DNA of 64,000 nucleotides from Salinisphaeraceae bacterium (GTDB taxonomy: Bacteria > Pseudomonadota > Gammaproteobacteria > Nevskiales > Salinisphaeraceae). Under the pieces are notes generated by a model. It worked only from the letters and a program-made list of their open reading frames with translations. It searched no databases and was not told the origin of the DNA. Each line of letters opens with the position of its first letter. Position 1 is the stretch's first letter. Location of the stretch: positions 1 through 64,000 of the forward strand of contig NYTH01000037.1 in assembly GCA_002683405.1 (NCBI GenBank), read 5' to 3'. The translations under genes and the position numbers were made by a program. Positions 1 to 64,000 of this stretch are shown here, in pieces.

Positions 1-607
1 CCGCTCACGCGGGAACCCTGCTCCTCGCCTCGGACAGAGGCCTCAAAAGTACATCCGAAGTACTTTTGACCTTGCGTCCCCCAGCCTGCCCGGCAACTCG
101 GACGGCGGACGAAGGCACTCAGGCTGACTCGGTCTGCTCTTGAATCTCCCTCGAACTCGCCGAGCACCGGAGGCAGCCGGGGTTCCTGGCCCGAGCGCAG
201 CGAGTGGGCATGGACAAGGATGTCCATGCTCCGAGTGTGGCGCAGGCGCGCAGGGCACCCAGTAGCGAAACGCAGTTTTGCTACTGGGCGAGTTCGTGGG
301 AAACGCCCCTTGTTTGTCTGACTAGGGCTTCCTTTTTCGACGTTTATCGAAAAAGGAAGGCGCATCAGCTGCGTAGCAGCGGCGCAATGCTTCCATTCCG
401 ATTTAGTCTCATCGAACTGGTTGTCGCATGCTTTTCCGCGAATGTGCGAAGCACCTTATTGTTGGGCTTCGGGCTATTCCGGGATGAGCGCGCGACCTGG
501 CAGTCCGCTGTCGTCATCCGCCGACGGCTGATATTCCGCCGCGCGAGCTGTACCGTACGGCTTTCGCAATTCTTAATTCCTGCAAAAGAAAGACAGGCTT
601 TCCGACC
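1..607. other. Non-coding stretch with four hairpins
   Basis: I see no convincing gene here. The sequence holds four unrelated perfect or near-perfect inverted repeats within 320 bases: CAAAAGTAC/GTACTTTTG at 44-68, GCATGGACA/TGTCCATGC at 208-229, CCCAGTAGC/GCTACTGGG at 258-288 (extendable inward to about 14 pairs with one G-T), and CTTCCTTTTTCGA/TCGAAAAAGGAAG at 328-359. Open frames crossing the region have no family resemblance and the longest are shadows of zapG. The part 361-607 upstream of zapG shows nothing I can call. Confidence 0.6.
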
Positions 608-1108
608 ATGGATCAGATTTCGCAGCTCAGCCCCGACTTCATCATTCTCATTGCCTTTGCTCTGCTGGCCATTCTTCTGCTGGGCGGGGTCATCGGCTAT
701 TCGGCAAAGCGCGCCGCGCTGCGCGAGAAGGACGCCAAGCTCGAGTCGATGCGCAAGTCCCGGGATGAGCTGCAGCGCGAGCTGGACAGCCAGCAGTCCG
801 CGCTGCGCGCGCGGGACGCCTCGGATCAGTCCTATCGCATGGAGGTGCGGGGGCATTTCGAGACGTCGTCAGAGATCATGTCGGAACTGGTCCAGAACTA
901 CCGCCGGATGTACGAGCACTTGGCAGGCGGGGCGGAGCGGCTGGCCGACCTGAAAGGCGTGGAGCAGATCGTCGCCGCGCCGCCGCCCGAAGCGATTACG
1001 CGCGCAGACGAGCAACCACAGGATCCGGCTGGCGTTCAGGCGTCCACGTCGGCCGAGCCCGAAGAGACCGGCGACCAGGCGACGCGCAGACAGGCCCCGC
1101 AGCTGTAG
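608..1108 (+). CDS. zapG: Z-ring associated protein ZapG (YhcB, DUF1043 family)
   Basis: This 166-residue protein has one N-terminal membrane segment (about residues 11-31) followed by a charged coiled coil (about 35-75) and a disordered, acidic, Pro/Ala-rich tail. That architecture and the GYSAKRAALREKDAKLE stretch after the membrane anchor match YhcB/ZapG, an inner-membrane protein tied to divisome and envelope assembly in gammaproteobacteria (E. coli form about 132 residues). The extra length is in the tail. The start is preceded by a purine-rich stretch (aaaagaaagacagg). It stands alone between the hairpin region and a cellulase gene; the usual neighbours (degQ/rplM) are not seen, but the window begins just upstream. 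Confidence 0.8.
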   Translation: MDQISQLSPDFIILIAFALLAILLLGGVIGYSAKRAALREKDAKLESMRKSRDELQRELDSQQSALRARDASDQSYRMEVRGHFETSSEIMSELVQNYRRMYEHLAGGAERLADLKGVEQIVAAPPPEAITRADEQPQDPAGVQASTSAEPEETGDQATRRQAPQL

Positions 1109-1227
1109 AGGGTGGCCTGCTGTTCAGGCATGGTTCACAGCCGATAACCTAGCGTCATGATGCAGACCGGCCGCCGGCATCGCGCCACGAGGATGCGCTG
1201 GTCCTTCCCACCGGAAAACGATGATCC

Positions 1228-3012
1228 ATGGTGTCCAACTTGCCTATGCCGTCCTCGATTCGCTGGCTTGCCGCCGCGCTGCTGATGCTCGGCGCTAGCG
1301 CGGCCGTGGCCGGCTACAGCGTCGAGGATGGTCAGATTCTCAAGGATGACCGTCCGATACAGCTGCGCGGCGTCAACTGGTTCGGTTTCGAAACCGAACT
1401 CTACGCGCCGCACGGGCTGTGGAAGCGCAACTGGCGGGAAATGATCGCGCAAATGGACGAAGCGGATATCAACGCCGTGCGCATTCCCGTCTGTCCCGAC
1501 ACGCTGCGCGGCAAGACGCCGGGCGGTATCGACTACGGCCGCAACCCGGAGCTGCAGGGTTTGACGTCGCTGGAAATTCTCGACCGCGTGGTGGACGAGT
1601 TCAACGAACGCGGCATGCATATCCTGCTGGATCATCACCGCCCCGACTGCAAGGCCATCAGTGAACTCTGGTACACGGACGAATACAGCGAGAAGGACTG
1701 GATCGACGATCTGGTGTTTCTGGCCGAACGCTATGACGACCGCGAATATTTCCTGGGCCTGGATATCAAGAACGAGCCCCACGGCAAGGCCACCTGGGGC
1801 GCCGGGGATCGCGCCACCGACTGGAATCGCGCCGCAGAACTGGCTGCCCGCCAGATTCTCCGCGTGGCGCCGCACCGGCTGATTTTCGTCGAGGGCGTGC
1901 AGGAAACCGGCCGCTGCCGCAAGAACGTGCCCGACGCCTGGTGGGGCGGCAACCTGGGAGCCATCCGCTGCACGCCGCTGAAGATTCCCGCCTCCCGCCT
2001 CGTGCTTTCGCCCCATGTCTACGGGCCGGACGTGCACGTGCAGCCCTATTTCGACAACGAGAATTTCCCCGACAATCTGCCGCCCATCTGGGATCAGCAT
2101 TTCGGCAGTCTGGTGGACGAGGGTTACGCCATAGTGCCGGGCGAGTTCGGGGGGCGTTACGGGCACGCCGGGCATCCGACGGATCGCGCCTGGCAGAACC
2201 GGCTGGTGGAATACCTGCGCGAGCGGGGTATTACCAGCGGCTTCTACTGGTCCTGGAACCCGAACAGCGGCGATACCGGCGGCCTGCTGCAGGACGACTG
2301 GCAGACGCTGTGGCCCACCAAGATGGCGTTGCTGAACCATTTCTGGCGGGGCGAGGGCCTGGCTTCCGTGCCGGAGCTGCCGCCGGCCAGCACGCCGCTC
2401 GCCAGCATTCCGGACACCACGCCGCGAGGCGCGCCGGTCAGCCGGGCCCGGGATGCCGGTGACAACCTGCAGTACCGCGTGACCGAACTCAGCGACTGGG
2501 GTCGCGGCTACTGCGTGGACGTCGGCGTGAGCAACACCGGCCAGCAGTCGCTTGAATGGTCCTTCCGCATGCCGGTTGATGGCCGTATAGACAACCTCTG
2601 GAACGCCCGCTATCGCAGCCTGAAGGGCGCAATCGAGGTGCAGGGCGTGGATTGGAACGCCCGGCTCGCGCCCGGCGCGGAGACCCACTTCGGTTTCTGC
2701 GCCCGCCGCGACGAGGCGAAGCAGAGCGACGTGGCCCGGGTGCAGGGGACGTCCTCGGGCGTGCTCTCCACGCAGCTGCGGCTGCACAACCGCTGGCAGG
2801 AGGGCTACTGCACCGACGTGATCGTACGCAACGGCGGCAAGGACGCCGTGGCCTGGCAGGTCACGCTGGATATCGAAGGGCAGGTGAACAATCTGTGGCG
2901 GGGCCGCTTCAAGCAGGACGGCCGCAAGCTCACGGTGGAGGGCGAACACTACAACCGCGTGGTCGCCCCCGGAGGCGAACAGTCCTTCGGCTACTGCGCC
3001 CGGCTGCCCTGA
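1228..3012 (+). CDS. Secreted GH5 endoglucanase with two CBM2-like modules
   Basis: Predicted exported cellulase of 594 residues. A signal peptide ends near AAVAG (about residue 28; an internal ATG at 1246 is an alternative start). The GH5 barrel spans roughly 30-385: the acid/base Glu lies in KNEPHG and the nucleophile Glu in PGEFGG. Two tandem C-terminal repeats (about 410-493 and 508-594) each have a GYC...V.N.G...W...NLW...FG(F/Y)CAR pattern typical of family 2 cellulose-binding modules, including the Cys pair at the module ends. A Pro/Ala-rich linker (about 385-405) joins catalytic and binding parts. It should cut beta-1,4-glucan outside the cell. Convergent with rpiA; a second GH5 gene lies at 45.5 kb. 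Confidence 0.88.
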   Translation: MVSNLPMPSSIRWLAAALLMLGASAAVAGYSVEDGQILKDDRPIQLRGVNWFGFETELYAPHGLWKRNWREMIAQMDEADINAVRIPVCPDTLRGKTPGGIDYGRNPELQGLTSLEILDRVVDEFNERGMHILLDHHRPDCKAISELWYTDEYSEKDWIDDLVFLAERYDDREYFLGLDIKNEPHGKATWGAGDRATDWNRAAELAARQILRVAPHRLIFVEGVQETGRCRKNVPDAWWGGNLGAIRCTPLKIPASRLVLSPHVYGPDVHVQPYFDNENFPDNLPPIWDQHFGSLVDEGYAIVPGEFGGRYGHAGHPTDRAWQNRLVEYLRERGITSGFYWSWNPNSGDTGGLLQDDWQTLWPTKMALLNHFWRGEGLASVPELPPASTPLASIPDTTPRGAPVSRARDAGDNLQYRVTELSDWGRGYCVDVGVSNTGQQSLEWSFRMPVDGRIDNLWNARYRSLKGAIEVQGVDWNARLAPGAETHFGFCARRDEAKQSDVARVQGTSSGVLSTQLRLHNRWQEGYCTDVIVRNGGKDAVAWQVTLDIEGQVNNLWRGRFKQDGRKLTVEGEHYNRVVAPGGEQSFGYCARLP

Positions 3013-3034
3013 CGTCGCCGCGTTGCGGCTCCGC

Positions 3035-3709
3035 TCAACCGGGGACCTGGCGGGTTAGCGTCCTGACCCCGTCTTCGGCGGCCACGATCAGCACGTCGGC
3101 CGGCCGGCGGGCGAACAGGCCCACCGTGACCACGCCCGGGATGGCGTTGACGCGGTCCTCCAGCTCGATCGGGTTCATGATTTCCAGATTGTGGACGTCC
3201 AGAATGGGGTTGCCGTTGTCGGTCACGAAATGCTCTCGCCATTCCGGCTCTCCCCCGAGCCTGACCAGCTGGCGCGCCACGTAGCTGCGCGCCATCGGGA
3301 GGACCTCGACGGGCAGGGGAAAGCGGCCCAGCAGATCGACCTGCTTGGAAGCGTCCACCGCGCAGACGAAACGCTCCGATGCGCCGGCAATGATCTTCTC
3401 GCGGGTCAGAGCGCCGCCGCCGCCCTTGATCAACTCGAAATGCTCGTTGGCTTCATCCGCGCCGTCGACGTAGAGGGGAATGTCGCCGGCTACGTTCAGA
3501 TCCTCGACAACAAACCCGGCGGCCTCGAGCCGCTGCGTGCTGGCCTGTGAACTGGACACGCAGCCCAGCAGTTTTGGCTGGCGCTCGGCGAGTACATCGA
3601 TGAAATGGTTGACCGTGCTGCCGGTGCCCACGCCCAGCCAGGCATCTTGCTGCACGTAGGCGTAGGCGGCCTCTGCCGCCTGGCGCTTGAGTTCGTCCTG
3701 TGTGCTCAT
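3035..3709 (-). CDS. rpiA: Ribose-5-phosphate isomerase A
   Basis: Interconverts ribose 5-phosphate and ribulose 5-phosphate in the non-oxidative pentose phosphate pathway, in the cytoplasm. The 224-residue length is normal for RpiA. Visible family motifs are GVGTGSTV near residue 27, the DGADEAN loop near 82 with the catalytic Asp residues, and [12 protein letters not shown] near 94. It lies 4 bases downstream of yggS on the same strand, so the two are probably co-transcribed. The pair is divergent from pilT. Confidence 0.96.
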
Positions 3710-3713
3710 GAGA

Positions 3714-4412
3714 TTACTCCCGGGGTCCGAAAATGGCGGTGCCGATCCGCACGATGGTGGCGCCTTCGGCGATGGCGGCGGGAAAGTCGTCGCTCATGCC
3801 CATGGACAGCGTATCCAGCTCGCCGCTGGCGCCCAGCCCGCGGGCAATCTCGGCCTGCAGCTCACGCAGCGCGGCAAAAGGCGCCCCGGGCGTTGCGGAA
3901 TCGGGTTCGGGTATTGCCATGAGGCCGCGCAGGCGCAGCCCGGGTAGCCGGGCGATCTCGCCGGCCAGCGCCGCAGCCTCCGCCGGAGCCACGCCCGACT
4001 TGCTGGCCTCGCCGCTGATATTGACCTGCAGGCAGATGTTCAGCGGTGGCCGGTCTTCCGGGCGCTGCGAGGACAGCCGTCGGGCAATCTTCAGCCGGTC
4101 CACGCTGTGGACCCAGTCGAAATGGCTGGCGATATCCCGCGTCTTGTTGGACTGGATCGGCCCGATGAAATGCCAGACCAGGGGCTCCCCGCGCAGGGCG
4201 CTGATCTTCTCCAGCGCTTCCTGCAGGTAGTTTTCGCCAAAATCGCGCTGGCCCGCCGCGGCGGCGGCGCGCACCGCGTCGGCCGGGCGGGTCTTGCTCA
4301 CGGCCATCAGCGTCACGCTATCGCGCGCCCGGCCGGCGTGATCGCAGGCTTCACCGAGCGCGTCACGCACGCGGCCCAGGCGATGGCTTAAGTCGGTTAT
4401 TGGGTCGGACAC
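3714..4412 (-). CDS. yggS: YggS/PLPBP family pyridoxal-phosphate homeostasis protein
   Basis: A 232-residue PLP-binding alanine-racemase-fold protein without known enzymatic activity that balances vitamin B6 and amino-acid pools. The PLP lysine is in VSKTRPAD near residue 38, followed by the family hallmarks [27 protein letters not shown] and [26 protein letters not shown]. The position next to and divergent from pilT is a widespread gammaproteobacterial arrangement. The start ATG is at 4412, leaving about 60 bases before pilT for both promoters. Confidence 0.95.
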
Positions 4413-4475
4413 TTCAATCAGGGCGCTTCATGCCGATAACGCTGGGGTATTCACGAATTAGAAGGCTTGCGTGCA

Positions 4476-5516
4476 ATGAGCACCGATATTTCCCAGTTGC
4501 TGGCGTTCGGGGTCAAGCAGGGGGCATCCGACCTGCATCTGTCGTCCGGGTTGCCCCCCATGATCCGCGTTGACGGCGACATGCGCCGAATCAATCTGCC
4601 GGCCATGGAACATCGTCAGGTCTACGACCTGATCTACGACATTATGAACGACAAGCAGCGCAAGACCTACGAGGAATTCCTGGAGAATGACTTCTCCTTC
4701 GAAATTCCCAATCTGGCGCGCTTTCGCGTTAACGCCTTTACCACCTCGCGCGGGGCGGCCGCCGTATTCCGCACGATTCCCTCCGAAGTGCTCACCCTGG
4801 AGGACATCAAGGCGCCCAATATCTTCAAGGATATTTCCGATCTGCCGCGCGGCATCGTGCTGGTGACGGGCCCGACGGGCTCGGGCAAGTCCACCACCCT
4901 GGCGGCGATGATCAACCACAAGAACGAAAACGAGCTGGGCCACATCCTCACCGTGGAGGACCCGATCGAGTTCGTGCACGAATCCAAGAAATGCCTGATC
5001 AACCAGCGCGAGGTCCATCGCGACACGCTGGGTTTCAACGAGGCGCTGCGCTCCGCGCTGCGCGAGGACCCCGACACCATCCTCGTCGGCGAGCTGCGTG
5101 ACCTGGAAACCATCCGGCTGGCGCTCACCGCGGCCGAAACGGGTCACCTGGTGTTCGGCACGCTGCATACCTCCTCCGCGGCCAAGACCATCGACCGCGT
5201 GGTCGACGTGTTCCCCGCGGCCGAGAAGGACATGATCCGCTCGATGCTGTCGGAGTCGCTGCGCGCGGTCATCGCCCAGACCCTGCTCAAGAAGACCGGC
5301 GGCGGCCGCGTGGCGGCGCACGAAATCATGATCGGCACGCCGGCCATCCGGAACCTGATTCGCGAGAACAAGATCGCGCAGATGTATTCGGCCATCCAGA
5401 CCGGTCAGGCGGCCGGCATGCAGACGCTGGACCAGTGCCTGCAGGAACTGGTGCGCAAGGGCGTGGTCGGCCGCGACGAAGCCAAGCGCCGGGCCCAGAA
5501 CAAGGACACGATCTAG
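4476..5516 (+). CDS. pilT: Type IV pilus retraction ATPase PilT
   Basis: Hexameric secretion-type ATPase that powers pilus depolymerisation at the inner-membrane base. I chose ATG 4476 (346 residues), 10 bases after AGAAGG, over the TTG at 4467, which sits only one base from it. Motifs: Walker A GPTGSGKSTT (about residue 132), Walker B region ILVGELRDLETI, His box GTLHTSSAAKT, and the PilT-specific AIRNLIRE retraction motif near residue 290. The C-terminal QTGQAAGMQTLDQCLQ region is intact. Followed closely by pilU and a third paralogue, so all three may be one transcript. Confidence 0.97.
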   Translation: MSTDISQLLAFGVKQGASDLHLSSGLPPMIRVDGDMRRINLPAMEHRQVYDLIYDIMNDKQRKTYEEFLENDFSFEIPNLARFRVNAFTTSRGAAAVFRTIPSEVLTLEDIKAPNIFKDISDLPRGIVLVTGPTGSGKSTTLAAMINHKNENELGHILTVEDPIEFVHESKKCLINQREVHRDTLGFNEALRSALREDPDTILVGELRDLETIRLALTAAETGHLVFGTLHTSSAAKTIDRVVDVFPAAEKDMIRSMLSESLRAVIAQTLLKKTGGGRVAAHEIMIGTPAIRNLIRENKIAQMYSAIQTGQAAGMQTLDQCLQELVRKGVVGRDEAKRRAQNKDTI

Positions 5517-5562
5517 GCCGGACCGGCCGGTCCGTCACCCCGAAACCACAGGCGAATAGACG

Positions 5563-6729
5563 ATGGAACGCGAACAAGCGATCAAACTGGTCATGGACCT
5601 GCTGCGTGAACTGCGTGAGCGCAACGGCTCGGATCTGTTCCTCACCTCCGGATTTCCGCCCGCCATCAAGGTGGACGGCAAGGTCACCAAGGTCCGCGAG
5701 GAGCCGCTCTCGCATGAGCATGCCGCGCTGGTGGTGCGGGCCATCATGAATGATCGGCAGGCCAAGGAATTCGACGCCACCAAGGAATGCCAGTTTGCCA
5801 TCAGCCCGAAGATCGGGCGCTTTCGCGTGTCCGCTTTCGTGCAGCAGGGGCGCATCGGCGCGGTGCTGCGCACCATCAATACCGAGATTCCCACGCTGGC
5901 CGAGCTGGACCTGCCCGAGTCGCTCAAGGACATCGTCATGTCCAAGCGCGGGCTGGTGATCTTTGTCGGCGCGACGGGCTCGGGCAAGTCCACGTCGCTG
6001 GCGGCCATGCTGGGGCATCGCAACGACAACACTGATGGCCACATCATCAGCATCGAGGACCCCATCGAATACGTGCACCCGCACCGCCGCTGCATCGTCA
6101 CGCAGCGCGAAGTGGGCGCGGATACGGAGAGCTGGGAGAACGCGCTGAAGAACACGCTGCGTCAGGCGCCGGACGTGATCCTCATTGGCGAGGTCCGCAC
6201 CCGCGAAACCATGGAATACGCCATCCAGTTCGCCGAAACAGGCCATCTGGTGCTGTGCACGATGCACGCCAACAACGCCAACCAGGCGCTGGACCGCGTC
6301 ATCAACTTCTTCCCCGAGGAAAAGCGTGAGCAGGTGCTCATGGACCTGTCGTTCAACCTGCGCAGCATCGTCTCGCAGCGGCTGGTGCGGCGCGAGTCTG
6401 GCGGGCGCGTGGCGGCCATGGAGATTCTGCTCAACACGCCGCTCATTTCCGATCTGATCTTCAAGGGCGAGGTCTCGCAGATCAAGGAAGTCATGAAGCG
6501 CTCCACCGAGCAGGGCATGGTCACCTTCGACCAGTTCCTGTTCCAGCTCTACGAGCAGCACGTGATCAGCTACAGCGAGGCTGTGCGCAACGCCGATTCG
6601 CAGAACGAGGTGCGGCTGCAGATCAAGCTCAACAGCAAGCGCGGCGGGCGTGATCTGGAGGAGGACGAGGTCGTGCAGGGCATGAGCATGCAGGAAGTCG
6701 ACGAGGAGCGGAGCATGTTCCGCCGCTGA
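5563..6729 (+). CDS. pilU: PilT-dependent retraction ATPase PilU
   Basis: The 388-residue PilU protein assists PilT in forceful retraction. Features: MEREQAIKLVMDLLRELRE start, Walker A GATGSGKSTS, ILIGEVRTRETM Walker B region, CTMHANNANQALDR His box. The AIRNLIRE motif of PilT is replaced by TPLISDLIFKG, as expected for PilU. The extended acidic C-terminus (LEEDEVVQGMSMQEVDEE) is also PilU-like. It starts 46 bases after pilT and is followed by another PilU-like gene 32 bases downstream. Confidence 0.95.
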   Translation: MEREQAIKLVMDLLRELRERNGSDLFLTSGFPPAIKVDGKVTKVREEPLSHEHAALVVRAIMNDRQAKEFDATKECQFAISPKIGRFRVSAFVQQGRIGAVLRTINTEIPTLAELDLPESLKDIVMSKRGLVIFVGATGSGKSTSLAAMLGHRNDNTDGHIISIEDPIEYVHPHRRCIVTQREVGADTESWENALKNTLRQAPDVILIGEVRTRETMEYAIQFAETGHLVLCTMHANNANQALDRVINFFPEEKREQVLMDLSFNLRSIVSQRLVRRESGGRVAAMEILLNTPLISDLIFKGEVSQIKEVMKRSTEQGMVTFDQFLFQLYEQHVISYSEAVRNADSQNEVRLQIKLNSKRGGRDLEEDEVVQGMSMQEVDEERSMFRR

Positions 6730-6761
6730 CCCGTCGCCGGTTCGATAATCAGAAGGATTTC

Positions 6762-7832
6762 ATGCGCGATATCAACCCGTTTTTGCAGCTGGCCATCGAC
6801 AAGAAGGCCTCGGACCTCTATTTCACGGTGAATGCACCGGTGATGATTCGCATCGAGGGCGAAACCTATGCCATTGGCGGCGAGACCGGCGAGAAGCTGA
6901 CGCTGGAGACGCTCGAAGAGTTGTCCAGCAGCATCATGACGCCGGAGCAGCAGGCCACCTTCCGGTCGGTCCGCGAGGTGGATTTTGCCATTCGCTACAA
7001 GACCATCGGCCGTTTTCGCGTCAATGTCTTCCGGCAGCGCGGCAGCGTGGCCATGGTGCTGCGAAACATCGGCTCGGTGCCGGAGTTCGACGATTTGAAC
7101 CTGCCGGAGATTCTCAAGGATCTGGTCCTGCACAAGCGCGGGCTTATCCTGGTTTGCGGCGCCACCGACTCGGGCAAGTCCACCACGCTGGCGGCCATGC
7201 TGGACCACCGCAACCGCAATCGCCGCGGTCACATCCTCACCATCGAGGAGCCGGTGGAGTTCATGCATCAGCACAAGATGTCGATCATCAACCAGCGCGA
7301 GATCGGCACCGACACCCGCAGCTACGCCAACGCCCTGCGTTCGGCCATGCGGGAGGCGCCCGACGTGGTGCTCATCGGCGAGATTCGCGACCGCGATACG
7401 GTCGAAGCCTGCCTGGCGCTGTCGGGCACGGGGCATCTGGCCATATCGACCCTGCATTCAAACAACGCCTACCAGACGCTGCAGCGGATCATCAGTCTGT
7501 TTCCCGAGGAGATGCGCGAACAGCTCTATATGGACCTGTCGCTCAACCTGCGCGCAATCATCTCGCAGCGGCTGGTGCGAGGGGTCGACGGCAAGCGGGT
7601 GGCGGCGGTGGAAATTCTGCTCAATACCCCGTACGTTTCCGACCTCATTCTGCAGGGCCGGATTCAGAGCGTGAAGGACGCCATGAACGATGCGGCCCAC
7701 AGCCAGGGCATGATGACCTTCGATGACTCGCTCTACACACTCTTTGAAGAAGGCCGTATCGACCGCGAGGAAGCGCTATCCAACGCCGATTCGCGCGACA
7801 ATCTTGAAAGCAAGATGTCGTTTGGCGGCTGA
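6762..7832 (+). CDS. Third PilT/PilU-family retraction ATPase paralogue
   Basis: A 356-residue secretion ATPase closest in motif style to PilU: it has TPYVSDLILQG where PilT has AIRNLIRE, and the STLHSNNAYQTLQRI His box. The Walker A is GATDSGKSTT: the usual second glycine (GxTGSGKS) is Asp, which still fits the loose G-x4-GKS pattern but is unusual in this family. The Walker B region VLIGEIRDRDTVEA is intact, so it could hydrolyse ATP. It follows pilU by 32 bases, suggesting a tandem duplication and joint expression. It could be a second PilU that tunes retraction or a pilus-class-specific motor. Confidence 0.88.
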   Translation: MRDINPFLQLAIDKKASDLYFTVNAPVMIRIEGETYAIGGETGEKLTLETLEELSSSIMTPEQQATFRSVREVDFAIRYKTIGRFRVNVFRQRGSVAMVLRNIGSVPEFDDLNLPEILKDLVLHKRGLILVCGATDSGKSTTLAAMLDHRNRNRRGHILTIEEPVEFMHQHKMSIINQREIGTDTRSYANALRSAMREAPDVVLIGEIRDRDTVEACLALSGTGHLAISTLHSNNAYQTLQRIISLFPEEMREQLYMDLSLNLRAIISQRLVRGVDGKRVAAVEILLNTPYVSDLILQGRIQSVKDAMNDAAHSQGMMTFDDSLYTLFEEGRIDREEALSNADSRDNLESKMSFGG

Positions 7833-7868
7833 TCACGCGCCGGATCATATCGATCATCGCCCGCGGCC

Positions 7869-8318
7869 ATGAGCCGCGAATTTGTACCGTCAACCGGCCT
7901 GGTCGTGGGCTGGCGCGAGTGGGTGGCGCTGCCCGAGCTGGGCTTGCACCGCATCAAGGCCAAGGTGGATACGGGCGCGCGCACGTCCGCGCTGCACAGC
8001 TTCGAGCTTGAGGGTTATCGCCACAAGGGTGCGCGCTGGCTGAAGTTCGGCGTGCATCCCGAGCAGAAGGTGAGCGATCCGGAAGTCTGGTGCCATGCGC
8101 CCGTGGTGGACGAGCGGCGCGTCACCGATTCGGGCGGACACCGCGAGTGGCGCTATGTGATCCGCACCGACCTCGAGATTGCCGACCAGCGCTGGCCGAT
8201 CGAGCTGACGTTGACCGATCGCGATACCATGCTCTTTCGGATGCTGCTTGGCCGCACGGCCATGCGCGGGCTCAGGGTGGACCCTTCAGCCTCCTTCCTC
8301 ACCGGTAAAAGGATTTAG
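7869..8318 (+). CDS. RimB-like retropepsin-fold protease (DUF785, putative ATP-dependent zinc protease)
   Basis: 149 residues. The hallmark is [19 protein letters not shown] near residue 32, an aspartyl/retropepsin-like DTGA motif, and [13 protein letters not shown] near the end. Proteins of this family sit beside RimK; in Pseudomonas a related protein has been called RimB and removes or controls glutamate tails on ribosomal protein S6. The gene ends 4 bases before rimK, which fits a shared function. Family names are inconsistent: 'zinc protease' is an old annotation and I see no HExxH motif. Confidence 0.82.
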
Positions 8319-8321
8319 ACC

Positions 8322-9236
8322 ATGCAAATCGCCATTCTGTCGCGGAACAGGAATCTGTATTCCACGAGGCGACTGGTGGAGGCCGCCAAGGAGCGTGATC
8401 ACGACGTGTTCGTGGTGGATCCGCTGCGCTGCTACATGAACATCGTGCCGCACAAGCCGGAAATCCACTTCAAGGGCCGCAAGCTGGAAGACGTGGACGC
8501 GATCATCCCGCGTATCGGCGCGTCGGTAACCTTCTATGGCACGGCCGTGCTGCGCCAGTTCGAGATGATGGGCACCTATCCGCTGAACGAATCCGTGGCC
8601 ATCTCCCGCTCGCGCGACAAGCTGCGCTCCATGCAGCTGCTCTCGCGCAAGGGCATCGGCCTGCCGGTCACCGGCTTTGCCCACTCGCCGGACGATACGG
8701 AAGATCTGCTCGAGCTGGTTGGCGGCAATCACGGTCAGAGCTACGTGATCAAGCTGACCGAGGGCACGCAGGGCAAGGGCGTGGTGCTCACCGAAACCCG
8801 CAAGGCGGCCGAGAGCGTGATCGACGCCTTCCGCGGCCTGGACGCGCATTTTCTGGTGCAGGAATTCATCAAGGAAGCCGGCGGTGCGGACATCCGCTGC
8901 TTCGTGATCGGCGACAAGGTGGTGGCCGCCATGAAGCGTCAGGGCAAGGAGGGCGAATTCCGCTCCAATTTGCACCGTGGCGGCACCGCCAGCGTCATCA
9001 AGATCACGCCGGAAGAGCGGTCCACGGCGGTGCGGGCCGCCAAGATCATGGGCCTGAACGTGGCCGGTGTGGATCTGCTGCGCTCCAATCACGGGCCGGT
9101 GGTCATGGAGGTGAACTCGTCGCCCGGTCTGGAGGGCATCGAGGGCGCCACCGGCAAGGACGTGGCCGGCCAGATCGTGAGCTTCATCGAGAAATATCAC
9201 CGCCATGGCAAGACCCGAACCCGTGGCGGGGGCTGA
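8322..9236 (+). CDS. rimK: RimK family alpha-L-glutamate ligase
   Basis: ATP-grasp ligase of 304 residues that adds glutamate residues to the C-terminus of ribosomal protein S6. The start [18 protein letters not shown], the [25 protein letters not shown] segment, the ATP-grasp [13 protein letters not shown] loop and the metal-binding [15 protein letters not shown] motif are diagnostic. It lies between the RimB-like gene and a deacylase gene that overlaps its 3' end by 32 bases, so translation is likely coupled. Modification of proteins other than S6 cannot be excluded. Confidence 0.93.
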
Positions 9237-10296
9237 CGTCGAGCGGCACGCCCGTGCCCTGACGATCGGCGGTGTTTCGGTTCAGCCAGGCCAGAGGGTC
9301 AGTATCGACCTGCCGGTGGCCGATCTGTACACCCATTCGGCCCTGACCATGCCGGTCCAGGTGGCTCGCGGCAGAAAGCCCGGTCCCATCCTCTGCCTGT
9401 CGGCCGCGATACACGGCGACGAGCTGAACGGCGTGGAAATCATCCGCCGCGTGCTCAAGTCCAGCGCGCTGCAGAACCTGCGCGGTACCGTCATCGCCGT
9501 GCCCATCGTCAACGTGCACGGCTTTCTGCGCCATTCCCGCTATCTGCCCGACCGGCGCGATCTGAACCGCTGCTTCCCCGGCTCGGCAGACGGCTCGGTG
9601 GCTGCGCGGCTGGCGCATCTGTTCAGCCGTGAAATCCTGAGCAACGCCGACTACGTGATCGACCTGCACACGGGCGCCATCAACCGGCCGAACCTGCCGC
9701 AGATACGGGCCGATCTGGAAAACCCGGAGGTCAAGCGGCTGGCCGAGGCTTTCGGCTGTCCGCTCATGATCAACGCCAGCCTGCGGGAGGGCTCCATGCG
9801 CGAGCATGCCCACGGCAAGGGCATCCCCATTCTGCTCTACGAGGCCGGCGAGGCATTGCGCTTCGACGAAGTATCAATCCGCGCCGGCGTACGGGGCATT
9901 ACCGGGGTGCTGCGCGAACTGCGCATGCTGCCTCTGCGTGGCCGCCGCAAGCCGCCGGCGACGCCGGTAATCGCCATGGACAGCAACTGGGTGCGCGCCC
10001 CGGGCTCGGGTATTCTGCGGGCCTCGGTGGATCTGGGCCAGCGCGTGAAGAAGGGGGATGTGCTGGCCGTGGTGGCCGACCCCTTCGGCGCCCGCGAAGT
10101 GGAGGTGCGCACCGAGCACGCCGGTATCGTGATTGGTCGGTCCAACCTGCCGCTGACCCACGCCGGCGATGCGCTGTACCACGTGGCCCGCGTGCAGGGC
10201 GCCGCCACCGTCGCCGGCCATGTTGAAGCCTTCAAGACCGAGCACGAGCCGGATACGGACAAGCTCGGTGAGCTGGATGAACCCCCCATTGTCTGA
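9205..10296 (+). CDS. Succinylglutamate desuccinylase/aspartoacylase family zinc deacylase
   Basis: A 363-residue M14-like zinc hydrolase. Zinc-binding HGDELNGVE (H and E of HxxE) lies near residue 69 and YVIDLHTGA near 150. The C-terminal third (about 260-345) carries a biotinyl-lipoyl-like beta domain ([24 protein letters not shown]), as in other members of this subfamily. It overlaps rimK by 32 bases. The RimB-like/RimK/deacylase trio recurs in gammaproteobacteria, so a role in removing or trimming a RimK-made amide is plausible. True substrate unknown; it is unlikely to be AstE because there are no arginine-succinyl pathway genes here. Confidence 0.85.
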
Positions 10297-10312
10297 AACC
10301 GGGAGTACTGCC

Positions 10313-10441
10313 ATGCGTCTGATGTCTCGCGCCCTGTTTGTCTCGCTTGCCCTGATGATGACCGTCTCGGTCGGGCTGAGCGGCTGCGCCGGCAACGAGC
10401 AGAAGAAGGATCCGATCTTCGAGACCGACGATCAGGCCTGA
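10313..10441 (+). CDS. Small predicted lipoprotein, 42 residues
   Basis: ATG at 10313 follows GGGAG at about 10301. The product has a lipoprotein signal peptide: MRLMSR, a hydrophobic core, then the lipobox LSGC (Cys at residue 25), leaving a mature peptide of only 18 residues, acidic at its end. No family is recognised. It overlaps the 3' end of the convergent pyrB by 10 bases. Tiny lipoproteins of this type are easily missed by gene callers; the clean RBS and lipobox are the reasons I call it. Confidence 0.65.
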
Positions 10442-11421
10442 GTCTGGTCGCCGGCGGCCTTCTTGACGTTGCCGGCAATGATCGCCATGACCGCCATGCG
10501 AATGGCGATGCCGTTGCGGACCTGCTCGAGGATGACCGACTGCGGGCCATAGGCGGTCTCGGCGTCGATCTCGACGCCGCGGTTGATTGGCCCGGGGTGC
10601 ATGATGATCGCTTCCGGCTTGAGGCCGCCCAGCGTGTGCCGCGTCAGACCGAACTGGCGGTGGTATTCCTCGACGCTGGGCACGCGCTCGTGGTGCATGC
10701 GCTCGCGCTGAATGCGCAGTCCCATGACCACATCGACGTCGCGGATGCCCTCGGCCAGCGTGAACACCGGCGTGACGCCCAGCTTCGAAGGGTCCTCCAG
10801 CATGAGCCCTTCCGGCGCGACGACGCGGATATCCGGTACGCCCAGGGTCTTGAGCGCATGAATATTCGACTGGGCCACCCGCGAGTGGCGCACGTCGCCC
10901 ACGATGGCCACGCTCAGGTTGTGAAAGTCGGGCCGATGCCGGCGAATGGTCAGCGCGTCCAGCAAGGCCTGGGTCGGATGGGCGTTGCTGCCGTCCCCCG
11001 CGTTCAGCACGGCCACATCCGGCGCCACGTGCCGGGCAAAATGGGCCGCCGCGCCGTTCTCCGGATGCCGGATCACGAACAGGTCCACGCCCATGGCCTG
11101 CAGCGTATAGAGCGTGTCGACATCGTCCTCGCCCTTGTTCTTGGACGAGTGCTCCAGCTGCATGTCGATCACGTCGGCCGACAGCCGTTTGGCCGCCACT
11201 TCGAAGGTGGTGCGCGTGCGCGTGGACGGCTCGAAGAACAGGTTGGCCACGGTCGAGCCGCGCAGCAGCGGCACCTTGCGAGGCGGTTCCTTGGAGGCCG
11301 GCAGAAACGAGGCCGCCGTGTCCAGGATCTCCGTAAGGATATCGGCGGGCATGCCCTCGGTGGTCAGCAGGTGCCGCAGCCGGCCGTGGGCGTCAAGCTG
11401 GAATTGCGCCGGGTCCGTCAT
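10432..11421 (-). CDS. pyrB: Aspartate carbamoyltransferase catalytic subunit
   Basis: Catalyses carbamoyl phosphate + aspartate to N-carbamoylaspartate in pyrimidine synthesis. The 329 residues carry the carbamoyl-phosphate loop [10 protein letters not shown] near residue 64, HPTQALLD near 148 and HPGPINRG near 285. It follows pyrR with a 4-base overlap (ATGA), so PyrR and PyrB are translated together. In pseudomonads a pyrC-like partner follows pyrB; here no pyrC is present and the gene runs into a convergent lipoprotein. Confidence 0.96.
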
Positions 11422-11930
11422 TTTCGCTCCAGCCGCAGGGGGTCGGGGCCCGCCAGTTTGATCTGGCCGCCGCGGGGCATGGCCACCGACACCGCGAGGT
11501 GGTCGGCGGCCACCGGCAGTTCACGCTCGCCGCGATCCACCAGCACGATCAGCCGGATGGCCGCCGGCCGGCCGTAGTCGAACAGCTCGTTCATGGCGGC
11601 CCGCACGGTCCGGCCGGTATGCAGCACGTCATCGACCAGCAGCACGCTGCGATCCTCCAGACTGACTGGAATGTCGGACGGCTCCACGCGGGGATGCAGC
11701 CCGATGCGCGAGAAATCGTCGCGGTAGAAAGTGATGTTGAGCGTGCCCAGCGGCGTGGAGAGCCCGAGTCGGCGATGCAGCCTTTCGGCGAGCCACGCGC
11801 CGCCCGACCGGATGCCGACCATCACCGGCTGCGGGTCGGTTTGCACCAGCGGGGCAAGCGCGTCGGCCAGCTCGTCAAGGCAGGCCTCCACGTCGATCGA
11901 CTCGATCTGTTCAAGCGTGCTGTGTCGCAT
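11418..11930 (-). CDS. pyrR: Bifunctional pyr operon regulator/uracil phosphoribosyltransferase PyrR
   Basis: 170-residue type I PRTase-fold protein. The PRPP loop [21 protein letters not shown] lies near residue 96. In Gram-positives it attenuates pyr mRNA with UMP; in pseudomonads it is co-encoded with pyrB and its regulatory role is less clear. It overlaps pyrB by 4 bases. I see no obvious attenuator in the 57 bases between it and ruvX. Confidence 0.93.
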
Positions 11931-11987
11931 GGCTACGGTGTCCGGGCTTGGCTGCGGTCTGGCATGTGGGATCGGGGACGGGTGGAT

Positions 11988-12437
11988 TCAGCCGTCGCGG
12001 TGGCTGATGAGCCAGGTTTCCAGAATGATCTGGGCGGCCATCGCATCGGTGTCGCCCTTCGACAGGCGCTTGCGGCGGGCGCCGCTGGCGCGCTCCGTGC
12101 GCAGCCGGGCGAGGGCCTCGGTGGAAGTAAAACGCTCATCGGCCTGATGAATCGGCAGATTGAACTGCGCCCCCAGTTCGCGCATGAACCAGCGGGCGTG
12201 CCCCGTGATGGGCTGCTCCTCGCCGGATTCGAGCAGCGGCAGACCCACCACCAGCGCCTGCGGTCGCCACTCGCCCACCAGCCGCCGTACCGCGGCCCAG
12301 TCCGGGCCGTCGCCGCTGTGGTGCAGGGTGGTCAGCGCCTGCGCCGAGCCGGACACGCCACTGCCTACCGCTACGCCGATGCGACGCATGCCGAAATCGA
12401 ATCCGAGAACGACGTCGGGCGGGCCGGAATCAGGCAT
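11988..12437 (-). CDS. ruvX: RuvX/YqgF RNase H-fold pre-16S rRNA nuclease
   Basis: 149 residues with the family signature VLGFDFGMRRIGVAVG at the N-terminus (first catalytic Asp), VVGLPLL near residue 71, and DERFTS and DAMAAQIILETWL near the end. It completes 5'-end processing of 16S rRNA and/or acts on Holliday junctions. Its start overlaps yqgE by 8 bases, the usual pairing in gammaproteobacteria. Confidence 0.95.
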   Translation of the reverse strand: MPDSGPPDVVLGFDFGMRRIGVAVGSGVSGSAQALTTLHHSGDGPDWAAVRRLVGEWRPQALVVGLPLLESGEEQPITGHARWFMRELGAQFNLPIHQADERFTSTEALARLRTERASGARRKRLSKGDTDAMAAQIILETWLISHRDG

Positions 12438-12990
12438 GCCCGGCGCTCGCCGAGAGAAAGCCGGGGTCGAGTCCGAGTGCGTCCAGTGACGCCTGCCAGC
12501 GCTGGTCGGCCGGTTTGTCGTAGAGGATGCCGGTATCCGCGGCGCAGTTCAGCCAGCTATTGGCCCGGATTTCGGCTTCGAGCTGACCGCTGCCCCAGCC
12601 GGCGTATCCCAGCGTGATCAGGAAATCGGCGGGCCCTTCGCCGCGCGCAATGGCTTCGAGGACGTCGCGCGAGGTCGTGACGTGATAGTCGGCGTGAACG
12701 CTCAGCGTGGCGTCCCAGACGCCTGGCTGGCGATGCAGCACGAAACCGCGTTCCGACTGCACCGGACCGCCCCAGAAGACCCGCCCGCCAAGCGCCGCGT
12801 CCGGCACGTCAATATCCATGTGCTCGAGCATGGCCTCGACGCTGAGGTCGGTCGGCCGGTTGATCACCAGACCCATGGCGCCGTCCGCGCTGTGGTCGCA
12901 CAGATAGGTCACCGTGCGATCGAATACGTCGCCCACCATGCCGGGCATGGCGATGAGCAGCTGATTGCACAGATAGGAGGCGTCGGCCAT
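12430..12990 (-). CDS. yqgE: YqgE/AlgH family protein (DUF179)
   Basis: 186 residues starting MADASYLCNQLLIAMPGM. The open frame extends further upstream, but that part lies in an overlap with the tonB-like gene region and has no family similarity, so I use ATG 12990. Motifs: FDRTVTYLCDH, GAMGLVINRPT, FWGGPVQSERGFVLH, LGYAGWGSGQLE. The function is not firmly known; the family is linked to alginate regulation (AlgH). It overlaps ruvX by 8 bases. Confidence 0.93.
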   Translation of the reverse strand: MADASYLCNQLLIAMPGMVGDVFDRTVTYLCDHSADGAMGLVINRPTDLSVEAMLEHMDIDVPDAALGGRVFWGGPVQSERGFVLHRQPGVWDATLSVHADYHVTTSRDVLEAIARGEGPADFLITLGYAGWGSGQLEAEIRANSWLNCAADTGILYDKPADQRWQASLDALGLDPGFLSASAGHA

Positions 12991-13042
12991 GCCGGCATTA
13001 TCGGCAACCGCCGGGGCCGGGGGCAACCGGGCCGACCGCGCG

Positions 13043-13819
13043 TCAGCCCCCGCCGCTGTCGCTGAGAAAGCGCCATTCGTAGGCGAATCGCAGGCTCTCG
13101 TGCCGCGCAGCGAGTTCGGCCGGAAATGCAGCGTAGGGCGCGGCATCCTCGATGATGGCGCGGGCCCGCTGATCCAGCGCATCGTTGCCCGAGCTGTTGC
13201 GCACGCGCGTGCCCAGCAGTTCGCCGGTCGAGGCCAGCCACACCTCGATGATCAGCTGCCGGGCATCCCGGCCGCGAAGCAGCTCTGCCGGGAACCGCGC
13301 GTTGCCGATATCCTCCACCGCGTGGCGCCAGGCCTCCAGATAGGCGGCCCGCAGATCGCTGCTGGCCGTGCGGGTCTTCACCTCATCCTCGCCGCGGACT
13401 TCGGCGGCCGCTTCTTCGCCGCCCTGAACGGCCTGCAGACCTGCCTCGCGAGAGAGCGCCGTCGGCGTGAGTGCGCTGCGGGCGATCACCGGCGAACTGG
13501 CCTCGCCGCTGCGCCCGGCCGGACCGGCGTCGGTAGCGCTCTGCTCGCCCAGCCGCGGATTGGCCAGCGCCGGACGCGAGCGCTTGCGCTCGGAGATTTC
13601 GTCATCGCCGCGCTGGGCCGAAGCGGCCATCCGGCTGGCGTCGTCGATACGCTCCACCGCGGCGGTCGAGAACGTGACCCGCAGCGTCTTTTCCACGGGC
13701 GCTCGCAGCAGCGGGAAGCCCACGCCGAGAATCACGACAAGGTGAATGGCCACGGCCAGCCCCAGGCACAGGCGCATGCGCCGGGCGTCGGGTCGCTGGT
13801 CCAGCGTGAGCAGGCTCAT
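13043..13819 (-). CDS. TonB-family energy transducer (TonB3-like)
   Basis: 258 residues: short cytoplasmic N-terminus, one membrane anchor (about 17-37, LGLAVAIHLVVILGVGFPLL), a long charged periplasmic linker without the usual Pro-Lys repeat, and a C-terminal TonB domain (about 165-250) with QLIIEVWLASTGELLGTRVRNSSGNDALDQRARAIIEDAAPYAAFP. By position between yqgE and gshB it corresponds to the Pseudomonas tonB3 gene, which has been linked to twitching motility. It overlaps the gshB stop by one base (TGATG). No ExbB/ExbD genes lie nearby. Confidence 0.85.
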   Translation of the reverse strand: MSLLTLDQRPDARRMRLCLGLAVAIHLVVILGVGFPLLRAPVEKTLRVTFSTAAVERIDDASRMAASAQRGDDEISERKRSRPALANPRLGEQSATDAGPAGRSGEASSPVIARSALTPTALSREAGLQAVQGGEEAAAEVRGEDEVKTRTASSDLRAAYLEAWRHAVEDIGNARFPAELLRGRDARQLIIEVWLASTGELLGTRVRNSSGNDALDQRARAIIEDAAPYAAFPAELAARHESLRFAYEWRFLSDSGGG

Positions 13820-14772
13820 CAGCCGCGGGCGCCCACGCGCCGGGCCACCGCGTCGAGGATGAGTCCGCTGACGTTGACGCCGCTGGCCTTCTCCACCTCG
13901 CGCACGCAGGTGGGGCTGGTGACGTTGATCTCGGTCAGCTTGTCGCCAATGACGTCGAGCCCGGCAAAGCTGATGCCCTGCTCGCGCAGAAACGGCGCCA
14001 CCGCCTCGCAGATGCGCCGTTCGGCCGGGCCGATGGGCCGCGTCTCGCCGCGCCCGCCGGCCGCGAGGTTGCCGCGGGATTCGCCCTGGGCGGGGATGCG
14101 GGCGAGCATGTGCGAGGCGGGCTCGCCGTCGATGACCAGCAGACGCTTGTCGCCGTCGGTGATCTCGGGCAGATACTGCTGGGCCATGGCGTACCGGCTG
14201 CCGTGTTCGGTGAGTACTTCCACGATCACGCTGAAATTGCTGTCGTCGCGCTTGATGCGGAATATCTTCGAGCCGCCCATGCCGTCCAGCGGCTTGACCA
14301 CGATATCGCCGTGCGCATCGAGGAACTCGCGCAAATCGGCGCGGCTGCGGGTCACCAGCGTGGGCGCGCAGAGGTCGGCAAAGCGCGTGATCGCCATCTT
14401 TTCGTTGACGTTACGCAGGGCGGCGGGACGATTCACGATGGCGCAGCCGGCCTGCTCGGCCCGCTCGAGGATGTAGGTGGCGTAAATATATTCGGTGTCG
14501 AACGGGGGGTCCTTGCGCATGAGTATCGCGTCCAGCGTGTCCAGCCGGATGAGCGCCGGCTCCGAGTCGAAGCGGTACCAGTCGTGGTTGTCGTCGAACA
14601 CGCTCAGTTGTCTCGAGCGGCCGCAGGCCACGCCGTCGCGAACCAGCAGGTCGGCCATTTCGAAATAGTGAATGTCCCAGCCGCGTCGCCCGGCTTCGAG
14701 CAGCAGGGCCAGGGTGGTGTCCTTGTACGGCGTGATGCCGTCGATCGGGTCCATGACGACGCCCAGCTTCAT
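13819..14772 (-). CDS. gshB: Glutathione synthetase
   Basis: ATP-grasp enzyme joining gamma-glutamylcysteine and glycine. I start at ATG 14772 (MKLGVVMDPIDGITPYKDTT, the conserved N-terminus), giving 317 residues, close to the E. coli length; the open frame upstream is not homologous. Motifs: MRKDPPFDTEYIYATY, VVKPLDGMGGSKIFRI, GDKRLLVIDGEP, TEINVTSPTCVRE. It is divergent from the pil chemosensory genes across 329 bases and followed by the tonB-like gene. Confidence 0.96.
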   Translation of the reverse strand: MKLGVVMDPIDGITPYKDTTLALLLEAGRRGWDIHYFEMADLLVRDGVACGRSRQLSVFDDNHDWYRFDSEPALIRLDTLDAILMRKDPPFDTEYIYATYILERAEQAGCAIVNRPAALRNVNEKMAITRFADLCAPTLVTRSRADLREFLDAHGDIVVKPLDGMGGSKIFRIKRDDSNFSVIVEVLTEHGSRYAMAQQYLPEITDGDKRLLVIDGEPASHMLARIPAQGESRGNLAAGGRGETRPIGPAERRICEAVAPFLREQGISFAGLDVIGDKLTEINVTSPTCVREVEKASGVNVSGLILDAVARRVGARG

Positions 14773-15101
14773 CCCGCGCTCCTTCGTGCGCACTGCGCAC
14801 TGACGCCCGGCCGTCGTGATTTCGGGGGCATTGATCGGCCGGGGTAATGGTTCAGCGTCGCCCGGCGTGGCGGCCAGTCGACGATAAAACCTGATTAAAA
14901 CATAGCTCGGCAGCTCGCGGGGGCGCCGCCCCGGCGCGGCGACTGGCCAATTCACGCTAAATTATTCCCGTCATCGGTCGATGTTGGTTAAAGCTGCGGA
15001 AGCCCAGGGTCTTCCGCCTACTACTTTATTCAGGGGAGCTTCCAGATGCGTTGGCGTTTGCAGATGCGCAAGCCAGACTGCCCGAAGGCCAGGAGAGACC
15101 A
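14773..15101. promoter_or_regulatory. gshB/pilG divergent intergenic region with 5'-UTR hairpin
   Basis: This 329-base gap must hold promoters for both gshB and the pilGHIJ-chpA operon. I see no convincing -35/-10 pair. A hairpin GCGGAAG/CTTCCGC (14996-15017, loop CCCAGGGT) lies about 85 bases before pilG and could be in its leader. The pilG ribosome site is AGGAGAG at about 15091. Confidence 0.35.
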
Positions 15102-15521
15102 ATGGATATAGCGGGCACCAAGGTGATGGTGATCGACGACAGCAAGACCATCCGGCGCACGGCCGAGACGCTGCTGTCCAAACAGGGCTGCGAAGTGCTC
15201 ACGGCGGAGGATGGATTCGAGGCGCTGGCCAAGATCGCCGACCATCGCCCCCAGCTGATCTTCGTGGATGTCATGATGCCCAGGCTGGACGGTTATCAGA
15301 CCTGTGCGCTCATCAAGAACAACCCGGCGTTCAAACAGACGCCGGTGGTCATGCTGACCAGCAAGGACGGGTTGTTCGACCGGGCGCGCGGGCGCATCGT
15401 GGGCTCGGACCGTTATCTTACGAAGCCGTTCACGCGCGACGAGCTGATTACGGCGGTGGAAGCGATGCTGGACCTGGCCCAGCCCGAAGCCGCCGCCGCG
15501 GCGGATGCCGCTCGCGGCTGA
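15102..15521 (+). CDS. pilG: Twitching-motility response regulator PilG
   Basis: Single-domain CheY-like receiver, 139 residues from ATG 15102, which has AGGAGAG 7-10 bases upstream (a TTG at 15051 is in frame but lacks support). It has the DD pair in VMVIDDSKTIRR, the phosphoacceptor Asp in FVDVMMPRLDG, Thr in VMLTSKDG and Lys in YLTKPFTRDEL. In the Chp pathway PilG is phosphorylated by ChpA and stimulates pilus extension and cAMP synthesis. First gene of the pilGHIJ-chpA-chpC set. Confidence 0.94.
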   Translation: MDIAGTKVMVIDDSKTIRRTAETLLSKQGCEVLTAEDGFEALAKIADHRPQLIFVDVMMPRLDGYQTCALIKNNPAFKQTPVVMLTSKDGLFDRARGRIVGSDRYLTKPFTRDELITAVEAMLDLAQPEAAAAADAARG

Positions 15522-15561
15522 CAGGACCATAGGGACGTGAATCTGGAAGGGGCCGGAGCGC

Positions 15562-15942
15562 ATGCCGAAAATACTCATAGTTGACGACTCGCCGACGGAC
15601 GCCCACATGCTGTCCACAACGCTGGAGGACCACGGCTACGAGGTGGAAATTGCCACCACGGCGCCGGACGGTCTGGAACGCGCCCGCCTGCTCAAGCCGG
15701 ACGCCATTCTGATGGACGTGGTGTTCCAGGGCATGAGCGGCTTCCAGTGCACGCGCAAGCTGGCGCGGGACCCGGAAACCGCGCATATTCCCATCATCAT
15801 CATCAGCGGCAAGAATCAGGAATCGGATCGGGTATGGGGGCTGCGCCAGGGGGCTGCCGAATATCTGACCAACCCGGTCAAGCCGAAGACGCTGATACAG
15901 GCACTCGACGGCCTGATTGGCGACCACGCCAGCGCGGGCTGA
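15562..15942 (+). CDS. pilH: Twitching-motility response regulator PilH, conserved Lys replaced
   Basis: 126-residue CheY-like receiver with KILIVDDSPTD, the acceptor Asp in AILMDVVFQGMSGFQ, and Ser in IIISGKNQESD. The invariant receiver Lys of the KP motif is Asn here: YLTNPVKPKTL; another Lys lies three positions later. That Lys normally contacts the phosphoryl group, so signalling may be altered. PilH is expected to act as a phosphate sink or retraction regulator in the Chp system. It starts 40 bases after pilG. Confidence 0.92.
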   Translation: MPKILIVDDSPTDAHMLSTTLEDHGYEVEIATTAPDGLERARLLKPDAILMDVVFQGMSGFQCTRKLARDPETAHIPIIIISGKNQESDRVWGLRQGAAEYLTNPVKPKTLIQALDGLIGDHASAG

Positions 15943-15949
15943 TGTCCTC

Positions 15950-16510
15950 ATGACGGCCGAACTCAAGCAACTCAAGGACCAGCCCTACGATCTGCTGGTG
16001 GCCATGGACCGTCTGCTCGAGGCGAAGAGCCAGGAGCGGGGATTCGGCAGTGCCAGCAACGAATGGACCGGGCTGGGGTTCCGCCTGCGCGAGCACTGGT
16101 ATCTGGCCCCGCGGCCCGATGTGCGCGAGGTCCTGCCGCCGCCCGACTTCACCCGCGTGCCCGGGTCGAAACCCTGGCTGCTGGGCGTGGCGAACGTGCG
16201 CGGCGATCTGCTGCCCATCATCGATCTGGGGCTCTTGCTGGGGCAGGGCGAAATACAGGCGAGCGACACCCTGCGGGTGGTCGTGCTCAATGACGAGGAA
16301 GTCCCGGCAGGCTTTCTGGTGGACGATGTGGCCGGTTTCCGCGGCTTCACGCCCGCTGATCAACATCACGAACTGGTCGATGCCATGGACGGGCACGATC
16401 CGGATCGCTCTCCCTATCTGGGGGCGTTTTCCAAGGTCGGGGTGGACTGGACGGTGTTTTCACTGCGTCGGCTGGCCGGCAGCAGCGACTTTCGCGACGC
16501 CGGCGTGTAG
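15950..16510 (+). CDS. pilI: CheW-like adaptor PilI
   Basis: 186 residues from ATG 15950, 7 bases after the pilH stop. An in-frame TTG at 15917 lies inside pilH and is not used here. The CheW fold is visible from GFRLREHWYLAPRPDVREVLPPPDFTRVPG to KPWLLGVANVRGDLLPIIDLGLLLG and VPAGFLVDDVAGFRGF. It couples the receptor PilJ to the kinase ChpA. Confidence 0.93.
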   Translation: MTAELKQLKDQPYDLLVAMDRLLEAKSQERGFGSASNEWTGLGFRLREHWYLAPRPDVREVLPPPDFTRVPGSKPWLLGVANVRGDLLPIIDLGLLLGQGEIQASDTLRVVVLNDEEVPAGFLVDDVAGFRGFTPADQHHELVDAMDGHDPDRSPYLGAFSKVGVDWTVFSLRRLAGSSDFRDAGV

Positions 16511-16564
16511 CGCACCGTTCCAGCAATCAATTCACGATGTACAAGCAAAGCAGAGCGACAACCG

Positions 16565-17776
16565 ATGGCTAATCTCTTCGACGGACCACAAGGACGTTTG
16601 ATCACCTGGATACTCCTGGCGGTCGGGGCGCTGGCGCTCACCGCCCTGATGGTGCTGCTGTCCCAGTCGGGTGCGGCGCAATCCAGCGTAGGGCTGATGG
16701 CCGGTATTGCCGGGCTGGTGGCCATGCTGGGCGCCGCGGTCGGGATCGCCAAGGGGGCGGGTGGTCGCAATGCCCGAGACGAGGACGCCATTCTGCGGCT
16801 ACTGGACGAAATGAGCCCGATTGCCGACGGTGACCTGACCGCCGAGGCCACCGTCACCGAGGACGTGACCGGCGCCATTGCCGACTCGGTCAACGCCACG
16901 GTGGAGTCGCTGCGTGAGCTGGTCACCACGATCAACGACACCGCCGAGGCCATGGCCGACGCGTCGGACGAATCGCTGACCACCGCCAAGGATCTCACCC
17001 GCGCCAGCCAGACCCAGACCCGCCAGATTCTCAGCGCCACCGAAACCATCCAGAAGGTGGTGCTCTCCATCCAGGAAGTCTCGCGTGATTCCAAGCGGGC
17101 GGCCGACGTGACCGACCGCTCCGTGGAGACGGCCAACCGCGGCTCCGAAGCCGTGCTGCGGACCATCGAGGGCATGGGCTCGGTGCGGGATCAGATTCAG
17201 GAAACCTCCAAGCGCATCAAGCGCCTGGGCGAGTCCTCGCAGGAAATCGGCGATATCGTCGAGCTCATCAACGACATTGCCGAGCAGACCAACACGCTGG
17301 CGCTCAACGCATCCATCCAGGCCGCAACCGCCGGCGAGGCGGGCCGCGGTTTCGCCGTGGTGGCCGACGAGGTGCAGCGCCTGGCCGAGCGGTCCACCAA
17401 CGCGACCCGGCAGATCGAGGCGCTGGTCCGCACCATCCAGGCCGACACCCACGAGGCGGTCATCTCCATGGAAAAATCCACGTCCGGCGTGGTGAACGGT
17501 GCCCGGCTGGCCGAGAACGCCGGCACTGCCCTGGAGGAGATCGAGCAGGTCGCGCGCGAAACCGCCGAGCTGGTGCGCGGCATCAGCGCGCAGACGGATC
17601 GCCAGACTACCGAGGCAAGCAGCGTCTCCGAAACCATGGCGGCCATTCAGGAAATCACCGAACAGACGGCGTCCGGTACCCAGGACACCGGCAAATCCAT
17701 CGCCCAGCTCGCCGAACTCGGCGCCAAGCTGCGCAGCTCGGTCAGCGGCTTCAAGCTGCCCGAACGGCGCGGCTGA
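16565..17776 (+). CDS. pilJ: PilJ-type methyl-accepting chemoreceptor lacking the periplasmic sensor
   Basis: 403 residues. Two hydrophobic segments (about 12-33 and 41-62) are separated by fewer than 10 residues, so there is no periplasmic ligand domain; PilJ of Pseudomonas is about 680 residues with two PilJ domains outside the membrane. A HAMP-like stretch follows (about 75-115), then the MCP signalling tip [41 protein letters not shown], near residues 238-280. It sits between pilI and chpA exactly where pilJ belongs, so the identity is firm although the input signal must come from elsewhere. No pilK (CheR) or chpB (CheB) is found. Confidence 0.92.
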
Positions 17777-17803
17777 GCCGGACCGGACCCCTAGGGGATA
17801 CAC

Positions 17804-20800
17804 GTGCAGGCAACCGAATATGCCGCCCAGGGTTTGCACTGGGTCAAGGATGAACTGAACGGCGGGCTCGACCGCGTCCGCGAGTTCATCGAAAGCTATC
17901 TGGAAGAGCCCGACAGCGCGCTGCCGCTGCAGCGCAGCGTGGTGGAACTGCACCAGATTCGCGGCACGCTGCGCATGGTCCAGTGCGACGGCGCCGCCCT
18001 GCTGGCCGAGGAAATGAAGGCCGCCGTGCAGGACTTCTTCGCCCAGAGCGCGCCGGCCCCGGAAGCCGCGTTCGAGGCGGTCCTGGGCGCTGTGGTGCAG
18101 CTGTCCGACTATTTCGACCTGCTGGAAAGCGGCGAGTCGGACAATGGGCTGATTTTCCTGCCCCTGATCAACGAGTTGCGGGTCGCGCGCGGCACCAGCG
18201 TGGTCAGCGAAAGCGCGCTGTTCGCCCAGTATGCGGCGCAGCTGGCCCCCGCCATGGCGCCGGTCGACCTGTCGGACCGCGATCCGCAGGGCGGGCAGAC
18301 GGTGGCGCGGGAACGCGTGCAGGCCTTCAACGCGGCCCTGCTGCCGGTCTTGCGGGGCCAGTCGGTCCACGGCCACATCGATACGCTTTCGAACATCTGC
18401 GAAGAGATGGTCGAGGCGGCCAGCCTGCCGCGTGGCCGGCAACTGTTTCTGGTGTGCGGCGGCCTGCTCGAGGCCCTGCGCGCCGACGGACTGGATCTGG
18501 ATAACGACGTGAAGCGGCTGCTCGGCCGCATTGGCCAGCAGCTCAAGACGATTGCCGAGGCCGGTGATCGCGTCATGGGCGAGATTCCCGAAACGCTGCT
18601 GTACAGCGTGGTGTACTACATCGGCCGGGCCACCAGCGACGGGCCCAAGGTCCGTGCGCTGCGCGACGCCTACGACCTGGAAACCCTGCTGCCCGATCAG
18701 GCAGAGCTCGAGCGTCTGCGCTCGCGCATGCGCGGGCCGAATACCGAGCTCGTGCAGCGGCTGTCCACCGAGATCAAGGACGATATCGAGCTGGTCAAGA
18801 ACAGCATCGACCTGGTGGTCCGCGCCGGCGACAAGGCGGACGTCGATCTTGAGGAGGCCGTGGCCGTGGCGGAGCGCGTCTCCGACACGCTCGGCATGCT
18901 GGGCATGGACGCGCTCAGGCGCGTGGTGGTGAATCAGACGCAGTCGATCGCCACGCTGATCAACGCGGGCGAGCGCGACATCGACGCCTGGATGGATGTG
19001 GCCATGGCGCTGCTGCGCGTGGAACAGAGCCTGGACAAGGCGCTGTTCCAGCACATGTACAGCGGCGGCGAGCCGGAGGAACTGGAAACCTCGCGGCCGG
19101 TTCACGACATCAGTACCGGCACGGCCGCCATTTACCACGAGGCGCTGGCCAACCTGTCGCGTCTGAAAATGGTGGTGCCGTCCTATATTTCCGACGGCGA
19201 CAACGAGGCGCTGGGCGAGGCCGCCTCGCTGGTCCGCCAGGTGGAGGCAGGCCTGCAGATTCTGGGCGAGGACGATGCCCTGGATATTCTGGGCGGGCTG
19301 CGCGAATTCCTGGCCAGCAGCGGCATGCAGGCCGTGCGCGACAACCAGAGCCTGGTTCTGGTGCTGGCCGACGCCATTGCCAGTTTCGAGTACTACATCG
19401 AGGCGCTGCAGAGCGACCAGGCGCTGCCCAAGGATTTCCACAACAGCGCCCGCGACTGCCTCGCCGAGCTCACCCGTCAGGCCGGCGAAATGCGGCCGGT
19501 CATCGACGACGGCGCCGAGGCCGAAGCCGCGGCCGAGACGGCATCACCCGCAGCGGCTGCGCCGCCGGACGACGTGGATCCGGAAATACGCGAGATTTTC
19601 ATCGAGGAGGCCGGCGAGGTTCGGGAGACGCTCGAGGAGCTGGTGCCCCTCTGGTCCAAAAAGCCCGAAGACGCGGTGCGGCTGACCGAAATACGCCGTG
19701 GTTTCCACACGCTCAAGGGCAGCGGCCGCATGGTGGGCGCACAGGGCATTGGCGAGTTCGCCTGGTCGGTCGAGTACCTGCTCAATCGCTGCCTGGAAGG
19801 CGCGCGGGAAATCGATGAGCCGGTCACGGGGCTGGTGGCCGACGCCGTGGCGCTGCTGCCCGACCTGATCGAGGATTTCAGCGCCGGGCGCGGCAGCAAC
19901 GGCATTGCCGACATCATGCGTCGGGCGGACGGACTCTCCGGACGCGAGCCGGCCGAAGCCGCCGCGGCCAGGCCCGCCGAGCCCGAAGCGCCTGTCGACG
20001 ACAAGGCCGCTACTGCGGATCAGCCGACGACCGGCGAACCCGACGATCAGCTGCTCGAGATTTTCCGGGCCGATGCGGTCCGCCACGTGGAGACGGTGCG
20101 CGCGTTCGCCGCGCAGGCCGTGCCGGGCAGCGTGAGCGCCGAAGTTGCGCGCGCGCTGCATACGCTCAAGGGCAGCGCCCGGGCCGTGGGCGCCGAGCGA
20201 TTCGCCAGCCTGGCCGGCGAACTGGAAGCCTTTGCCGACGTCAGCCGCGAAACCGGCGCGGCGGTGTCGGACGACGCGCGGGCGGTGCTGGGCCAGGCCT
20301 GCGAGCTGTTTTCAGGCTCGATCCAGGCCGAGGGCGACGGACTTCAGGATCTGCCGCCGGCCGATTTCGATGCGCTGGGCAGCCGTGTTGCCGCCCTGCG
20401 CGAACCGCTCGAGCAGGCCGCAGCGGAAGACGGCGACCACGAGCTCATGCTCGTGTTCACCGAAGAGGCCTGTGACATTGTCGACGCCATGGATACCGCG
20501 ATTGGCCAGTGGCGCGCGGCCCCCGCCAGCGACGACGTGCCCCGGCAGATGCTGGTGCATACCCATAAGCTCAAGGGCAGCGCCCGCACGGCCGAGGCCG
20601 ACGCCATGGCCGAAGTGGCCGAAGCGCTCGAGGATCACGCCAGCCTGTTTGCAGGAGGGCATCGGCAGGCGACCGAATTCGATATCGATCGCGTGGCCCA
20701 GGTGGTCGAAGGCCTGTACGGCATGCTGGACCGCTATCGCACCGGTAGCGGCCCGAGTGATCCGCTGAGCCTGATCGCCCTGCTGCAGTATCCCGAGCCG

Positions 20801-23290
20801 GAACAGCCGGCGGCGGCCGCTACCGAAGACACCATCGAGCCGGCCGACCTGGTGCCGGACGCGCCCGACGATACCGTCGCCGCGCCGACGGTGGCCGACG
20901 ACGAGCCGGTCGATCCCGAACTGGTCGAGATTTTCGTGGCCGAAGCCACCGATCTGCTCGAACTCATGGAGGGGCAGCTGTCCGCCTGGACAGCCAACCC
21001 CGAGGACGACGGCCCGAGGGCCGAACTCATGCGTTTGCTGCACACGCTCAAGGGCAGCGCGCGCATGGCGCAGGTGGTCTCCATGGGCGATCTCGCCCAC
21101 GACATGGAAACCTGGATCGGCGATGCGCAGACCCCGGCGCAGCGCAGCGACGACACCCTGGCCACGCGCATTCGCAACGCCGCCGACCAGATGGCCGAGC
21201 AGCTCGACCTCGTGCAGGCCGGACAGGCCGAAAGCGCCGCGGCCGAGCCGCCGGCGGCCGACGAGTCCCGAGTCGAGGCCGAGGACGCTGCAGCGGACGA
21301 AAAGCCCGCCGACGTATCCACGGAGGGTGCCCAGACGCAGCCCGCCGCGCCGCGCCCGATGCGCGAAGGCCCCGTGCCGACCGAATTCGACGCGCGCCTG
21401 TTCTGGGAAGACACCACCGAGCGGGCCGAGTCCGGCGCCTCGCAGGAAACCGCCCGGGTGGCGGTCGAGCAGCTCGACAACATGCTCAACCAGGCGGGCG
21501 AGATCAGCATCTTCCGCACTCGCCTGGAGCAGCAGAACACCAATATTCAGCAGCATCTTCGCGAGCTGTCGCAGACGGCGATGCGGCTGCGCGAGCAGCT
21601 TCGCAAGCTCGACCTGGAAACCGAGGCGCAGATCCTGGCCCGACAGGAAGCCCTGGTCGACCGCTACAAGGACGACTTCGATCCGCTGGAAATGGATCGC
21701 TATTCCACGCTCAACGAACTCTCGCGCAGTCTGGCCGAGGGCGTGACCGACCTGATGAGTATTCACGGGTCCATGTCTACCCTGGCCGAAACCGGCGAAT
21801 CCCTGCTGGTGCATCAGGGCCGCGTGAACACCAGCCTGCAGCAGGCGCTGATGAGTACCCTCATGGTGCCGTTCTCGCGGCAGGTGCAGCGGCTCGAGCG
21901 CATCCTGCGCCAGACCAGCCAGGAATACGGCCGCAAGGCCGGCATCGACTTCTCGGGCGTGGAGGCCGAACTCGACCGCAACGTGCTCGAACGCATGGTG
22001 GCGCCGCTGGAACATCTGCTGCGCAATGCCGTCATTCACGGCCTGGAGGCGCCGGCAGAGCGCAAGGCGGCGGGCAAGCCGGAAACCGGGCATATCCAGG
22101 TTCGTCTCTACCGCGAAGGCACGCAGCTCGTGATCGAGCTGGCCGACGACGGCCGCGGCCTGGACACCGGCCGTATCCGCGAAAAGGCGGTGGAGCGCGG
22201 CATGCTCAAGGCCAACAGCCAGGTGGACGACACCTCGCTGGCGTCGCTCATCTTCGAGCCCGGCTTCTCCACGGCGGACAAGCTCACCCAGGCCGCCGGC
22301 CGGGGCGTGGGTCTGGACGTGGTCAATGCGGAAATCAAGCAGCTGGGCGGCAGCCTGGGCGTGGATTCACGGCCGGGCAAGGGCGCCAGCTTCAGTATTC
22401 GCCTGCCGCTTACCCTGGCCATCAGCCAGGCGCTGCTGGTGCGCGTTGGGCGCGAGGATTACGCCATCCCGCTGGGCAGCATCGAGGGCGTGACCCGCGT
22501 GCCGCGGGCGAGCATGGCCGAGCACCTGACGGCCGAGAAGCCAAGCTTCGAATACGGCGGTCAGACCTATCTGATGCGCAATCTGGGCGGCCTGCTGAAC
22601 GTGCAAAGCAGCGACATGGAAGAGGACGAGGGGCCGCGCAATCTGCCAGTCCTGCTGGTGCGTATCGGCGAGCGCCGCAGCGCGTTCGTGGTGGACAGCA
22701 TGTTTGGCAGCCGCGAAGTGGTGGTCAAATCTCTGGGGCCACAGGTTTCCACGGTCCGCGGTATCAGCGGCGCGACCATCATGGCAGACGGTCAGGTGGT
22801 GCTCATCCTCGACATTACCGCCCTCATGCAGATTCAGGCGCGCCGCGCGATGAGCGCGCCGCAGGCGGACGCCGCCGAGCCGCGCGCACCCGAACCGGTG
22901 GACGACAGCCCGCTGGCGATGGTGGTGGACGACTCGATCACCATTCGCCGCGTTTCGGAACGCTTCCTCACCCGCAACGGCTTCCGGGTGATGACCGCCA
23001 AGGACGGCATGGATGCCTTGGCCAAGCTGCAGTCCATGGTGCCCGACGTCATGCTGCTGGATATCGAAATGCCCCGCATCGATGGCTTCGAGCTGGCGAC
23101 CTACATGCGCAACAGCGAGACGCTGCGCGACACGCCGATCGTCATGATCACGTCCCGCGGCGGCGACAAGCACCGGCGCCGGGCCGAGGAAATCGGCGTG
23201 GATCGATTCCTCACCAAGCCGTATCAGGAGCAGGATCTGCTCGACAATATCCGATCCGTTCTGGACCAGCGTAGCGAGGCCGCATCATGA
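17804..23290 (+). CDS. chpA: Hybrid chemosensory histidine kinase ChpA with multiple HPt domains
   Basis: 1828-residue CheA-type kinase of the pilus chemosensory system. Start is GTG 17804 after AGGGGAT. Four canonical HPt motifs have phosphorylatable His near residues 635, 786, 921 and 1080 (H-x-LKGS); a variant HQIRGTLR lies near residue 50. Then come a dimerisation segment (about 1220-1350), the ATPase N-box NAVIHGLEAPAERKAAG (about 1408), ADDGRGLD and GRGVGLDVV, a CheW domain (about 1540-1680) and a C-terminal receiver with VVDDSITIRR and Asp in LLDIEMPRIDG (about 1753). Acidic, Pro/Ala-rich linkers join the HPt modules. It overlaps chpC by 4 bases. Confidence 0.96.
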   Translation: MQATEYAAQGLHWVKDELNGGLDRVREFIESYLEEPDSALPLQRSVVELHQIRGTLRMVQCDGAALLAEEMKAAVQDFFAQSAPAPEAAFEAVLGAVVQLSDYFDLLESGESDNGLIFLPLINELRVARGTSVVSESALFAQYAAQLAPAMAPVDLSDRDPQGGQTVARERVQAFNAALLPVLRGQSVHGHIDTLSNICEEMVEAASLPRGRQLFLVCGGLLEALRADGLDLDNDVKRLLGRIGQQLKTIAEAGDRVMGEIPETLLYSVVYYIGRATSDGPKVRALRDAYDLETLLPDQAELERLRSRMRGPNTELVQRLSTEIKDDIELVKNSIDLVVRAGDKADVDLEEAVAVAERVSDTLGMLGMDALRRVVVNQTQSIATLINAGERDIDAWMDVAMALLRVEQSLDKALFQHMYSGGEPEELETSRPVHDISTGTAAIYHEALANLSRLKMVVPSYISDGDNEALGEAASLVRQVEAGLQILGEDDALDILGGLREFLASSGMQAVRDNQSLVLVLADAIASFEYYIEALQSDQALPKDFHNSARDCLAELTRQAGEMRPVIDDGAEAEAAAETASPAAAAPPDDVDPEIREIFIEEAGEVRETLEELVPLWSKKPEDAVRLTEIRRGFHTLKGSGRMVGAQGIGEFAWSVEYLLNRCLEGAREIDEPVTGLVADAVALLPDLIEDFSAGRGSNGIADIMRRADGLSGREPAEAAAARPAEPEAPVDDKAATADQPTTGEPDDQLLEIFRADAVRHVETVRAFAAQAVPGSVSAEVARALHTLKGSARAVGAERFASLAGELEAFADVSRETGAAVSDDARAVLGQACELFSGSIQAEGDGLQDLPPADFDALGSRVAALREPLEQAAAEDGDHELMLVFTEEACDIVDAMDTAIGQWRAAPASDDVPRQMLVHTHKLKGSARTAEADAMAEVAEALEDHASLFAGGHRQATEFDIDRVAQVVEGLYGMLDRYRTGSGPSDPLSLIALLQYPEPEQPAAAATEDTIEPADLVPDAPDDTVAAPTVADDEPVDPELVEIFVAEATDLLELMEGQLSAWTANPEDDGPRAELMRLLHTLKGSARMAQVVSMGDLAHDMETWIGDAQTPAQRSDDTLATRIRNAADQMAEQLDLVQAGQAESAAAEPPAADESRVEAEDAAADEKPADVSTEGAQTQPAAPRPMREGPVPTEFDARLFWEDTTERAESGASQETARVAVEQLDNMLNQAGEISIFRTRLEQQNTNIQQHLRELSQTAMRLREQLRKLDLETEAQILARQEALVDRYKDDFDPLEMDRYSTLNELSRSLAEGVTDLMSIHGSMSTLAETGESLLVHQGRVNTSLQQALMSTLMVPFSRQVQRLERILRQTSQEYGRKAGIDFSGVEAELDRNVLERMVAPLEHLLRNAVIHGLEAPAERKAAGKPETGHIQVRLYREGTQLVIELADDGRGLDTGRIREKAVERGMLKANSQVDDTSLASLIFEPGFSTADKLTQAAGRGVGLDVVNAEIKQLGGSLGVDSRPGKGASFSIRLPLTLAISQALLVRVGREDYAIPLGSIEGVTRVPRASMAEHLTAEKPSFEYGGQTYLMRNLGGLLNVQSSDMEEDEGPRNLPVLLVRIGERRSAFVVDSMFGSREVVVKSLGPQVSTVRGISGATIMADGQVVLILDITALMQIQARRAMSAPQADAAEPRAPEPVDDSPLAMVVDDSITIRRVSERFLTRNGFRVMTAKDGMDALAKLQSMVPDVMLLDIEMPRIDGFELATYMRNSETLRDTPIVMITSRGGDKHRRRAEEIGVDRFLTKPYQEQDLLDNIRSVLDQRSEAAS

Positions 23291-23874
23291 GCGCTGTTGC
23301 GCCCAATGCCCAGCATTTCTACGGTCACCTGCTGCCGCTGCAGGGCCGGGCCATACTCTTGCCCAAGCAGGCCATGGTGGAAGCGGTCAGCATGGAAACC
23401 GTCACGGCATCGGAAGGGCCGGAGTGGTTTCTGGGCTATTGCGAGTGGCAGGACCGGCGCGTGCCGGCGGTCTCCATCGAGGCCATGCTGGGTGGCGAGG
23501 TCGGTCTGCGCGGCCGGCGCACACGCGTGGCCATTCTGAACAGCGTGGGCAGCGCACTGCCCGAGGGCCTGTTTGCCGTCATGACCACGGCCTACCCGCA
23601 TCTGCTGCCGCTCAATCCGCTGGCGGTGCAGCCGGCGGACGACCGGGACAACGACCATGACCTGGCGCTGGCGCGCGTGCGTCTGGCCAATCGCGAGGCC
23701 TTTGTGCCGGACCTCGAAGAGATCGAAAAGCGTATTGCCGCCGTGATGAAAGAGGCGCGCTCGACCCCGCGGCCAGCCGGCGCCGGAGACGACGGCGGCA
23801 AGGAACAGGTGGACGATTCGCCGCTGACCGACTGGGAGCCGTCGATCGACCTGGGGCTGCCGGACGACGACTGA
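23287..23874 (+). CDS. chpC: CheW-like protein ChpC
   Basis: 195 residues, start overlapping the chpA stop by 4 bases (ATGA). It resembles CheW (LLPLQGRAILLPKQAMVEAV; GYCEWQDRRVPAVSIEAMLGG) with an added charged C-terminal tail. In Pseudomonas ChpC is a second CheW linking additional receptors to ChpA, which would matter here because PilJ has no sensor domain. ChpD and ChpE equivalents are absent; the next gene is the convergent rsmE. Confidence 0.82.
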   Translation: MSAVAPNAQHFYGHLLPLQGRAILLPKQAMVEAVSMETVTASEGPEWFLGYCEWQDRRVPAVSIEAMLGGEVGLRGRRTRVAILNSVGSALPEGLFAVMTTAYPHLLPLNPLAVQPADDRDNDHDLALARVRLANREAFVPDLEEIEKRIAAVMKEARSTPRPAGAGDDGGKEQVDDSPLTDWEPSIDLGLPDDD

Positions 23875-23905
23875 AGCCGTCGCGGGTCGGGTCCATCCGG
23901 GCCCG

Positions 23906-24646
23906 TCAGCCCAGATCACCCCACAGGGTCTGCAGCGCCGCCAGCGCCGCCGGCCCGGCGGTTTCGGTTCGCAGCACGCGCGGGCCCAGCGAAACGGCCT
24001 TAAAGCCGCCCTCCCGGGCCAGACTGATTTCCGCGTCGGTCAGACCCGCTTCCGGTCCGATAATCAGCGTCACCCGCGTAGCGGGCGACAGGCCCGACAG
24101 GCCCGTTGGCGAGGCCGGGTCCAGCACCAGCCCGAGTCCGTCATCCGGTGACACGGCCGCCAGGCAGTCGGCCAGGGCGAGGGGCGGCTCGATCGGCGGC
24201 ACAATCAGGCGGCCGGCCTGTTCCGCGGCGCTGATTGCCACCCGCCGCCAGTGCCCGAGCTTCTTCTCCAGCCGTTCGCCCTTGAGGCGGTTTTTCACGC
24301 CGCGGGTCTCCGCCGGCTGAATGCGCTGCACCCCCAGCTCTACCGCCTTGGCGATGGCGTAATCCATGCGGTCACCCTGCGCCAGGCCCTGAATCAGCGT
24401 GATCGACAGGGCCGACTCTCGCGCGGGAAGCAGGGCCTGTTCCACGGTCAGGCGCAGCGACTTGCGGTCGAGGTGCTCGATGCGCGCGCGGTACTCGCGG
24501 CCATCGCCGTTGAACAGCAGCAGCGCATCGCCGGCCCGGCGCCGCAGCACCGTACCCAGATGATGGGCGCGCTCGCGCGCCAGCGTGAGCGTCTGTCCGG
24601 CGCTGATGGTTTCGTCCAGATAGACGCGCGGCACGTGCCCGGTCAT
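23906..24646 (-). CDS. rsmE: 16S rRNA (uracil-1498-N3)-methyltransferase
   Basis: SPOUT-family methyltransferase of 246 residues that methylates U1498 of 16S rRNA with SAM. Motifs: HHLGTVLRRRAGD near the N-terminus, QGLAQGDRMDYAIAKAVELGV in the middle, and the knot region LIIGPEAGLTDAEI with LGPRVLRTETA at the C-terminus. Its start overlaps the argA stop by 4 bases. Confidence 0.95.
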   Translation of the reverse strand: MTGHVPRVYLDETISAGQTLTLARERAHHLGTVLRRRAGDALLLFNGDGREYRARIEHLDRKSLRLTVEQALLPARESALSITLIQGLAQGDRMDYAIAKAVELGVQRIQPAETRGVKNRLKGERLEKKLGHWRRVAISAAEQAGRLIVPPIEPPLALADCLAAVSPDDGLGLVLDPASPTGLSGLSPATRVTLIIGPEAGLTDAEISLAREGGFKAVSLGPRVLRTETAGPAALAALQTLWGDLG

Positions 24647-26013
24647 GCGAGCGTCTTGATCAGGACCTTGGAGTTGCGCTGAAAGTTGTACAGCTGTTGC
24701 CGGGCCAGCGGCAGGTCGCTCACCTGGGCCGGCAGGAAGCCGCGCTCCACGAACCAGTGCGTGGCCTTGGTGGTCAGCACGAAAATACGGCTCAGGCCGG
24801 CCGCGCGGGCCTGCTTTTCTATCTCGGCCAGCAGACGCTCGGCCCGCCCGGCATGGCGGTAGTCCGGGTGCACCGCCACGCAGGCCAGTTCGCCCGTGCC
24901 CTGCTCGGGATAGGGCATCAATGCGCAGCAGGCGATGATCATGCCGTCGCGAAGCATGACGGCGTAGCGATCAATTTCCAGCTCGAGCTGTTCGGGCGTG
25001 CGCGGCACCAGCGCGCCGCTGGCCTGCAGGGGCTGGATCAGCGCCATGAGGCTGCCGGCGTCCTCGATCCCGGCCTGGCGCAGCGTGTCGTAGCTGTCGG
25101 CAGAAATGAGCGTGCCGGCGCCGTCACGCGTGTACAACTCGCGCAGCAGCGCGCCGTCGGCGGCGCTGCTTACCAGGTGCGTGCGCCGCACGCCGTGCCG
25201 GCAAACGTCCACCGCCGCGGCCAGATGCGCCCGCTCGTCGGCCGTGAGCGCGGCGTTGTCGCTGAGCAGCGCCACGGCCTCGTCGGTCTGCAGCTGGGGC
25301 GGGCAGTCGGGATGGCGCACGTGCAGTTCGGCATCCTCGTGCAGGAAGACGAGCTTGTCGGCCCGGAGCGCCTTGGCGGCTTCCGCGGCCACATTCTCGG
25401 CAAACAGGTTGAATATTTCGCCGGTGGGCGAGTACCCCACCGGAGACAGCAGCACCAGCTGGCCCTGCTGCAGCGCCTGTTCGATGGCCTGGGTATCCAC
25501 GCGCCGCACTTCACCGGTGTGGCGATGGTCCACTCCGTGCAGTACGCCCATCGGCTTGGCCGTCACGAGATTGCCGCCGGTCACCCGCAGGCGGGCGCCG
25601 GCCATGGGCGTGCTGGCCAGGCCGGTGGAGAGCAGGGATTCGATTTCCATGCGCAGGGCGCCGACGGCGGATTTCACGCAGGCCAGCGCATCGTCGTCGG
25701 TCACCCGCACGTTGTCGACGATCTGCGGCGTGAGTCCGGCGGCCTTGATGGCATCGTCAATCTGCGGGCGCGCGCCGTGCACCAGCACGATCCGCACGCC
25801 GAGGCTGTGCAGCAGGGCGATGTCGTACATCAGATTCGCAAAATTGCCGCGCCGCGCCGCCTCGCCGCCGAACACCAGCACGAAGGTGCGGCCGCGGTGG
25901 GCATGGATGTAGGGCGCGCTGCCGCGCAGGGCAGCGATCAGGCTGTCCTGGGCCATATCCTCCGCTGCGGAGGGGTGCTGCGGGTCGGCAGACGGGCGGT
26001 TAGGCAGGGCCAT
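24643..26013 (-). CDS. argA: Amino-acid N-acetyltransferase (N-acetylglutamate synthase)
   Basis: 456 residues in the classical ArgA layout: an amino-acid-kinase domain (about 25-310, FVLVFGGEAA, VLVHGARPQIDDAI) that binds feedback inhibitor arginine, and a C-terminal GNAT domain (about 320-450, ELACVAVHPDYRHAGRAERLL, LTTKATHWFVERGF). It makes N-acetylglutamate from glutamate and acetyl-CoA, the first step of arginine synthesis. I use ATG 26013, which has GGGAG 5 bases upstream; ATG 25956 is possible. argE lies upstream on the same strand. Confidence 0.95.
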   Translation of the reverse strand: MALPNRPSADPQHPSAAEDMAQDSLIAALRGSAPYIHAHRGRTFVLVFGGEAARRGNFANLMYDIALLHSLGVRIVLVHGARPQIDDAIKAAGLTPQIVDNVRVTDDDALACVKSAVGALRMEIESLLSTGLASTPMAGARLRVTGGNLVTAKPMGVLHGVDHRHTGEVRRVDTQAIEQALQQGQLVLLSPVGYSPTGEIFNLFAENVAAEAAKALRADKLVFLHEDAELHVRHPDCPPQLQTDEAVALLSDNAALTADERAHLAAAVDVCRHGVRRTHLVSSAADGALLRELYTRDGAGTLISADSYDTLRQAGIEDAGSLMALIQPLQASGALVPRTPEQLELEIDRYAVMLRDGMIIACCALMPYPEQGTGELACVAVHPDYRHAGRAERLLAEIEKQARAAGLSRIFVLTTKATHWFVERGFLPAQVSDLPLARQQLYNFQRNSKVLIKTLA

Positions 26014-26055
26014 CGGGGCTCCCGGGGCGGCAACAAGCCCGTCATTACAACAGAA

Positions 26056-27207
26056 TCAGTGGCGGGAAAGACAGAATTCGGTGATGAGTCCGTCAAGAAT
26101 GGCGCGCATCGGCTCGATGCGCTCGCAGGCCAGATGCTCGTTGGGTTGGTGCGCGTGGGCGATATCACCGGGTCCGAGGATCACGCTCTCCATGCCCAGC
26201 TGGTTGTAGAAAGCGCCTTCGGTGCAGAAATCCACGGCGCGTGACGAGGCGCCCGTCAGCCGCTCGGCCGCGCGCACCACGGCCGAGTCAGCCGGCGTGT
26301 CCATGGCCGGGGTGCCGACAAACAGTTCGAAGAATTCGGGCGTGCAGCCGGTGGCTTCCAGCGCCGCGGTCGCGCGATCTCGCAGCGCCTGTCTCAGCCG
26401 GTCGACATCGCCGGTTTCCGGCGGGAAGCGCAGGTCCACCTGCAGCTCGCACAGGGCAGGAATGCGGTTGGGGCTGTCGCCGCCGCGGATGACGCCCAGG
26501 TTCAGCGTGGGGTGCGGCACCGGAAAGCCCGGCGCGGCCTCGGCGGCCAGGCTTTCGCGCAGGGCCGCGACTTCGTTCATGACGGCACGCATGGCCTCGA
26601 TGCTGTTGTGGCCATGCGCCGGATTGCTGGAATGCCCGGCCTTGCCGTGCACCCGGATGCTCTCCATCAGAATGCCCTTGTGGCGATGGATCGGCATGAG
26701 GTTGGTCGGCTCGCCGATCACGGCGTAGCGGGCCGGCCGCTGCCCCCGCGCCAGCAGCGCGCGAGCCCCGTCCATGCCGCTTTCCTCGTCGGCGCTGGCC
26801 AGGATGACCAGCGGCGCCGCCAGCGGCTGTCGGGCGTAGCGGGCGGCGGTTTCGGCGGCCAGCGCAATGAAGCCCTTCATGTCGCAGCTGCCCAGCCCGT
26901 AGAGGCGGTCGTCGCGCTTGTCGAGTCTGAACGGGTCCGACGCCCAGCCGCTGTCGTCATAGGGCACCGTGTCCAGATGACCGGCCAGCACCAGACCGGT
27001 GTCCGGGTCCGCCGGCCCCGCGCGGGCAATCAGGTTGACCTTGCCGGGCCGGTCCGGCAGCGCCTGGATTTCGCAGTCGAAGCCCTGATCGTCGAGCAGG
27101 TTGGCCAGGAATTCCGCGGCGTCGCGATTCCCCATGTCCCAGTCCGGGTCGGCGCAACTGACGGTCGGATACGCGACCAGGCGCGATAGAATCTGTTCGA
27201 AATTCAT
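26056..27207 (-). CDS. argE: Acetylornithine deacetylase
   Basis: 383-residue M20 metallohydrolase that releases acetate from N-acetylornithine in arginine synthesis. Metal-site motifs: LAGHLDTVPYDD near residue 80, GSCDMKGFIAL near 112, DEESGMDGARAL near 145 and GKAGHSSNPAHGHNSIEAM near 183. It lies 42 bases upstream of argA in the same direction, so the first and fifth steps of the linear pathway are co-located. Confidence 0.94.
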   Translation of the reverse strand: MNFEQILSRLVAYPTVSCADPDWDMGNRDAAEFLANLLDDQGFDCEIQALPDRPGKVNLIARAGPADPDTGLVLAGHLDTVPYDDSGWASDPFRLDKRDDRLYGLGSCDMKGFIALAAETAARYARQPLAAPLVILASADEESGMDGARALLARGQRPARYAVIGEPTNLMPIHRHKGILMESIRVHGKAGHSSNPAHGHNSIEAMRAVMNEVAALRESLAAEAAPGFPVPHPTLNLGVIRGGDSPNRIPALCELQVDLRFPPETGDVDRLRQALRDRATAALEATGCTPEFFELFVGTPAMDTPADSAVVRAAERLTGASSRAVDFCTEGAFYNQLGMESVILGPGDIAHAHQPNEHLACERIEPMRAILDGLITEFCLSRH

Positions 27208-27297
27208 GCAGGTTCGGGTGAGAATTCGATGCCAGCCGGCAGCATAACCGCTCGCCGGGACCTTTTGACACGTCCGGGCGCGGCCGACGGTTTCAGC

Positions 27298-27732
27298 ATG
27301 AAGAAAATTTGGGCCGATCCCCTGTTCTGGTGTTTTCTGGCGGCCGGGCCGGTCGTGTGCCTGGCGCTGGGCCGTCTGCTGCCGGCCGGTTTCGCCTGGG
27401 GCTGGCCGCCGGCCGGGCTTGCTGCGCTGCTGCTGATCGTGCTCGTCTATCCGCTGCTCGAGGAGCTGGTCTTCCGCGGTCAGCTGCAGCCGTGGCTGCG
27501 CGGCCGGCTGGGCGTCGCGCTGCCTGGCCCGCTGTCCGCGGCCAATCTACTGACCGGTGCGCTGTTCACCGCGCTGCATTTCCTGTTTCATCCGCCGCTG
27601 TGGGCGCTGGGTGTTTTCATTCCGTCGCTGGTCTTCGGCTATTTTCGCGAGCGGCACGACAGTCTCGTCGCGCCCATCATCCTGCACGTCGCCTACAACG
27701 CGGCCTACTGCCTCATCCTGGGGCGACTTTGA
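27298..27732 (+). CDS. CPBP-family (CAAX-like) intramembrane metalloprotease
   Basis: About 144 residues from ATG 27298 (a longer frame starts at 27229 without good reason). Several membrane segments are visible (FWCFLAAGPVVCLALGRLL, GLAALLLIVLVYPLL). Motifs of the family are present: EELVFRGQLQPWL (motif 1 EExxxR), FTALHFLFH (motif 2) and HVAYNAAY (motif 3). Related proteins process CAAX peptides, bacteriocins or other membrane substrates; the substrate here is unknown. It ends 12 bases before ygfB. Confidence 0.85.
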   Translation: MKKIWADPLFWCFLAAGPVVCLALGRLLPAGFAWGWPPAGLAALLLIVLVYPLLEELVFRGQLQPWLRGRLGVALPGPLSAANLLTGALFTALHFLFHPPLWALGVFIPSLVFGYFRERHDSLVAPIILHVAYNAAYCLILGRL

Positions 27733-27744
27733 TACCTTAGATAC

Positions 27745-28290
27745 ATGAGCAGCGAAACCCAGTACCACGCCCTGCAGCAGGCGCTCGAGCAGCGCGGCGC
27801 CGTGCAGCACCCCTCCGAGCTGCACGGCACGCTCTGCGGCATGCTGTGCGTGCACGACGATATCGACCCTGCGCAGGCGCTTGATGACCGCGAAGAGCTG
27901 AATCTGGACGACGCCATGTCGGCGCTTCGTGAAATCACGCTGGAAGCGCTCTTCGATGCCGAGGCGGGGTTCACGCCACTGCTGCCGGGCGATGACGCGT
28001 CCATCAAGGAGCGGGTCCTGGCGCTGGGGCGGTGGTGCTCCGGTTTCGTATACGGGCTGGCCAGCCAGGCCGAATTCGAACTGGCGGGGCTGAGTGACGA
28101 AGTGCAGGAAATCATCCGCGATCTCACCGAACTGGGACGTGTGGGCCTGGGCGAAGGCGAGGCCGGCACCGAGGCGGCGGAATCCGACTACGCCGAGCTG
28201 GTGGAATATCTGCGCGTGGGCGTTCAGCTGATTTTTCTCGAACTGCGGCCCGCACGCGGCGACACGCCGCCGCGCGCCCGTCTGCACTGA
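27745..28290 (+). CDS. ygfB: UPF0149 family protein YgfB
   Basis: 181-residue, mostly helical, acidic protein with the UPF0149 motifs ELHGTLCGMLC near residue 27 and LGRWCSGFVYGLA near 92. In Pseudomonas YgfB has been reported to repress the autolysis amidase ampDh3; its general biochemical role is not established. Position directly upstream of pepP-ubiH-ubiI matches the E. coli order. Confidence 0.92.
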   Translation: MSSETQYHALQQALEQRGAVQHPSELHGTLCGMLCVHDDIDPAQALDDREELNLDDAMSALREITLEALFDAEAGFTPLLPGDDASIKERVLALGRWCSGFVYGLASQAEFELAGLSDEVQEIIRDLTELGRVGLGEGEAGTEAAESDYAELVEYLRVGVQLIFLELRPARGDTPPRARLH

Positions 28291-28315
28291 AGCGATTCAA
28301 GGCATTTTCGAAGGC

Positions 28316-29635
28316 ATGAGCATAGCGTCTGTCGAGTATGCCGCGCGGCGGCGCGAGTTGATGGCGCGCATCGGCCGCCAGGCCGTGGCCATCATCGCCG
28401 CGCCCGGCGAGGTCACGCGCAACAATGACGTGCACTATCCCTACCGGCCCGCCAGCGATTTTCGCTACCTGACCGGCTTTTGCGAGCCGGACGCGGTGGC
28501 CGTGCTGGCACCGGGCCGCGAGGACGGTGAATTCCTGCTGTTCTGTCGGCCGCGCGACGCCGAGCGGGAAATCTGGGACGGGCTGCGGGCCGGGCCGGAC
28601 GGCGCTCGGGAGCAGTACGGCGCGAACGAGTCGGACGTGACCGACGCCTTTGTCCGGGCCCTGCCGGAACTGCTCGCCGGTCGCGAGCAGGTCTATTTCG
28701 ATCTGGGTGCGGACGCCGCGCGCGATAAGCAGCTGCTGGAGGCCCTGGGCGGGTTGCGGCAGCAGGCGCGCCGCGGCGCCAGCGCGCCGGCGGCCATCTG
28801 CAGCCTGGCCGAGCCGCTGCACCACATGCGGCTGTTCAAGTCCGACGGCGAGCTGGCGCTCATGCGCGAGGCCGGCCGCGTGTCGGCGGCGGCACACGCC
28901 CGGGCCATGCGCGCCTGCCGCCCCGGCATGAACGAATTCGCGCTGGCCGCCGAGCTGCATCACGAGTTCGAGCGCCACGGCATGAGCTGGGCCTATCCGT
29001 CAATTGTCGGTGGTGGCGGCAACGCTTGCATCCTGCACTACATCGAGAATGCCGCGGCGCTGCGCGATGGTGATCTGGTGCTGATTGACGCGGGGGCCGA
29101 GCATGCCGGCTACGCGGCCGACATTACGCGGACCTTCCCGGTCAACGGTGAATTCAGCGGGCCGCAGCGCGCAGTCTACGAAGTGGTCCTGGCCGCGCAG
29201 CAGGCCGCGGTAGCCGCCTGCCAGCCGGGTAACGACTATCAGGCGCCGCATCGCGCCGCGGTGAAACAGCTCACCGAGGGATTGGTGTCGCTCGGCATGC
29301 TGCGCGGCGAGGTCTCCGAGCTGGTGGAGGCCGAGGCCTACCGGCCGTTCTACATGCACGGCACCGGACACTGGCTGGGTATGGATGTGCACGATGTCGG
29401 CGACTACAAGATAGACGGTGAATGGCGGCTGCTCGAGCCGGGCATGACCCTGACCATCGAGCCCGGCCTGTACTTCCGCGCCGGCAACGCCGACGTGGAC
29501 GAGCGCTATTGGGATATCGGTGTGCGCATCGAGGACGATATTCACATCACGGCGGACGGTCCGGAAAATCTTACCGACGCGGTGCCCAAGGCCGTCGACG
29601 AGATTCAGGCGCTCATGGCGGATCGCCGCGCTTGA
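28316..29635 (+). CDS. pepP: Xaa-Pro aminopeptidase PepP
   Basis: 439 residues. N-terminal AMP_N domain (FRYLTGFCEPDAVAVL) and C-terminal pita-bread domain with metal ligands in LVLIDAGAEHAGYAADITRTF, MHGTGHWLGMDVHDVG, TIEPGLYF and VRIEDDI. It removes N-terminal residues preceding proline. Its stop overlaps ubiH by 4 bases (TTGA). Confidence 0.96.
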   Translation: MSIASVEYAARRRELMARIGRQAVAIIAAPGEVTRNNDVHYPYRPASDFRYLTGFCEPDAVAVLAPGREDGEFLLFCRPRDAEREIWDGLRAGPDGAREQYGANESDVTDAFVRALPELLAGREQVYFDLGADAARDKQLLEALGGLRQQARRGASAPAAICSLAEPLHHMRLFKSDGELALMREAGRVSAAAHARAMRACRPGMNEFALAAELHHEFERHGMSWAYPSIVGGGGNACILHYIENAAALRDGDLVLIDAGAEHAGYAADITRTFPVNGEFSGPQRAVYEVVLAAQQAAVAACQPGNDYQAPHRAAVKQLTEGLVSLGMLRGEVSELVEAEAYRPFYMHGTGHWLGMDVHDVGDYKIDGEWRLLEPGMTLTIEPGLYFRAGNADVDERYWDIGVRIEDDIHITADGPENLTDAVPKAVDEIQALMADRRA

Positions 29636-30882
29636 GCCAGTCGGCGGGACAGGCTGACGAACCCTACGATGTGCTGGTGGTCGGCGGCGGACTGGCGGGT
29701 GCCAGCCTGGCGCACGCGCTGCTTGGCAGCGGCCTGCGCATCGGCCTGGTGGAGGCGGTGGCGCCGGGTGGCGCCGACCAGCCGAGCTATGACGAGCGTA
29801 CTACGGCCATCAGCTGGGGCAGCCGGCAGCTCTTTGAAGACCTGGGCCTCTGGTCGGCCATGCAGCGCGAGGCGGCCCCCATCCTCCGGCTGCACGTCTC
29901 GCAGCAGGGCAGCTTCGGCACGACCCGGGTTCACTGCGACGATTACGGCGTCCCGGCGCTGGGTTATGTGCTCCCCAACCGCGCGCTGGGACAGGCGCTG
30001 TTCGCCTCGCTTGCAGATCAGCCGGAGGTCGAGGTGATCTGCCCGGCCCGCTTCGAGACCCTACGCACGCGCGACGACGCCCTCGAGATCACCACCCGGG
30101 ACGGTCAGGCCACGCGGACGCTGTCGGCGCGGCTGCTGGTGGGGGCAGACGGCGGACGGTCGGCGGTACGCGAGGCGCTGGGTATCGGCAGTCGGGTGGA
30201 CGACTATCATCAGAAAGCGATCGTGACGCAGCTGCGGCCGGGGCGGGATCACGAGGGTCAGGCCTTCGAGCGCTTCTGCCCCGGCGGGCCGCTGGCCGTG
30301 CTGCCCAGCGGGCCGGACCGCTGCGCGGTGGTCTGGGCGCTGGCCTCCGATGTCGCCGACCGGCTGATGGCGGCCGACGACGAGACCTTTCTGGCCGAGC
30401 TGCAGGCGGCCTTTGGCTGGCGTCTGGGCCGCTTGACCGAGCCCGCTGGCCGCCACGCCTACCCGCTGCTGCGTCTGCTCAGCCGGCATCCGGTCGCGCC
30501 CCGCGCCGTGCTGGTGGGTAACGCCGCGCACAATCTGCACCCCGCGGCCGCCCAGGGATTCAATCTGACCCTGCGCGACGTGGTGCTGCTGGCCAGCCTG
30601 TTGCGCGAGGGCCGGGCGGCCGGGCGCGAGGCGGGCGATGCCGAGCTGCTGCGGCACTGGGCCGACGCCCGGGCCGCCGACCAGGCCCGCGTGAGCGGCT
30701 TTACCGACGGCATCGTGCGGCTGTTCTCGAATCGCCTGCCGGGCGTGTCGCAGGCGCGCGCGCTGGGGCTGACGCTGCTCGACAGCCTGCCCGCCATCAA
30801 GCAGGGCATGGCGCGCCGGAGCATGGGGCTGTCCATGGACCGGGCGAACATTGCCCAGCCCCTGCCGGACGGGCAGCCGTGA
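29632..30882 (+). CDS. ubiH: 2-octaprenyl-6-methoxyphenyl hydroxylase UbiH
   Basis: FAD-dependent monooxygenase of ubiquinone synthesis, 416 residues from TTG 29632. This rare start overlaps the pepP stop and places VLVVGGGLAGASLAHALL near the N-terminus as expected; the open frame extends upstream but only within pepP. Other motifs: LLVGADGGRSAVRE and LVGNAAHNLHPAAAQGFNLTLRDV. It overlaps ubiI by 4 bases. Confidence 0.93.
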   Translation: MSQSAGQADEPYDVLVVGGGLAGASLAHALLGSGLRIGLVEAVAPGGADQPSYDERTTAISWGSRQLFEDLGLWSAMQREAAPILRLHVSQQGSFGTTRVHCDDYGVPALGYVLPNRALGQALFASLADQPEVEVICPARFETLRTRDDALEITTRDGQATRTLSARLLVGADGGRSAVREALGIGSRVDDYHQKAIVTQLRPGRDHEGQAFERFCPGGPLAVLPSGPDRCAVVWALASDVADRLMAADDETFLAELQAAFGWRLGRLTEPAGRHAYPLLRLLSRHPVAPRAVLVGNAAHNLHPAAAQGFNLTLRDVVLLASLLREGRAAGREAGDAELLRHWADARAADQARVSGFTDGIVRLFSNRLPGVSQARALGLTLLDSLPAIKQGMARRSMGLSMDRANIAQPLPDGQP

Positions 30883-32090
30883 GCGCACCCCGGCACGACG
30901 TGGCCGTGGTGGGCGGCGGCATGGTGGGCGCGGTGCTGTCGGTGGCGCTGGAGCAGGCCGGCTTCAAGGTCGCGCTGATCGAGGCGCGCGAGCCCGCGCC
31001 CTGGTCGGCCAACGACGACTACGACCTGCGGGTGTCCGCGGTGTCGCCGGCCTCACGCAACCTGCTCGCCAACCTCGGGTTGTGGGACGCGGTGGCGGCT
31101 GGCCGCATCAGCCCCTACCGCGGCATGCGCGTCTGGGAACGGCCGGGCGGACCGCGGCTGGATTTCGAGCACAGCGCGCTGGGTCTGCCGGAGCTGGGCC
31201 ACATCATCGAAAACAACCTGATCGTCACCGCCGCCTGGAACCGCATGGCGGCCGTGCGGCGTTATTGCCCGGCCCTGCTGGAAGCATTGACCGTGGAGTC
31301 CGACCGCGTGCAGCTGTTTCTGGACAGCGGCGAAACCGTGGAAGCCCGCCTGGCCATCGGCGCGGAGGGCGCCCGGTCCAAGGTGCGCGATCTGGCGGGT
31401 ATGGCGACCCGCGGCTGGGCCTACGGTCAGCGCTGCACCGTAGGCACGGTGACCACCGAACGCAGTCATCAGGCCATCGCCTGGCAGCGGTTCCTGCCGA
31501 CCGGACCCGTGGCGTTCCTGCCGCTGGCGGACGGGCGCTGCTCGCTCGCCTGGCATGCCGACGACGCGCTGGCCCACACGCTGTCGGCGCTGGATGATTC
31601 GACCTTTCTGGATCGCCTGACCGAAGCCAGCGACGCCGCGCTGGGCCAAGTGACGGCCGTCGCGGCCCGCGCGGCCTTTCCGCTGCAGCTGCAGCATGCG
31701 CAGGAGTACGTGCGGCCGCGGCTGGCGCTCATCGGCGATGCGGCGCATGTGCTGCATCCGATGGCGGGGCAGGGGGTCAATCTGGGCCTGATGGATATCG
31801 CGACGCTGGTGGATGTCCTCACGCGGGCGCGGGACAAGTCGCAGGATATCGGCGCGCTGCGGGTGCTCAAACGCTACCAGCGGCCGCGCCGGGCCGAGAA
31901 CGCGCTCATGCTGGGCGCCGTGGACGGTATACAGAAGCTGTTTGCCGGATCGACGGGGCTGCTAGCCGAGCTGCGGAATCAGGGCATGGCGTCGCTCAAC
32001 GCGCTGTCACCGCTCAAGCAGCTGATGATTCAGCAGGCCACCGGGTTTTCAGGTTCGCCGCCGCCGCTGCTGCGACCGCCCGGCGGCTGA
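30879..32090 (+). CDS. ubiI: UbiI-type (UbiH/UbiF/VisC/COQ6) ubiquinone hydroxylase
   Basis: 403 residues from GTG 30879 (overlap with ubiH). FAD-binding VAVVGGGMVGAVLSVALEQ, AIGAEGARSKVRDLAG and LIGDAAHVLHPMAGQGVNLGLMD show the family. By position after ubiH and before gcvT it is the VisC/UbiI protein that hydroxylates C5 of the quinone ring, but UbiF or UbiM activity cannot be excluded from sequence. Transcription may continue into the glycine riboswitch region. Confidence 0.88.
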   Translation: MSAPRHDVAVVGGGMVGAVLSVALEQAGFKVALIEAREPAPWSANDDYDLRVSAVSPASRNLLANLGLWDAVAAGRISPYRGMRVWERPGGPRLDFEHSALGLPELGHIIENNLIVTAAWNRMAAVRRYCPALLEALTVESDRVQLFLDSGETVEARLAIGAEGARSKVRDLAGMATRGWAYGQRCTVGTVTTERSHQAIAWQRFLPTGPVAFLPLADGRCSLAWHADDALAHTLSALDDSTFLDRLTEASDAALGQVTAVAARAAFPLQLQHAQEYVRPRLALIGDAAHVLHPMAGQGVNLGLMDIATLVDVLTRARDKSQDIGALRVLKRYQRPRRAENALMLGAVDGIQKLFAGSTGLLAELRNQGMASLNALSPLKQLMIQQATGFSGSPPPLLRPPGG

Positions 32091-32140
32091 CGGCTTGGCC
32101 TGCCCGGCGGCGGGCGGTATAGTTCGGCTTCGGCCCGCAG

Positions 32141-32368
32141 TCCCGTGGGAGAGTGTCGCAACCGGCTCGTCAAGGCCCGGTTTGCGGCCGCCGAAGGCGC
32201 AAATCCGCCCGGAATCGCTCAGGTAACACGGACCACGGGAACGGAAAAGCAGGACCATTCGTTGCTTTCGGGGCCGACTCTGGAGAGTCCTCGCCGCGCG
32301 CGAGGCACCGACGGGGCAAGGGCGCAACCCGCTTGCGCATAATCTCTCAGGTGTCCGGACAGAGGGGC
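32141..32368 (+). promoter_or_regulatory. Tandem glycine riboswitch upstream of gcvT
   Basis: Two consecutive glycine aptamers. The first is closed by CCCGTGG (32142-32148) and CCACGGG (32233-32239) and shows GGGAGAGTG, CCGCCGAAGG.GCAAATC and GCTCAGGTAAC. The second (about 32270-32368) shows CTCTGGAGAGTCC, CACCGACGGGGCAA and TCTCAGGTGTCCGGACAGAGG. These are the class consensus elements of the gcvT RNA. It ends about 55 bases before gcvT, whose ribosome site could be exposed when glycine is bound. The type usually switches on glycine cleavage when glycine is plentiful. Confidence 0.93.
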
Positions 32369-32422
32369 GGTGAATCAGGCCGGGTGCCTGAGCCGCAGCC
32401 TTTGCTTCAAACCGGATAAGCC

Positions 32423-33508
32423 ATGGGAAAACGCACTGCCCTGTACGACGCGCACACTGCACTTGGCGCCCGGCTGGTGGATTTCGCCGGCTGGGACATG
32501 CCGGTGAACTACGGTTCCCAGATTGACGAACATCACGCCGTCCGCCGCGCCGCGGGGATGTTTGACGTGTCGCACATGTCTGCCGTGGACATCAGCGGCG
32601 ACGATGCCCGCGCCTACCTGGCCCGGCTGTGGGCCAACGACATCGCCAAGGCGGATGCGCCCGGCAAGGCGCTGTACACCTGCATGCTGAACGACACGGG
32701 CGGCGTGGTCGACGACATGATCGGCTATCACCTGGGCGATCAGCGCTACCGGGTCGTGGTCAATGCCGCGACCACGCAGAAGGATCTGGCCTGGATGCAT
32801 GAACAGGCGGCCGGTCATGCGGTCGACATCCGGCACCGGGATGATCTGGGCATTATTGCCGTGCAGGGTCCGAAGGCGCATGACGCGATTGCCGAGGCGC
32901 TGGACGAGGAACTCGCCCCGGCCGCGCTGAATCTCAAGCCGTTCTACGCGATTGAATCCTACGACTGGCTCATCGGCCGCACCGGTTATACGGGCGAGGA
33001 CGGCTTCGAGATCATCCTGCCCGCCACTGAAGCGGATGCGCTCTGGAGCCGCCTGCGCCGCGCCGGCGTTCAGCCCTGCGGCCTGGGCGCGCGCGACACG
33101 CTGCGCCTGGAAGCGGGCCTGATGCTCTACGGGCAGGACATGGATGACGACCATCATCCCCTGGAATCGGGGCTGGGCTGGACCGTGGCCTGGGCGCCCG
33201 ACACGCGCGACTTCATCGGTCGTGAGGCGCTGGAAAAGCACCGTGCGGGCGACCATCGCGAAATGACCGGTCTGGTGCTCGAAGGCCGCGGCATCATGCG
33301 CGCCCACCAGGCGGTGCGCCAGGCGGGCAGCGAGGGTGAAGGCGAGACCACCAGCGGGGGCTATTCGCCCACGATGGAAAAATCGATAGCCTTTGCCCGC
33401 GTGCCGGCCAGCTGGCAGGGCGAGGTAGAAGTGCAGATTCGCAATCGCTGGGTGCCGGCGCGCATGGTGCCCCTGCCGTTTGTGCGCAAGGGCAAGATCA
33501 AGGTTTGA
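32423..33508 (+). CDS. gcvT: Glycine cleavage T protein (aminomethyltransferase)
   Basis: Transfers the methylene group from the H-protein lipoyl arm to tetrahydrofolate and releases ammonia. 361 residues, with FAGWDMPVNYGSQIDEHHAVRRAAGMFDVSHM at the N-terminus in two conserved pieces, RTGYTGEDGFEI in the middle and LRLEAGLMLYGQDM near residue 232. First gene after the glycine riboswitch; gcvH follows 36 bases downstream. Confidence 0.97.
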   Translation: MGKRTALYDAHTALGARLVDFAGWDMPVNYGSQIDEHHAVRRAAGMFDVSHMSAVDISGDDARAYLARLWANDIAKADAPGKALYTCMLNDTGGVVDDMIGYHLGDQRYRVVVNAATTQKDLAWMHEQAAGHAVDIRHRDDLGIIAVQGPKAHDAIAEALDEELAPAALNLKPFYAIESYDWLIGRTGYTGEDGFEIILPATEADALWSRLRRAGVQPCGLGARDTLRLEAGLMLYGQDMDDDHHPLESGLGWTVAWAPDTRDFIGREALEKHRAGDHREMTGLVLEGRGIMRAHQAVRQAGSEGEGETTSGGYSPTMEKSIAFARVPASWQGEVEVQIRNRWVPARMVPLPFVRKGKIKV

Positions 33509-33544
33509 GGACGGCGTGGCCGTTTGTACGAGGGAGATGATCAG

Positions 33545-33946
33545 ATGAGCGAAATTCCGGGTGAACTGTCCTATACGGATTCCCATGAGTGGGTCATGAA
33601 CGACAACGACGGCAGCGTGAAGGTCGGCATTACCGACTACGCCCAGCAGTCGCTCGGTGACCTGGTGTTTGTCGAGCTGCCCGAAGCCGGCGAGACGGTC
33701 AATCGCGGCGACAGCTGCGCCGTGGTCGAATCGGTCAAGGCCGCCTCGGATATCTACGCGCCGGTGTCCGGCGAGGTGACCGAGGTCAACGAGGCCCTCA
33801 TCGACGCGCCGGAGCTGGTCAACGAGAGCCCCTATGACGACGGCTGGATCATGAAAATCCGGCTGACTGACGAGGAGGAGCTCGGCGAGCTGATGGACGC
33901 CGACACCTACGAAAGCCTCGTCGAGGAAGAAGAGGACGACGAGTAA
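33545..33946 (+). CDS. gcvH: Glycine cleavage H protein
   Basis: 133-residue lipoyl carrier. The lipoylated Lys is in [14 protein letters not shown] near residue 65. I start at ATG 33545 ([17 protein letters not shown]), 6 bases after AGGGAGATGATC; an in-frame start 21 bases earlier lacks homology. The acidic tail ends in EEEEDDE. gcvPA begins 12 bases after. Confidence 0.97.
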
Positions 33947-33958
33947 AGCGGAGCACGC

Positions 33959-35350
33959 ATGCCTTTCATTCCCCACACGCAGGCCGACGTGGACGCCATG
34001 CTCGAGCGCATCGGCGCGGCGTCCATTGACGATCTGTTTGACGAAATTCCCGCCGAGCTGCGAAATATCGATCTGGACGAGCTGCCGGACGGACTGAGCG
34101 AGATGGCGGTCACCCGGCTGATGCGCGAGCGGGCCGCCCGCGATGGCGGCGCGCTCAATTTCATCGGCGCGGGCGCCTACGAGCACCACGTACCGGCGGC
34201 GGTGTGGGAAATCACCACCCGCGGTGAGTTTTACAGCGCCTACACCCCGTATCAGGCCGAGGCCAGCCAGGGCACGCTGCAGCTGATCTACGAATACCAG
34301 ACCATGATCTGCGGGCTGACCGGCATGGACGTGGCCAACGCCTCGCTCTACGACGGCGCGTCGGGGCTGGCCGAAGCCGTGCTGATGGCGGTGCGGGCCA
34401 ACCGCAAATCAAAATCCGGCCGCGTGCTGGTCGCTGACAGCCTGAACCCGGTCTATCGTCAGGTCACGCAGGGCATTACCGCCAATCAGGGTATCCGGCT
34501 TGAATCGCTGGGCTACGACGCGGCGTCGGGCATTACCGAAATGCCAGAACACGGTGAAGACGAGGACATTACCGCCGTCGTCATTCCCCAGCCGAACTTC
34601 TTCGGCTGTCTGGAAGCGGTGGACGCGCTGACCGACTGGGCCCACGCCCGCGGCGCGCTGGTCATTGCCGTGGTCAACCCGACCGCGCTGGCGCTGATCA
34701 AGCCGCCGGGAGAGTGGGGCAGCGGGGACAACGCCGGGGCGGATATCGTTTGCGGCGAAGGCCAGCCGCTGGGCGTGCCGCTGGCCTCGGGCGGGCCCTA
34801 TTTCGGCTTCATGTGCTGCAGCAGCAAGCATGTGCGGCAGATGCCCGGCCGGATTGTCGGCCGCACGGTCGATCTGGACGGTCAGCCCGGCTACACCCTG
34901 ACCCTGCAGCCCCGCGAGCAGCATATCCGCCGCTCCAAGGCCACCTCGAACATCTGCACCAACCAGGGTTTGCTGGTCACCGCCGCCACCCTCTACATGA
35001 GTCTGCTGGGGCCGACCGGGCTGCAGGAAGTGGCGCAGGCCTGCCTGAGCAATACCCGCTCGCTGGCCGACGCGCTCACCGATATTCCGGGCGTCAAGCG
35101 CGTGTTCGACGCGCCGGTGTTCCACGAAATCTGCCTGTCGCTGCCGCAGCCGGCCGGGCCGGTGCTGGCGGCGCTGGCCGAGCGCGGCATCGCCGGCGGC
35201 TACGCCATGTGCCGGGCCTATCCCGATCGCAGCGATCACGAAGTTCTCGTCTGCGCCACGGAAACCCGCACGGCTGACGATATCGACCTGTTTGCCCGCG
35301 AGCTGGCCGACATTCTAGAGCGCACGGGCAGCAGTTCGGCGGTTGCCTGA
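33959..35350 (+). CDS. gcvPA: Glycine dehydrogenase (decarboxylating) subunit 1
   Basis: N-terminal half of the split P protein, 463 residues. [60 protein letters not shown] and [11 protein letters not shown]-like [15 protein letters not shown] are characteristic. It forms the P protein with GcvPB, encoded about 0.8 kb downstream. E. coli has a single-chain GcvP; the split form is common in other bacteria. In this window tpx and a repeat sequence separate the two halves. Confidence 0.96.
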
Positions 35351-35400
35351 ACCGGCAGACGCCACACACGCGACCATCTGACACAACAGGAGATCAGACC

Positions 35401-35901
35401 ATGGCTACCGTGCATCTACAGGGCAATGCAGTAAATACCAGCGGCGATCTGCCCGCAAAGGGCGCCAGCGCGCCCGACTTCAAGCTCACCAACGGCGAGC
35501 TCAAGGACAAGACGCTGAGCGACTTCGCCGGCAAGAAGAAGGTGCTGAATATCTTCCCCAGCGTGGACACGCCCACCTGCGCGCTGTCGGTGAAGCAGTT
35601 CAACAACCACGCCGCGCAGCACAGCGATGTGGTCATGCTGCAGATTTCCGCCGACCTGCCTTTCGCCCAGGGCCGCTTCTGCGGCGACAACGGGCTGGAG
35701 AACGTGGAAACGCTGTCCATGATGCGCGACAGATCATTTGCTCAGGACTACGGCACGCTGCTGGTCGACGGCCCGCTGGCCGGCCTGTCCGCGCGGGCGG
35801 TGGTGGTGCTCGACGAGAACAACAGCGTGCTGCATAGCCAGCTCGTCAACGAAATTGCCGACGAGCCCGACTACGAGGCCGCGCTGGCGTCGCTGGGCTA
35901 A
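35401..35901 (+). CDS. tpx: Thiol peroxidase Tpx
   Basis: 166-residue atypical 2-Cys peroxiredoxin that reduces hydroperoxides using thioredoxin. Peroxidatic Cys in FPSVDTPTCALSVKQFN near residue 60 and resolving Cys in ADLPFAQGRFCG near 94. A ribosome site (ACAGGAGA) precedes the ATG. The gene sits between gcvPA and gcvPB, an unusual place; it may share the gcv transcript. Confidence 0.95.
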   Translation: MATVHLQGNAVNTSGDLPAKGASAPDFKLTNGELKDKTLSDFAGKKKVLNIFPSVDTPTCALSVKQFNNHAAQHSDVVMLQISADLPFAQGRFCGDNGLENVETLSMMRDRSFAQDYGTLLVDGPLAGLSARAVVVLDENNSVLHSQLVNEIADEPDYEAALASLG

Positions 35902-35953
35902 TCAATCGGCGCCGGCTTGCTGTGGCTGGTCTGGCGTGTCGGAAAAGAGGCAA

Positions 35954-36127
35954 CCACAGAGACACAGAGACGCAGAGATTCAACACAGTTTGAAACCACG
36001 AAGCCACGAGGATCACGAGGGTACGAAAGGCGCCGGCTCATTACGCCGTCACCTGACCCGCGCCAGGCGGTCCCGGAATTCGGGACGTTTCAACAATGAA
36101 GCTTTTGTGTTCTCCGTGCCTCTGTGG
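35954..36127. repeat. MITE-like repeat segment with CCACAGAG inverted ends
   Basis: The tpx-gcvPB gap starts with CCACAGAGACACAGAG (35954-35969) and ends with CTCCGTGCCTCTGTGG (36112-36127), which is its reverse complement with two mismatches. Inside are AACCACGAAGCCACGAGG-type words and a short TCCCG/CGGGA hairpin at 36071-36085. Sequences of this 'cacagagacacagag' type recur between genes in many environmental genomes. No gene is present. Confidence 0.55.
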
Positions 36128-36184
36128 CGCTTTTCTTCAGCAAGACCCCGTCAAGACGTTCCTGACTCAAATGACTGAAACCTG

Positions 36185-37663
36185 ATGGCAGAAAAACTGA
36201 TCTTCGAATATGGCGTGCCCGGTCGCCGGGCGACTGCCCAGAGTCCGGCCTACGGTGCGCCCGCGGCGACACCGCCCGAGCTGCCGGCCGAGCTGCGCCG
36301 CAGCACGCCGCTGGGTCTGCCGGAAGTCTCCGAACTGGACGTGGTGCGCCACTACACCCGCCTGTCGCAGAAGAACTTCTCCATTGACACGAATTTCTAT
36401 CCGCTGGGCTCCTGCACCATGAAGTACAACCCGCGGGCCTGTAACACGCTGGCGCTGCAGCCGGGTTTTGCGGGGCGGCATCCGCTGGCGCCGGCGGCGT
36501 TCAGCCAGGGGTTTCTGGCCTGCATGTACGAGCTGCAGGACATCCTGAAGGAGGTCACCGGCATGCAGGCGGTCTCGCTCACCCCCATGGCCGGGGCGCA
36601 GGGCGAGTTTGCCGGCGTGGCCATGATCAAGGCCTATCACGATGCGCGCGGCGACACCGAACGCAACGAGATTCTGGTCCCGGATGCTGCGCACGGCACC
36701 AATCCGGCCACGGCCGTCATGTGCGGCTGCGCCGTTCGCGAGATTCCCACCGACGCCGACGGGGATGTCGACCTGGAAGCGCTCAAGCAGGCCGTGGGGC
36801 CGCAGACCGCCGGCATCATGCTGACCAATCCGTCCACGCTGGGCGTGTTCGAGCAGGATATTCTGGAGATTGCCCGCACCGTGCACGAAGCCGGCGGGCT
36901 GCTGTACTACGACGGCGCCAACCTCAACGCCATTCTGGGCAAGGTCAAGCCCGGCGAAATGGGGTTCGACGTCATCCACATGAATCTGCACAAGACCTTT
37001 TCCACGCCGCACGGCGGCGGTGGGCCGGGGTCGGGGGCCGTGGGCGTGAGCGAACGCCTCAAGCCCTTCCTGCCGATTCCGGTGGTCGGCCGGTCGGACG
37101 CAGGCTACCGCTGGCTCGATGAGGCCGACCTGCCGCAGAGCATCGGCCGCCTGTCGGCCTTCATGGGCAATGCGGGCGTGCTGCTGCGCGCCTATGTCTA
37201 TGCCCGCATGCTCGGCCGCGAGGGCATGACCCGCGTGGCGGAGTTCTCCACGCTCAACTCCAACTACCTGATGAAGCGGCTGCAGGCGGCGGGCTTTGAG
37301 CTGGCCTATCCGCAGCGACGCGCCAGCCACGAGTTCATCGTGACGCTCAAGAAGGAAAAGCAGGCCTTCGGGCTCACCGCCACGGACCTGGCCAAGCGCC
37401 TGCTCGACTACGGCTTCCACGCGCCCACCGTGTATTTCCCGCTGCTGGTACCCGAATGCCTGCTGATCGAGCCCACGGAAACCGAAAGCCGCGAGACGCT
37501 GGACGCCTTTGTCGACGCCATGGTCGCCATTCGCGACGAGGCCGAAAAGGACATGGACTACGTGCACGGCGCGCCCTACAGCACGCCGGTGCGCCGGCTG
37601 GATGAGGTGCGCGCGGCCAAGCAGCTCGATCTGCGCTGGCAGCCCGACGACAACGCGGCCTGA
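36185..37663 (+). CDS. gcvPB: Glycine dehydrogenase (decarboxylating) subunit 2
   Basis: C-terminal half of the split P protein, 492 residues, carrying the PLP site: the Schiff-base Lys is in [21 protein letters not shown] near residue 275. Other motifs: [53 protein letters not shown]. Completes the glycine decarboxylase with GcvPA. Confidence 0.96.
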
Positions 37664-37726
37664 CCGGCTGTCGGTTTACCGCGCCCGGGCGCGGACAAAG
37701 CAATTCAAACACGGGAGAAAACGTCA

Positions 37727-38656
37727 ATGTCAGCCCTGATCTGCGGCTCCTTCGCCTACGACAACATCATGGTCTTCCAGGGCCGATTTGCCGACGAGAT
37801 TCTCCCCGACAAGGTGCACATTCTGAACGTGGCCTTCCTGGTGCCCGAGCTGCGCAAGGAGTTCGGCGGCTGCGCGGGCAACATCGCCTACAACCTCAAG
37901 CTGCTGGGCGGCGACGGGCTGCCCATGGGCACGGCCGGGGTCGATTTTGACGACTATGTCGAATGGATGGATGCCAACGGCGTGTCGCGCGACTACCTGA
38001 AGATTGTCGACGGCAGCTATACCGCGCAGGCCTACATCACGACCGATCTGGACGATAACCAGATTACCGCCTTTCATCCCGGCGCCATGGGCCAGGCCCA
38101 TCTGCAGAACGTGCCCGAAAGCGGCATCACGCTCGGCATGGTGTCGCCGGACGGCAAGGACGGCATGATCCAGCACGCCGAGCAGTTTGCCCGGCAGGGC
38201 ATTCCGTTCGTGTTCGACCCCGGCCAGGGGCTGCCCATGTTCGACGGCAAGGAGCTCACGCGTTTCATCGAGCAGGCCACCTGGGTCACCGTCAACGATT
38301 ACGAGTCGGAAATGCTGCAGGAGCGCACCGGCCTGTCCGCCGAGGACATTGCCGATCGGACCGACGCCTATATCGTCACGCTGGGGGCGCAGGGCGCGCG
38401 CATCCGCGCCAACGGCGAGATTGTCGAGATCCCCGCCGCCACGCCGCGCGAGGTCAAGGACCCCACCGGCTGCGGCGATGCCTTTCGCGCCGGACTGATC
38501 TACGGCTTGCAGCAGAAGATGGACTGGCCCACGATCGGTCGCATTGCTTCACTCATGGGCGCGATCAAGATCGAGCATACCGGCACCCAGAATCATCGAT
38601 TCACGTTGGACGAATTTTTCGATCGCTACGAGCAGGCCTTCGGCTCGCGCCCCTGA
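37727..38656 (+). CDS. PfkB-family carbohydrate/adenosine kinase
   Basis: 309-residue ribokinase-fold kinase. The PfkB signatures are FGGCAGNIAYNLKLLGGDG near residue 46 and DPTGCGDAFRAGLIYGL near 246 (catalytic Asp in GCGDAF). The closest style is the bacterial adenosine/ribokinase group; sugar or nucleoside specificity cannot be read from sequence. It follows gcvPB by 63 bases and precedes an alpha/beta hydrolase by 21 bases. Confidence 0.85.
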   Translation: MSALICGSFAYDNIMVFQGRFADEILPDKVHILNVAFLVPELRKEFGGCAGNIAYNLKLLGGDGLPMGTAGVDFDDYVEWMDANGVSRDYLKIVDGSYTAQAYITTDLDDNQITAFHPGAMGQAHLQNVPESGITLGMVSPDGKDGMIQHAEQFARQGIPFVFDPGQGLPMFDGKELTRFIEQATWVTVNDYESEMLQERTGLSAEDIADRTDAYIVTLGAQGARIRANGEIVEIPAATPREVKDPTGCGDAFRAGLIYGLQQKMDWPTIGRIASLMGAIKIEHTGTQNHRFTLDEFFDRYEQAFGSRP

Positions 38657-38677
38657 ATCAACACCGGGAACAGCATC

Positions 38678-39481
38678 ATGGCGCACAGGTTGACTACATC
38701 CGACGGCGTCGACCTGAACTACTCCTGCGAGGGCGAGGGCTCGCCCGTGTTGCTGCTGCACGGCCTGGGCAGTCGCGGCGAGGACTGGCGGCCGCAGATT
38801 GATGCGCTCAGCGCCAGTCATCAGGTCATCACCGTGGACATGCGCGGCCACGGCAGCTCCCAGATTCCCACGCACGGCTACGATCTGCATCGCTTCGCCG
38901 CCGATGCGCGGGAAGTGCTGGACGCGCTGAACGTGCACCAGGCGCATGTGGTGGGTCTGTCGATGGGCGGCGGCGTGGCCTTTGCCCTGGCGGTGGACTC
39001 CCCCGAGCGGGTGCGCAGCCTGTGCATCGTCAACTCGGGCCCGTCGTCCATGCCGCCCAATCTGAAGTTCCGCCTGTTTATCTGGATGCGCAGGATCATG
39101 GCGCGGCTCTACAAACCGGGCGACGCCGCGCCCAAAATCGCCGAGCGCCTGTTCCCCGGTGACGATGCCGACATGCAGGACAAGCGCGCGCAATTCATCG
39201 ATCAGCTCAAGGGCATGGACGCCACGGCCTACCGCAAAAGCCTGAACGCGGTGCTGGACTTTCACGTGGCCGACCGAATTGCCGGGCTTCACATGCCCAC
39301 GCTGTTTGTGGCCTCCGAGTTCGATTACACCCCGCCAGAGGCGAAGCAGCGTTTCGCGGACATGATGCCCAATGCCCGGCTCGAGGTGGTCAAGGGCGCT
39401 CATCACGCCCTACCCATTGAAGCGCCCGAAAAGTTCAACCCGCTGCTCAAGGCCCTCCTCGTCGAAGCCGAAGGCGCCTAG
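38678..39481 (+). CDS. Alpha/beta-hydrolase
   Basis: 267 residues with the canonical fold: LLLHGLGSRGEDW oxyanion region, nucleophile Ser in VVGLSMGGGVAFALA near residue 94, Asp near FDYTPP and His in KGAHHALPIEAP. It is similar in layout to 3-oxoadipate enol-lactonase and other small esterases. Substrate unknown. Immediately followed by REP/BIME repeats. Confidence 0.8.
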   Translation: MAHRLTTSDGVDLNYSCEGEGSPVLLLHGLGSRGEDWRPQIDALSASHQVITVDMRGHGSSQIPTHGYDLHRFAADAREVLDALNVHQAHVVGLSMGGGVAFALAVDSPERVRSLCIVNSGPSSMPPNLKFRLFIWMRRIMARLYKPGDAAPKIAERLFPGDDADMQDKRAQFIDQLKGMDATAYRKSLNAVLDFHVADRIAGLHMPTLFVASEFDYTPPEAKQRFADMMPNARLEVVKGAHHALPIEAPEKFNPLLKALLVEAEGA

Positions 39482-39491
39482 CCAAAATCCA

Positions 39492-39690
39492 GCGCCGGAT
39501 TCCGGGCTTCGCCCTGCATCCGGCCTACGATGGCTGTGATGTAGGCCGGAAGCAGCGGTAGCGGATTCCGGCGGGACGGTCGGTTTGTCGGGAGAGGGCT
39601 TTCGAGCTTGCGCCGGATTCCGGGCTTTGCCCTGCATCCGACCTACGATGGGTGCGATGTAGGCCGGAAGGAGCGCAGCGGATTCCGGCG
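39492..39690. repeat. Two BIME-type REP units, left of the transposase
   Basis: Each unit is about 80 bases: a forward arm (GCCGGATTCCGGGCTT.GCCCTGCATCCG.CCTACGAT) followed by an inverted arm (GTAGGCCGGAAG.AGCG..AGCGGATTCCGGC). Copies lie at about 39492-39574 and 39610-39690. They match the two copies at 40270-40468, flanking the REP-associated transposase gene. Confidence 0.9.
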
Positions 39691-39754
39691 TTGCTCGCGG
39701 TAGGCGTCGCGAATCATTAGGCTGGACGCGCAACGCACCACCATCGAATCCGCC

Positions 39755-40264
39755 ATGAGCCAATACCGCCGCGTTTACGTGGCGCACAGTAGCTATTTCT
39801 TCACCCTCGTGACCTGGCGCCGTCGGCCCCTCCTGGCTGACCCCGTTACCGTTACGTTGTTTCGCGACTGTCTGCGCCGCGTACGCCAGCGTCTACCGTT
39901 TCAGCTGACCGCCATAACGCTGCTGCCTGACCACCTGCACTGTATCTGGCATTTATACGCCGATTGCGACTATTCGCGTCGCTGGCAGGCAATCAAGGCG
40001 CTGTTCACGCGGAAGATGAAAGCGGGGCCGGTCGGCCCACCCTATTGGCAGCCGCGTTTCTGGGAGCACCTCATTCGGGACGAGGAGGATTGGCGCCGTC
40101 ATCTGGACTACATCCATTACAACCCGGTCCGGCATGGTCTCGTGGAATGCCCGGGTGACTGGCCGCACAGTTCGTTCGACCATTTTCGGCGTCGCGGCTT
40201 TTATCCGGAGGCCTGGGGGCAACCGGGTGAGCCGAGGAATATCAAGGGGCTTGTGCTGGAATAA
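39755..40264 (+). CDS. REP-associated tyrosine transposase (RAYT, TnpA_REP)
   Basis: 169-residue Y1 HUH single-strand transposase of the domesticated RAYT class. HUH motif in LLPDHLHCIWHL near residue 60; the catalytic Tyr is probably the one in YIHYNPVRHGLV near 126. The C-terminal PGDWPHSSFDHF region is typical. It lies between two pairs of BIME repeats in which it presumably cuts and mobilises REP hairpins. Single-copy here with no terminal repeats of its own. Confidence 0.92.
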   Translation: MSQYRRVYVAHSSYFFTLVTWRRRPLLADPVTVTLFRDCLRRVRQRLPFQLTAITLLPDHLHCIWHLYADCDYSRRWQAIKALFTRKMKAGPVGPPYWQPRFWEHLIRDEEDWRRHLDYIHYNPVRHGLVECPGDWPHSSFDHFRRRGFYPEAWGQPGEPRNIKGLVLE

Positions 40265-40269
40265 GCGCT

Positions 40270-40468
40270 TGCACCGGATTCCGGGCTTTGCCCTGCATCC
40301 GGCCTACGATTGCTGTGATGTAGCCCGGAAGGAGCGTAGCGGATTCCGGCGGGGCGGTTGGCTTTTCGGGAGAGCGTTCGGGCTTGCGCCGGATTCCGGG
40401 CTTCGCCCTGCATCCGGCCTACGATCGCTGTGGTGTAGGCCGGAAGGAGCGGTAGCGGATTCCGGCGG
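40270..40468. repeat. Two BIME-type REP units, right of the transposase
   Basis: Same composite units as on the left, at about 40270-40351 and 40386-40468, ending 19 bases before the hisF stop. Base differences between copies are few and mostly in the loop between arms. They may also terminate or stabilise the 3' end of the his transcript. Confidence 0.9.
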
Positions 40469-40486
40469 GGCGACGGGGCGCGGCGG

Positions 40487-41272
40487 CTAGCGGTAGAGCG
40501 GGTCGCGCACGGTGACGCCGCGCTGGGCGAGATAGCCCTTGGCCTGCTGGATGGTGTATTCGCCGAAATGGAAGATGCTGGCGGCCAGCACGGCGTCGGC
40601 GCGGCCGACTTCCAGGCCGTCGTGCAGATGTTCGAGCGAGCCGACACCGCCGGAGGCGATCACGGGCACGTCCACCGTTTCGGACACGGCGCGCGTGAGC
40701 TTCAGGTCGAAGCCGTTCTTGGTGCCGTCGGCGTCCATGCTGGTGAGCAGCAGTTCGCCGGCCCCCAACTCCACCATTTTCTGGGCCCATTCGATGGCGT
40801 CCAGGCCGGTGGGCTTGCGGCCACCGTGGGTGAAGACTTCCCAGCGCGGCGCTTCCTTTTTCTTGGACACGCGCTTGGCGTCGATGGCAACCACGATGCA
40901 CTGCTGGCCGAAGCGCTCGGCGGCTTCGGCGACCAGTTCGGGATTGGACACGGCCGACGTGTTGATGCCGACCTTGTCGGCGCCGGCCTGCAGCAGGCGG
41001 CGCACATCGGCGGGGCTGCGCACGCCGCCGCCGACCGTCAGCGGGATGAAGACTTCGCCGGCCACGCGCTCGACCACGTCCATGAGCGTTTCGCGCGCCT
41101 CGTGCGAGGCGGAAATGTCCAGGAATACCAGTTCGTCGGCGCCCTGCTGGTCATAGCGGCGGGCAATTTCGACCGGATCGCCGGCGTCCTTGATATCCAC
41201 GAACTTGACGCCCTTGACCACCCGGCCCTTGTCGATATCCAGGCAGGGGATGACGCGTTTGGCCAGACTCAT
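40487..41272 (-). CDS. hisF: Imidazole glycerol phosphate synthase, cyclase subunit
   Basis: 261-residue (beta/alpha)8 cyclase that combines PRFAR with ammonia from His[44 protein letters not shown] and LASGGVG-type [12 protein letters not shown] are visible; catalytic Asp residues in PCLDIDKG and MDADGTKNG. Last gene of hisB-hisH-hisA-hisF; hisI and hisE are not here. Confidence 0.97.
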
Positions 41273-41300
41273 GAATCGTCCTGTCTTGGGTCAGCGCGGG

Positions 41301-42035
41301 CTAACCGTGATTGTCTGCAAGCTTGATGGCTTCGGCGAGATCGAGCGTGCCTTCGTACAGGGCGCGGCCGATGACCACGCCGTGCACGCCGTCGTCCTCG
41401 ACTTCGCAGAGCGCCTTGATGTCGTCGATATTGGTCACGCCGCCCGACGCGATGGTCGGGATGTTGATGGCAAGCGCCAGCTCGCGAGTGGCTTCCACGT
41501 TCAGACCCTGCATCATGCCGTCGCGGCTGATATCGGTATGGATGATTGACGCCACGCCATCCCGCTCGAACTGCTGGGCCAGGTCGATGACGTCGTGGTT
41601 CGACAGCTTCGACCAGCCCTCGATGGCCACCTTGCCGTCGCGCGAATCCAGGCCCACGATGATGTGGCCGGCAAACTCCACGCCCACGTCGGAGACAAAA
41701 TGCGGCTCGGTGATGGCGCGCGTGCCCAGAATGACGTACTGCGCGCCCATTTCCAGATAGGTGTCGATGGCTTCCTCGTCGCGGATGCCGCCACCAATCT
41801 GCACGGGGACGGACCCGCAGGCGTCGATGATGCGGTTCACGGCGCCGTGATTGACGGGCCGGCCGGCGCGCGCGCCGTCCAGGTCGACCACGTGAATACG
41901 CTCGGCGCCGGCCTTCAGCCAGCGTTCGGCCATGGCGGCCGGATCATCGTCGAACACCGTGACATCGTCCATGCGCCCTTGCCGCAGCCGCACGCACTTG
42001 CCGTCCTTGACGTCGATAGCCGGGATCAATAACAC
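41301..42035 (-). CDS. hisA: ProFAR isomerase
   Basis: 244 residues from GTG 42035, which follows GGGGAGG by 7 bases and gives the conserved start LLIPAIDVKDGKCVRL; the open frame extends much further upstream, but that part is a shadow of hisH. It isomerises ProFAR to PRFAR. Motifs: QIGGGIRDEEAI, LILGTRAITEP-like VILGTRAIT, TDISRDGMMQG and IASGGVTNIDDI. Confidence 0.96.
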   Translation of the reverse strand: MLLIPAIDVKDGKCVRLRQGRMDDVTVFDDDPAAMAERWLKAGAERIHVVDLDGARAGRPVNHGAVNRIIDACGSVPVQIGGGIRDEEAIDTYLEMGAQYVILGTRAITEPHFVSDVGVEFAGHIIVGLDSRDGKVAIEGWSKLSNHDVIDLAQQFERDGVASIIHTDISRDGMMQGLNVEATRELALAINIPTIASGGVTNIDDIKALCEVEDDGVHGVVIGRALYEGTLDLAEAIKLADNHG

Positions 42036-42096
42036 CGTTTCCTCCCCAGGTTTTCCTGTTCGATCACTCGCACCAATGCCTGCTTTCGGGCGGGGC

Positions 42097-42741
42097 CTAG
42101 GCCTGCCCGTCCCATTCCAGAAAATTGGCCAGCAGCTGCAGGCCTGCGGACTGGCTTTTCTCCGGATGAAACTGCACCGCAAACACGTTATTGCGCAACA
42201 GCACCGAGGTGAAGCGCAATCCGTATTCCGTGGTACCGGCCACATGGCGCTCGTCCTCGGGCGCCACGTAGTAGCTGTGGACGAAATAGAACCAGCTGGA
42301 GGGCGCGATATCCTTCCACAGCGGATGGTTGCGCTCGTGGCGAACCTGGTTCCAGCCCATGTGCGGAATCTTGCGGCGCACGCCGTCCGGCTGCTTGTCG
42401 GGGTCGGCAAAGCGGACGACTTCGCCCGGGAACGCGCCCAGGCCTTCCACCCCGCCGGACTCGGCCGAGTAGGCCATGAGCACCTCGATACCCAGGCACA
42501 CGCCCATGAGCGGCTTGCTGCCCATGTGCTCCTTGATCATCTGGTCCAGCTCCAGGCGCTTGAGCTCGTCCATGCAGTGGCCGATGGCGCCCACGCCGGG
42601 GAGCACCAGCCGGTCCATGTGGGACAGTGCGTCCGGGTCGTAGCTGATCTCGATGTTCTCGTCGTCCGCCACGTACTGCAGCGCCTTGGCAATCGAGTGA
42701 AGATTGCCCATGCCGTAATCAATAATGCCTACGGTGGCCAT
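42097..42741 (-). CDS. hisH: Imidazole glycerol phosphate synthase, glutaminase subunit
   Basis: 214-residue class I glutamine amidotransferase, starting MATVGIIDYGMGNL at ATG 42741 (in-frame starts upstream lack homology). Catalytic Cys in LMGVCLGIEVLM near residue 82; the His/Glu pair in VFAVQFHPEKS. It supplies ammonia to HisF. Confidence 0.96.
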   Translation of the reverse strand: MATVGIIDYGMGNLHSIAKALQYVADDENIEISYDPDALSHMDRLVLPGVGAIGHCMDELKRLELDQMIKEHMGSKPLMGVCLGIEVLMAYSAESGGVEGLGAFPGEVVRFADPDKQPDGVRRKIPHMGWNQVRHERNHPLWKDIAPSSWFYFVHSYYVAPEDERHVAGTTEYGLRFTSVLLRNNVFAVQFHPEKSQSAGLQLLANFLEWDGQA

Positions 42742-42786
42742 GGATAGGATTCCCGGAAGTGACGCGATCAAGCGTGAAGTCGAAGG

Positions 42787-43380
42787 TTACAGGCTGCCCT
42801 TGGTCGAGGGGGTGGCGTCGCCGATGCGGTCATCGCGCGCCACGGCGAAGCGCAAGGCGCGACCGAAGGCCTTGAAGATGGTTTCGGCCACGTGGTGCGC
42901 GTTCACGCCGCGCAGGTTGTCCACGTGCAGGGTCACCTTGGCGTGGTTCACGAAGCCCTGGAAGAATTCCGCCACCAGGTCCACATCGAACTGGCCGATG
43001 CGGGCGCGGGGATAGTCCACGTGATAGTGCAGGCCCGGGCGGCCCGAGCAATCCAGCACCACGCGGGACAGCGATTCATCCAGCGGCACGTAGGCGTGGC
43101 CGTAGCGGAAGATGCCCTTCTTTTCGCCCAGCGCCTGGTCCACCGCCTGACCCAGGCAGATGCCCACGTCTTCCACGGTGTGGTGATCGTCGATGTGCAG
43201 ATCGCCGGTGGCCTGGATGTCCAGATCCACCAGGCCGTGCCGCGCGATCTGCTCGAGCATGTGATCGAAGAAGGGGACGCCGGTGTTCAGACTGGCCTGG
43301 CCGGTGCCGTCGAGATTGATGCGGACGGAGATCTGCGTCTCCCGCGTGTCGCGACGAATATCTGCTGTGCGCGCGCTCAT
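42787..43380 (-). CDS. hisB: Imidazoleglycerol-phosphate dehydratase
   Basis: 197-residue monofunctional dehydratase (no HAD phosphatase domain as in E. coli), starting at ATG 43380. Mn-binding [18 protein letters not shown] and [13 protein letters not shown] in the N-terminal half and [29 protein letters not shown] at the end in conserved pieces. First gene of the his cluster. Confidence 0.97.
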
Positions 43381-43465
43381 TGCTCGCTTTGTAACGTGAC
43401 AGAAGGCGTCCAATCATACTCCTGGGGTGGCTCGCGTGCGAGTGCCCCGGGCGGCTGCGCGAGGG

Positions 43466-43903
43466 TCAGGTTTCCAGCCAGAAGCTCACGGGGCCATCGT
43501 TGACCAGCGCCACCTGCATGTCGGCGCCGAAGCGCCCGGTCTGCACGTTCTTCAGGCGCTGGCCGCACTGATCCACCAGCCGGTCGAACAGGGCGCTGGC
43601 CAGGGGCGGGGGCGCCGCCCTGGCAAAGCTGGGCCGCATGCCCTTGCGCGTGTCCGCGGCCAGCGTGAACTGCGGCACCAGCAGCAGGCCGCCGCCGGTG
43701 TCCACCACCGAGCGGTTCATGCGGCCGGCCTCGTCGGCAAATACGCGGTAGCCCAGCAGCCGCTCGGCCAGACGATCGGCGTCGGCCTCGCCGTCGCCCT
43801 CGCAAACACCCACCAGCACCATCAGACCCGGGCCGATCCGGCCGACGGTCTCGTCATTGATGTCCACCTGGGCGCGGGTGGCGCGTTGTAGGAATGCAAT
43901 CAT
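43466..43903 (-). CDS. dtd: D-aminoacyl-tRNA deacylase
   Basis: 145 residues from ATG 43903 (MIAFLQRATRAQV, the standard N-terminus). It removes D-amino acids (and glycine) from mischarged tRNA. Motifs: LLLVPQFTLAADTRKGMRPSF with the catalytic-site Thr/Gln region and the cross-subunit NDGPVSFWLE at the C-terminus. Separated by 85 bases from hisB on the same strand. Its start region borders the palindrome upstream of the predicted sponge RNA. Confidence 0.96.
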   Translation of the reverse strand: MIAFLQRATRAQVDINDETVGRIGPGLMVLVGVCEGDGEADADRLAERLLGYRVFADEAGRMNRSVVDTGGGLLLVPQFTLAADTRKGMRPSFARAAPPPLASALFDRLVDQCGQRLKNVQTGRFGADMQVALVNDGPVSFWLET

Positions 43904-43923
43904 GCGGTGGTAGGGCCGTTGGC

Positions 43924-43939
43924 GTAGGAAATATCCTAC
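43924..43939. promoter_or_regulatory. GacA/UvrY-box-like palindrome
   Basis: GTAGGAAATATCCTAC has perfect 6-base arms around 4 bases. Read as cGTAGG-N6-CCTACA it differs from the GacA box TGTAAG-N6-CTTACA at a few positions only. It lies about 40 bases upstream of the predicted sRNA start and 20 bases upstream of dtd on the other strand. Family knowledge: GacA (UvrY/LetA/VarA) boxes precede CsrB/RsmZ-type genes. The assignment is inference. Confidence 0.5.
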
Positions 43940-43971
43940 AAGCCACGTCGGCACCGGCCTATCGCCAGGGT

Positions 43972-44164
43972 CACGGGGCTGTGTGAGGATGACTTCACGC
44001 AGCCAAGGACGTGATGTAAGGGACGACATCCGGCTGCGAGGAGGCGTACCAGGGATGGGTGCCAACGAATTCGCTAGGGACTCGCGATTCAGCGGCCAGC
44101 CTCCGGAAAAGCCTAGCACGGCTCTGACTGGCCCGGTAACCGTTCGGTTGCCGGGTTTTCTTTT
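43972..44164 (+). ncRNA. Predicted CsrB/RsmZ-like sponge RNA (CsrA/RsmA sequestering)
   Basis: This stretch has seven GGA motifs in 122 bases (43986-44107), four of the AGGGA/AAGGA type. Three AGGGA copies fall in hairpin loops: GATGT-loop-ACATC at 44013-44030; GGC..ACC-loop-GGTGCC at 44043-44063; GAAT.CGC-loop-GCGATTC at 44067-44090. An intrinsic terminator closes it at 44132-44164. A TATCGC sequence at 43960 is a possible -10, so I place the 5' end near 43972. Such layout is typical of RNAs that titrate CsrA/RsmA. No coding sequence is seen. The csrA gene is not in the window. Confidence 0.72.
44132..44164 (+). terminator. Rho-independent terminator of the predicted sponge RNA
   Basis: Stem CCCGGTAACC/GGTTGCCGGG (10 pairs, one G-U) with loop GTTC, then TTTTCTTTT. 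Strong, and only read sensibly on the plus strand. It would insulate the downstream TRAP gene. Confidence 0.9.
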
Positions 44165-44369
44165 GCCTGCATCTCGCACCCGGCCCGCCGTGACTGGACT
44201 TGCCGCCCGCATTTGCGCAGGCTGACGCGGCCTGCGGCGCGGCGCCATTTCAATACCAGCCAATACGCGCACCGCCCGCTTCGGCACGATACCAAGTCGT
44301 GTGAATGGCCGAGGACTCGCGTGCTCATCTTCCGCGAGTATCCGGCTTCAGTTGATCAGGGGAAGCTTC
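44165..44369. other. Leader of the TRAP solute-binding gene
   Basis: About 200 bases with no recognisable gene or repeat. The region must hold the promoter of the DctP-type gene; the ribosome site is AGGGGAAG just before ATG 44370. I see no clear -35/-10 pair. Confidence 0.3.
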
Positions 44370-45479
44370 ATGAAACGTCGTGACGTAATACTGGGGCTGG
44401 GCGCCGGGACAGCGCTCACTGCCTGCGGACAGCCGGGCAGCGCGCCGGCCGTGCAGACCAGCCGGTCGAAAACCTTCGAGTGGAAGATGGTGACGACCTG
44501 GCCCAAGAATTTTCCGGGCCTGGGCACGGCAGCGGAGTATCTGGCCGAGTCCATCACCCAGGCCTCGGGCGGGCGCCTGAAGGTGCGCGTGTACGGGGCC
44601 GGTGAGCGGGTGCCGGCGCTGGAAGTGTTCGACGCCGTATCCCGCGGCGCGGCAGAAATGGGCCACGGCGCGGCCTACTACTGGAAGGGCAAGGCGCCGG
44701 CGGCGCCGTTCTTCACCGCCATCCCCTTCGGTCTGACGTCCTGGGAAATGAACGGCTGGCTGTATTTCGGCGGCGGGCTCGAGCTGTGGCGCGAGCTGTA
44801 CGCGCCGTTCAACCTCATGCCCTTCGAGGCCGGCAATACCGGCACGCAGATGGGCGGCTGGTTTCGCCAGCCCGTGAACAGCCTGGCCGATCTGCAGGGG
44901 CTGAAGATGCGCATTCCCGGTCTGGGCGGCGAGGTGATGAAGGAAATCGGCGTCACCACCGTCAATATCCCGGGCAACGAGCTGTTCACCTCGCTGCAGA
45001 CCGGCGCCATCGACGCCACGGAGTGGGTGTCGGCCTATAACGATCTGGCCTTCGGCCTGTACAAGGCCGCCAAGTACTACTACTACCCGGGCTGGCACGA
45101 GCCGGGGCCCACGCTCGAGGCCATCGTCAACATGGACCGCTGGCGGGAACTGCCGGAAGATCTGCAGGCCGTGGTGCGAACTTGTTGCCAGGCGGCGGGG
45201 TCTCGGATGATGGCGGAGTACGCGGCGCGCAATCAGCGGGCCCTGAAGACGCTCACCGACGAGCACGGGGTGCAGGTCAAGGCCTTCCCGGATGAAGTCA
45301 TCAATGCGCTGGCCGCGGCCACCGGCCGGGTGCTGGCGCGGATTACCGGCGAGGACGAGATGGCGGCGAAAATCTACGACAGCTATCGTGGGTATCGCGA
45401 GCAGGTGTCGCAATCCACGGCCATTCTTGAGCATGCCTATCTGAATGCCCGCGCGACCGCCGATAACAAGGGAACCTGA
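44370..45479 (+). CDS. TRAP transporter solute-binding protein (DctP/TakP type)
   Basis: 369 residues from ATG 44370 with AGGGGAAG upstream. The N-terminus MKRRDVILGLGAGTALTAC has a twin Arg and a lipobox-like LTAC, so it may be Tat-exported and/or lipid-anchored. The mature part has DctP hallmarks: TWPKNFPGLGTAAEYLAESI, LQGLKMRIPGLGGEVMKEIGVTTV and FTSLQTGAIDATEW; the style matches the TakP alpha-keto-acid binders. No dctQ or dctM membrane gene lies beside it, so its transporter is encoded elsewhere or it serves as a sensor. Confidence 0.88.
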   Translation: MKRRDVILGLGAGTALTACGQPGSAPAVQTSRSKTFEWKMVTTWPKNFPGLGTAAEYLAESITQASGGRLKVRVYGAGERVPALEVFDAVSRGAAEMGHGAAYYWKGKAPAAPFFTAIPFGLTSWEMNGWLYFGGGLELWRELYAPFNLMPFEAGNTGTQMGGWFRQPVNSLADLQGLKMRIPGLGGEVMKEIGVTTVNIPGNELFTSLQTGAIDATEWVSAYNDLAFGLYKAAKYYYYPGWHEPGPTLEAIVNMDRWRELPEDLQAVVRTCCQAAGSRMMAEYAARNQRALKTLTDEHGVQVKAFPDEVINALAAATGRVLARITGEDEMAAKIYDSYRGYREQVSQSTAILEHAYLNARATADNKGT

Positions 45480-45514
45480 CCCCGTTTCACATCGGCTATT
45501 TCGACCTGCCCACC

Positions 45515-46612
45515 ATGATCCGATACTGCCTCCGCCTGATTCCTCTGCTGCTGCTGGCCTGGCTGCTGGCGCTGCCGGTTCGCGCCGCACCGATCGACGC
45601 GCGGCTGCAGCGCGGCGTGAATTTCCAGCTTGCGGCCGTTACCGCGCACGAGTCGGAAGGGGCCGGCGCGTTCGCCGCCCCGGCGCCCTCGGACCTGGAC
45701 ATCATCAAGTCGCTGGGCTTCGGACACCTGCGGGTGCGGGTCAATCCGCAGCAGCTCATGGGCGGGGGAGGCCGGCTGATCAAGGCGGAAGCCGACCATC
45801 TGCTGGACGTCATCAAACGCATCGAGGGGGCCGGTCTGGCCACCATTCTCACCATGCAGCCCCCGCCGCACTACAAGCGTGCGCTGACGCCGGGCAGTAG
45901 CGCCGTCAAGGATTTTGCAGCGTTCTGGAAGGCGCTGGCCGGCAGGCTCGGCGCGGTCGGGCCGGAGTGGCTGGCCTTCGAACCGCTCAACGAGCCCGAG
46001 CACGAAAGCGCCGGCGACTGGTTCGACGTGCAGGCTGCGCTGGTGGGCGCGGTGCGCACCGGCGCGCCCCGGCATCGCATCATCGCCGCGGGACATCGCT
46101 TCTCGTCAATCCCCGAGCTGGTGGAAACCCGGAAGCTGCCCTATGACAACGTCATGTACAGCTTCCATTTCTACGACCCCCACAACTTCACGCATCAGGG
46201 CGCCATGTGGGGCTATCCCATGTGGGAGCAGTTCACCGGCTGGCCGTATCCGTCCAGCCCCTCCGGTATCCAGCCGGCGCTGGCCGAGCAGACCCCGGCG
46301 GCCCGGCCGCACCTGGAGCACTACGGCTCGCAGAACTGGAACCGCGACAAGCTGGCGGCCGAACTCGACCGCGCCCGCGACTGGGCCCGGCGCAACAAGG
46401 TGGATCTGATCTGCACCGAGTTCGGCGTGTATCGGGACGGCGGCGTGCCGGAGGCTGACCGGCGGCGCTGGCTGCGGGACGTGCGCGAGCTGCTGGAGGC
46501 ACGCGATATGGGCTGGACGCTGTGGAACTATGCCGGGAATTTCGGGCTGGTTTCGGGCGGTTTGAACGAACGCATCATCGATATCGAAGCAGTGAGCGCG
46601 CTCGGTCTTTAG
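45515..46612 (+). CDS. Secreted GH5 glycoside hydrolase
   Basis: 365 residues with a signal peptide (MIRYCLRLIPLLLLAWLLALPVRA ends near residue 24, given here as the segment 1-24). The barrel has LRVRVNP, acid/base Glu in LAFEPLNEPEHES near residue 158, SFHFYDPHNFTHQG and nucleophile Glu in LICTEFGVYRDGG near 311. No carbohydrate-binding module is present, unlike the GH5 gene at 1.2 kb. It starts 35 bases after the TRAP gene. Likely a beta-glucanase; exact glycan unknown. Confidence 0.85.
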   Translation: MIRYCLRLIPLLLLAWLLALPVRAAPIDARLQRGVNFQLAAVTAHESEGAGAFAAPAPSDLDIIKSLGFGHLRVRVNPQQLMGGGGRLIKAEADHLLDVIKRIEGAGLATILTMQPPPHYKRALTPGSSAVKDFAAFWKALAGRLGAVGPEWLAFEPLNEPEHESAGDWFDVQAALVGAVRTGAPRHRIIAAGHRFSSIPELVETRKLPYDNVMYSFHFYDPHNFTHQGAMWGYPMWEQFTGWPYPSSPSGIQPALAEQTPAARPHLEHYGSQNWNRDKLAAELDRARDWARRNKVDLICTEFGVYRDGGVPEADRRRWLRDVRELLEARDMGWTLWNYAGNFGLVSGGLNERIIDIEAVSALGL

Positions 46613-47226
46613 TCAGGGCAGGGCGCTGGGCCGGCGCCATCGCTATCTCGACCCTACATCTTGTGTATCAACACGCAGCCCACACCTTTATCTGGTGTTA
46701 GCAGCCGTTCGTCCTGCCGCACAGGCGGGCTGAAGCGCCGCCCAACGTGTTTTACCCCTTTGCATGACCGACCTGGTCGCGGCTTTCGAGCGGAAAGCCT
46801 TGCGCATCAATGTTTTGCTGCGGTGCAGCGCGCCAGAGCGTCGGGGCGTTTTGTTCGGACGCCGCCGGAAGCGAAAAAAACTGTCCACAGTTATCCGCAG
46901 TCGGCAGAGATTGCGCAAGCACAGCCTAAGTGCCCGGCAGGCTTTGAAAAACGCGAATTCACCCACCTGTTATCCACAGGTCATGCATGTACGCGTTCAT
47001 GGGCTTTTCCACCGGCAGACACAACATGTAGTGCAAAGCAGGTGAAATCCCGGGGTTGACCACAATATCTAGCAGGCGCAATCTGGTCATCAACGTCAGG
47101 CCGCGCTCGTTTGCGGACTCCGCCACGCGGGGTCCGGCAGGGCTGCGGTGGTGCGAGGGGGCTTGAACAATAAGCCGAATTTTCCGGGCAGCAATGCCCA
47201 GCTTCTCGTCATTCGGGTGACTACAC
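46613..47226. promoter_or_regulatory. Long nrdA upstream region with DnaA boxes
   Basis: 614 bases without a convincing gene. A perfect DnaA box TTATCCACA lies at 46971-46979; near-matches are TTATCCGCA at 46891 and TGTCCACA at 46882. Further on are NrdR-like boxes and a promoter (listed separately). DnaA control of nrdA is known in E. coli, so DNA replication initiation and nucleotide supply may be coupled here as well. An origin is less likely: I see no AT-rich unwinding element or dnaA/gyrB genes. Confidence 0.6.
47019..47084 (+). promoter_or_regulatory. nrdA promoter with two NrdR-like boxes
   Basis: NrdR-like box 1 ACACAACATGTAGTGC at 47019-47034 and box 2 CCACAATATCTAGCAG at 47060-47075 (about 13/16 and 11/16 against the consensus as I recall it). 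They are 41 bases apart, about four helical turns, in line with cooperative NrdR binding. Box 2 lies inside the spacer of a promoter TTGACC (47056) - 17 bases - CAATCT (47079), a position suited to repression by ATP/dATP-loaded NrdR. Confidence 0.6.
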
Positions 47227-50200
47227 ATGCAGGCATACACGGAAGGCACCGTTTCCAACGGCAGCAAGAAACCCAATCCCGCGGCGGATTACAGCCCGGC
47301 CGCCAGCGGCGCCGAGCTGGCGGCCACCGCGCCGGGCAGCTACAAGGTGATCCGCCGTAACGGCAAGGTCACGCCGTTCGATGCGTCCAAGATCGAGCTG
47401 GCGCTCACCAAGGCCTTCCTCAGCGTAGAAGGCGGCAGCAGCGCCGCGTCCTCGCGTATCCGCGAAACCGTCAAGAGCCTGGCGGACCAGGTGTTCCGCG
47501 GCGTGACCCGCAGCCTGCCGGGTGGCGGCGCCGTGCACATCGAGGATATCCAGGATTACGTGGAGCTTACCCTCATGCGGACGGGCGAGCACAAGGTGGC
47601 CCGCGAGTACGTGATCTACCGCGAAGCCCGCGCCGCCGAGCGCGAAGCCGAGCGGGCCGCCAAGGCCGAGAAGGGCGAAATCGAGCCCAAGGCCACCATG
47701 CATGTGGCCTTCAAGGACGGCAGCACCCGCGCCCTGGACGAAGACCGCCTGCGCACGCTCGCCAGCGAAGCCTGCGAGGGCATCGACGGCGTGGAAGCCG
47801 AGCGCGTGGTCACCGACACCCTCAAGAACTGCTACGACGGCATTTCAGAAGACGAGCTGGCCACCGCGCTGGTGCTCTCCGCCCGGCAGCGCCTGGAAGC
47901 CGAGCCCAACTACGGCTTCGTGGCCGCCCGCCTGCTGCTGGACAAGCTGCGCCACGAGGCGCTGACCTTTCTGGCCGACGGCCGCGTGGAATATGCCACC
48001 CACGGCCAGATGGGCGAGCGCTACCCGGCCTATTTCGTCGACTATGTGAAGCGTGGCGTCGAGCACGAGCTGCTCGCCCCCGAGCTGCTGCAGTACGACC
48101 TGGAGCGGCTGGGCAACGCCCTGCTGCCCGAGCGCGACATGCAGTTCACCTACCTGGGCCTGCAGACGCTGTACGACCGCTACTTCATCCACCACGAATC
48201 CACCCGTTTCGAGCTGCCGCAGGCGTTCTACATGCGCGTTGCGATGGGTCTGGCCATCAACGAGATCGAGCGCGAGGACCGCGCCATCGAGTTCTACAAG
48301 CTGCTGTCGAGCTTCGACTTCATGAGCAGCACGCCGACCCTGTTCAACAGCGGTACTCTGCGTCCGCAGCTCTCCAGTTGCTACCTGACGTCCGTGGGCG
48401 ACGACCTGCACGGCATTTACGGCGCCATTCACGACAACGCCATGCTGAGCAAGTTTGCCGGCGGTCTGGGCAACGACTGGACGCCGGTGCGCGCCATGGG
48501 CGCCCACATCAAGGGCACCAATGGCAAGAGCCAGGGCGTGGTGCCGTTTCTGAAAGTGGTGAACGACACCGCCGTGGCCGTGAACCAGGGCGGCAAGCGC
48601 AAGGGCGCCGTCTGCGCCTATCTGGAAACCTGGCACAAGGACATCGAGGAGTTCCTGGACCTGCGCAAGAACACCGGTGACGACCGTCGCCGCTGCCACG
48701 ACATGAACACCGCCAACTGGATCCCCGATCTGTTCGTCAAGCGCGTGCTGGACGAGGGCCCCTGGACGCTGTTCTCGCCCGACGACGTGCCCGACCTGCA
48801 CGACCTGACCGGCGAAGCCTTCGAAAAGGCCTATGCGGCCTACGAGGAACGCGCCGCCCGCGGCGAGATCAAGAACGCCAAGCAGATTCCGGCCGTAAAC
48901 CTGTGGCGCAAGATGCTGAGCATGCTCTTTGAAACGGGCCACCCCTGGTTCACCTTCAAGGACCCCTGCAACCTGCGCAGCCCGCAGCAGCACGTGGGCG
49001 TGGTGCACAGCTCCAACCTGTGCACGGAAATCACCCTGAACACCTCGCCCGGCAAGGAAATTGCCGTGTGCAACCTGGGGTCGATCAACCTGCCGCAGCA
49101 CATCGAGGGTGGCAAGCTCGATACCGACAAGCTGGAAAAGACGGTCAACACCGCGCTGCGCATGCTCGACAACGTCATCGAGTACAACTACTACAGCGTC
49201 AAGACCGCGCGGGACTCCAACCTGCGCCACCGCCCCGTGGGCATGGGCCTCATGGGCTTCCAGGACGCGCTGTACAAGATGCGGCTGCCCTACGAGTCGC
49301 AGGAAGCCGTGGACTTTGCCGATCAGTCCATGGAGCAGATCAGCTACTTCGCCATCAAGGCGTCCACCAACCTGGCCGAAGAGCGCGGCGCCTACTCCAG
49401 CTACAAGGGCAGCCTGTGGGATCAGGGCATCCTGCCGATCGACTCCATCAGGATTCTGCGGGAGAACCGCGGCGAGCAGTATCTGGACCAGGACGAGTCC
49501 ACCACGCTGGACTGGGAATCCCTGCGCCTGCGCATCAAGCAGGTGGGCATGCGCAACTCCAACTGCATGGCCATCGCCCCCACGGCGACCATTGCCAACA
49601 TCACCGGCGTGAGCCAGTCCATCGAGCCGACGTATCAGAACCTCTACGTCAAATCGAACCTGTCGGGCGAATTCACCGTGGCCAACCCCTACCTGGTCGA
49701 CGATCTGAAGGAGCGCGGCCTGTGGGACGAGGTCATGGTCAACGACCTGAAGTACTACGACGGCTCCGTGCAGGCCATCGACCGCATGCCGGCCGACCTG
49801 AAAGCCCTGTACAAGTGCGCCTTCGAGATCGACCCCAAGTGGCTGGTGGAGGCGGGCAGCCGTCGCCAGAAGTGGATCGACCAGGCCCAGAGCCTGAACC
49901 TCTACATGGCCGAGCCCTCGGGCCGCAAGCTCGACGAGCTGTACAAGTTCGCCTGGGTGAAGGGCCTGAAGACCACCTACTACCTGCGCACCATGGGTGC
50001 GACCCACACCGAGAAATCCACCATTACCGACCATCGCCTGAACGCTGTACAGCAGGGCGGCGGTAGTGGTTCCGGTTCTGCGCCTCCGGCGGCGCACGGA
50101 ACACCGTCTACGGGAAACACGGAGCCCGGAAACGGTGTGCCGCCGGCTGGCGCGGCCTCACGCAATGGCAACGGCGCGAACGGCAACGGGCACGCGGCGG

Positions 50201-50277
50201 CTTCGGCCACCGCGCCCGAGCCGAACGTGCCGCGCGCCTGCGCCATCGACGACCCGGACTGCGAGGCCTGTCAGTAA
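47227..50277 (+). CDS. nrdA: Ribonucleoside-diphosphate reductase alpha subunit with two ATP cones
   Basis: 1016 residues. Two N-terminal ATP-cone domains (about 38-135 and 158-250) control activity through ATP/dATP. The catalytic barrel has LSSCYLTSVGDDLHGI, NLCTEITLNTSPGKEIAVCNLGSINL (radical Cys and Glu) and GMRNSNCMAIAPTATIANITG. A Gly/Ser/Asn-rich linker (about 942-1000) leads to the C-terminal redox tail CAIDDPDCEACQ. It reduces NDPs to dNDPs. nrdB lies 640 bases downstream. Length and double cones fit the NrdA partners of Pseudomonas or Chlamydia-type NrdB. Confidence 0.97.
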   Translation: MQAYTEGTVSNGSKKPNPAADYSPAASGAELAATAPGSYKVIRRNGKVTPFDASKIELALTKAFLSVEGGSSAASSRIRETVKSLADQVFRGVTRSLPGGGAVHIEDIQDYVELTLMRTGEHKVAREYVIYREARAAEREAERAAKAEKGEIEPKATMHVAFKDGSTRALDEDRLRTLASEACEGIDGVEAERVVTDTLKNCYDGISEDELATALVLSARQRLEAEPNYGFVAARLLLDKLRHEALTFLADGRVEYATHGQMGERYPAYFVDYVKRGVEHELLAPELLQYDLERLGNALLPERDMQFTYLGLQTLYDRYFIHHESTRFELPQAFYMRVAMGLAINEIEREDRAIEFYKLLSSFDFMSSTPTLFNSGTLRPQLSSCYLTSVGDDLHGIYGAIHDNAMLSKFAGGLGNDWTPVRAMGAHIKGTNGKSQGVVPFLKVVNDTAVAVNQGGKRKGAVCAYLETWHKDIEEFLDLRKNTGDDRRRCHDMNTANWIPDLFVKRVLDEGPWTLFSPDDVPDLHDLTGEAFEKAYAAYEERAARGEIKNAKQIPAVNLWRKMLSMLFETGHPWFTFKDPCNLRSPQQHVGVVHSSNLCTEITLNTSPGKEIAVCNLGSINLPQHIEGGKLDTDKLEKTVNTALRMLDNVIEYNYYSVKTARDSNLRHRPVGMGLMGFQDALYKMRLPYESQEAVDFADQSMEQISYFAIKASTNLAEERGAYSSYKGSLWDQGILPIDSIRILRENRGEQYLDQDESTTLDWESLRLRIKQVGMRNSNCMAIAPTATIANITGVSQSIEPTYQNLYVKSNLSGEFTVANPYLVDDLKERGLWDEVMVNDLKYYDGSVQAIDRMPADLKALYKCAFEIDPKWLVEAGSRRQKWIDQAQSLNLYMAEPSGRKLDELYKFAWVKGLKTTYYLRTMGATHTEKSTITDHRLNAVQQGGGSGSGSAPPAAHGTPSTGNTEPGNGVPPAGAASRNGNGANGNGHAAASATAPEPNVPRACAIDDPDCEACQ

Positions 50278-50462
50278 GACAGGCCGGGCAGACGGCATAG
50301 CGGCATGCGAATCATCCACCGGCTATCCGCGCCCCGCGCACAGGCTGTCCCGGGCTTGCCCACAGCTTGTGTACAGGGCCGGACGGCCGGTGGCGTGGTC
50401 ATTCGGCCACAGGATATGCGCAGGCTGCGCACAGCTTTTCAACAGCTCGGTTATGCCTGTGG

Positions 50463-50497
50463 GCCGGATGCAGCGCGCCAGCGCGGAATCCGGCAAG
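50463..50497. repeat. Solitary REP-like unit
   Basis: GCCGGATGCAGCGCGCCAGC-GCGGAATCCGGC: arms related to the BIME units around the RAYT gene at 39.5-40.5 kb. Confidence 0.7.
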
Positions 50498-50533
50498 CGC
50501 CGCTAAATTACTGAGCCGAAAAAGGTGATACCC

Positions 50534-50773
50534 ATGTCATCCAGCATCACGAATCACGAAACCCTGCGTTATCAACAGAACGAAGCAGGCTATTTCGTGC
50601 GGGGGAGGCCGGCGCCGCCGCGATGGCGCACACGGGAGAAAACGATGGACCCCTCCATCAACAGGGCGTGGACGCCCTGCGCAGCAGCCGGCGCAAGGAC
50701 GCTCGCATGCACAGAGCACGGCGAGTCATCCACCACAACCGCAGGCGCTAGACAGCGCCGGGTCACCCGATGA
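50534..50773 (+). CDS. Possible small protein, 79 residues (weak)
   Basis: ATG 50534 follows AAAGGTG by about 7 bases. The product (MSSSITNHETLRYQQNEAGY...) is basic and has no recognisable family, signal peptide or membrane segment. Its stop lies within the stem of the terminator at 50758. It could be a short ORF or simply part of a transcribed leader. Kept only because of the ribosome site and terminator on the same strand. Confidence 0.25.
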   Translation: MSSSITNHETLRYQQNEAGYFVRGRPAPPRWRTREKTMDPSINRAWTPCAAAGARTLACTEHGESSTTTAGARQRRVTR

Positions 50774-50787
50774 CCCGGCCGCTTTTT
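50758..50787 (+). terminator. Rho-independent terminator between nrdA and nrdB
   Basis: Stem CCGGGTCA/TGACCCGG, loop CCCGA, followed within 4 bases by TTTTT (50783-50787). It would end the nrdA (or small-ORF) transcript before nrdB. Confidence 0.75.
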
Positions 50788-50810
50788 AAGATTGAAAGGA
50801 CTGTAGGTGT

Positions 50811-50845
50811 AGGCCGGATGCAGCAAAGCGAAATCCGGCAAGGCC
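50811..50845. repeat. Solitary REP-like unit upstream of nrdB
   Basis: GTAGGCCGGATGCAGCAAAG-CGAAATCCGGCAAGGCC, again related to the RAYT-associated REP arms. It lies about 75 bases before nrdB. Confidence 0.7.
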
Positions 50846-50917
50846 AGAAAAAAGCCGGCCAACAGAACGAAAAGACGAACTGACAGATTCAAGGCACTAA
50901 CCCAAAGGGATAGCACA

Positions 50918-52171
50918 ATGCTCGACTGGAACGACACACCCAACAAACTGCCCCGCGGCCCGCAAGAGGAACCGCTCAACAAACCGCAGTACCGTCCGGG
51001 TTACGAAAACCAGCCCGAACAGGAAGCCGGACCCGTCAGCCAGCCCGAAGCCTCCGTGCCCGACCCGTATGCCGTCGCCGACGGTGCGCTGCGCCAGCCA
51101 GAAACGGGCGAAGACGAGGCCATCACCGGCCTCGAGCAGGTTGAACTGGGCGGCGACCGCGTGCAGGTGGACGACAAGCGCATCATCAACTGCCGCGCCG
51201 ACGTCAACCAGCTCGTGCCCTTCAAGTACCAGTGGGCCTGGGAAAAATACATCAATGCCTGCGCCAACCACTGGATGCCCAACGAAGTGAACATGTCGGC
51301 CGACATCGCCATGTGGAACGACCCCAACGGCCTCACCGACGACGAGCGGCTTATCCTCAAACGCGGCTTCGGCTTCTTTGCCTCCAGCGAATCGCTGGTG
51401 GCCAACAACCTGGTGCTGGGCATTTACAAGCACCTCACCAACCCCGAATGCCGCCAGTACCTGCTGCGCCAAGCCTTCGAGGAAGCCGTGCACGGCCACA
51501 CCTTCCAGTACATCGTGGAAAGCCTGAACCTGGACGAAGGCGAAATCTTCAACATGTACCGCGAGCTGCCCAGCGTGCACGCCAAGGCCGCCTGGGCGCT
51601 CAACTACACCCAGTCGCTCAACGACCCCGACTTCAAGACCGGCACCCCCGAAAACGACCAGACCTTCCTGCGTGACCTCATCGCCTTCTACGTCATCTTC
51701 GAAGGCATCTGGTTCTACGCCGGCTTCGTGCAGTACCTGTCATTCGGCCGCCGCAACAAGATGACCGGCACCGCCGAGCAGATGCAGTACATCATGCGCG
51801 ACGAGTCCATGCACCTGAACTTCGGCATCGACGTGATCAACCAGATCAAGATCGAAAACCCCCACCTGTGGACCGCCGAATTCCAGGAAGAAGTGCGGGC
51901 CATGATCGACGAAGCCATGCACCTGGAAATCGAATACGCCCACGACACCATGCCCCGCGGCGTGCTCGGCCTGAACGCCAGCATGTTCGACGAATACATG
52001 AAGTTCATCGCCAACCGCCGCTGCGCCCAGATCGGGTTGAAAGAACTCTACCCCGGCGCCGAAAACCCGTTCCCGTGGATGAGTGAGATGATGGACCTGA
52101 AGAAGGAGAAGAACTTCTTTGAGACCCGGGTAATTGAGTATCAGACGGGTGGGGCGCTTAGTTGGGATTGA
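50918..52171 (+). CDS. nrdB: Ribonucleotide reductase beta subunit, subclass Ic-like (Phe at radical Tyr site)
   Basis: 417 residues. Diiron/Mn-Fe ligands are seen in SSESLVANN (Glu where E. coli has Asp84), [10 protein letters not shown] (Glu115, His118 equivalents), LEGI-type [10 protein letters not shown] and [10 protein letters not shown]. Counting from the Glu and His ligands, the radical-Tyr122 position is Phe. Both features match Chlamydia NrdB, which uses a Mn/Fe cofactor instead of a tyrosyl radical. The C-terminus [20 protein letters not shown] is the NrdA-binding tail. The first 80 residues are a charged, disordered extension. It has its own leader after a terminator. Confidence 0.95.
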
Positions 52172-52200
52172 AAAGCGCTTGAAATAGGAAACGTAGCGCG

Positions 52201-52258
52201 CCATAATTAATGCGATTCACGCCACAATTAGTGAGACTGCTGGACATAATTATTGCGA
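52201..52258. repeat. Three direct repeats of about 15 bases, 21-22 base period
   Basis: CCATAATTAATGCGA (52201), CCACAATTAGTGAGA (52222) and ACATAATTATTGCGA (52244) share an AATTA core and are phased by two helical turns. They lie 30 bases after nrdB where base composition drops at the start of the accessory island. Phased repeats like this occur at ends of Tn7/Mu/IS21-like elements as transposase sites, or as operators. No transposase gene is present. Confidence 0.6.
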
Positions 52259-52357
52259 GTGGCGAACTGAGAGTGTCCCCGACCGCCTTTTAATGCGCGT
52301 ATTTCTCCGGCTTCTTCGCCGAATCGGAATCTGTGTTGATACGGCGAAATAGAACCT

Positions 52358-52393
52358 AATTGTCCGCCGCCATCGTAATGGCGGCGGACAATT
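52358..52393. repeat. Perfect 16-base inverted repeat in nrdB-island gap
   Basis: AATTGTCCGCCGCCAT and ATGGCGGCGGACAATT around CGTA. It sits between convergent nrdB and the island operon and could be a bidirectional terminator, but no T-run follows on either strand. It could also be an element end. The rest of 52172-52695 is AT-rich and shows no gene. Confidence 0.75.
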
Positions 52394-52695
52394 CTTAGCC
52401 GGGCAATATGTAGTCTGATCAGCCTCCAGTGGATGTGTCAGAGATCGATCAATATCAGCCAAGCAGCAAGTTTGCGATTCGCGAATCGGTAATTATTCTG
52501 TAAACAGCCAAACGCGCGTCGCCTTCCCCCCAGCTTTACCACTTTCTCGATTCAACATCCTCGAGCGCTGAATTGTTCAGAATGACATGGCATAGTACCG
52601 CCAAGCATCGGGTACATTTTTACTGCGGTAGCTAGGGTTCCAAGGCTAATTGGCGTTTCCGAGGATATGCTGAGCCAGGCTGATTAAAGCCAGCG

Positions 52696-53862
52696 CTATG
52701 CGTAAGCCTCACCCGTTACTAACAGACAGCAAATTTCCGGTACGGAGTTTACAATCATCTCTCGTCGAGCATTATATCGAGTGGGCTCCGCGTGCGGTAT
52801 AGCGACCCCATACGTGCCTTCCAAATCCTGTGGCCGCATTTCGAAGCATGCTAAACCAGCACCGATTGTAATTAGTTTACTGCCAAGTGGAGTAACAAAG
52901 AGGCGGCAGCCGCCCAATATTTCTAGACTTTCCCGGAACCTTTGCATTGCCCCAAGAAGTTGTCGGTAAACCTCAAACGGTTGAGACTCGTGAACGAAAA
53001 TTATATTGCTTGTTGGAGTACGGCCGGACTCAAACAACCATTGCCTATATTCAGTTAAAAGCTCGTCAGAGCGGCGAGGATTCCGAGATGGATTCGGCAA
53101 TACCGGGCAAATTTCCGCTTCTTTAGGAATTTGGGTGGAATTCAAAATTTGTTGTAACTGACTTCCACGATTTTCTCCCAGTATAGGAAACCATACGAGC
53201 GGCCAGTCTTGCACGCTCTCGGCTTGCATAGCTCCCCGAAAGCCGGGGATGTGAACAATCTCACTACTTGGATCTTCAGCTACGATATTCGAATCAAGCG
53301 CCGCATCCTCTGCCACAATCACTTGAAAGTTAATATTGCCGGCAGCCAACGGATTGTTGACGTCCTTGTCGGGGATCAAGCGGTTAAGAATACTTGTCAT
53401 AAGAGCAAGATAAACGACCCGAGGTAACGAACTCGCGTCCAATACGATGTCTGTAGGGTCTTCAATGCAGGCAAGTATTTCGCTAGTGACCTCTCTGAGA
53501 ACCAGGCTTGCGCTTGTTTCTTCTTCGTCAGAAGCTTTGTACGGAATTTTCTTTACTTCGCCGATGACTGAAAATCGGCCTTCAAGAGCATTACCGTTTT
53601 CCGTGGATAATTGTTCCAGATCGACAGGAAGCTGATAGTTGTTGAACTGAATAAGTATTAATTTTGATCGAACTATCTTCTTCGCGACGTCCTGAATAGC
53701 GCGAGTGTATGAGTTCGCGACTATTTGCGCCCTTACATCGAAACCACTACCGGCTATATAAATCAGATCTATTTCGCGGTCTTCGTACAAATCCTCCCAC
53801 AATTCATCAACCTCGGCCCCTCGCCTGAACACGTAGTGCTCCCAGAGTTTGTCTCTCGCCAT
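52696..53862 (-). CDS. Unrecognised island protein (last gene of the NADAR/PRTase operon)
   Basis: 388 residues from ATG 53862, 2 bases after the stop of the ATPase gene; a longer frame to 53979 would overlap that gene by 115 bases and I do not favour it. No family is recognised. It reads as a soluble alpha/beta protein: strand-loop-helix units at IDLIYIAGSGFDVRAQIV, IVLDASSLPRVVYLALM, NFQVIVAEDAALDS, NIIFVHESQPFEVYRQLL and KLITIGAGLACFEM suggest Rossmann-like or CARF-like nucleotide-binding folds, which is a guess. No catalytic motif stands out. Tight linkage to the ATPase suggests they act together, as effector or ligand-binding subunit. Confidence 0.8.
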   Translation of the reverse strand: MARDKLWEHYVFRRGAEVDELWEDLYEDREIDLIYIAGSGFDVRAQIVANSYTRAIQDVAKKIVRSKLILIQFNNYQLPVDLEQLSTENGNALEGRFSVIGEVKKIPYKASDEEETSASLVLREVTSEILACIEDPTDIVLDASSLPRVVYLALMTSILNRLIPDKDVNNPLAAGNINFQVIVAEDAALDSNIVAEDPSSEIVHIPGFRGAMQAESVQDWPLVWFPILGENRGSQLQQILNSTQIPKEAEICPVLPNPSRNPRRSDELLTEYRQWLFESGRTPTSNIIFVHESQPFEVYRQLLGAMQRFRESLEILGGCRLFVTPLGSKLITIGAGLACFEMRPQDLEGTYGVAIPHAEPTRYNARREMIVNSVPEICCLLVTGEAYA

Positions 53863-53864
53863 AT

Positions 53865-55772
53865 CTATATCAGCCGCTCTTTCTCTGGCTTCCAGCCGCG
53901 CTCCATCCATCCTATAAGATCCAAACACTTGACGTCTTGCCAACCTCCCATTTGGAGAGGTAGACCAAATTTGGCGCATAGTGCTCGGTTTAAGTAGAAA
54001 ATCGAACCCTCTTCCCTGGAACTGCTGGCGCTACTGTGCTTCAAAACTAAGAGGTTTTCGGCAACGCACTCCGACAGTACGCGCCGCAAGACTTTTCCCT
54101 GTTCGCCGAGTGTTTTGTCTGATTGCAATTGTTCCATTTCTGAATTAGAGAGGCGCACTCCAGTCACTCCTGGCGCGTAAGGAGCGTTCGGCAAGAAAGT
54201 CTTTTTTCGACAGTAGCCGCCTATGGATGAAAGCAAGCTTTTGGCGCGCGTGCCTTCCGTATGCATCTTTGGCACGCTGTCCAAGCGATTCGTGGCAACT
54301 TTACAGACAATTTTTTCTTGCTCGGCAGGCGAAAGCACGGCATCAGGTTTTCGTAAAATTTGCCTCTCCACAATTCCATCGTACAGTGCCGCCGCCATCG
54401 ACAGTAGTTCTTCAATATTGAAGGTAGACATCACGCATAAGCGCTCAAGGCCATAGAAATAAGGAAGGTCAGCCTCCTCGCGCAATTGAATTTCGGCTGC
54501 GCCACGAAGCGACGAAGTGTCTTTCGCGTCTATTTCGTCAGGAGAAAGCGCCATATCAAATGCCATCTGAGGGTTGGAAGCGTCCCTGACTATCAATATG
54601 CGGGTAACAAATAACTCTAGAAGCATTTCAAAGCTTGTCTCAGCTGATCGCACCTCAGCTCTCGCGATCCATTCGCTGTATCGGATATTGCCCTTATGAT
54701 TGCCGATCGTGTCCCTGAATACCGCAATAGCGCGGTCTTGAATTGCTGCTATCTCTTCTGGGGCGAGTTGTTCTCTTAAGCTCTGTGAAAACGCTCCGGT
54801 AACTGTAAGCTGGCGTTTCATGCGGCGGTCTAGCACGTTCTGCGCGAATGGCAAGAATTGCCGAAATCCTTGTGCGTCTCCCCACATTTTTTCTAACGAA
54901 GAATCAGTGATGTCGCGTCCGATTCTTGCGCCTTGAGACAGCAATGCGTCGCCAAGCACTAATGTTCTCATTGCCAGCCAGATTGGGAAGCCTGGACGCT
55001 GGACGGTAAGCTCATCGACCAGTAGTTCTCTTTGCCTACGCCTAAGCCTATGTAAATCGTCGATCATCAAAAGTCTATTTTCCGCTACAAGCTTTCCATT
55101 CCACCGGAATTTGACAGACTCAAGCCAATTAATGCTTTCGAACTGGTGGCTTGCTGGCAGGTTATTGCTTGCGCTCCCAGCGAAGTCATCCAGTTGAGCG
55201 TATATCTTTTTCTCTCTTCCCTCCGCCCATTCGGCCAGTTCACCTGCCGAGCCAACGGCTGGAATGCTTTGAAAGTCGTGGGCGTTGGTGGGATATTCCA
55301 AAGTAATAGAATCCAGACTTTCTGTTCCATTAATGCCCAAATAGGAGCTAAGGCTGCGGATCGTCCTAAGTATTACTCTGCAGTCTAGTAGAGCTCGGAA
55401 AGAACCATCCCTTGCAGTGGATGCTCCAGGCGGTAGGTCCGCGTATCCAGAAGCGCAGGTAATCATTACACCAAGCAGCTGCGGCCCGCTCCTTTCATCA
55501 ATGACCCCGCGTGAGACAAACAAAGGGAATGACTCTTTCAAGTCCTGGCTTCCTTTTGCCGCCCAAAAGCTTTTTAGTACGCTTGGTGTGAAAGCTCTGA
55601 GAAGAGTTGTTTTTCCGCCGCCTGGTGCGCTACGAAAAATATGTACTCCGCCACCGAAGACACCGCTTGGCAGTTTTTCTAGAATTTTTGGAGAAAAAAC
55701 TAGTGCGAACTCTTGGTCGCTTGTAGTCTTTTCAGAACGGCGTTCGAGGAAAGGGTTGATGTTGTAAGACAT
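53865..55772 (-). CDS. ORC/CDC6-like STAND/AAA-type ATPase of the island operon
   Basis: 635 residues. A P-loop SAPGGGKTTLL lies near residues 48-58 (Ser in place of the first Gly) and a Walker B with DD in RLLMIDDLHRL near 235. The spacing and following helical parts fit an ORC/CDC6-like AAA ATPase with a C-terminal winged-helix-like part (about 500-630). I recall ORC-CDC6-like ATPases being catalogued together with a PRTase in prokaryotic conflict systems, but I have not run a search. The start overlaps the PRTase stop by one base (TGATG). Likely a nucleotide-driven sensor or switch. Confidence 0.75.
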   Translation of the reverse strand: MSYNINPFLERRSEKTTSDQEFALVFSPKILEKLPSGVFGGGVHIFRSAPGGGKTTLLRAFTPSVLKSFWAAKGSQDLKESFPLFVSRGVIDERSGPQLLGVMITCASGYADLPPGASTARDGSFRALLDCRVILRTIRSLSSYLGINGTESLDSITLEYPTNAHDFQSIPAVGSAGELAEWAEGREKKIYAQLDDFAGSASNNLPASHQFESINWLESVKFRWNGKLVAENRLLMIDDLHRLRRRQRELLVDELTVQRPGFPIWLAMRTLVLGDALLSQGARIGRDITDSSLEKMWGDAQGFRQFLPFAQNVLDRRMKRQLTVTGAFSQSLREQLAPEEIAAIQDRAIAVFRDTIGNHKGNIRYSEWIARAEVRSAETSFEMLLELFVTRILIVRDASNPQMAFDMALSPDEIDAKDTSSLRGAAEIQLREEADLPYFYGLERLCVMSTFNIEELLSMAAALYDGIVERQILRKPDAVLSPAEQEKIVCKVATNRLDSVPKMHTEGTRAKSLLSSIGGYCRKKTFLPNAPYAPGVTGVRLSNSEMEQLQSDKTLGEQGKVLRRVLSECVAENLLVLKHSSASSSREEGSIFYLNRALCAKFGLPLQMGGWQDVKCLDLIGWMERGWKPEKERLI

Positions 55773-56875
55773 CAGTAATCTCTGTGCCGTACAACCCGCG
55801 GAAACAGGCCAGGGTAGTCAAACTGCTCGGGACCCCATAGCAGGTAAACAGAGTTGTTCGGAGTATTGTGTGCAAGAACGACCGGCAACGCACAATTGGC
55901 GAAACCCAATCGGCCATCGGCACTTCCGACTCCCATATGTTTATCGTTTGCTCTAAAGTCAAAATATTTTTGCTTGCCGAGTAGTTCCTTCAAATCCTCG
56001 TCGGGGTTATTTGTTAATGCGAGCTCCTCTCCAAGTACACAAAGGACCCTCAGCTGCAGGGGTTTATATCCTCGTTCAGAGGTGAACCGCTCGCACCAGT
56101 ACTCGATGTGGTCGACTGCTTGCTGCGAAGCAACATAAAGAACGAGGAAAACATCGTAGTGAGAAGAATCAACCAGTTCGTTATGGTGAAGCTGCTCGTA
56201 AACTTTTCGTAACTTTCCCTTGAACGTTCTGTTCTCTTTGTCATACCGAATATAGGTGTTGCCGCTTCCTGAAAAGTCGTCAAGAAGCCAAACCAAATTA
56301 AATCGAGGCGATGCGGCAGAGAGCCCAGCGGTTTCCAGCTCTTTCCCAAGGTCCTCAAGCATTGCGGCTGATTTTCGCTCGCCCAGTTCGTACGCCTGCC
56401 AAATCTGTTCGTTGTTTATCTGGTGTCCGCTCGCTCGACGCAATTCGTTTGTGCGGGCGCCGTCGCTTAAACCTAGATACAAGGACTTGATCTTCAGTTC
56501 AGTGAAACGAATGTGGCGGGATAGGGCACCAACTTTGAAAGGCATGATCCCAGTTTCCTCAGCAACCAGGCGAAGCCTTTCCGGGACAATCAAGTCTGGG
56601 TATGCGGAGTGGACAAGATGTGATATCTCGCGATCCGAAAAAAATACGAGGCGTTTCCGCACGAAATTTAATGCGGCAAGCCGGTCCTCGCGATCCAGTC
56701 GATTAAGCCAGAGCGCAAGGCTTTCGATGAACCTTCGGCCGGGTGCGAAACGTTGATATAGGTCGTATTTATGAAAGGCCAGTAGCTGCAGGTCAGGAAT
56801 ATACTTGGCTAACGGTTCCGTGGAATCCCAGTCCATCACCTTCGCGAGCAAACCGGCTGCATTCAGGTCTTCCAT
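55772..56875 (-). CDS. Phosphoribosyltransferase-like protein (PRTase) of the island operon
   Basis: 367 residues. The recognisable motif is VWLLDDFSGSGNTYIRYD near residue 200: hydrophobic strand, two acidic residues and a small-residue loop, the PRPP-binding pattern of type I PRTases (compare [11 protein letters not shown] in PyrR at 11.6 kb). The N-terminal ~150 residues are helical (FFSDREISHLVHSAYPDLIVPERLRL) and may be a winged-helix segment. It begins directly after the SIS-HAD stop (no gap). The base or acceptor cannot be predicted. Resembles the conflict-associated PRTase family I recall as PRTase-CE. Confidence 0.78.
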   Translation of the reverse strand: MEDLNAAGLLAKVMDWDSTEPLAKYIPDLQLLAFHKYDLYQRFAPGRRFIESLALWLNRLDREDRLAALNFVRKRLVFFSDREISHLVHSAYPDLIVPERLRLVAEETGIMPFKVGALSRHIRFTELKIKSLYLGLSDGARTNELRRASGHQINNEQIWQAYELGERKSAAMLEDLGKELETAGLSAASPRFNLVWLLDDFSGSGNTYIRYDKENRTFKGKLRKVYEQLHHNELVDSSHYDVFLVLYVASQQAVDHIEYWCERFTSERGYKPLQLRVLCVLGEELALTNNPDEDLKELLGKQKYFDFRANDKHMGVGSADGRLGFANCALPVVLAHNTPNNSVYLLWGPEQFDYPGLFPRVVRHRDY

Positions 56876-58828
56876 TCATTCCTCCAGCAATGGCCTTTCA
56901 TCAAGTGCGACCCGGAATCTCCCATCCTTAACTAATTGAAGCCGTTCGAGGTACCAAAGCGTGGCGTCAACGTCACGCTTATGACCTGGTGCCAGCTTCC
57001 AGCCGCGATCTAGACGCCTGGACGGCAAGTCCACGCTTAAGGAGAAGCGATGTTCCAAGAGAGATACGTCATTGCCGGGCCACGCGCCCTGGTCGCCCAT
57101 GGTCAATATTTGTAACGGATCTAGACTCTCCTCTGCGATGATATGGGCGACAAGTCCCGATTTGCCGACGCCAGGTGCCAATACATCCACTGAGTGCTTG
57201 CTCTTGTAAAGAGCGGTCGCATCCAATCCTGATTGCCGTAACGCATCGGCCACCACAAACCACATTTGGTCGGTAGGCAGGCCGTCACGAAAGCGGATGC
57301 TTACTTGAAAAGGATGGGTCGTTCTGATGTCTTCGATTGGTACGCCGAATGACTTTAAACGCCTGGCGATTCGCGTGACGTGACTGAGAAATTCTACCGT
57401 TTGGTCGGTGTGCTCGAGGAAAGCATCAGCGGTACCGACCCAGCCTCCGTTGTACAAGCCCAAATGAACCTTCTTAAGCGCATTCTGCGGCAATGTGTCA
57501 GCTAGTGCCTTTTGCACCGAATCTCCGCGCCCAGTGGCGATGCCTACCACTATATTGGCATCGATGAGTTTTCTTATGTGCTCGATTATTTCTGGAGGGG
57601 GTGGGTCTGATCTGCGTTGGGAGGTCATGAGCGTCCCATCGTAATCGAACACCACTCCGCGGAACCATTTGCGTCCCAATGTAGAAGCAAATTGTTTTCG
57701 CGCCCTAGACATTATTCCTCGGCGAGTTGGAGAAGGCCAACGCGCACCAAGCACGTCATATTTTGACCGTTCTTCCTCCGAAATCGCTGATTTAGGGTTT
57801 GCGACTGCGTTTTTCAAATCCGCATAGTAAAGATCGCGGCCGAACTGCTGCACGTCAGGTTTGCCAGGATCCTTTCCAACGGCACGCGCAATCGATTGGA
57901 TCAAATGCATTTGACCGACTACTCCGGCGATCAAATCTTCAGGCGAAGTTCCCTCTAATTGCATCGTATAGGTGCCAATACCGGGTGGGAAAAGGTCGGT
58001 CATTTGGTCCCATAGTGCTTTTATAGACGGCTCTATTAGTGCAAGCACCACTATGTCGTTAGGGCGTTCAGCGAGCCATAGGTGGCGACCATGGGCGAAT
58101 GAGCGCACATCCGCTAGTTGGCAATGCAGGAGCGCACCTTCGGCGAGCTTTGACTCGAAGTCTGCCGCAATCGGTTGCAGCCACGGTGAATAAGTAACAA
58201 CTAACGCACCTGCTTGAGACGCGCGGTCTACGAATTGGCTGGCTGCGCTTACCCAATCAGCGATTGACTCTCCGCCAATTCTTAACCCCGATAAATTTTC
58301 AGGAAGTTCTCCTTCCGATTCGTCGAGTTCGCTGTATGCTCGGGCGACAAGGACGGCATCGAGCAATAGACTGTTCGTCGCCAGATAGCCATCCTTGTCC
58401 CTTAGTTCAAAAATGTGCGTGTCGACTTCCGGTAGACAGTTAGCTGCATCTATCAACGGGCTAGAGCTTCTGTTTGTAAGAACGTGTATTGATCTGGAGC
58501 TATGTCGCCTCGCTCTAAATAATGCTTCAGTAATATCGGGGTTTTTTCCCTCCGCAGAAAAGAGAAATACCGGGCTCGAAGAGGCAAGAGTTGGATTGCA
58601 AACGATCTCAAGCGGCGTCGCGGGCCGCGATACCTGGCCGGTGAATTTTTCGTGGAGCCTGCATAAGAGAGTTGCTACGGTAAACGAGCCGCCAGACCCA
58701 ATTCCGATCAAGCTCGATTCACTAACGCCTGCGATAATGCGCTTCAATCGGGATACATCCCGTGACATCGCGACTTTATACGTCTGCGAGAGCTTCTCTA
58801 ATTCTGATTCGTAGTGGCCGGCCACCAT
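56876..58828 (-). CDS. SIS domain-HAD phosphatase fusion protein
   Basis: 650 residues. The N-terminal half (about 20-350) is a double SIS (sugar isomerase) module: LIGIGSGGSFTVATLL, FLFSAEGKNPDITEALFRAR and GALVVTYSPWL, as in phosphosugar-binding GlmS-type folds. The C-terminal half is a type IIB HAD: VVFDYDGTLM near residue 396 (nucleophile Asp), IATGRGD, KSKHSVDVLAPGVGKSGLV, and TMGDQGAWPGNDVSLL near 580 (motif IV). Fusion implies that one sugar-phosphate compound is bound, perhaps isomerised, and dephosphorylated. It abuts the PRTase gene. I do not know a characterised protein with this architecture. Confidence 0.85.
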   Translation of the reverse strand: MVAGHYESELEKLSQTYKVAMSRDVSRLKRIIAGVSESSLIGIGSGGSFTVATLLCRLHEKFTGQVSRPATPLEIVCNPTLASSSPVFLFSAEGKNPDITEALFRARRHSSRSIHVLTNRSSSPLIDAANCLPEVDTHIFELRDKDGYLATNSLLLDAVLVARAYSELDESEGELPENLSGLRIGGESIADWVSAASQFVDRASQAGALVVTYSPWLQPIAADFESKLAEGALLHCQLADVRSFAHGRHLWLAERPNDIVVLALIEPSIKALWDQMTDLFPPGIGTYTMQLEGTSPEDLIAGVVGQMHLIQSIARAVGKDPGKPDVQQFGRDLYYADLKNAVANPKSAISEEERSKYDVLGARWPSPTRRGIMSRARKQFASTLGRKWFRGVVFDYDGTLMTSQRRSDPPPPEIIEHIRKLIDANIVVGIATGRGDSVQKALADTLPQNALKKVHLGLYNGGWVGTADAFLEHTDQTVEFLSHVTRIARRLKSFGVPIEDIRTTHPFQVSIRFRDGLPTDQMWFVVADALRQSGLDATALYKSKHSVDVLAPGVGKSGLVAHIIAEESLDPLQILTMGDQGAWPGNDVSLLEHRFSLSVDLPSRRLDRGWKLAPGHKRDVDATLWYLERLQLVKDGRFRVALDERPLLEE

Positions 58829-58854
58829 TTTAGCTGCACATAATGGGCATGTAG

Positions 58855-59445
58855 CTATGCCGACGCGGCTTGGCGTTTGGTCTTAGCGATAGAAAAATCT
58901 TTAGTTGCTTTCTTTTTTGTTTTTGCATGGTGATTAGCTTCAGCGTTCGTCCGGAGTTCCTCTCGCACTTCCATCAGTAGAATTCCCAGCATGTTCTTCC
59001 CCTTCCCATTTACCTCGCCCCAGGTACGATTAACAGCACTGTTGGTTTTAGCAGTTTCCACCAGTCTTGCATCTCCGGTCGACAAGAGCAGTTCTCTTAG
59101 ATCTTCGTGCTGAGTAAATTTTGCGCGGAGCACGTCAAGCATTCTTTCAAATTTAATATTCGACCAATTCGGTACGATATCCCACGTGTAGAGGCCGTGT
59201 GCTGCCATTGCTACCAATGATGGGCTCGGCGCGCTAAGTATCCACTCACGAACAACCTCTTTTCTAGCTTTGCCAGCCTGATAAGCATGTTCTGAAGTAG
59301 GAAACTTCCTACCCCCAAACACTATTTCTCGACGGTAAAGGTTGCTGAATGCGCCATAAGGCTTTTCGTTGGCGCGGTAAAAGCCAATATCTTCGGCTAC
59401 GGTCAAAGTGGATTGCTTTCTGAGTTTCTGAGGCTGGCATGTCAT
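58855..59445 (-). CDS. NADAR family N-glycosidase (YbiA-like, DUF1768)
   Basis: 196 residues. FYRANEKPYGAFSNLYRREI, TSEHAYQAGKA and RTWGEVNGKGKNMLGILLMEVREEL are the YbiA/RibX/NADAR signature. The family cleaves N-glycosidic bonds of ADP-ribose-like or phosphoribosyl compounds; YbiA acts on riboflavin pathway intermediates, and some members reverse ADP-ribosylation in toxin-antitoxin systems. A basic, Lys-rich tail of about 35 residues follows. Its start overlaps the regulator by 4 bases, and it ends 26 bases before SIS-HAD. Confidence 0.92.
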   Translation of the reverse strand: MTCQPQKLRKQSTLTVAEDIGFYRANEKPYGAFSNLYRREIVFGGRKFPTSEHAYQAGKARKEVVREWILSAPSPSLVAMAAHGLYTWDIVPNWSNIKFERMLDVLRAKFTQHEDLRELLLSTGDARLVETAKTNSAVNRTWGEVNGKGKNMLGILLMEVREELRTNAEANHHAKTKKKATKDFSIAKTKRQAASA

Positions 59446-59630
59446 TGGGCAGGCTCCGATGCCGGGGATTGAACCGAGATTTGCTTCCGCTCGCAGTATT
59501 GAAGAATCAGAACTTCCAGGAAGCTCGATAGGCTTCTGTGCTCACTAGCCGCCGCGCGTTCAGCGGCGGCTTTTAATTCCGGAGTCGTTCGGAAGTTAAC
59601 CACCTCCGTTTTGTTAGTTTTTTGGCGCAC
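59442..59630 (-). CDS. Ribbon-helix-helix DNA-binding protein
   Basis: 62 residues from GTG 59630. VVNFRTTPELKAAAERAAASEHRSLSSFLEVLI shows the beta-strand/two-helix pattern of Arc/MetJ/CopG-type repressors or RHH antitoxins. It is the first gene of the island operon and lies next to repeated GTAT..ATAC palindromes, so it probably autoregulates. There is no clear ribosome site, so the exact start is uncertain. Confidence 0.8.
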   Translation of the reverse strand: MRQKTNKTEVVNFRTTPELKAAAERAAASEHRSLSSFLEVLILQYCERKQISVQSPASEPAQ

Positions 59631-59644
59631 AGTGAATTAGATCG

Positions 59645-59720
59645 GTATGCATACTTTATTGTATACACAATTAATATACATGGTCTATTAAATGTGTCCT
59701 TTATGTATACACAATTATGT
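59645..59720 (-). promoter_or_regulatory. Operator cluster before the RHH gene
   Basis: GTATGCATAC (59646-59655) is a perfect palindrome. TTTATTGTATACACAATTA (59655 on) and CCTTTATGTATACACAATTA (59699 on) are near-identical copies about 46 bases apart, each centred on GTATAC. On the minus strand a -10-like TATACAAT falls within the first copy. This is the pattern expected of multiple RHH binding sites across a promoter. Confidence 0.65.
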
Positions 59721-60005
59721 TTGAATGCTACATCCGTCACCTTCAGTCAGTAATCCAGCCGCTTGCTTCAACGACCGGCCTCAAAACAATTATTCGTCTA
59801 GTCTCAGCGGCCATTTTTTTTATGCCAGGTGAGATATTTACATCTGCGTAACTTGTTTGCCGGTGCGGGCGGTGTTTTGCCTTGTCGCCATAAAAAGCGA
59901 CTTAGTTGCTTTGACGTAAACGTATCGAATTGAAGTGAACCACGCGTAAATGGCGTTCGGCTCAAACCGTGACCTACTGAGGTATCGCGCTAACCAGGTT
60001 TTAGT
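59721..60005. other. Right flank of the island
   Basis: About 285 bases, AT-rich, without a gene I can support. Composition returns to that of the GC-rich chromosome near 60100. I found no inverted copy of the repeats at 52201-52258 here, so a transposon boundary is not proven. Confidence 0.4.
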
Positions 60006-60036
60006 TTGACTCCGTACATAGGTACGGACCTATGGT
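60006..60036 (+). promoter_or_regulatory. MerR-type promoter with 19-base spacer
   Basis: TTGACT (60006-60011), 19 bases, TATGGT (60031-60036). The spacer carries a dyad TCCGTAC/GTACGGA around ATAG (60011-60028), essentially the mer/cue/cad-type operator layout where a MerR-family activator untwists the overlong spacer. The dyad arms match the mercury-resistance operator as I recall it. It lies about 80 bases upstream of the Cys-rich gene and should drive the efflux operon. The regulator gene is not in view. Confidence 0.8.
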
Positions 60037-60114
60037 TTTGTCTTGGCAATACTTACATAGCAACCCGGTCTTTATAGTGAAAGTCTACGAACAGGAACAA
60101 CGCAAACGGAGCTG

Positions 60115-60480
60115 ATGAGAACTCTACGCGTCATATTGATCGCGGTCTTGGCGGTCGCGATACCGCTGCCGGCCACGGCGGCGGCGTTTGGCGCACCCCC
60201 GTGCATGGAAATGCCCGCCGAAGTCATGACCGCCGCGACTCCGCATGCCGAGGCAGTGGGTGGTGACGCCCAGCATGACCAGTGCAACTGCGGACAATGC
60301 GAAGATTGCGTTGCCTGCGATGCGCCCTGTGCCACCGGTTGCAACGCGGCTTTCAATAAGACTGCGGCGGCCCTTGCTGCGGCGCCGTCCCAGGTGTCGC
60401 GGGAGACGAAGTTAAAAGCGCGGGTCAGACCACCCCATCCCGAGGATCTGATACGCCCTCCGATCCTGATCCAAAGCTAG
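60115..60480 (+). CDS. Small exported Cys-rich putative metal-binding protein
   Basis: 121 residues: a signal peptide (LRVILIAVLAVAIPLPATA, cleavage near residue 23), then a Met/His/Cys-containing mature part with CNCGQCEDCVACDAPCATGC near residues 82-101 (eight Cys in 20). This looks like a periplasmic metal chelator or sensor of the CopL-like kind. Preceded by AACGGAGCTG at 60104-60113 and by the MerR-type promoter. First gene of the efflux operon. Family assignment uncertain. Confidence 0.72.
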   Translation: MRTLRVILIAVLAVAIPLPATAAAFGAPPCMEMPAEVMTAATPHAEAVGGDAQHDQCNCGQCEDCVACDAPCATGCNAAFNKTAAALAAAPSQVSRETKLKARVRPPHPEDLIRPPILIQS

Positions 60481-60538
60481 ACCATTGTCTCTCGGCGTGA
60501 TCGCGCGCCGACTTGTCTAATTGCTTTGGAGATGGGGC

Positions 60539-61915
60539 ATGGCCCATTCAAATTCGACGCGGCATGGCGCCGCGCAACCTGCAAGCGAGCATTTCGATTA
60601 CTTGCGCCTGATACGGCTGCCCTGCAGCCTGGTGCTCGCCTTCGCCTTACTTCCTGCATCTGCAGCCGTTGCCGGACCAGATTCGGCTGCCCTGCGCGCC
60701 GATGAACTGGTGGAGCGGGTATTGACCGAAAACGCCGGCCTAGCCGCTTTGCGCGCTGCGGTTCAGTCTGCCGAGTCACGCATCGAACCGGCGGGGGCGC
60801 TTCCGGACCCGCGTTTGAGAATAACCACGGCGCCCCGGACGTTCGACGGTTTTACCACGCCGGCCGGTCAGGAGCGGGGCATCAGCGGCGTTATTGAACT
60901 CAGCCAGGAGCTTCCCTGGCCCGGCACTCTTAGCCTACGCGCGGATGCGGCGCGACGCGATGCCGCCGCCATTGGCGACGGCGTTATGGCTATGCGTCTT
61001 CGGCTCGCCGCAGAAACGCAAAAGCAGTACGCCCAATGGGCCTACGTTCACCGGGCGCTTGAGATCAACGAGGCAAACCAAGAGTTGGTCGACGAGTTGC
61101 GGCGTGTCGCCGAAAACCGTTACGCCGCTGGCTTGGTGCGCCAGCAGGATGTATTGCAGGCTGAGGTGGAATTACAGCGCCTCAAAAAACAGGCGCTGGC
61201 TTTTCGCCAACATCAAGACGCCGTTCGAGCCCGGCTAAACGGACTACTAAACCGCGATGCAAACCAAACGCTGGCGCCGCCGGCGAGTCTTCCCGAGCCA
61301 GGCCCTGTGCCGAGCTATGCCGTGCTGCGCGGGCAAGCGCTCAGCCGACATCCTGAACTGGCCGGTTTGGAGCAACGCATCGCAGCCGACCAGGCCCAGG
61401 AAAGCTTGGCCAAAAAGGCTTTTTATCCCGATCTGACTCTGATCGCACGCAACAACGACTATCGGCCGTCCAGCGAAACCCGCTCTGAACTCGGGCTGAG
61501 CATTAATTTGCCGCTGGATCGTAGCAAACGGCGAGCCGAACTCGACGCCGCCCGTGCCGACACCCTGCGCACACGTTATGAGTTGGAAAATACTCGTGCA
61601 CGACTGCTGGCGGATCTGGAAGCCGCTCGTACCGCGACAGTGCGGGGTAGCCAAACCATCGACCTTTACCAGAATGCACTCATACCCCGCACCCGGGAAA
61701 ACCTGAGCGCGGCGCGCGCAGAATACGGGTCCGGCGGCGGCGCCTTTCTGGATGTAATTACCGCCGAGCAGCAAAAGCTCAACGCAGAACTCGAACTCGA
61801 GCGTGCCCGAGCCGACTACTTCGCCGCGCGGGCTGAGCTCGAACGTTGGACCGGGGGCAAACTGCCCACCTCTGGCGCCTCCCATGCATCCGCTTCACAG
61901 GTGCCGCATGAATAA
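60539..61915 (+). CDS. TolC-family outer membrane efflux channel (CusC-like)
   Basis: 458 residues from ATG 60539 (RBS GGAG at 60528; a TTG at 60521 is less likely). Signal peptide near residues 28-48 (LPCSLVLAFALLPASAAVAG). Two halves of long heptad-like helices with AAVQSAESRI, QLEEAR-like QEVLQAEVELQRLKKQ, and the second repeat IAADQAQESLAKKAFYPDLTL are typical of OEP/CusC channels. Overlaps the membrane-fusion gene by 8 bases. Specificity for Cu/Ag or other metals is inferred from neighbours. Confidence 0.9.
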   Translation: MAHSNSTRHGAAQPASEHFDYLRLIRLPCSLVLAFALLPASAAVAGPDSAALRADELVERVLTENAGLAALRAAVQSAESRIEPAGALPDPRLRITTAPRTFDGFTTPAGQERGISGVIELSQELPWPGTLSLRADAARRDAAAIGDGVMAMRLRLAAETQKQYAQWAYVHRALEINEANQELVDELRRVAENRYAAGLVRQQDVLQAEVELQRLKKQALAFRQHQDAVRARLNGLLNRDANQTLAPPASLPEPGPVPSYAVLRGQALSRHPELAGLEQRIAADQAQESLAKKAFYPDLTLIARNNDYRPSSETRSELGLSINLPLDRSKRRAELDAARADTLRTRYELENTRARLLADLEAARTATVRGSQTIDLYQNALIPRTRENLSAARAEYGSGGGAFLDVITAEQQKLNAELELERARADYFAARAELERWTGGKLPTSGASHASASQVPHE

Positions 61916-64000
61916 ATCCAAGTTATTTCTGGTCATCTTGCCGTTGGTTCTGGTGTCCGGCGCCATTGGTTACTTCGGTGTTTCATGGCTTACCAGCGAC
62001 AGCATGAAAAGCGACTCGGAAGCGAGTATAGCCGGCGCTATTACCTACGAATCCGGCCCGTTTCGGGTCACCGTGGGCATCAACCCGGAAGCGCCCCGCG
62101 TCGGCGATAACCAGTTCACCGTGAAAGTCGCGGACAAACAGGGGACCCCGGTCACCGGCGCCTCCATCAAGGCCTACGGCGAAATGCCGGCCATGGGCGC
62201 CATGGCGGCCATGCGCGCGCCGGCCGACCTGGACGAAGTCGAGCCAGGCCTGTACTCCGGCCCGCTGAATCTGGAGATGCGCGGCGAATGGCCGCTGAGC
62301 CTGTTCATCCAGACAAAGGGTGTGGGCGAAACCCGCCTGGGCTTCGATATGGCCACCGGGCGGCAGGGACTGTCGATTACTTCCGGTGGCAGGCCCGTGG
62401 CCAACGCCATGGGCGGCGACAAGATGGCCGAGGGCAAGTCGCCGGAGAAAAACGACCGCGGCTTCTACGAGGTAGGCAAATACCAAATCAAGGTTGAGGT
62501 GCTGGGCAGCGGCGCGATGACCCGCGGCGATTCCATGATGGGCGACAAAGCAATGAAAGCTGGGGATAGCTCAGGCAAGGACGCGATGATGGGTGGCCAG
62601 ACCATGGGCGATGGCGCCGCCATGATGGAGGACAAAAACATGTCCGCAAGCATGGCTGATGAAGGCGGCATGATGAAAGGCGCGCCCAAGTCCAAAAGCA
62701 TGTCCGGCCAGATGTCGGCAGATACTCCGGACGACATGGAAAACATGGAAGGCATGAAGAAAGGCACGGCCATGATGGGCGGTAATAACCTGCTCCAGGT
62801 CACCGTGCTCGGCGACAACGATCAGCCGGTCAACGGCGCTGCCGTGCGCGTCGCCGCCCAGCGTGAAGCCGGCGACATGCACGGGGGCGAGGCCATGTCC
62901 GGCATGGCCGGCCCGTCGAAGTCCGGCGAGCGTATGGTGGGCCGGCGCAACACCGACGTCGTCACGTTGGAATCAGCCGGCGAGGGTGTTTACCGCGGCA
63001 TGCTGAGACTGCCCGCCGAGGGCGATTACGCCCTGGCCGTGGACGTATCCACGGACAAGCGCGGCCACGGCGACCTGGTGCTGGCCTTCACCACCGGCGA
63101 ATACGGTCTGCGCGCGGCCACCGCCACGCCCGAGGGCGTGGCCTACTACACCTGCTCCATGCACAGCTCGGTGCGCAAATCCGAGCCGGGGCAATGCCCG
63201 ATCTGCAGCATGGACCTGGTGCCGGTGACCAACGAGCAGGTGCAATCCGGCGTGGTTACCGTGGACGCCCGCCGCCGCCAGTTGATCGGCGTGGAAACCG
63301 GCACCGCGGAACTGCGCAATATGACCAAGACCATCCGTGCGGTGGGTCAGGTCGATTTCGACGAGCGCCGCATTCACAACGTCACACTGAAGTTCGACGC
63401 CTGGATCGGCGACCTCAAGGCCGACTACGTGGGTACCCAGGTGAAAAAGGGCGAGAAGCTGTTCAGCGTGTACAGCCCGGAACTGCTTTCAGCCCAGCAG
63501 GAGTATCTGGAAACCCGCCAGCGGCTGGCCGCCCGCGGCCCCAATGACAGCCTGGTGCGCGCGGCGCGCAAGCGCCTGATGCTCTGGGATATTTCGCCCG
63601 CCCAGGTGCGAGCCATCGAGCGCCGGGGTGAGCCCTACGAATATCTGCCCATTTACGCACCGGCAAGCGGCACCGTGGTGGAAAAAATGATCAACGAGGG
63701 CAGCCACATGAACACCGGCGATACGCTGCTGCGCATCGCCGATTTGTCCACGGTGTGGATCGACGCCGAGGTCTACGAGGCCGACCTGCCACTGATCGAA
63801 AAAGGCATGGCGGCCGACGTGACCCTGCCCTATGGGCCGCAGCAGACCTACCAGGCCAAGGTGGATTACATCTACCCCTACCTGGAAGGCAAGACCCGCA
63901 CCGCCCGCATCCGTCTGGTGCTGGACAACCCCAGCGGCGCCCTCAAGCCGGATATGTACGCCGAGGTGCGGCTGCGCGCCGACCTGGGCCAGCGGCTGAT
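61908..64000 (+). CDS. CusB-type membrane fusion protein with YtkA-like domain and Met-rich insert (partial)
   Basis: Runs off the window after 697 codons. Start ATG 61908 overlaps the channel stop (ATGAATAA). One membrane anchor (about 4-25), a FixH/YtkA-like beta domain (about 45-165), then a Met-rich insert (about 203-291) with 20 Met in some 93 residues, a second beta segment (about 295-405), a heavy-metal-binding YYTCSMHSSVRKSEPGQCPI site (about 415-435, Cys/His/Met) and the CusB membrane-fusion core (about 440 on: VVTVDARRRQLIGVETG, YAPASGTVVEKMINEGSHM). The pump CusA should follow. Transports metal from the periplasm; Cu/Ag fits the Met-rich segment. Confidence 0.92.
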   Translation, partial: MNKSKLFLVILPLVLVSGAIGYFGVSWLTSDSMKSDSEASIAGAITYESGPFRVTVGINPEAPRVGDNQFTVKVADKQGTPVTGASIKAYGEMPAMGAMAAMRAPADLDEVEPGLYSGPLNLEMRGEWPLSLFIQTKGVGETRLGFDMATGRQGLSITSGGRPVANAMGGDKMAEGKSPEKNDRGFYEVGKYQIKVEVLGSGAMTRGDSMMGDKAMKAGDSSGKDAMMGGQTMGDGAAMMEDKNMSASMADEGGMMKGAPKSKSMSGQMSADTPDDMENMEGMKKGTAMMGGNNLLQVTVLGDNDQPVNGAAVRVAAQREAGDMHGGEAMSGMAGPSKSGERMVGRRNTDVVTLESAGEGVYRGMLRLPAEGDYALAVDVSTDKRGHGDLVLAFTTGEYGLRAATATPEGVAYYTCSMHSSVRKSEPGQCPICSMDLVPVTNEQVQSGVVTVDARRRQLIGVETGTAELRNMTKTIRAVGQVDFDERRIHNVTLKFDAWIGDLKADYVGTQVKKGEKLFSVYSPELLSAQQEYLETRQRLAARGPNDSLVRAARKRLMLWDISPAQVRAIERRGEPYEYLPIYAPASGTVVEKMINEGSHMNTGDTLLRIADLSTVWIDAEVYEADLPLIEKGMAADVTLPYGPQQTYQAKVDYIYPYLEGKTRTARIRLVLDNPSGALKPDMYAEVRLRADLGQRL

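Follow-up and report, generated by a model that had tools for sequence, protein, structure and literature searches.

A predicted CsrA-sequestering small RNA divergent from dtd in a Salinisphaeraceae bacterium and its positional counterparts in other gammaproteobacteria

Predicted elements in the dtd-DctP intergenic region

The window analysed here is a stretch of 64,000 nucleotides from a Salinisphaeraceae bacterium. The dtd gene (43466–43903, minus strand) encodes a D-aminoacyl-tRNA deacylase (TIGR00256, 184 bits; PF02580, 177 bits). The gap between dtd and the gene for the TRAP transporter solute-binding protein DctP (44370–45479, plus strand; PF03480, 194 bits) is non-coding and holds a palindrome, a GGA-rich stretch and an intrinsic terminator. 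A preliminary description of the region had proposed a CsrB/RsmZ-like sponge RNA at this place, and all the elements that it named are present in the sequence. The GGA/AGGGA content, the fold, the terminator and the synteny point to a small RNA on the plus strand (about 43997–44163), divergent from dtd and with the DctP gene as the next gene downstream. Elsewhere in the window, a tandem glycine riboswitch is found at 32136–32372 (plus strand), whose two aptamers score 54.5 and 53.9 bits.

The palindrome GTAGGAAATATCCTAC lies at 43924–43939, exactly where it was first reported, and is not assigned to a strand. Together with its flanks (43923–43940) it reads CGTAGGAAATATCCTACA, which agrees at 11 of 12 positions with the TGTAGG-N6-CCTACA found at the same place in relatives and at 9 of 12 with the textbook GacA/UvrY box TGTAAG-N6-CTTACA. 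This 18-bp palindrome, which precedes the predicted promoter and lies 20 nt ahead of the dtd start codon, is probably a lineage variant of the GacA/UvrY-type box. The pattern GTAGG-N6-CCTAC is present at five sites in the 3.7-Mb genome and a reversed control pattern also at five, so that the palindrome alone proves nothing, its position being what matters, and we rejected its count as evidence. A second copy, GTAGGAAACTTCCTAC, at 59297–59312 of the window is not followed by a GGA-rich RNA and is probably due to chance.

The best-scoring −10 element after the box is a predicted extended −10, TGTGAGGAT (43982–43990, plus strand), whose hexamer GAGGAT (43985–43990) is weak and starts 45 nt after the palindrome. 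A spacing of 43–46 nt is also observed at five sponge promoters of relatives (loci L040, L068, L080, L090 and L121) and at four other boxes of the window's own genome, and it is 65–71 nt, i.e. about two helical turns more, in Ectothiorhodospira, Thioalkalivibrio denitrificans and locus L075. Because the extended −10 lies at this conserved distance from the box, the RNA probably starts near 43997 and extends to about 44163 (about 167 nt, six GGA motifs). The start and length suggested earlier (about 43972 and 190 nt) are revised accordingly on the basis of promoter spacing. With this start, the first GGA (43987) falls within the predicted −10 element and is therefore probably part of the promoter rather than of the RNA.

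GGA motifs, predicted fold and terminator

GGA motifs start at 43987, 44007, 44021, 44040, 44053, 44078 and 44105, i.e. seven in 121 nt where seven in 122 bases had been announced, and AGGGA is found at 44019, 44051 and 44076. At least seven A(N)GGA/AGGA motifs are present in only 0.05% of the 122-nt windows along the plus strand of the 64 kb, and three AGGGA in 0.1%. When the RNA body (43997–44129) was shuffled with conservation of dinucleotides, four ARGGA were reached in 0.06% and three AGGGA in 0.2% of the shuffles. Six plain GGA were reached in 15%, which is not significant. The signal thus resides in the CsrA-type context of the motifs and not in GGA itself.

In sampled structures, the GG of the three AGGGA sites is predicted to be in a hairpin loop with probabilities of 0.89, 0.62 and 0.51, as had been proposed for these sites. 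The first hairpin (44012–44031, plus strand) has the structure GAUGU-AAGGGACG-ACAUC, with AGGGA at 44019–44023 in its loop and a local folding energy of −3.6 kcal/mol. The second (44043–44064, plus strand; about −8.8 kcal/mol) would expose AGGGA at 44051–44055, and the third (44067–44090, plus strand; −6.0 kcal/mol), GAAU(U)CGC-UAGGGACU-CGCGAUUC, AGGGA at 44076–44080. For the remaining three GGA of the predicted RNA this probability is about 0, those at 44007 and 44040 being predicted as paired. The predicted fold therefore has the GGA loops on which the sponge proposal was made to depend, with six or seven A(N)GGA/AGGGA motifs in total. The intrinsic terminator (44130–44164, plus strand; −20.8 kcal/mol) consists of a GC-rich stem with a 4-nt loop (44130–44157) followed by TTTTCTTTT. 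Terminator and T-run are real; the stem, previously described as a perfect 10-pair one, contains one G-U pair within its 10-pair core, so that "perfect" was slightly generous. The region 43972–44164 folds better than its shuffles (z −2.5), and the fold of the shorter region 43996–44164 is unexceptional (z −1.3).

Csr and Gac genes in the genome

A single csrA gene, the presence of which had been named as decisive for a sponge, was found in the genome (contig C15), with an NCBIfam equivalog match over the cut-off and the canonical lysC-csrA-tRNA-Ser gene order. A gacA/uvrY ortholog scores 282.5 bits, above the equivalog cut-off of 280 bits, and is followed downstream by a uracil-DNA-glycosylase-like gene and uvrC. 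An 888-aa GacS/BarA-like hybrid kinase is encoded next to a cysM-like gene, a neighbourhood that we take to be significant by analogy with Pseudomonas; this kinase is GacS-like and below the cut-off of the BarA model (402 versus 890 bits). With csrA, gacA and a GacS-like kinase in the same genome, the system for a sponge to serve is present.

The association was also considered across genomes. In 16 other genomes of the same family, no UvrY-family match was above the cut-off (the best reached 190 bits, versus 282.5 bits here); the best matches showed about 41% identity or less, with no uvrC match in their 1.5-kb flanks. These 16 genomes have neither TGTARG-N6-CYTACA nor a GGA-rich RNA upstream of dtd. 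A loss of the pathway thus becomes traceable in the sampled family, where gacA, box and RNA are lacking together. Among the 29 dtd-bearing genomes scanned, a UvrY score of at least 235 bits was found in 9 of 15 genomes with the RNA versus 1 of 14 without it. Of the 15 genomes with the RNA, five give no UvrY match at E ≤ 1e-60 and a further one reaches only 207 bits. The genomes that fall short are mainly those of Ectothiorhodospira, whose ortholog may be divergent, and small or incomplete MAGs.

Counterparts beside dtd in other bacteria

A search of the DNA of 60 relatives gave no homologue of the window RNA and no significant nucleotide similarity. Its alignment with the RNAs of eight relatives is possible only at the GGA motifs and the terminator, the remainder being too diverged. 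The case for common descent is thus made from position, box, spacing and architecture, which these RNAs share. When 80 dtd loci of named genomes (825 kb) were scanned for a GGA-rich stretch with a terminator, 11 loci were obtained, at 173–1459 nt upstream of dtd, and in all 11 the stretch is on the strand divergent from dtd. A separate scan of the same loci that allowed one mismatch to TGTAGG-N6-CCTACA (at least 11/12) gave 11 boxes, all upstream of dtd or of a pip-dtd pair and 36–1161 nt from dtd, although the zone within 1.2 kb upstream of dtd represents 11% of the DNA searched. Ten of these 11 boxes are followed by 6–15 A(N)GGA motifs per 260 nt, pointing away from dtd, versus 1.4 per 240 nt on average in the background. 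Genome-wide, the exact TGTAGG-N6-CCTACA is rare, with 18 sites in 12 genomes versus two for the control; four of the genomes have no exact box other than the one beside dtd.

Several genomes have a gene for proline iminopeptidase (pip) between box and dtd, so that the RNA faces away from a pip-dtd unit; the window and L068, L080, L064 and L040 have dtd itself as the divergent neighbour of the RNA. The window has the same architecture as this group, i.e. box, GGA-rich RNA and terminator, divergent from dtd or pip-dtd. Among the hosts are Ectothiorhodospira haloalkaliphila, E. marina, E. shaposhnikovii and T. denitrificans, one MAG each of Natronospira and Sedimenticola, MAGs of Candidatus Thiodiazotropha and several further gammaproteobacteria. 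T. denitrificans (L131) and the ES_M_Gamma_082 genome (L121) each have a second box-driven GGA-rich RNA.

Two subgroups of these RNAs have elements of their own before the terminator. A CTTCAATCACC-like element, immediately ahead of it, is conserved in L052, L054, L075, L080, L087, L091 and L131 (from Ectothiorhodospira, Thioalkalivibrio, Natronospira and a Chromatiales MAG) and is absent from the window. L039, L040, L064, L071 and L090 have in common (G/A)CCAACCAAGCC-GACGAC, complementary in most of them to a GTCGTC near the 5′ end of the RNA. E. haloalkaliphila also has a pair of identical TGTAGGGATTTTCCTACA boxes separated by about 1 kb (L124/L130; G069:C4:1133755 and 1134776), neither followed by a GGA-rich RNA.

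None of these RNAs is recognized by Rfam. No Csr/Rsm model matched the window region, at gathering or at E ≤ 10, nor any of 18 loci of relatives, of which 10 were scanned at gathering and 8 at E ≤ 1. The CsrB, CsrC, RsmX, RsmY and PrrB/RsmZ covariance models, proposed at the outset as a check, thus match neither the region nor its positional counterparts. We found no paper linking a Csr RNA to dtd. Some of the relatives' RNAs have possibly been predicted earlier, the first prediction of many Csr-type RNAs being reportedly that of Kulkarni et al. in 2006.

Interpretation and alternatives

We propose, with a probability of roughly 0.88, that the region encodes a Gac-activated, CsrA-sequestering small RNA of about 167 nt and of CsrB/RsmZ type. 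The features of this class that are accessible to computation were all found, namely terminator, AGGGA in loops, box, csrA and Gac genes. The first proposal of a CsrB/RsmZ-like sponge is strengthened by the dtd synteny, the Gac genes and the joint absence in the 16 family relatives. The sequence elements, the csrA, gacA and gacS-like genes, the conservation beside dtd and the box-to-promoter spacing are supported by computation; from them we infer transcription, its start site, the binding of GacA and CsrA and a physiological effect. In the established Gac/Csr logic, phosphorylated GacA activates a sponge RNA that titrates CsrA (PMC4682653, PMC8523701). Phosphorylated GacA would here bind the palindrome at 43924–43939 and activate the promoter, whose extended −10 lies some 45 bp further downstream. 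Transcription would proceed to the terminator at 44130–44164, and the three AGGGA hairpin loops and further GGA sites of the RNA would bind CsrA dimers, so that CsrA-repressed mRNAs would be released.

The RNA might be a CsrA sponge whose palindrome is bound by a response regulator of the NarL/FixJ type (LuxR-type HTH) other than GacA. Many GerE-domain regulators are encoded in the genome, and a symmetric change (A to G, T to C) distinguishes the box from TGTAAG-N6-CTTACA. Moreover, four further GTAGG/TGTARG boxes of the same genome (L117/L007, C38:2412; L004/L118, C31:582; L115/L003, C23:1392; L116, C33:1885) are followed by a −10-like element at 43–46 nt and, at 102–125 nt, by the start codon of a small secreted or uncharacterised protein, so that another regulator could use this box. 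Two of these four genes encode similar secreted, Gly/Leu/Pro-rich low-complexity products with no Pfam match, and GacA, or a related regulator, could act on all four directly. However, family members that lack gacA have neither box nor RNA, high UvrY scores go together with the RNA in other genomes, and published descriptions of GacA boxes accept TGTAGG-type variants, such as TGTAGGGGAATTCTTACA upstream of csrA1 in Marinomonas (PMC8523701). Another regulator is thus an unlikely explanation.

Still less probable is that the palindrome is an operator of dtd and that the GGA-rich stretch is either just the 5′ leader of TRAP or purine-rich by chance. The box is indeed only 20 nt from the dtd start codon and Rfam gives no match, but towards dtd no promoter-like −10 is found at the conserved spacing, and a strong terminator separates the GGA-rich stretch from the TRAP gene. 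In addition, the box of the relatives precedes a divergent GGA-rich, terminator-ended RNA even when pip is located between box and dtd. That the stretch encodes a small protein is highly improbable, since the open frame that exists (80 aa, 43983–44225, GTG start) has no Pfam match, crosses the terminator and would begin within the predicted −10.

The functional kind, a CsrA sponge turned on by the stress-sensing Gac switch, is well known; this RNA and its counterparts beside dtd in many sulphur and soda-lake bacteria, which we read as a syntenic group, are absent from Rfam. We advance more tentatively, at somewhat less than even odds, a broader view in which a hitherto undescribed group of Gac-activated sponges beside (pip-)dtd, with TGTAGG-N6-CCTACA as a lineage-specific box, spans Ectothiorhodospira, Thioalkalivibrio, Natronospira, Candidatus Thiodiazotropha, Sedimenticola and further gammaproteobacteria, and in which several protein genes of the window's own genome, including the two for secreted low-complexity products, are directly driven by the same box-promoter unit. 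If true, GacA would control mRNAs directly in this organism, in addition to the sponge. Since the sequence of Csr sponge RNAs is not conserved, they are difficult to detect; gene position and box variant could identify them where all Rfam models fail. This would open a concrete way to study Gac/Csr control in gammaproteobacteria of soda lakes and in sulphur-oxidising and phototrophic ones.

Comparison with known systems

The predicted CsrB/CsrC of Marinomonas (PMC8523701) and CsrR1/CsrR2 of Alcanivorax (PMC9788540) were likewise found through box or structure and have A(N)GGA motifs and a terminator. They lie at other genomic places and have transcript support. With RsmZ, RsmY and RsmX of Pseudomonas, the window RNA shares its size class, GGA in predicted hairpin loops, a terminator, an upstream palindromic GacA box and, presumably, activation by GacA. 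It is located beside dtd and not in the fdxA-rsmZ order of Pseudomonas (PMC9788540). Its box resembles TGTAGG-N6-CCTACA and not TGTAAG-N6-CTTACA, and it matches no Rfam model.

CsrB and CsrC of E. coli and other gammaproteobacteria have in common with it the sponge logic, a UvrY-type box and a terminator. The window RNA is far shorter than these RNAs, with six GGA motifs versus about 20. The boxes of E. coli csrB are far upstream, centred at −183/−182 (PMC4682653), whereas that of the window is at about −65 from the predicted start. Its three well-presented loops suggest a capacity of one to a few CsrA dimers, which would make it more similar to the Rsm RNAs than to CsrB of E. coli.
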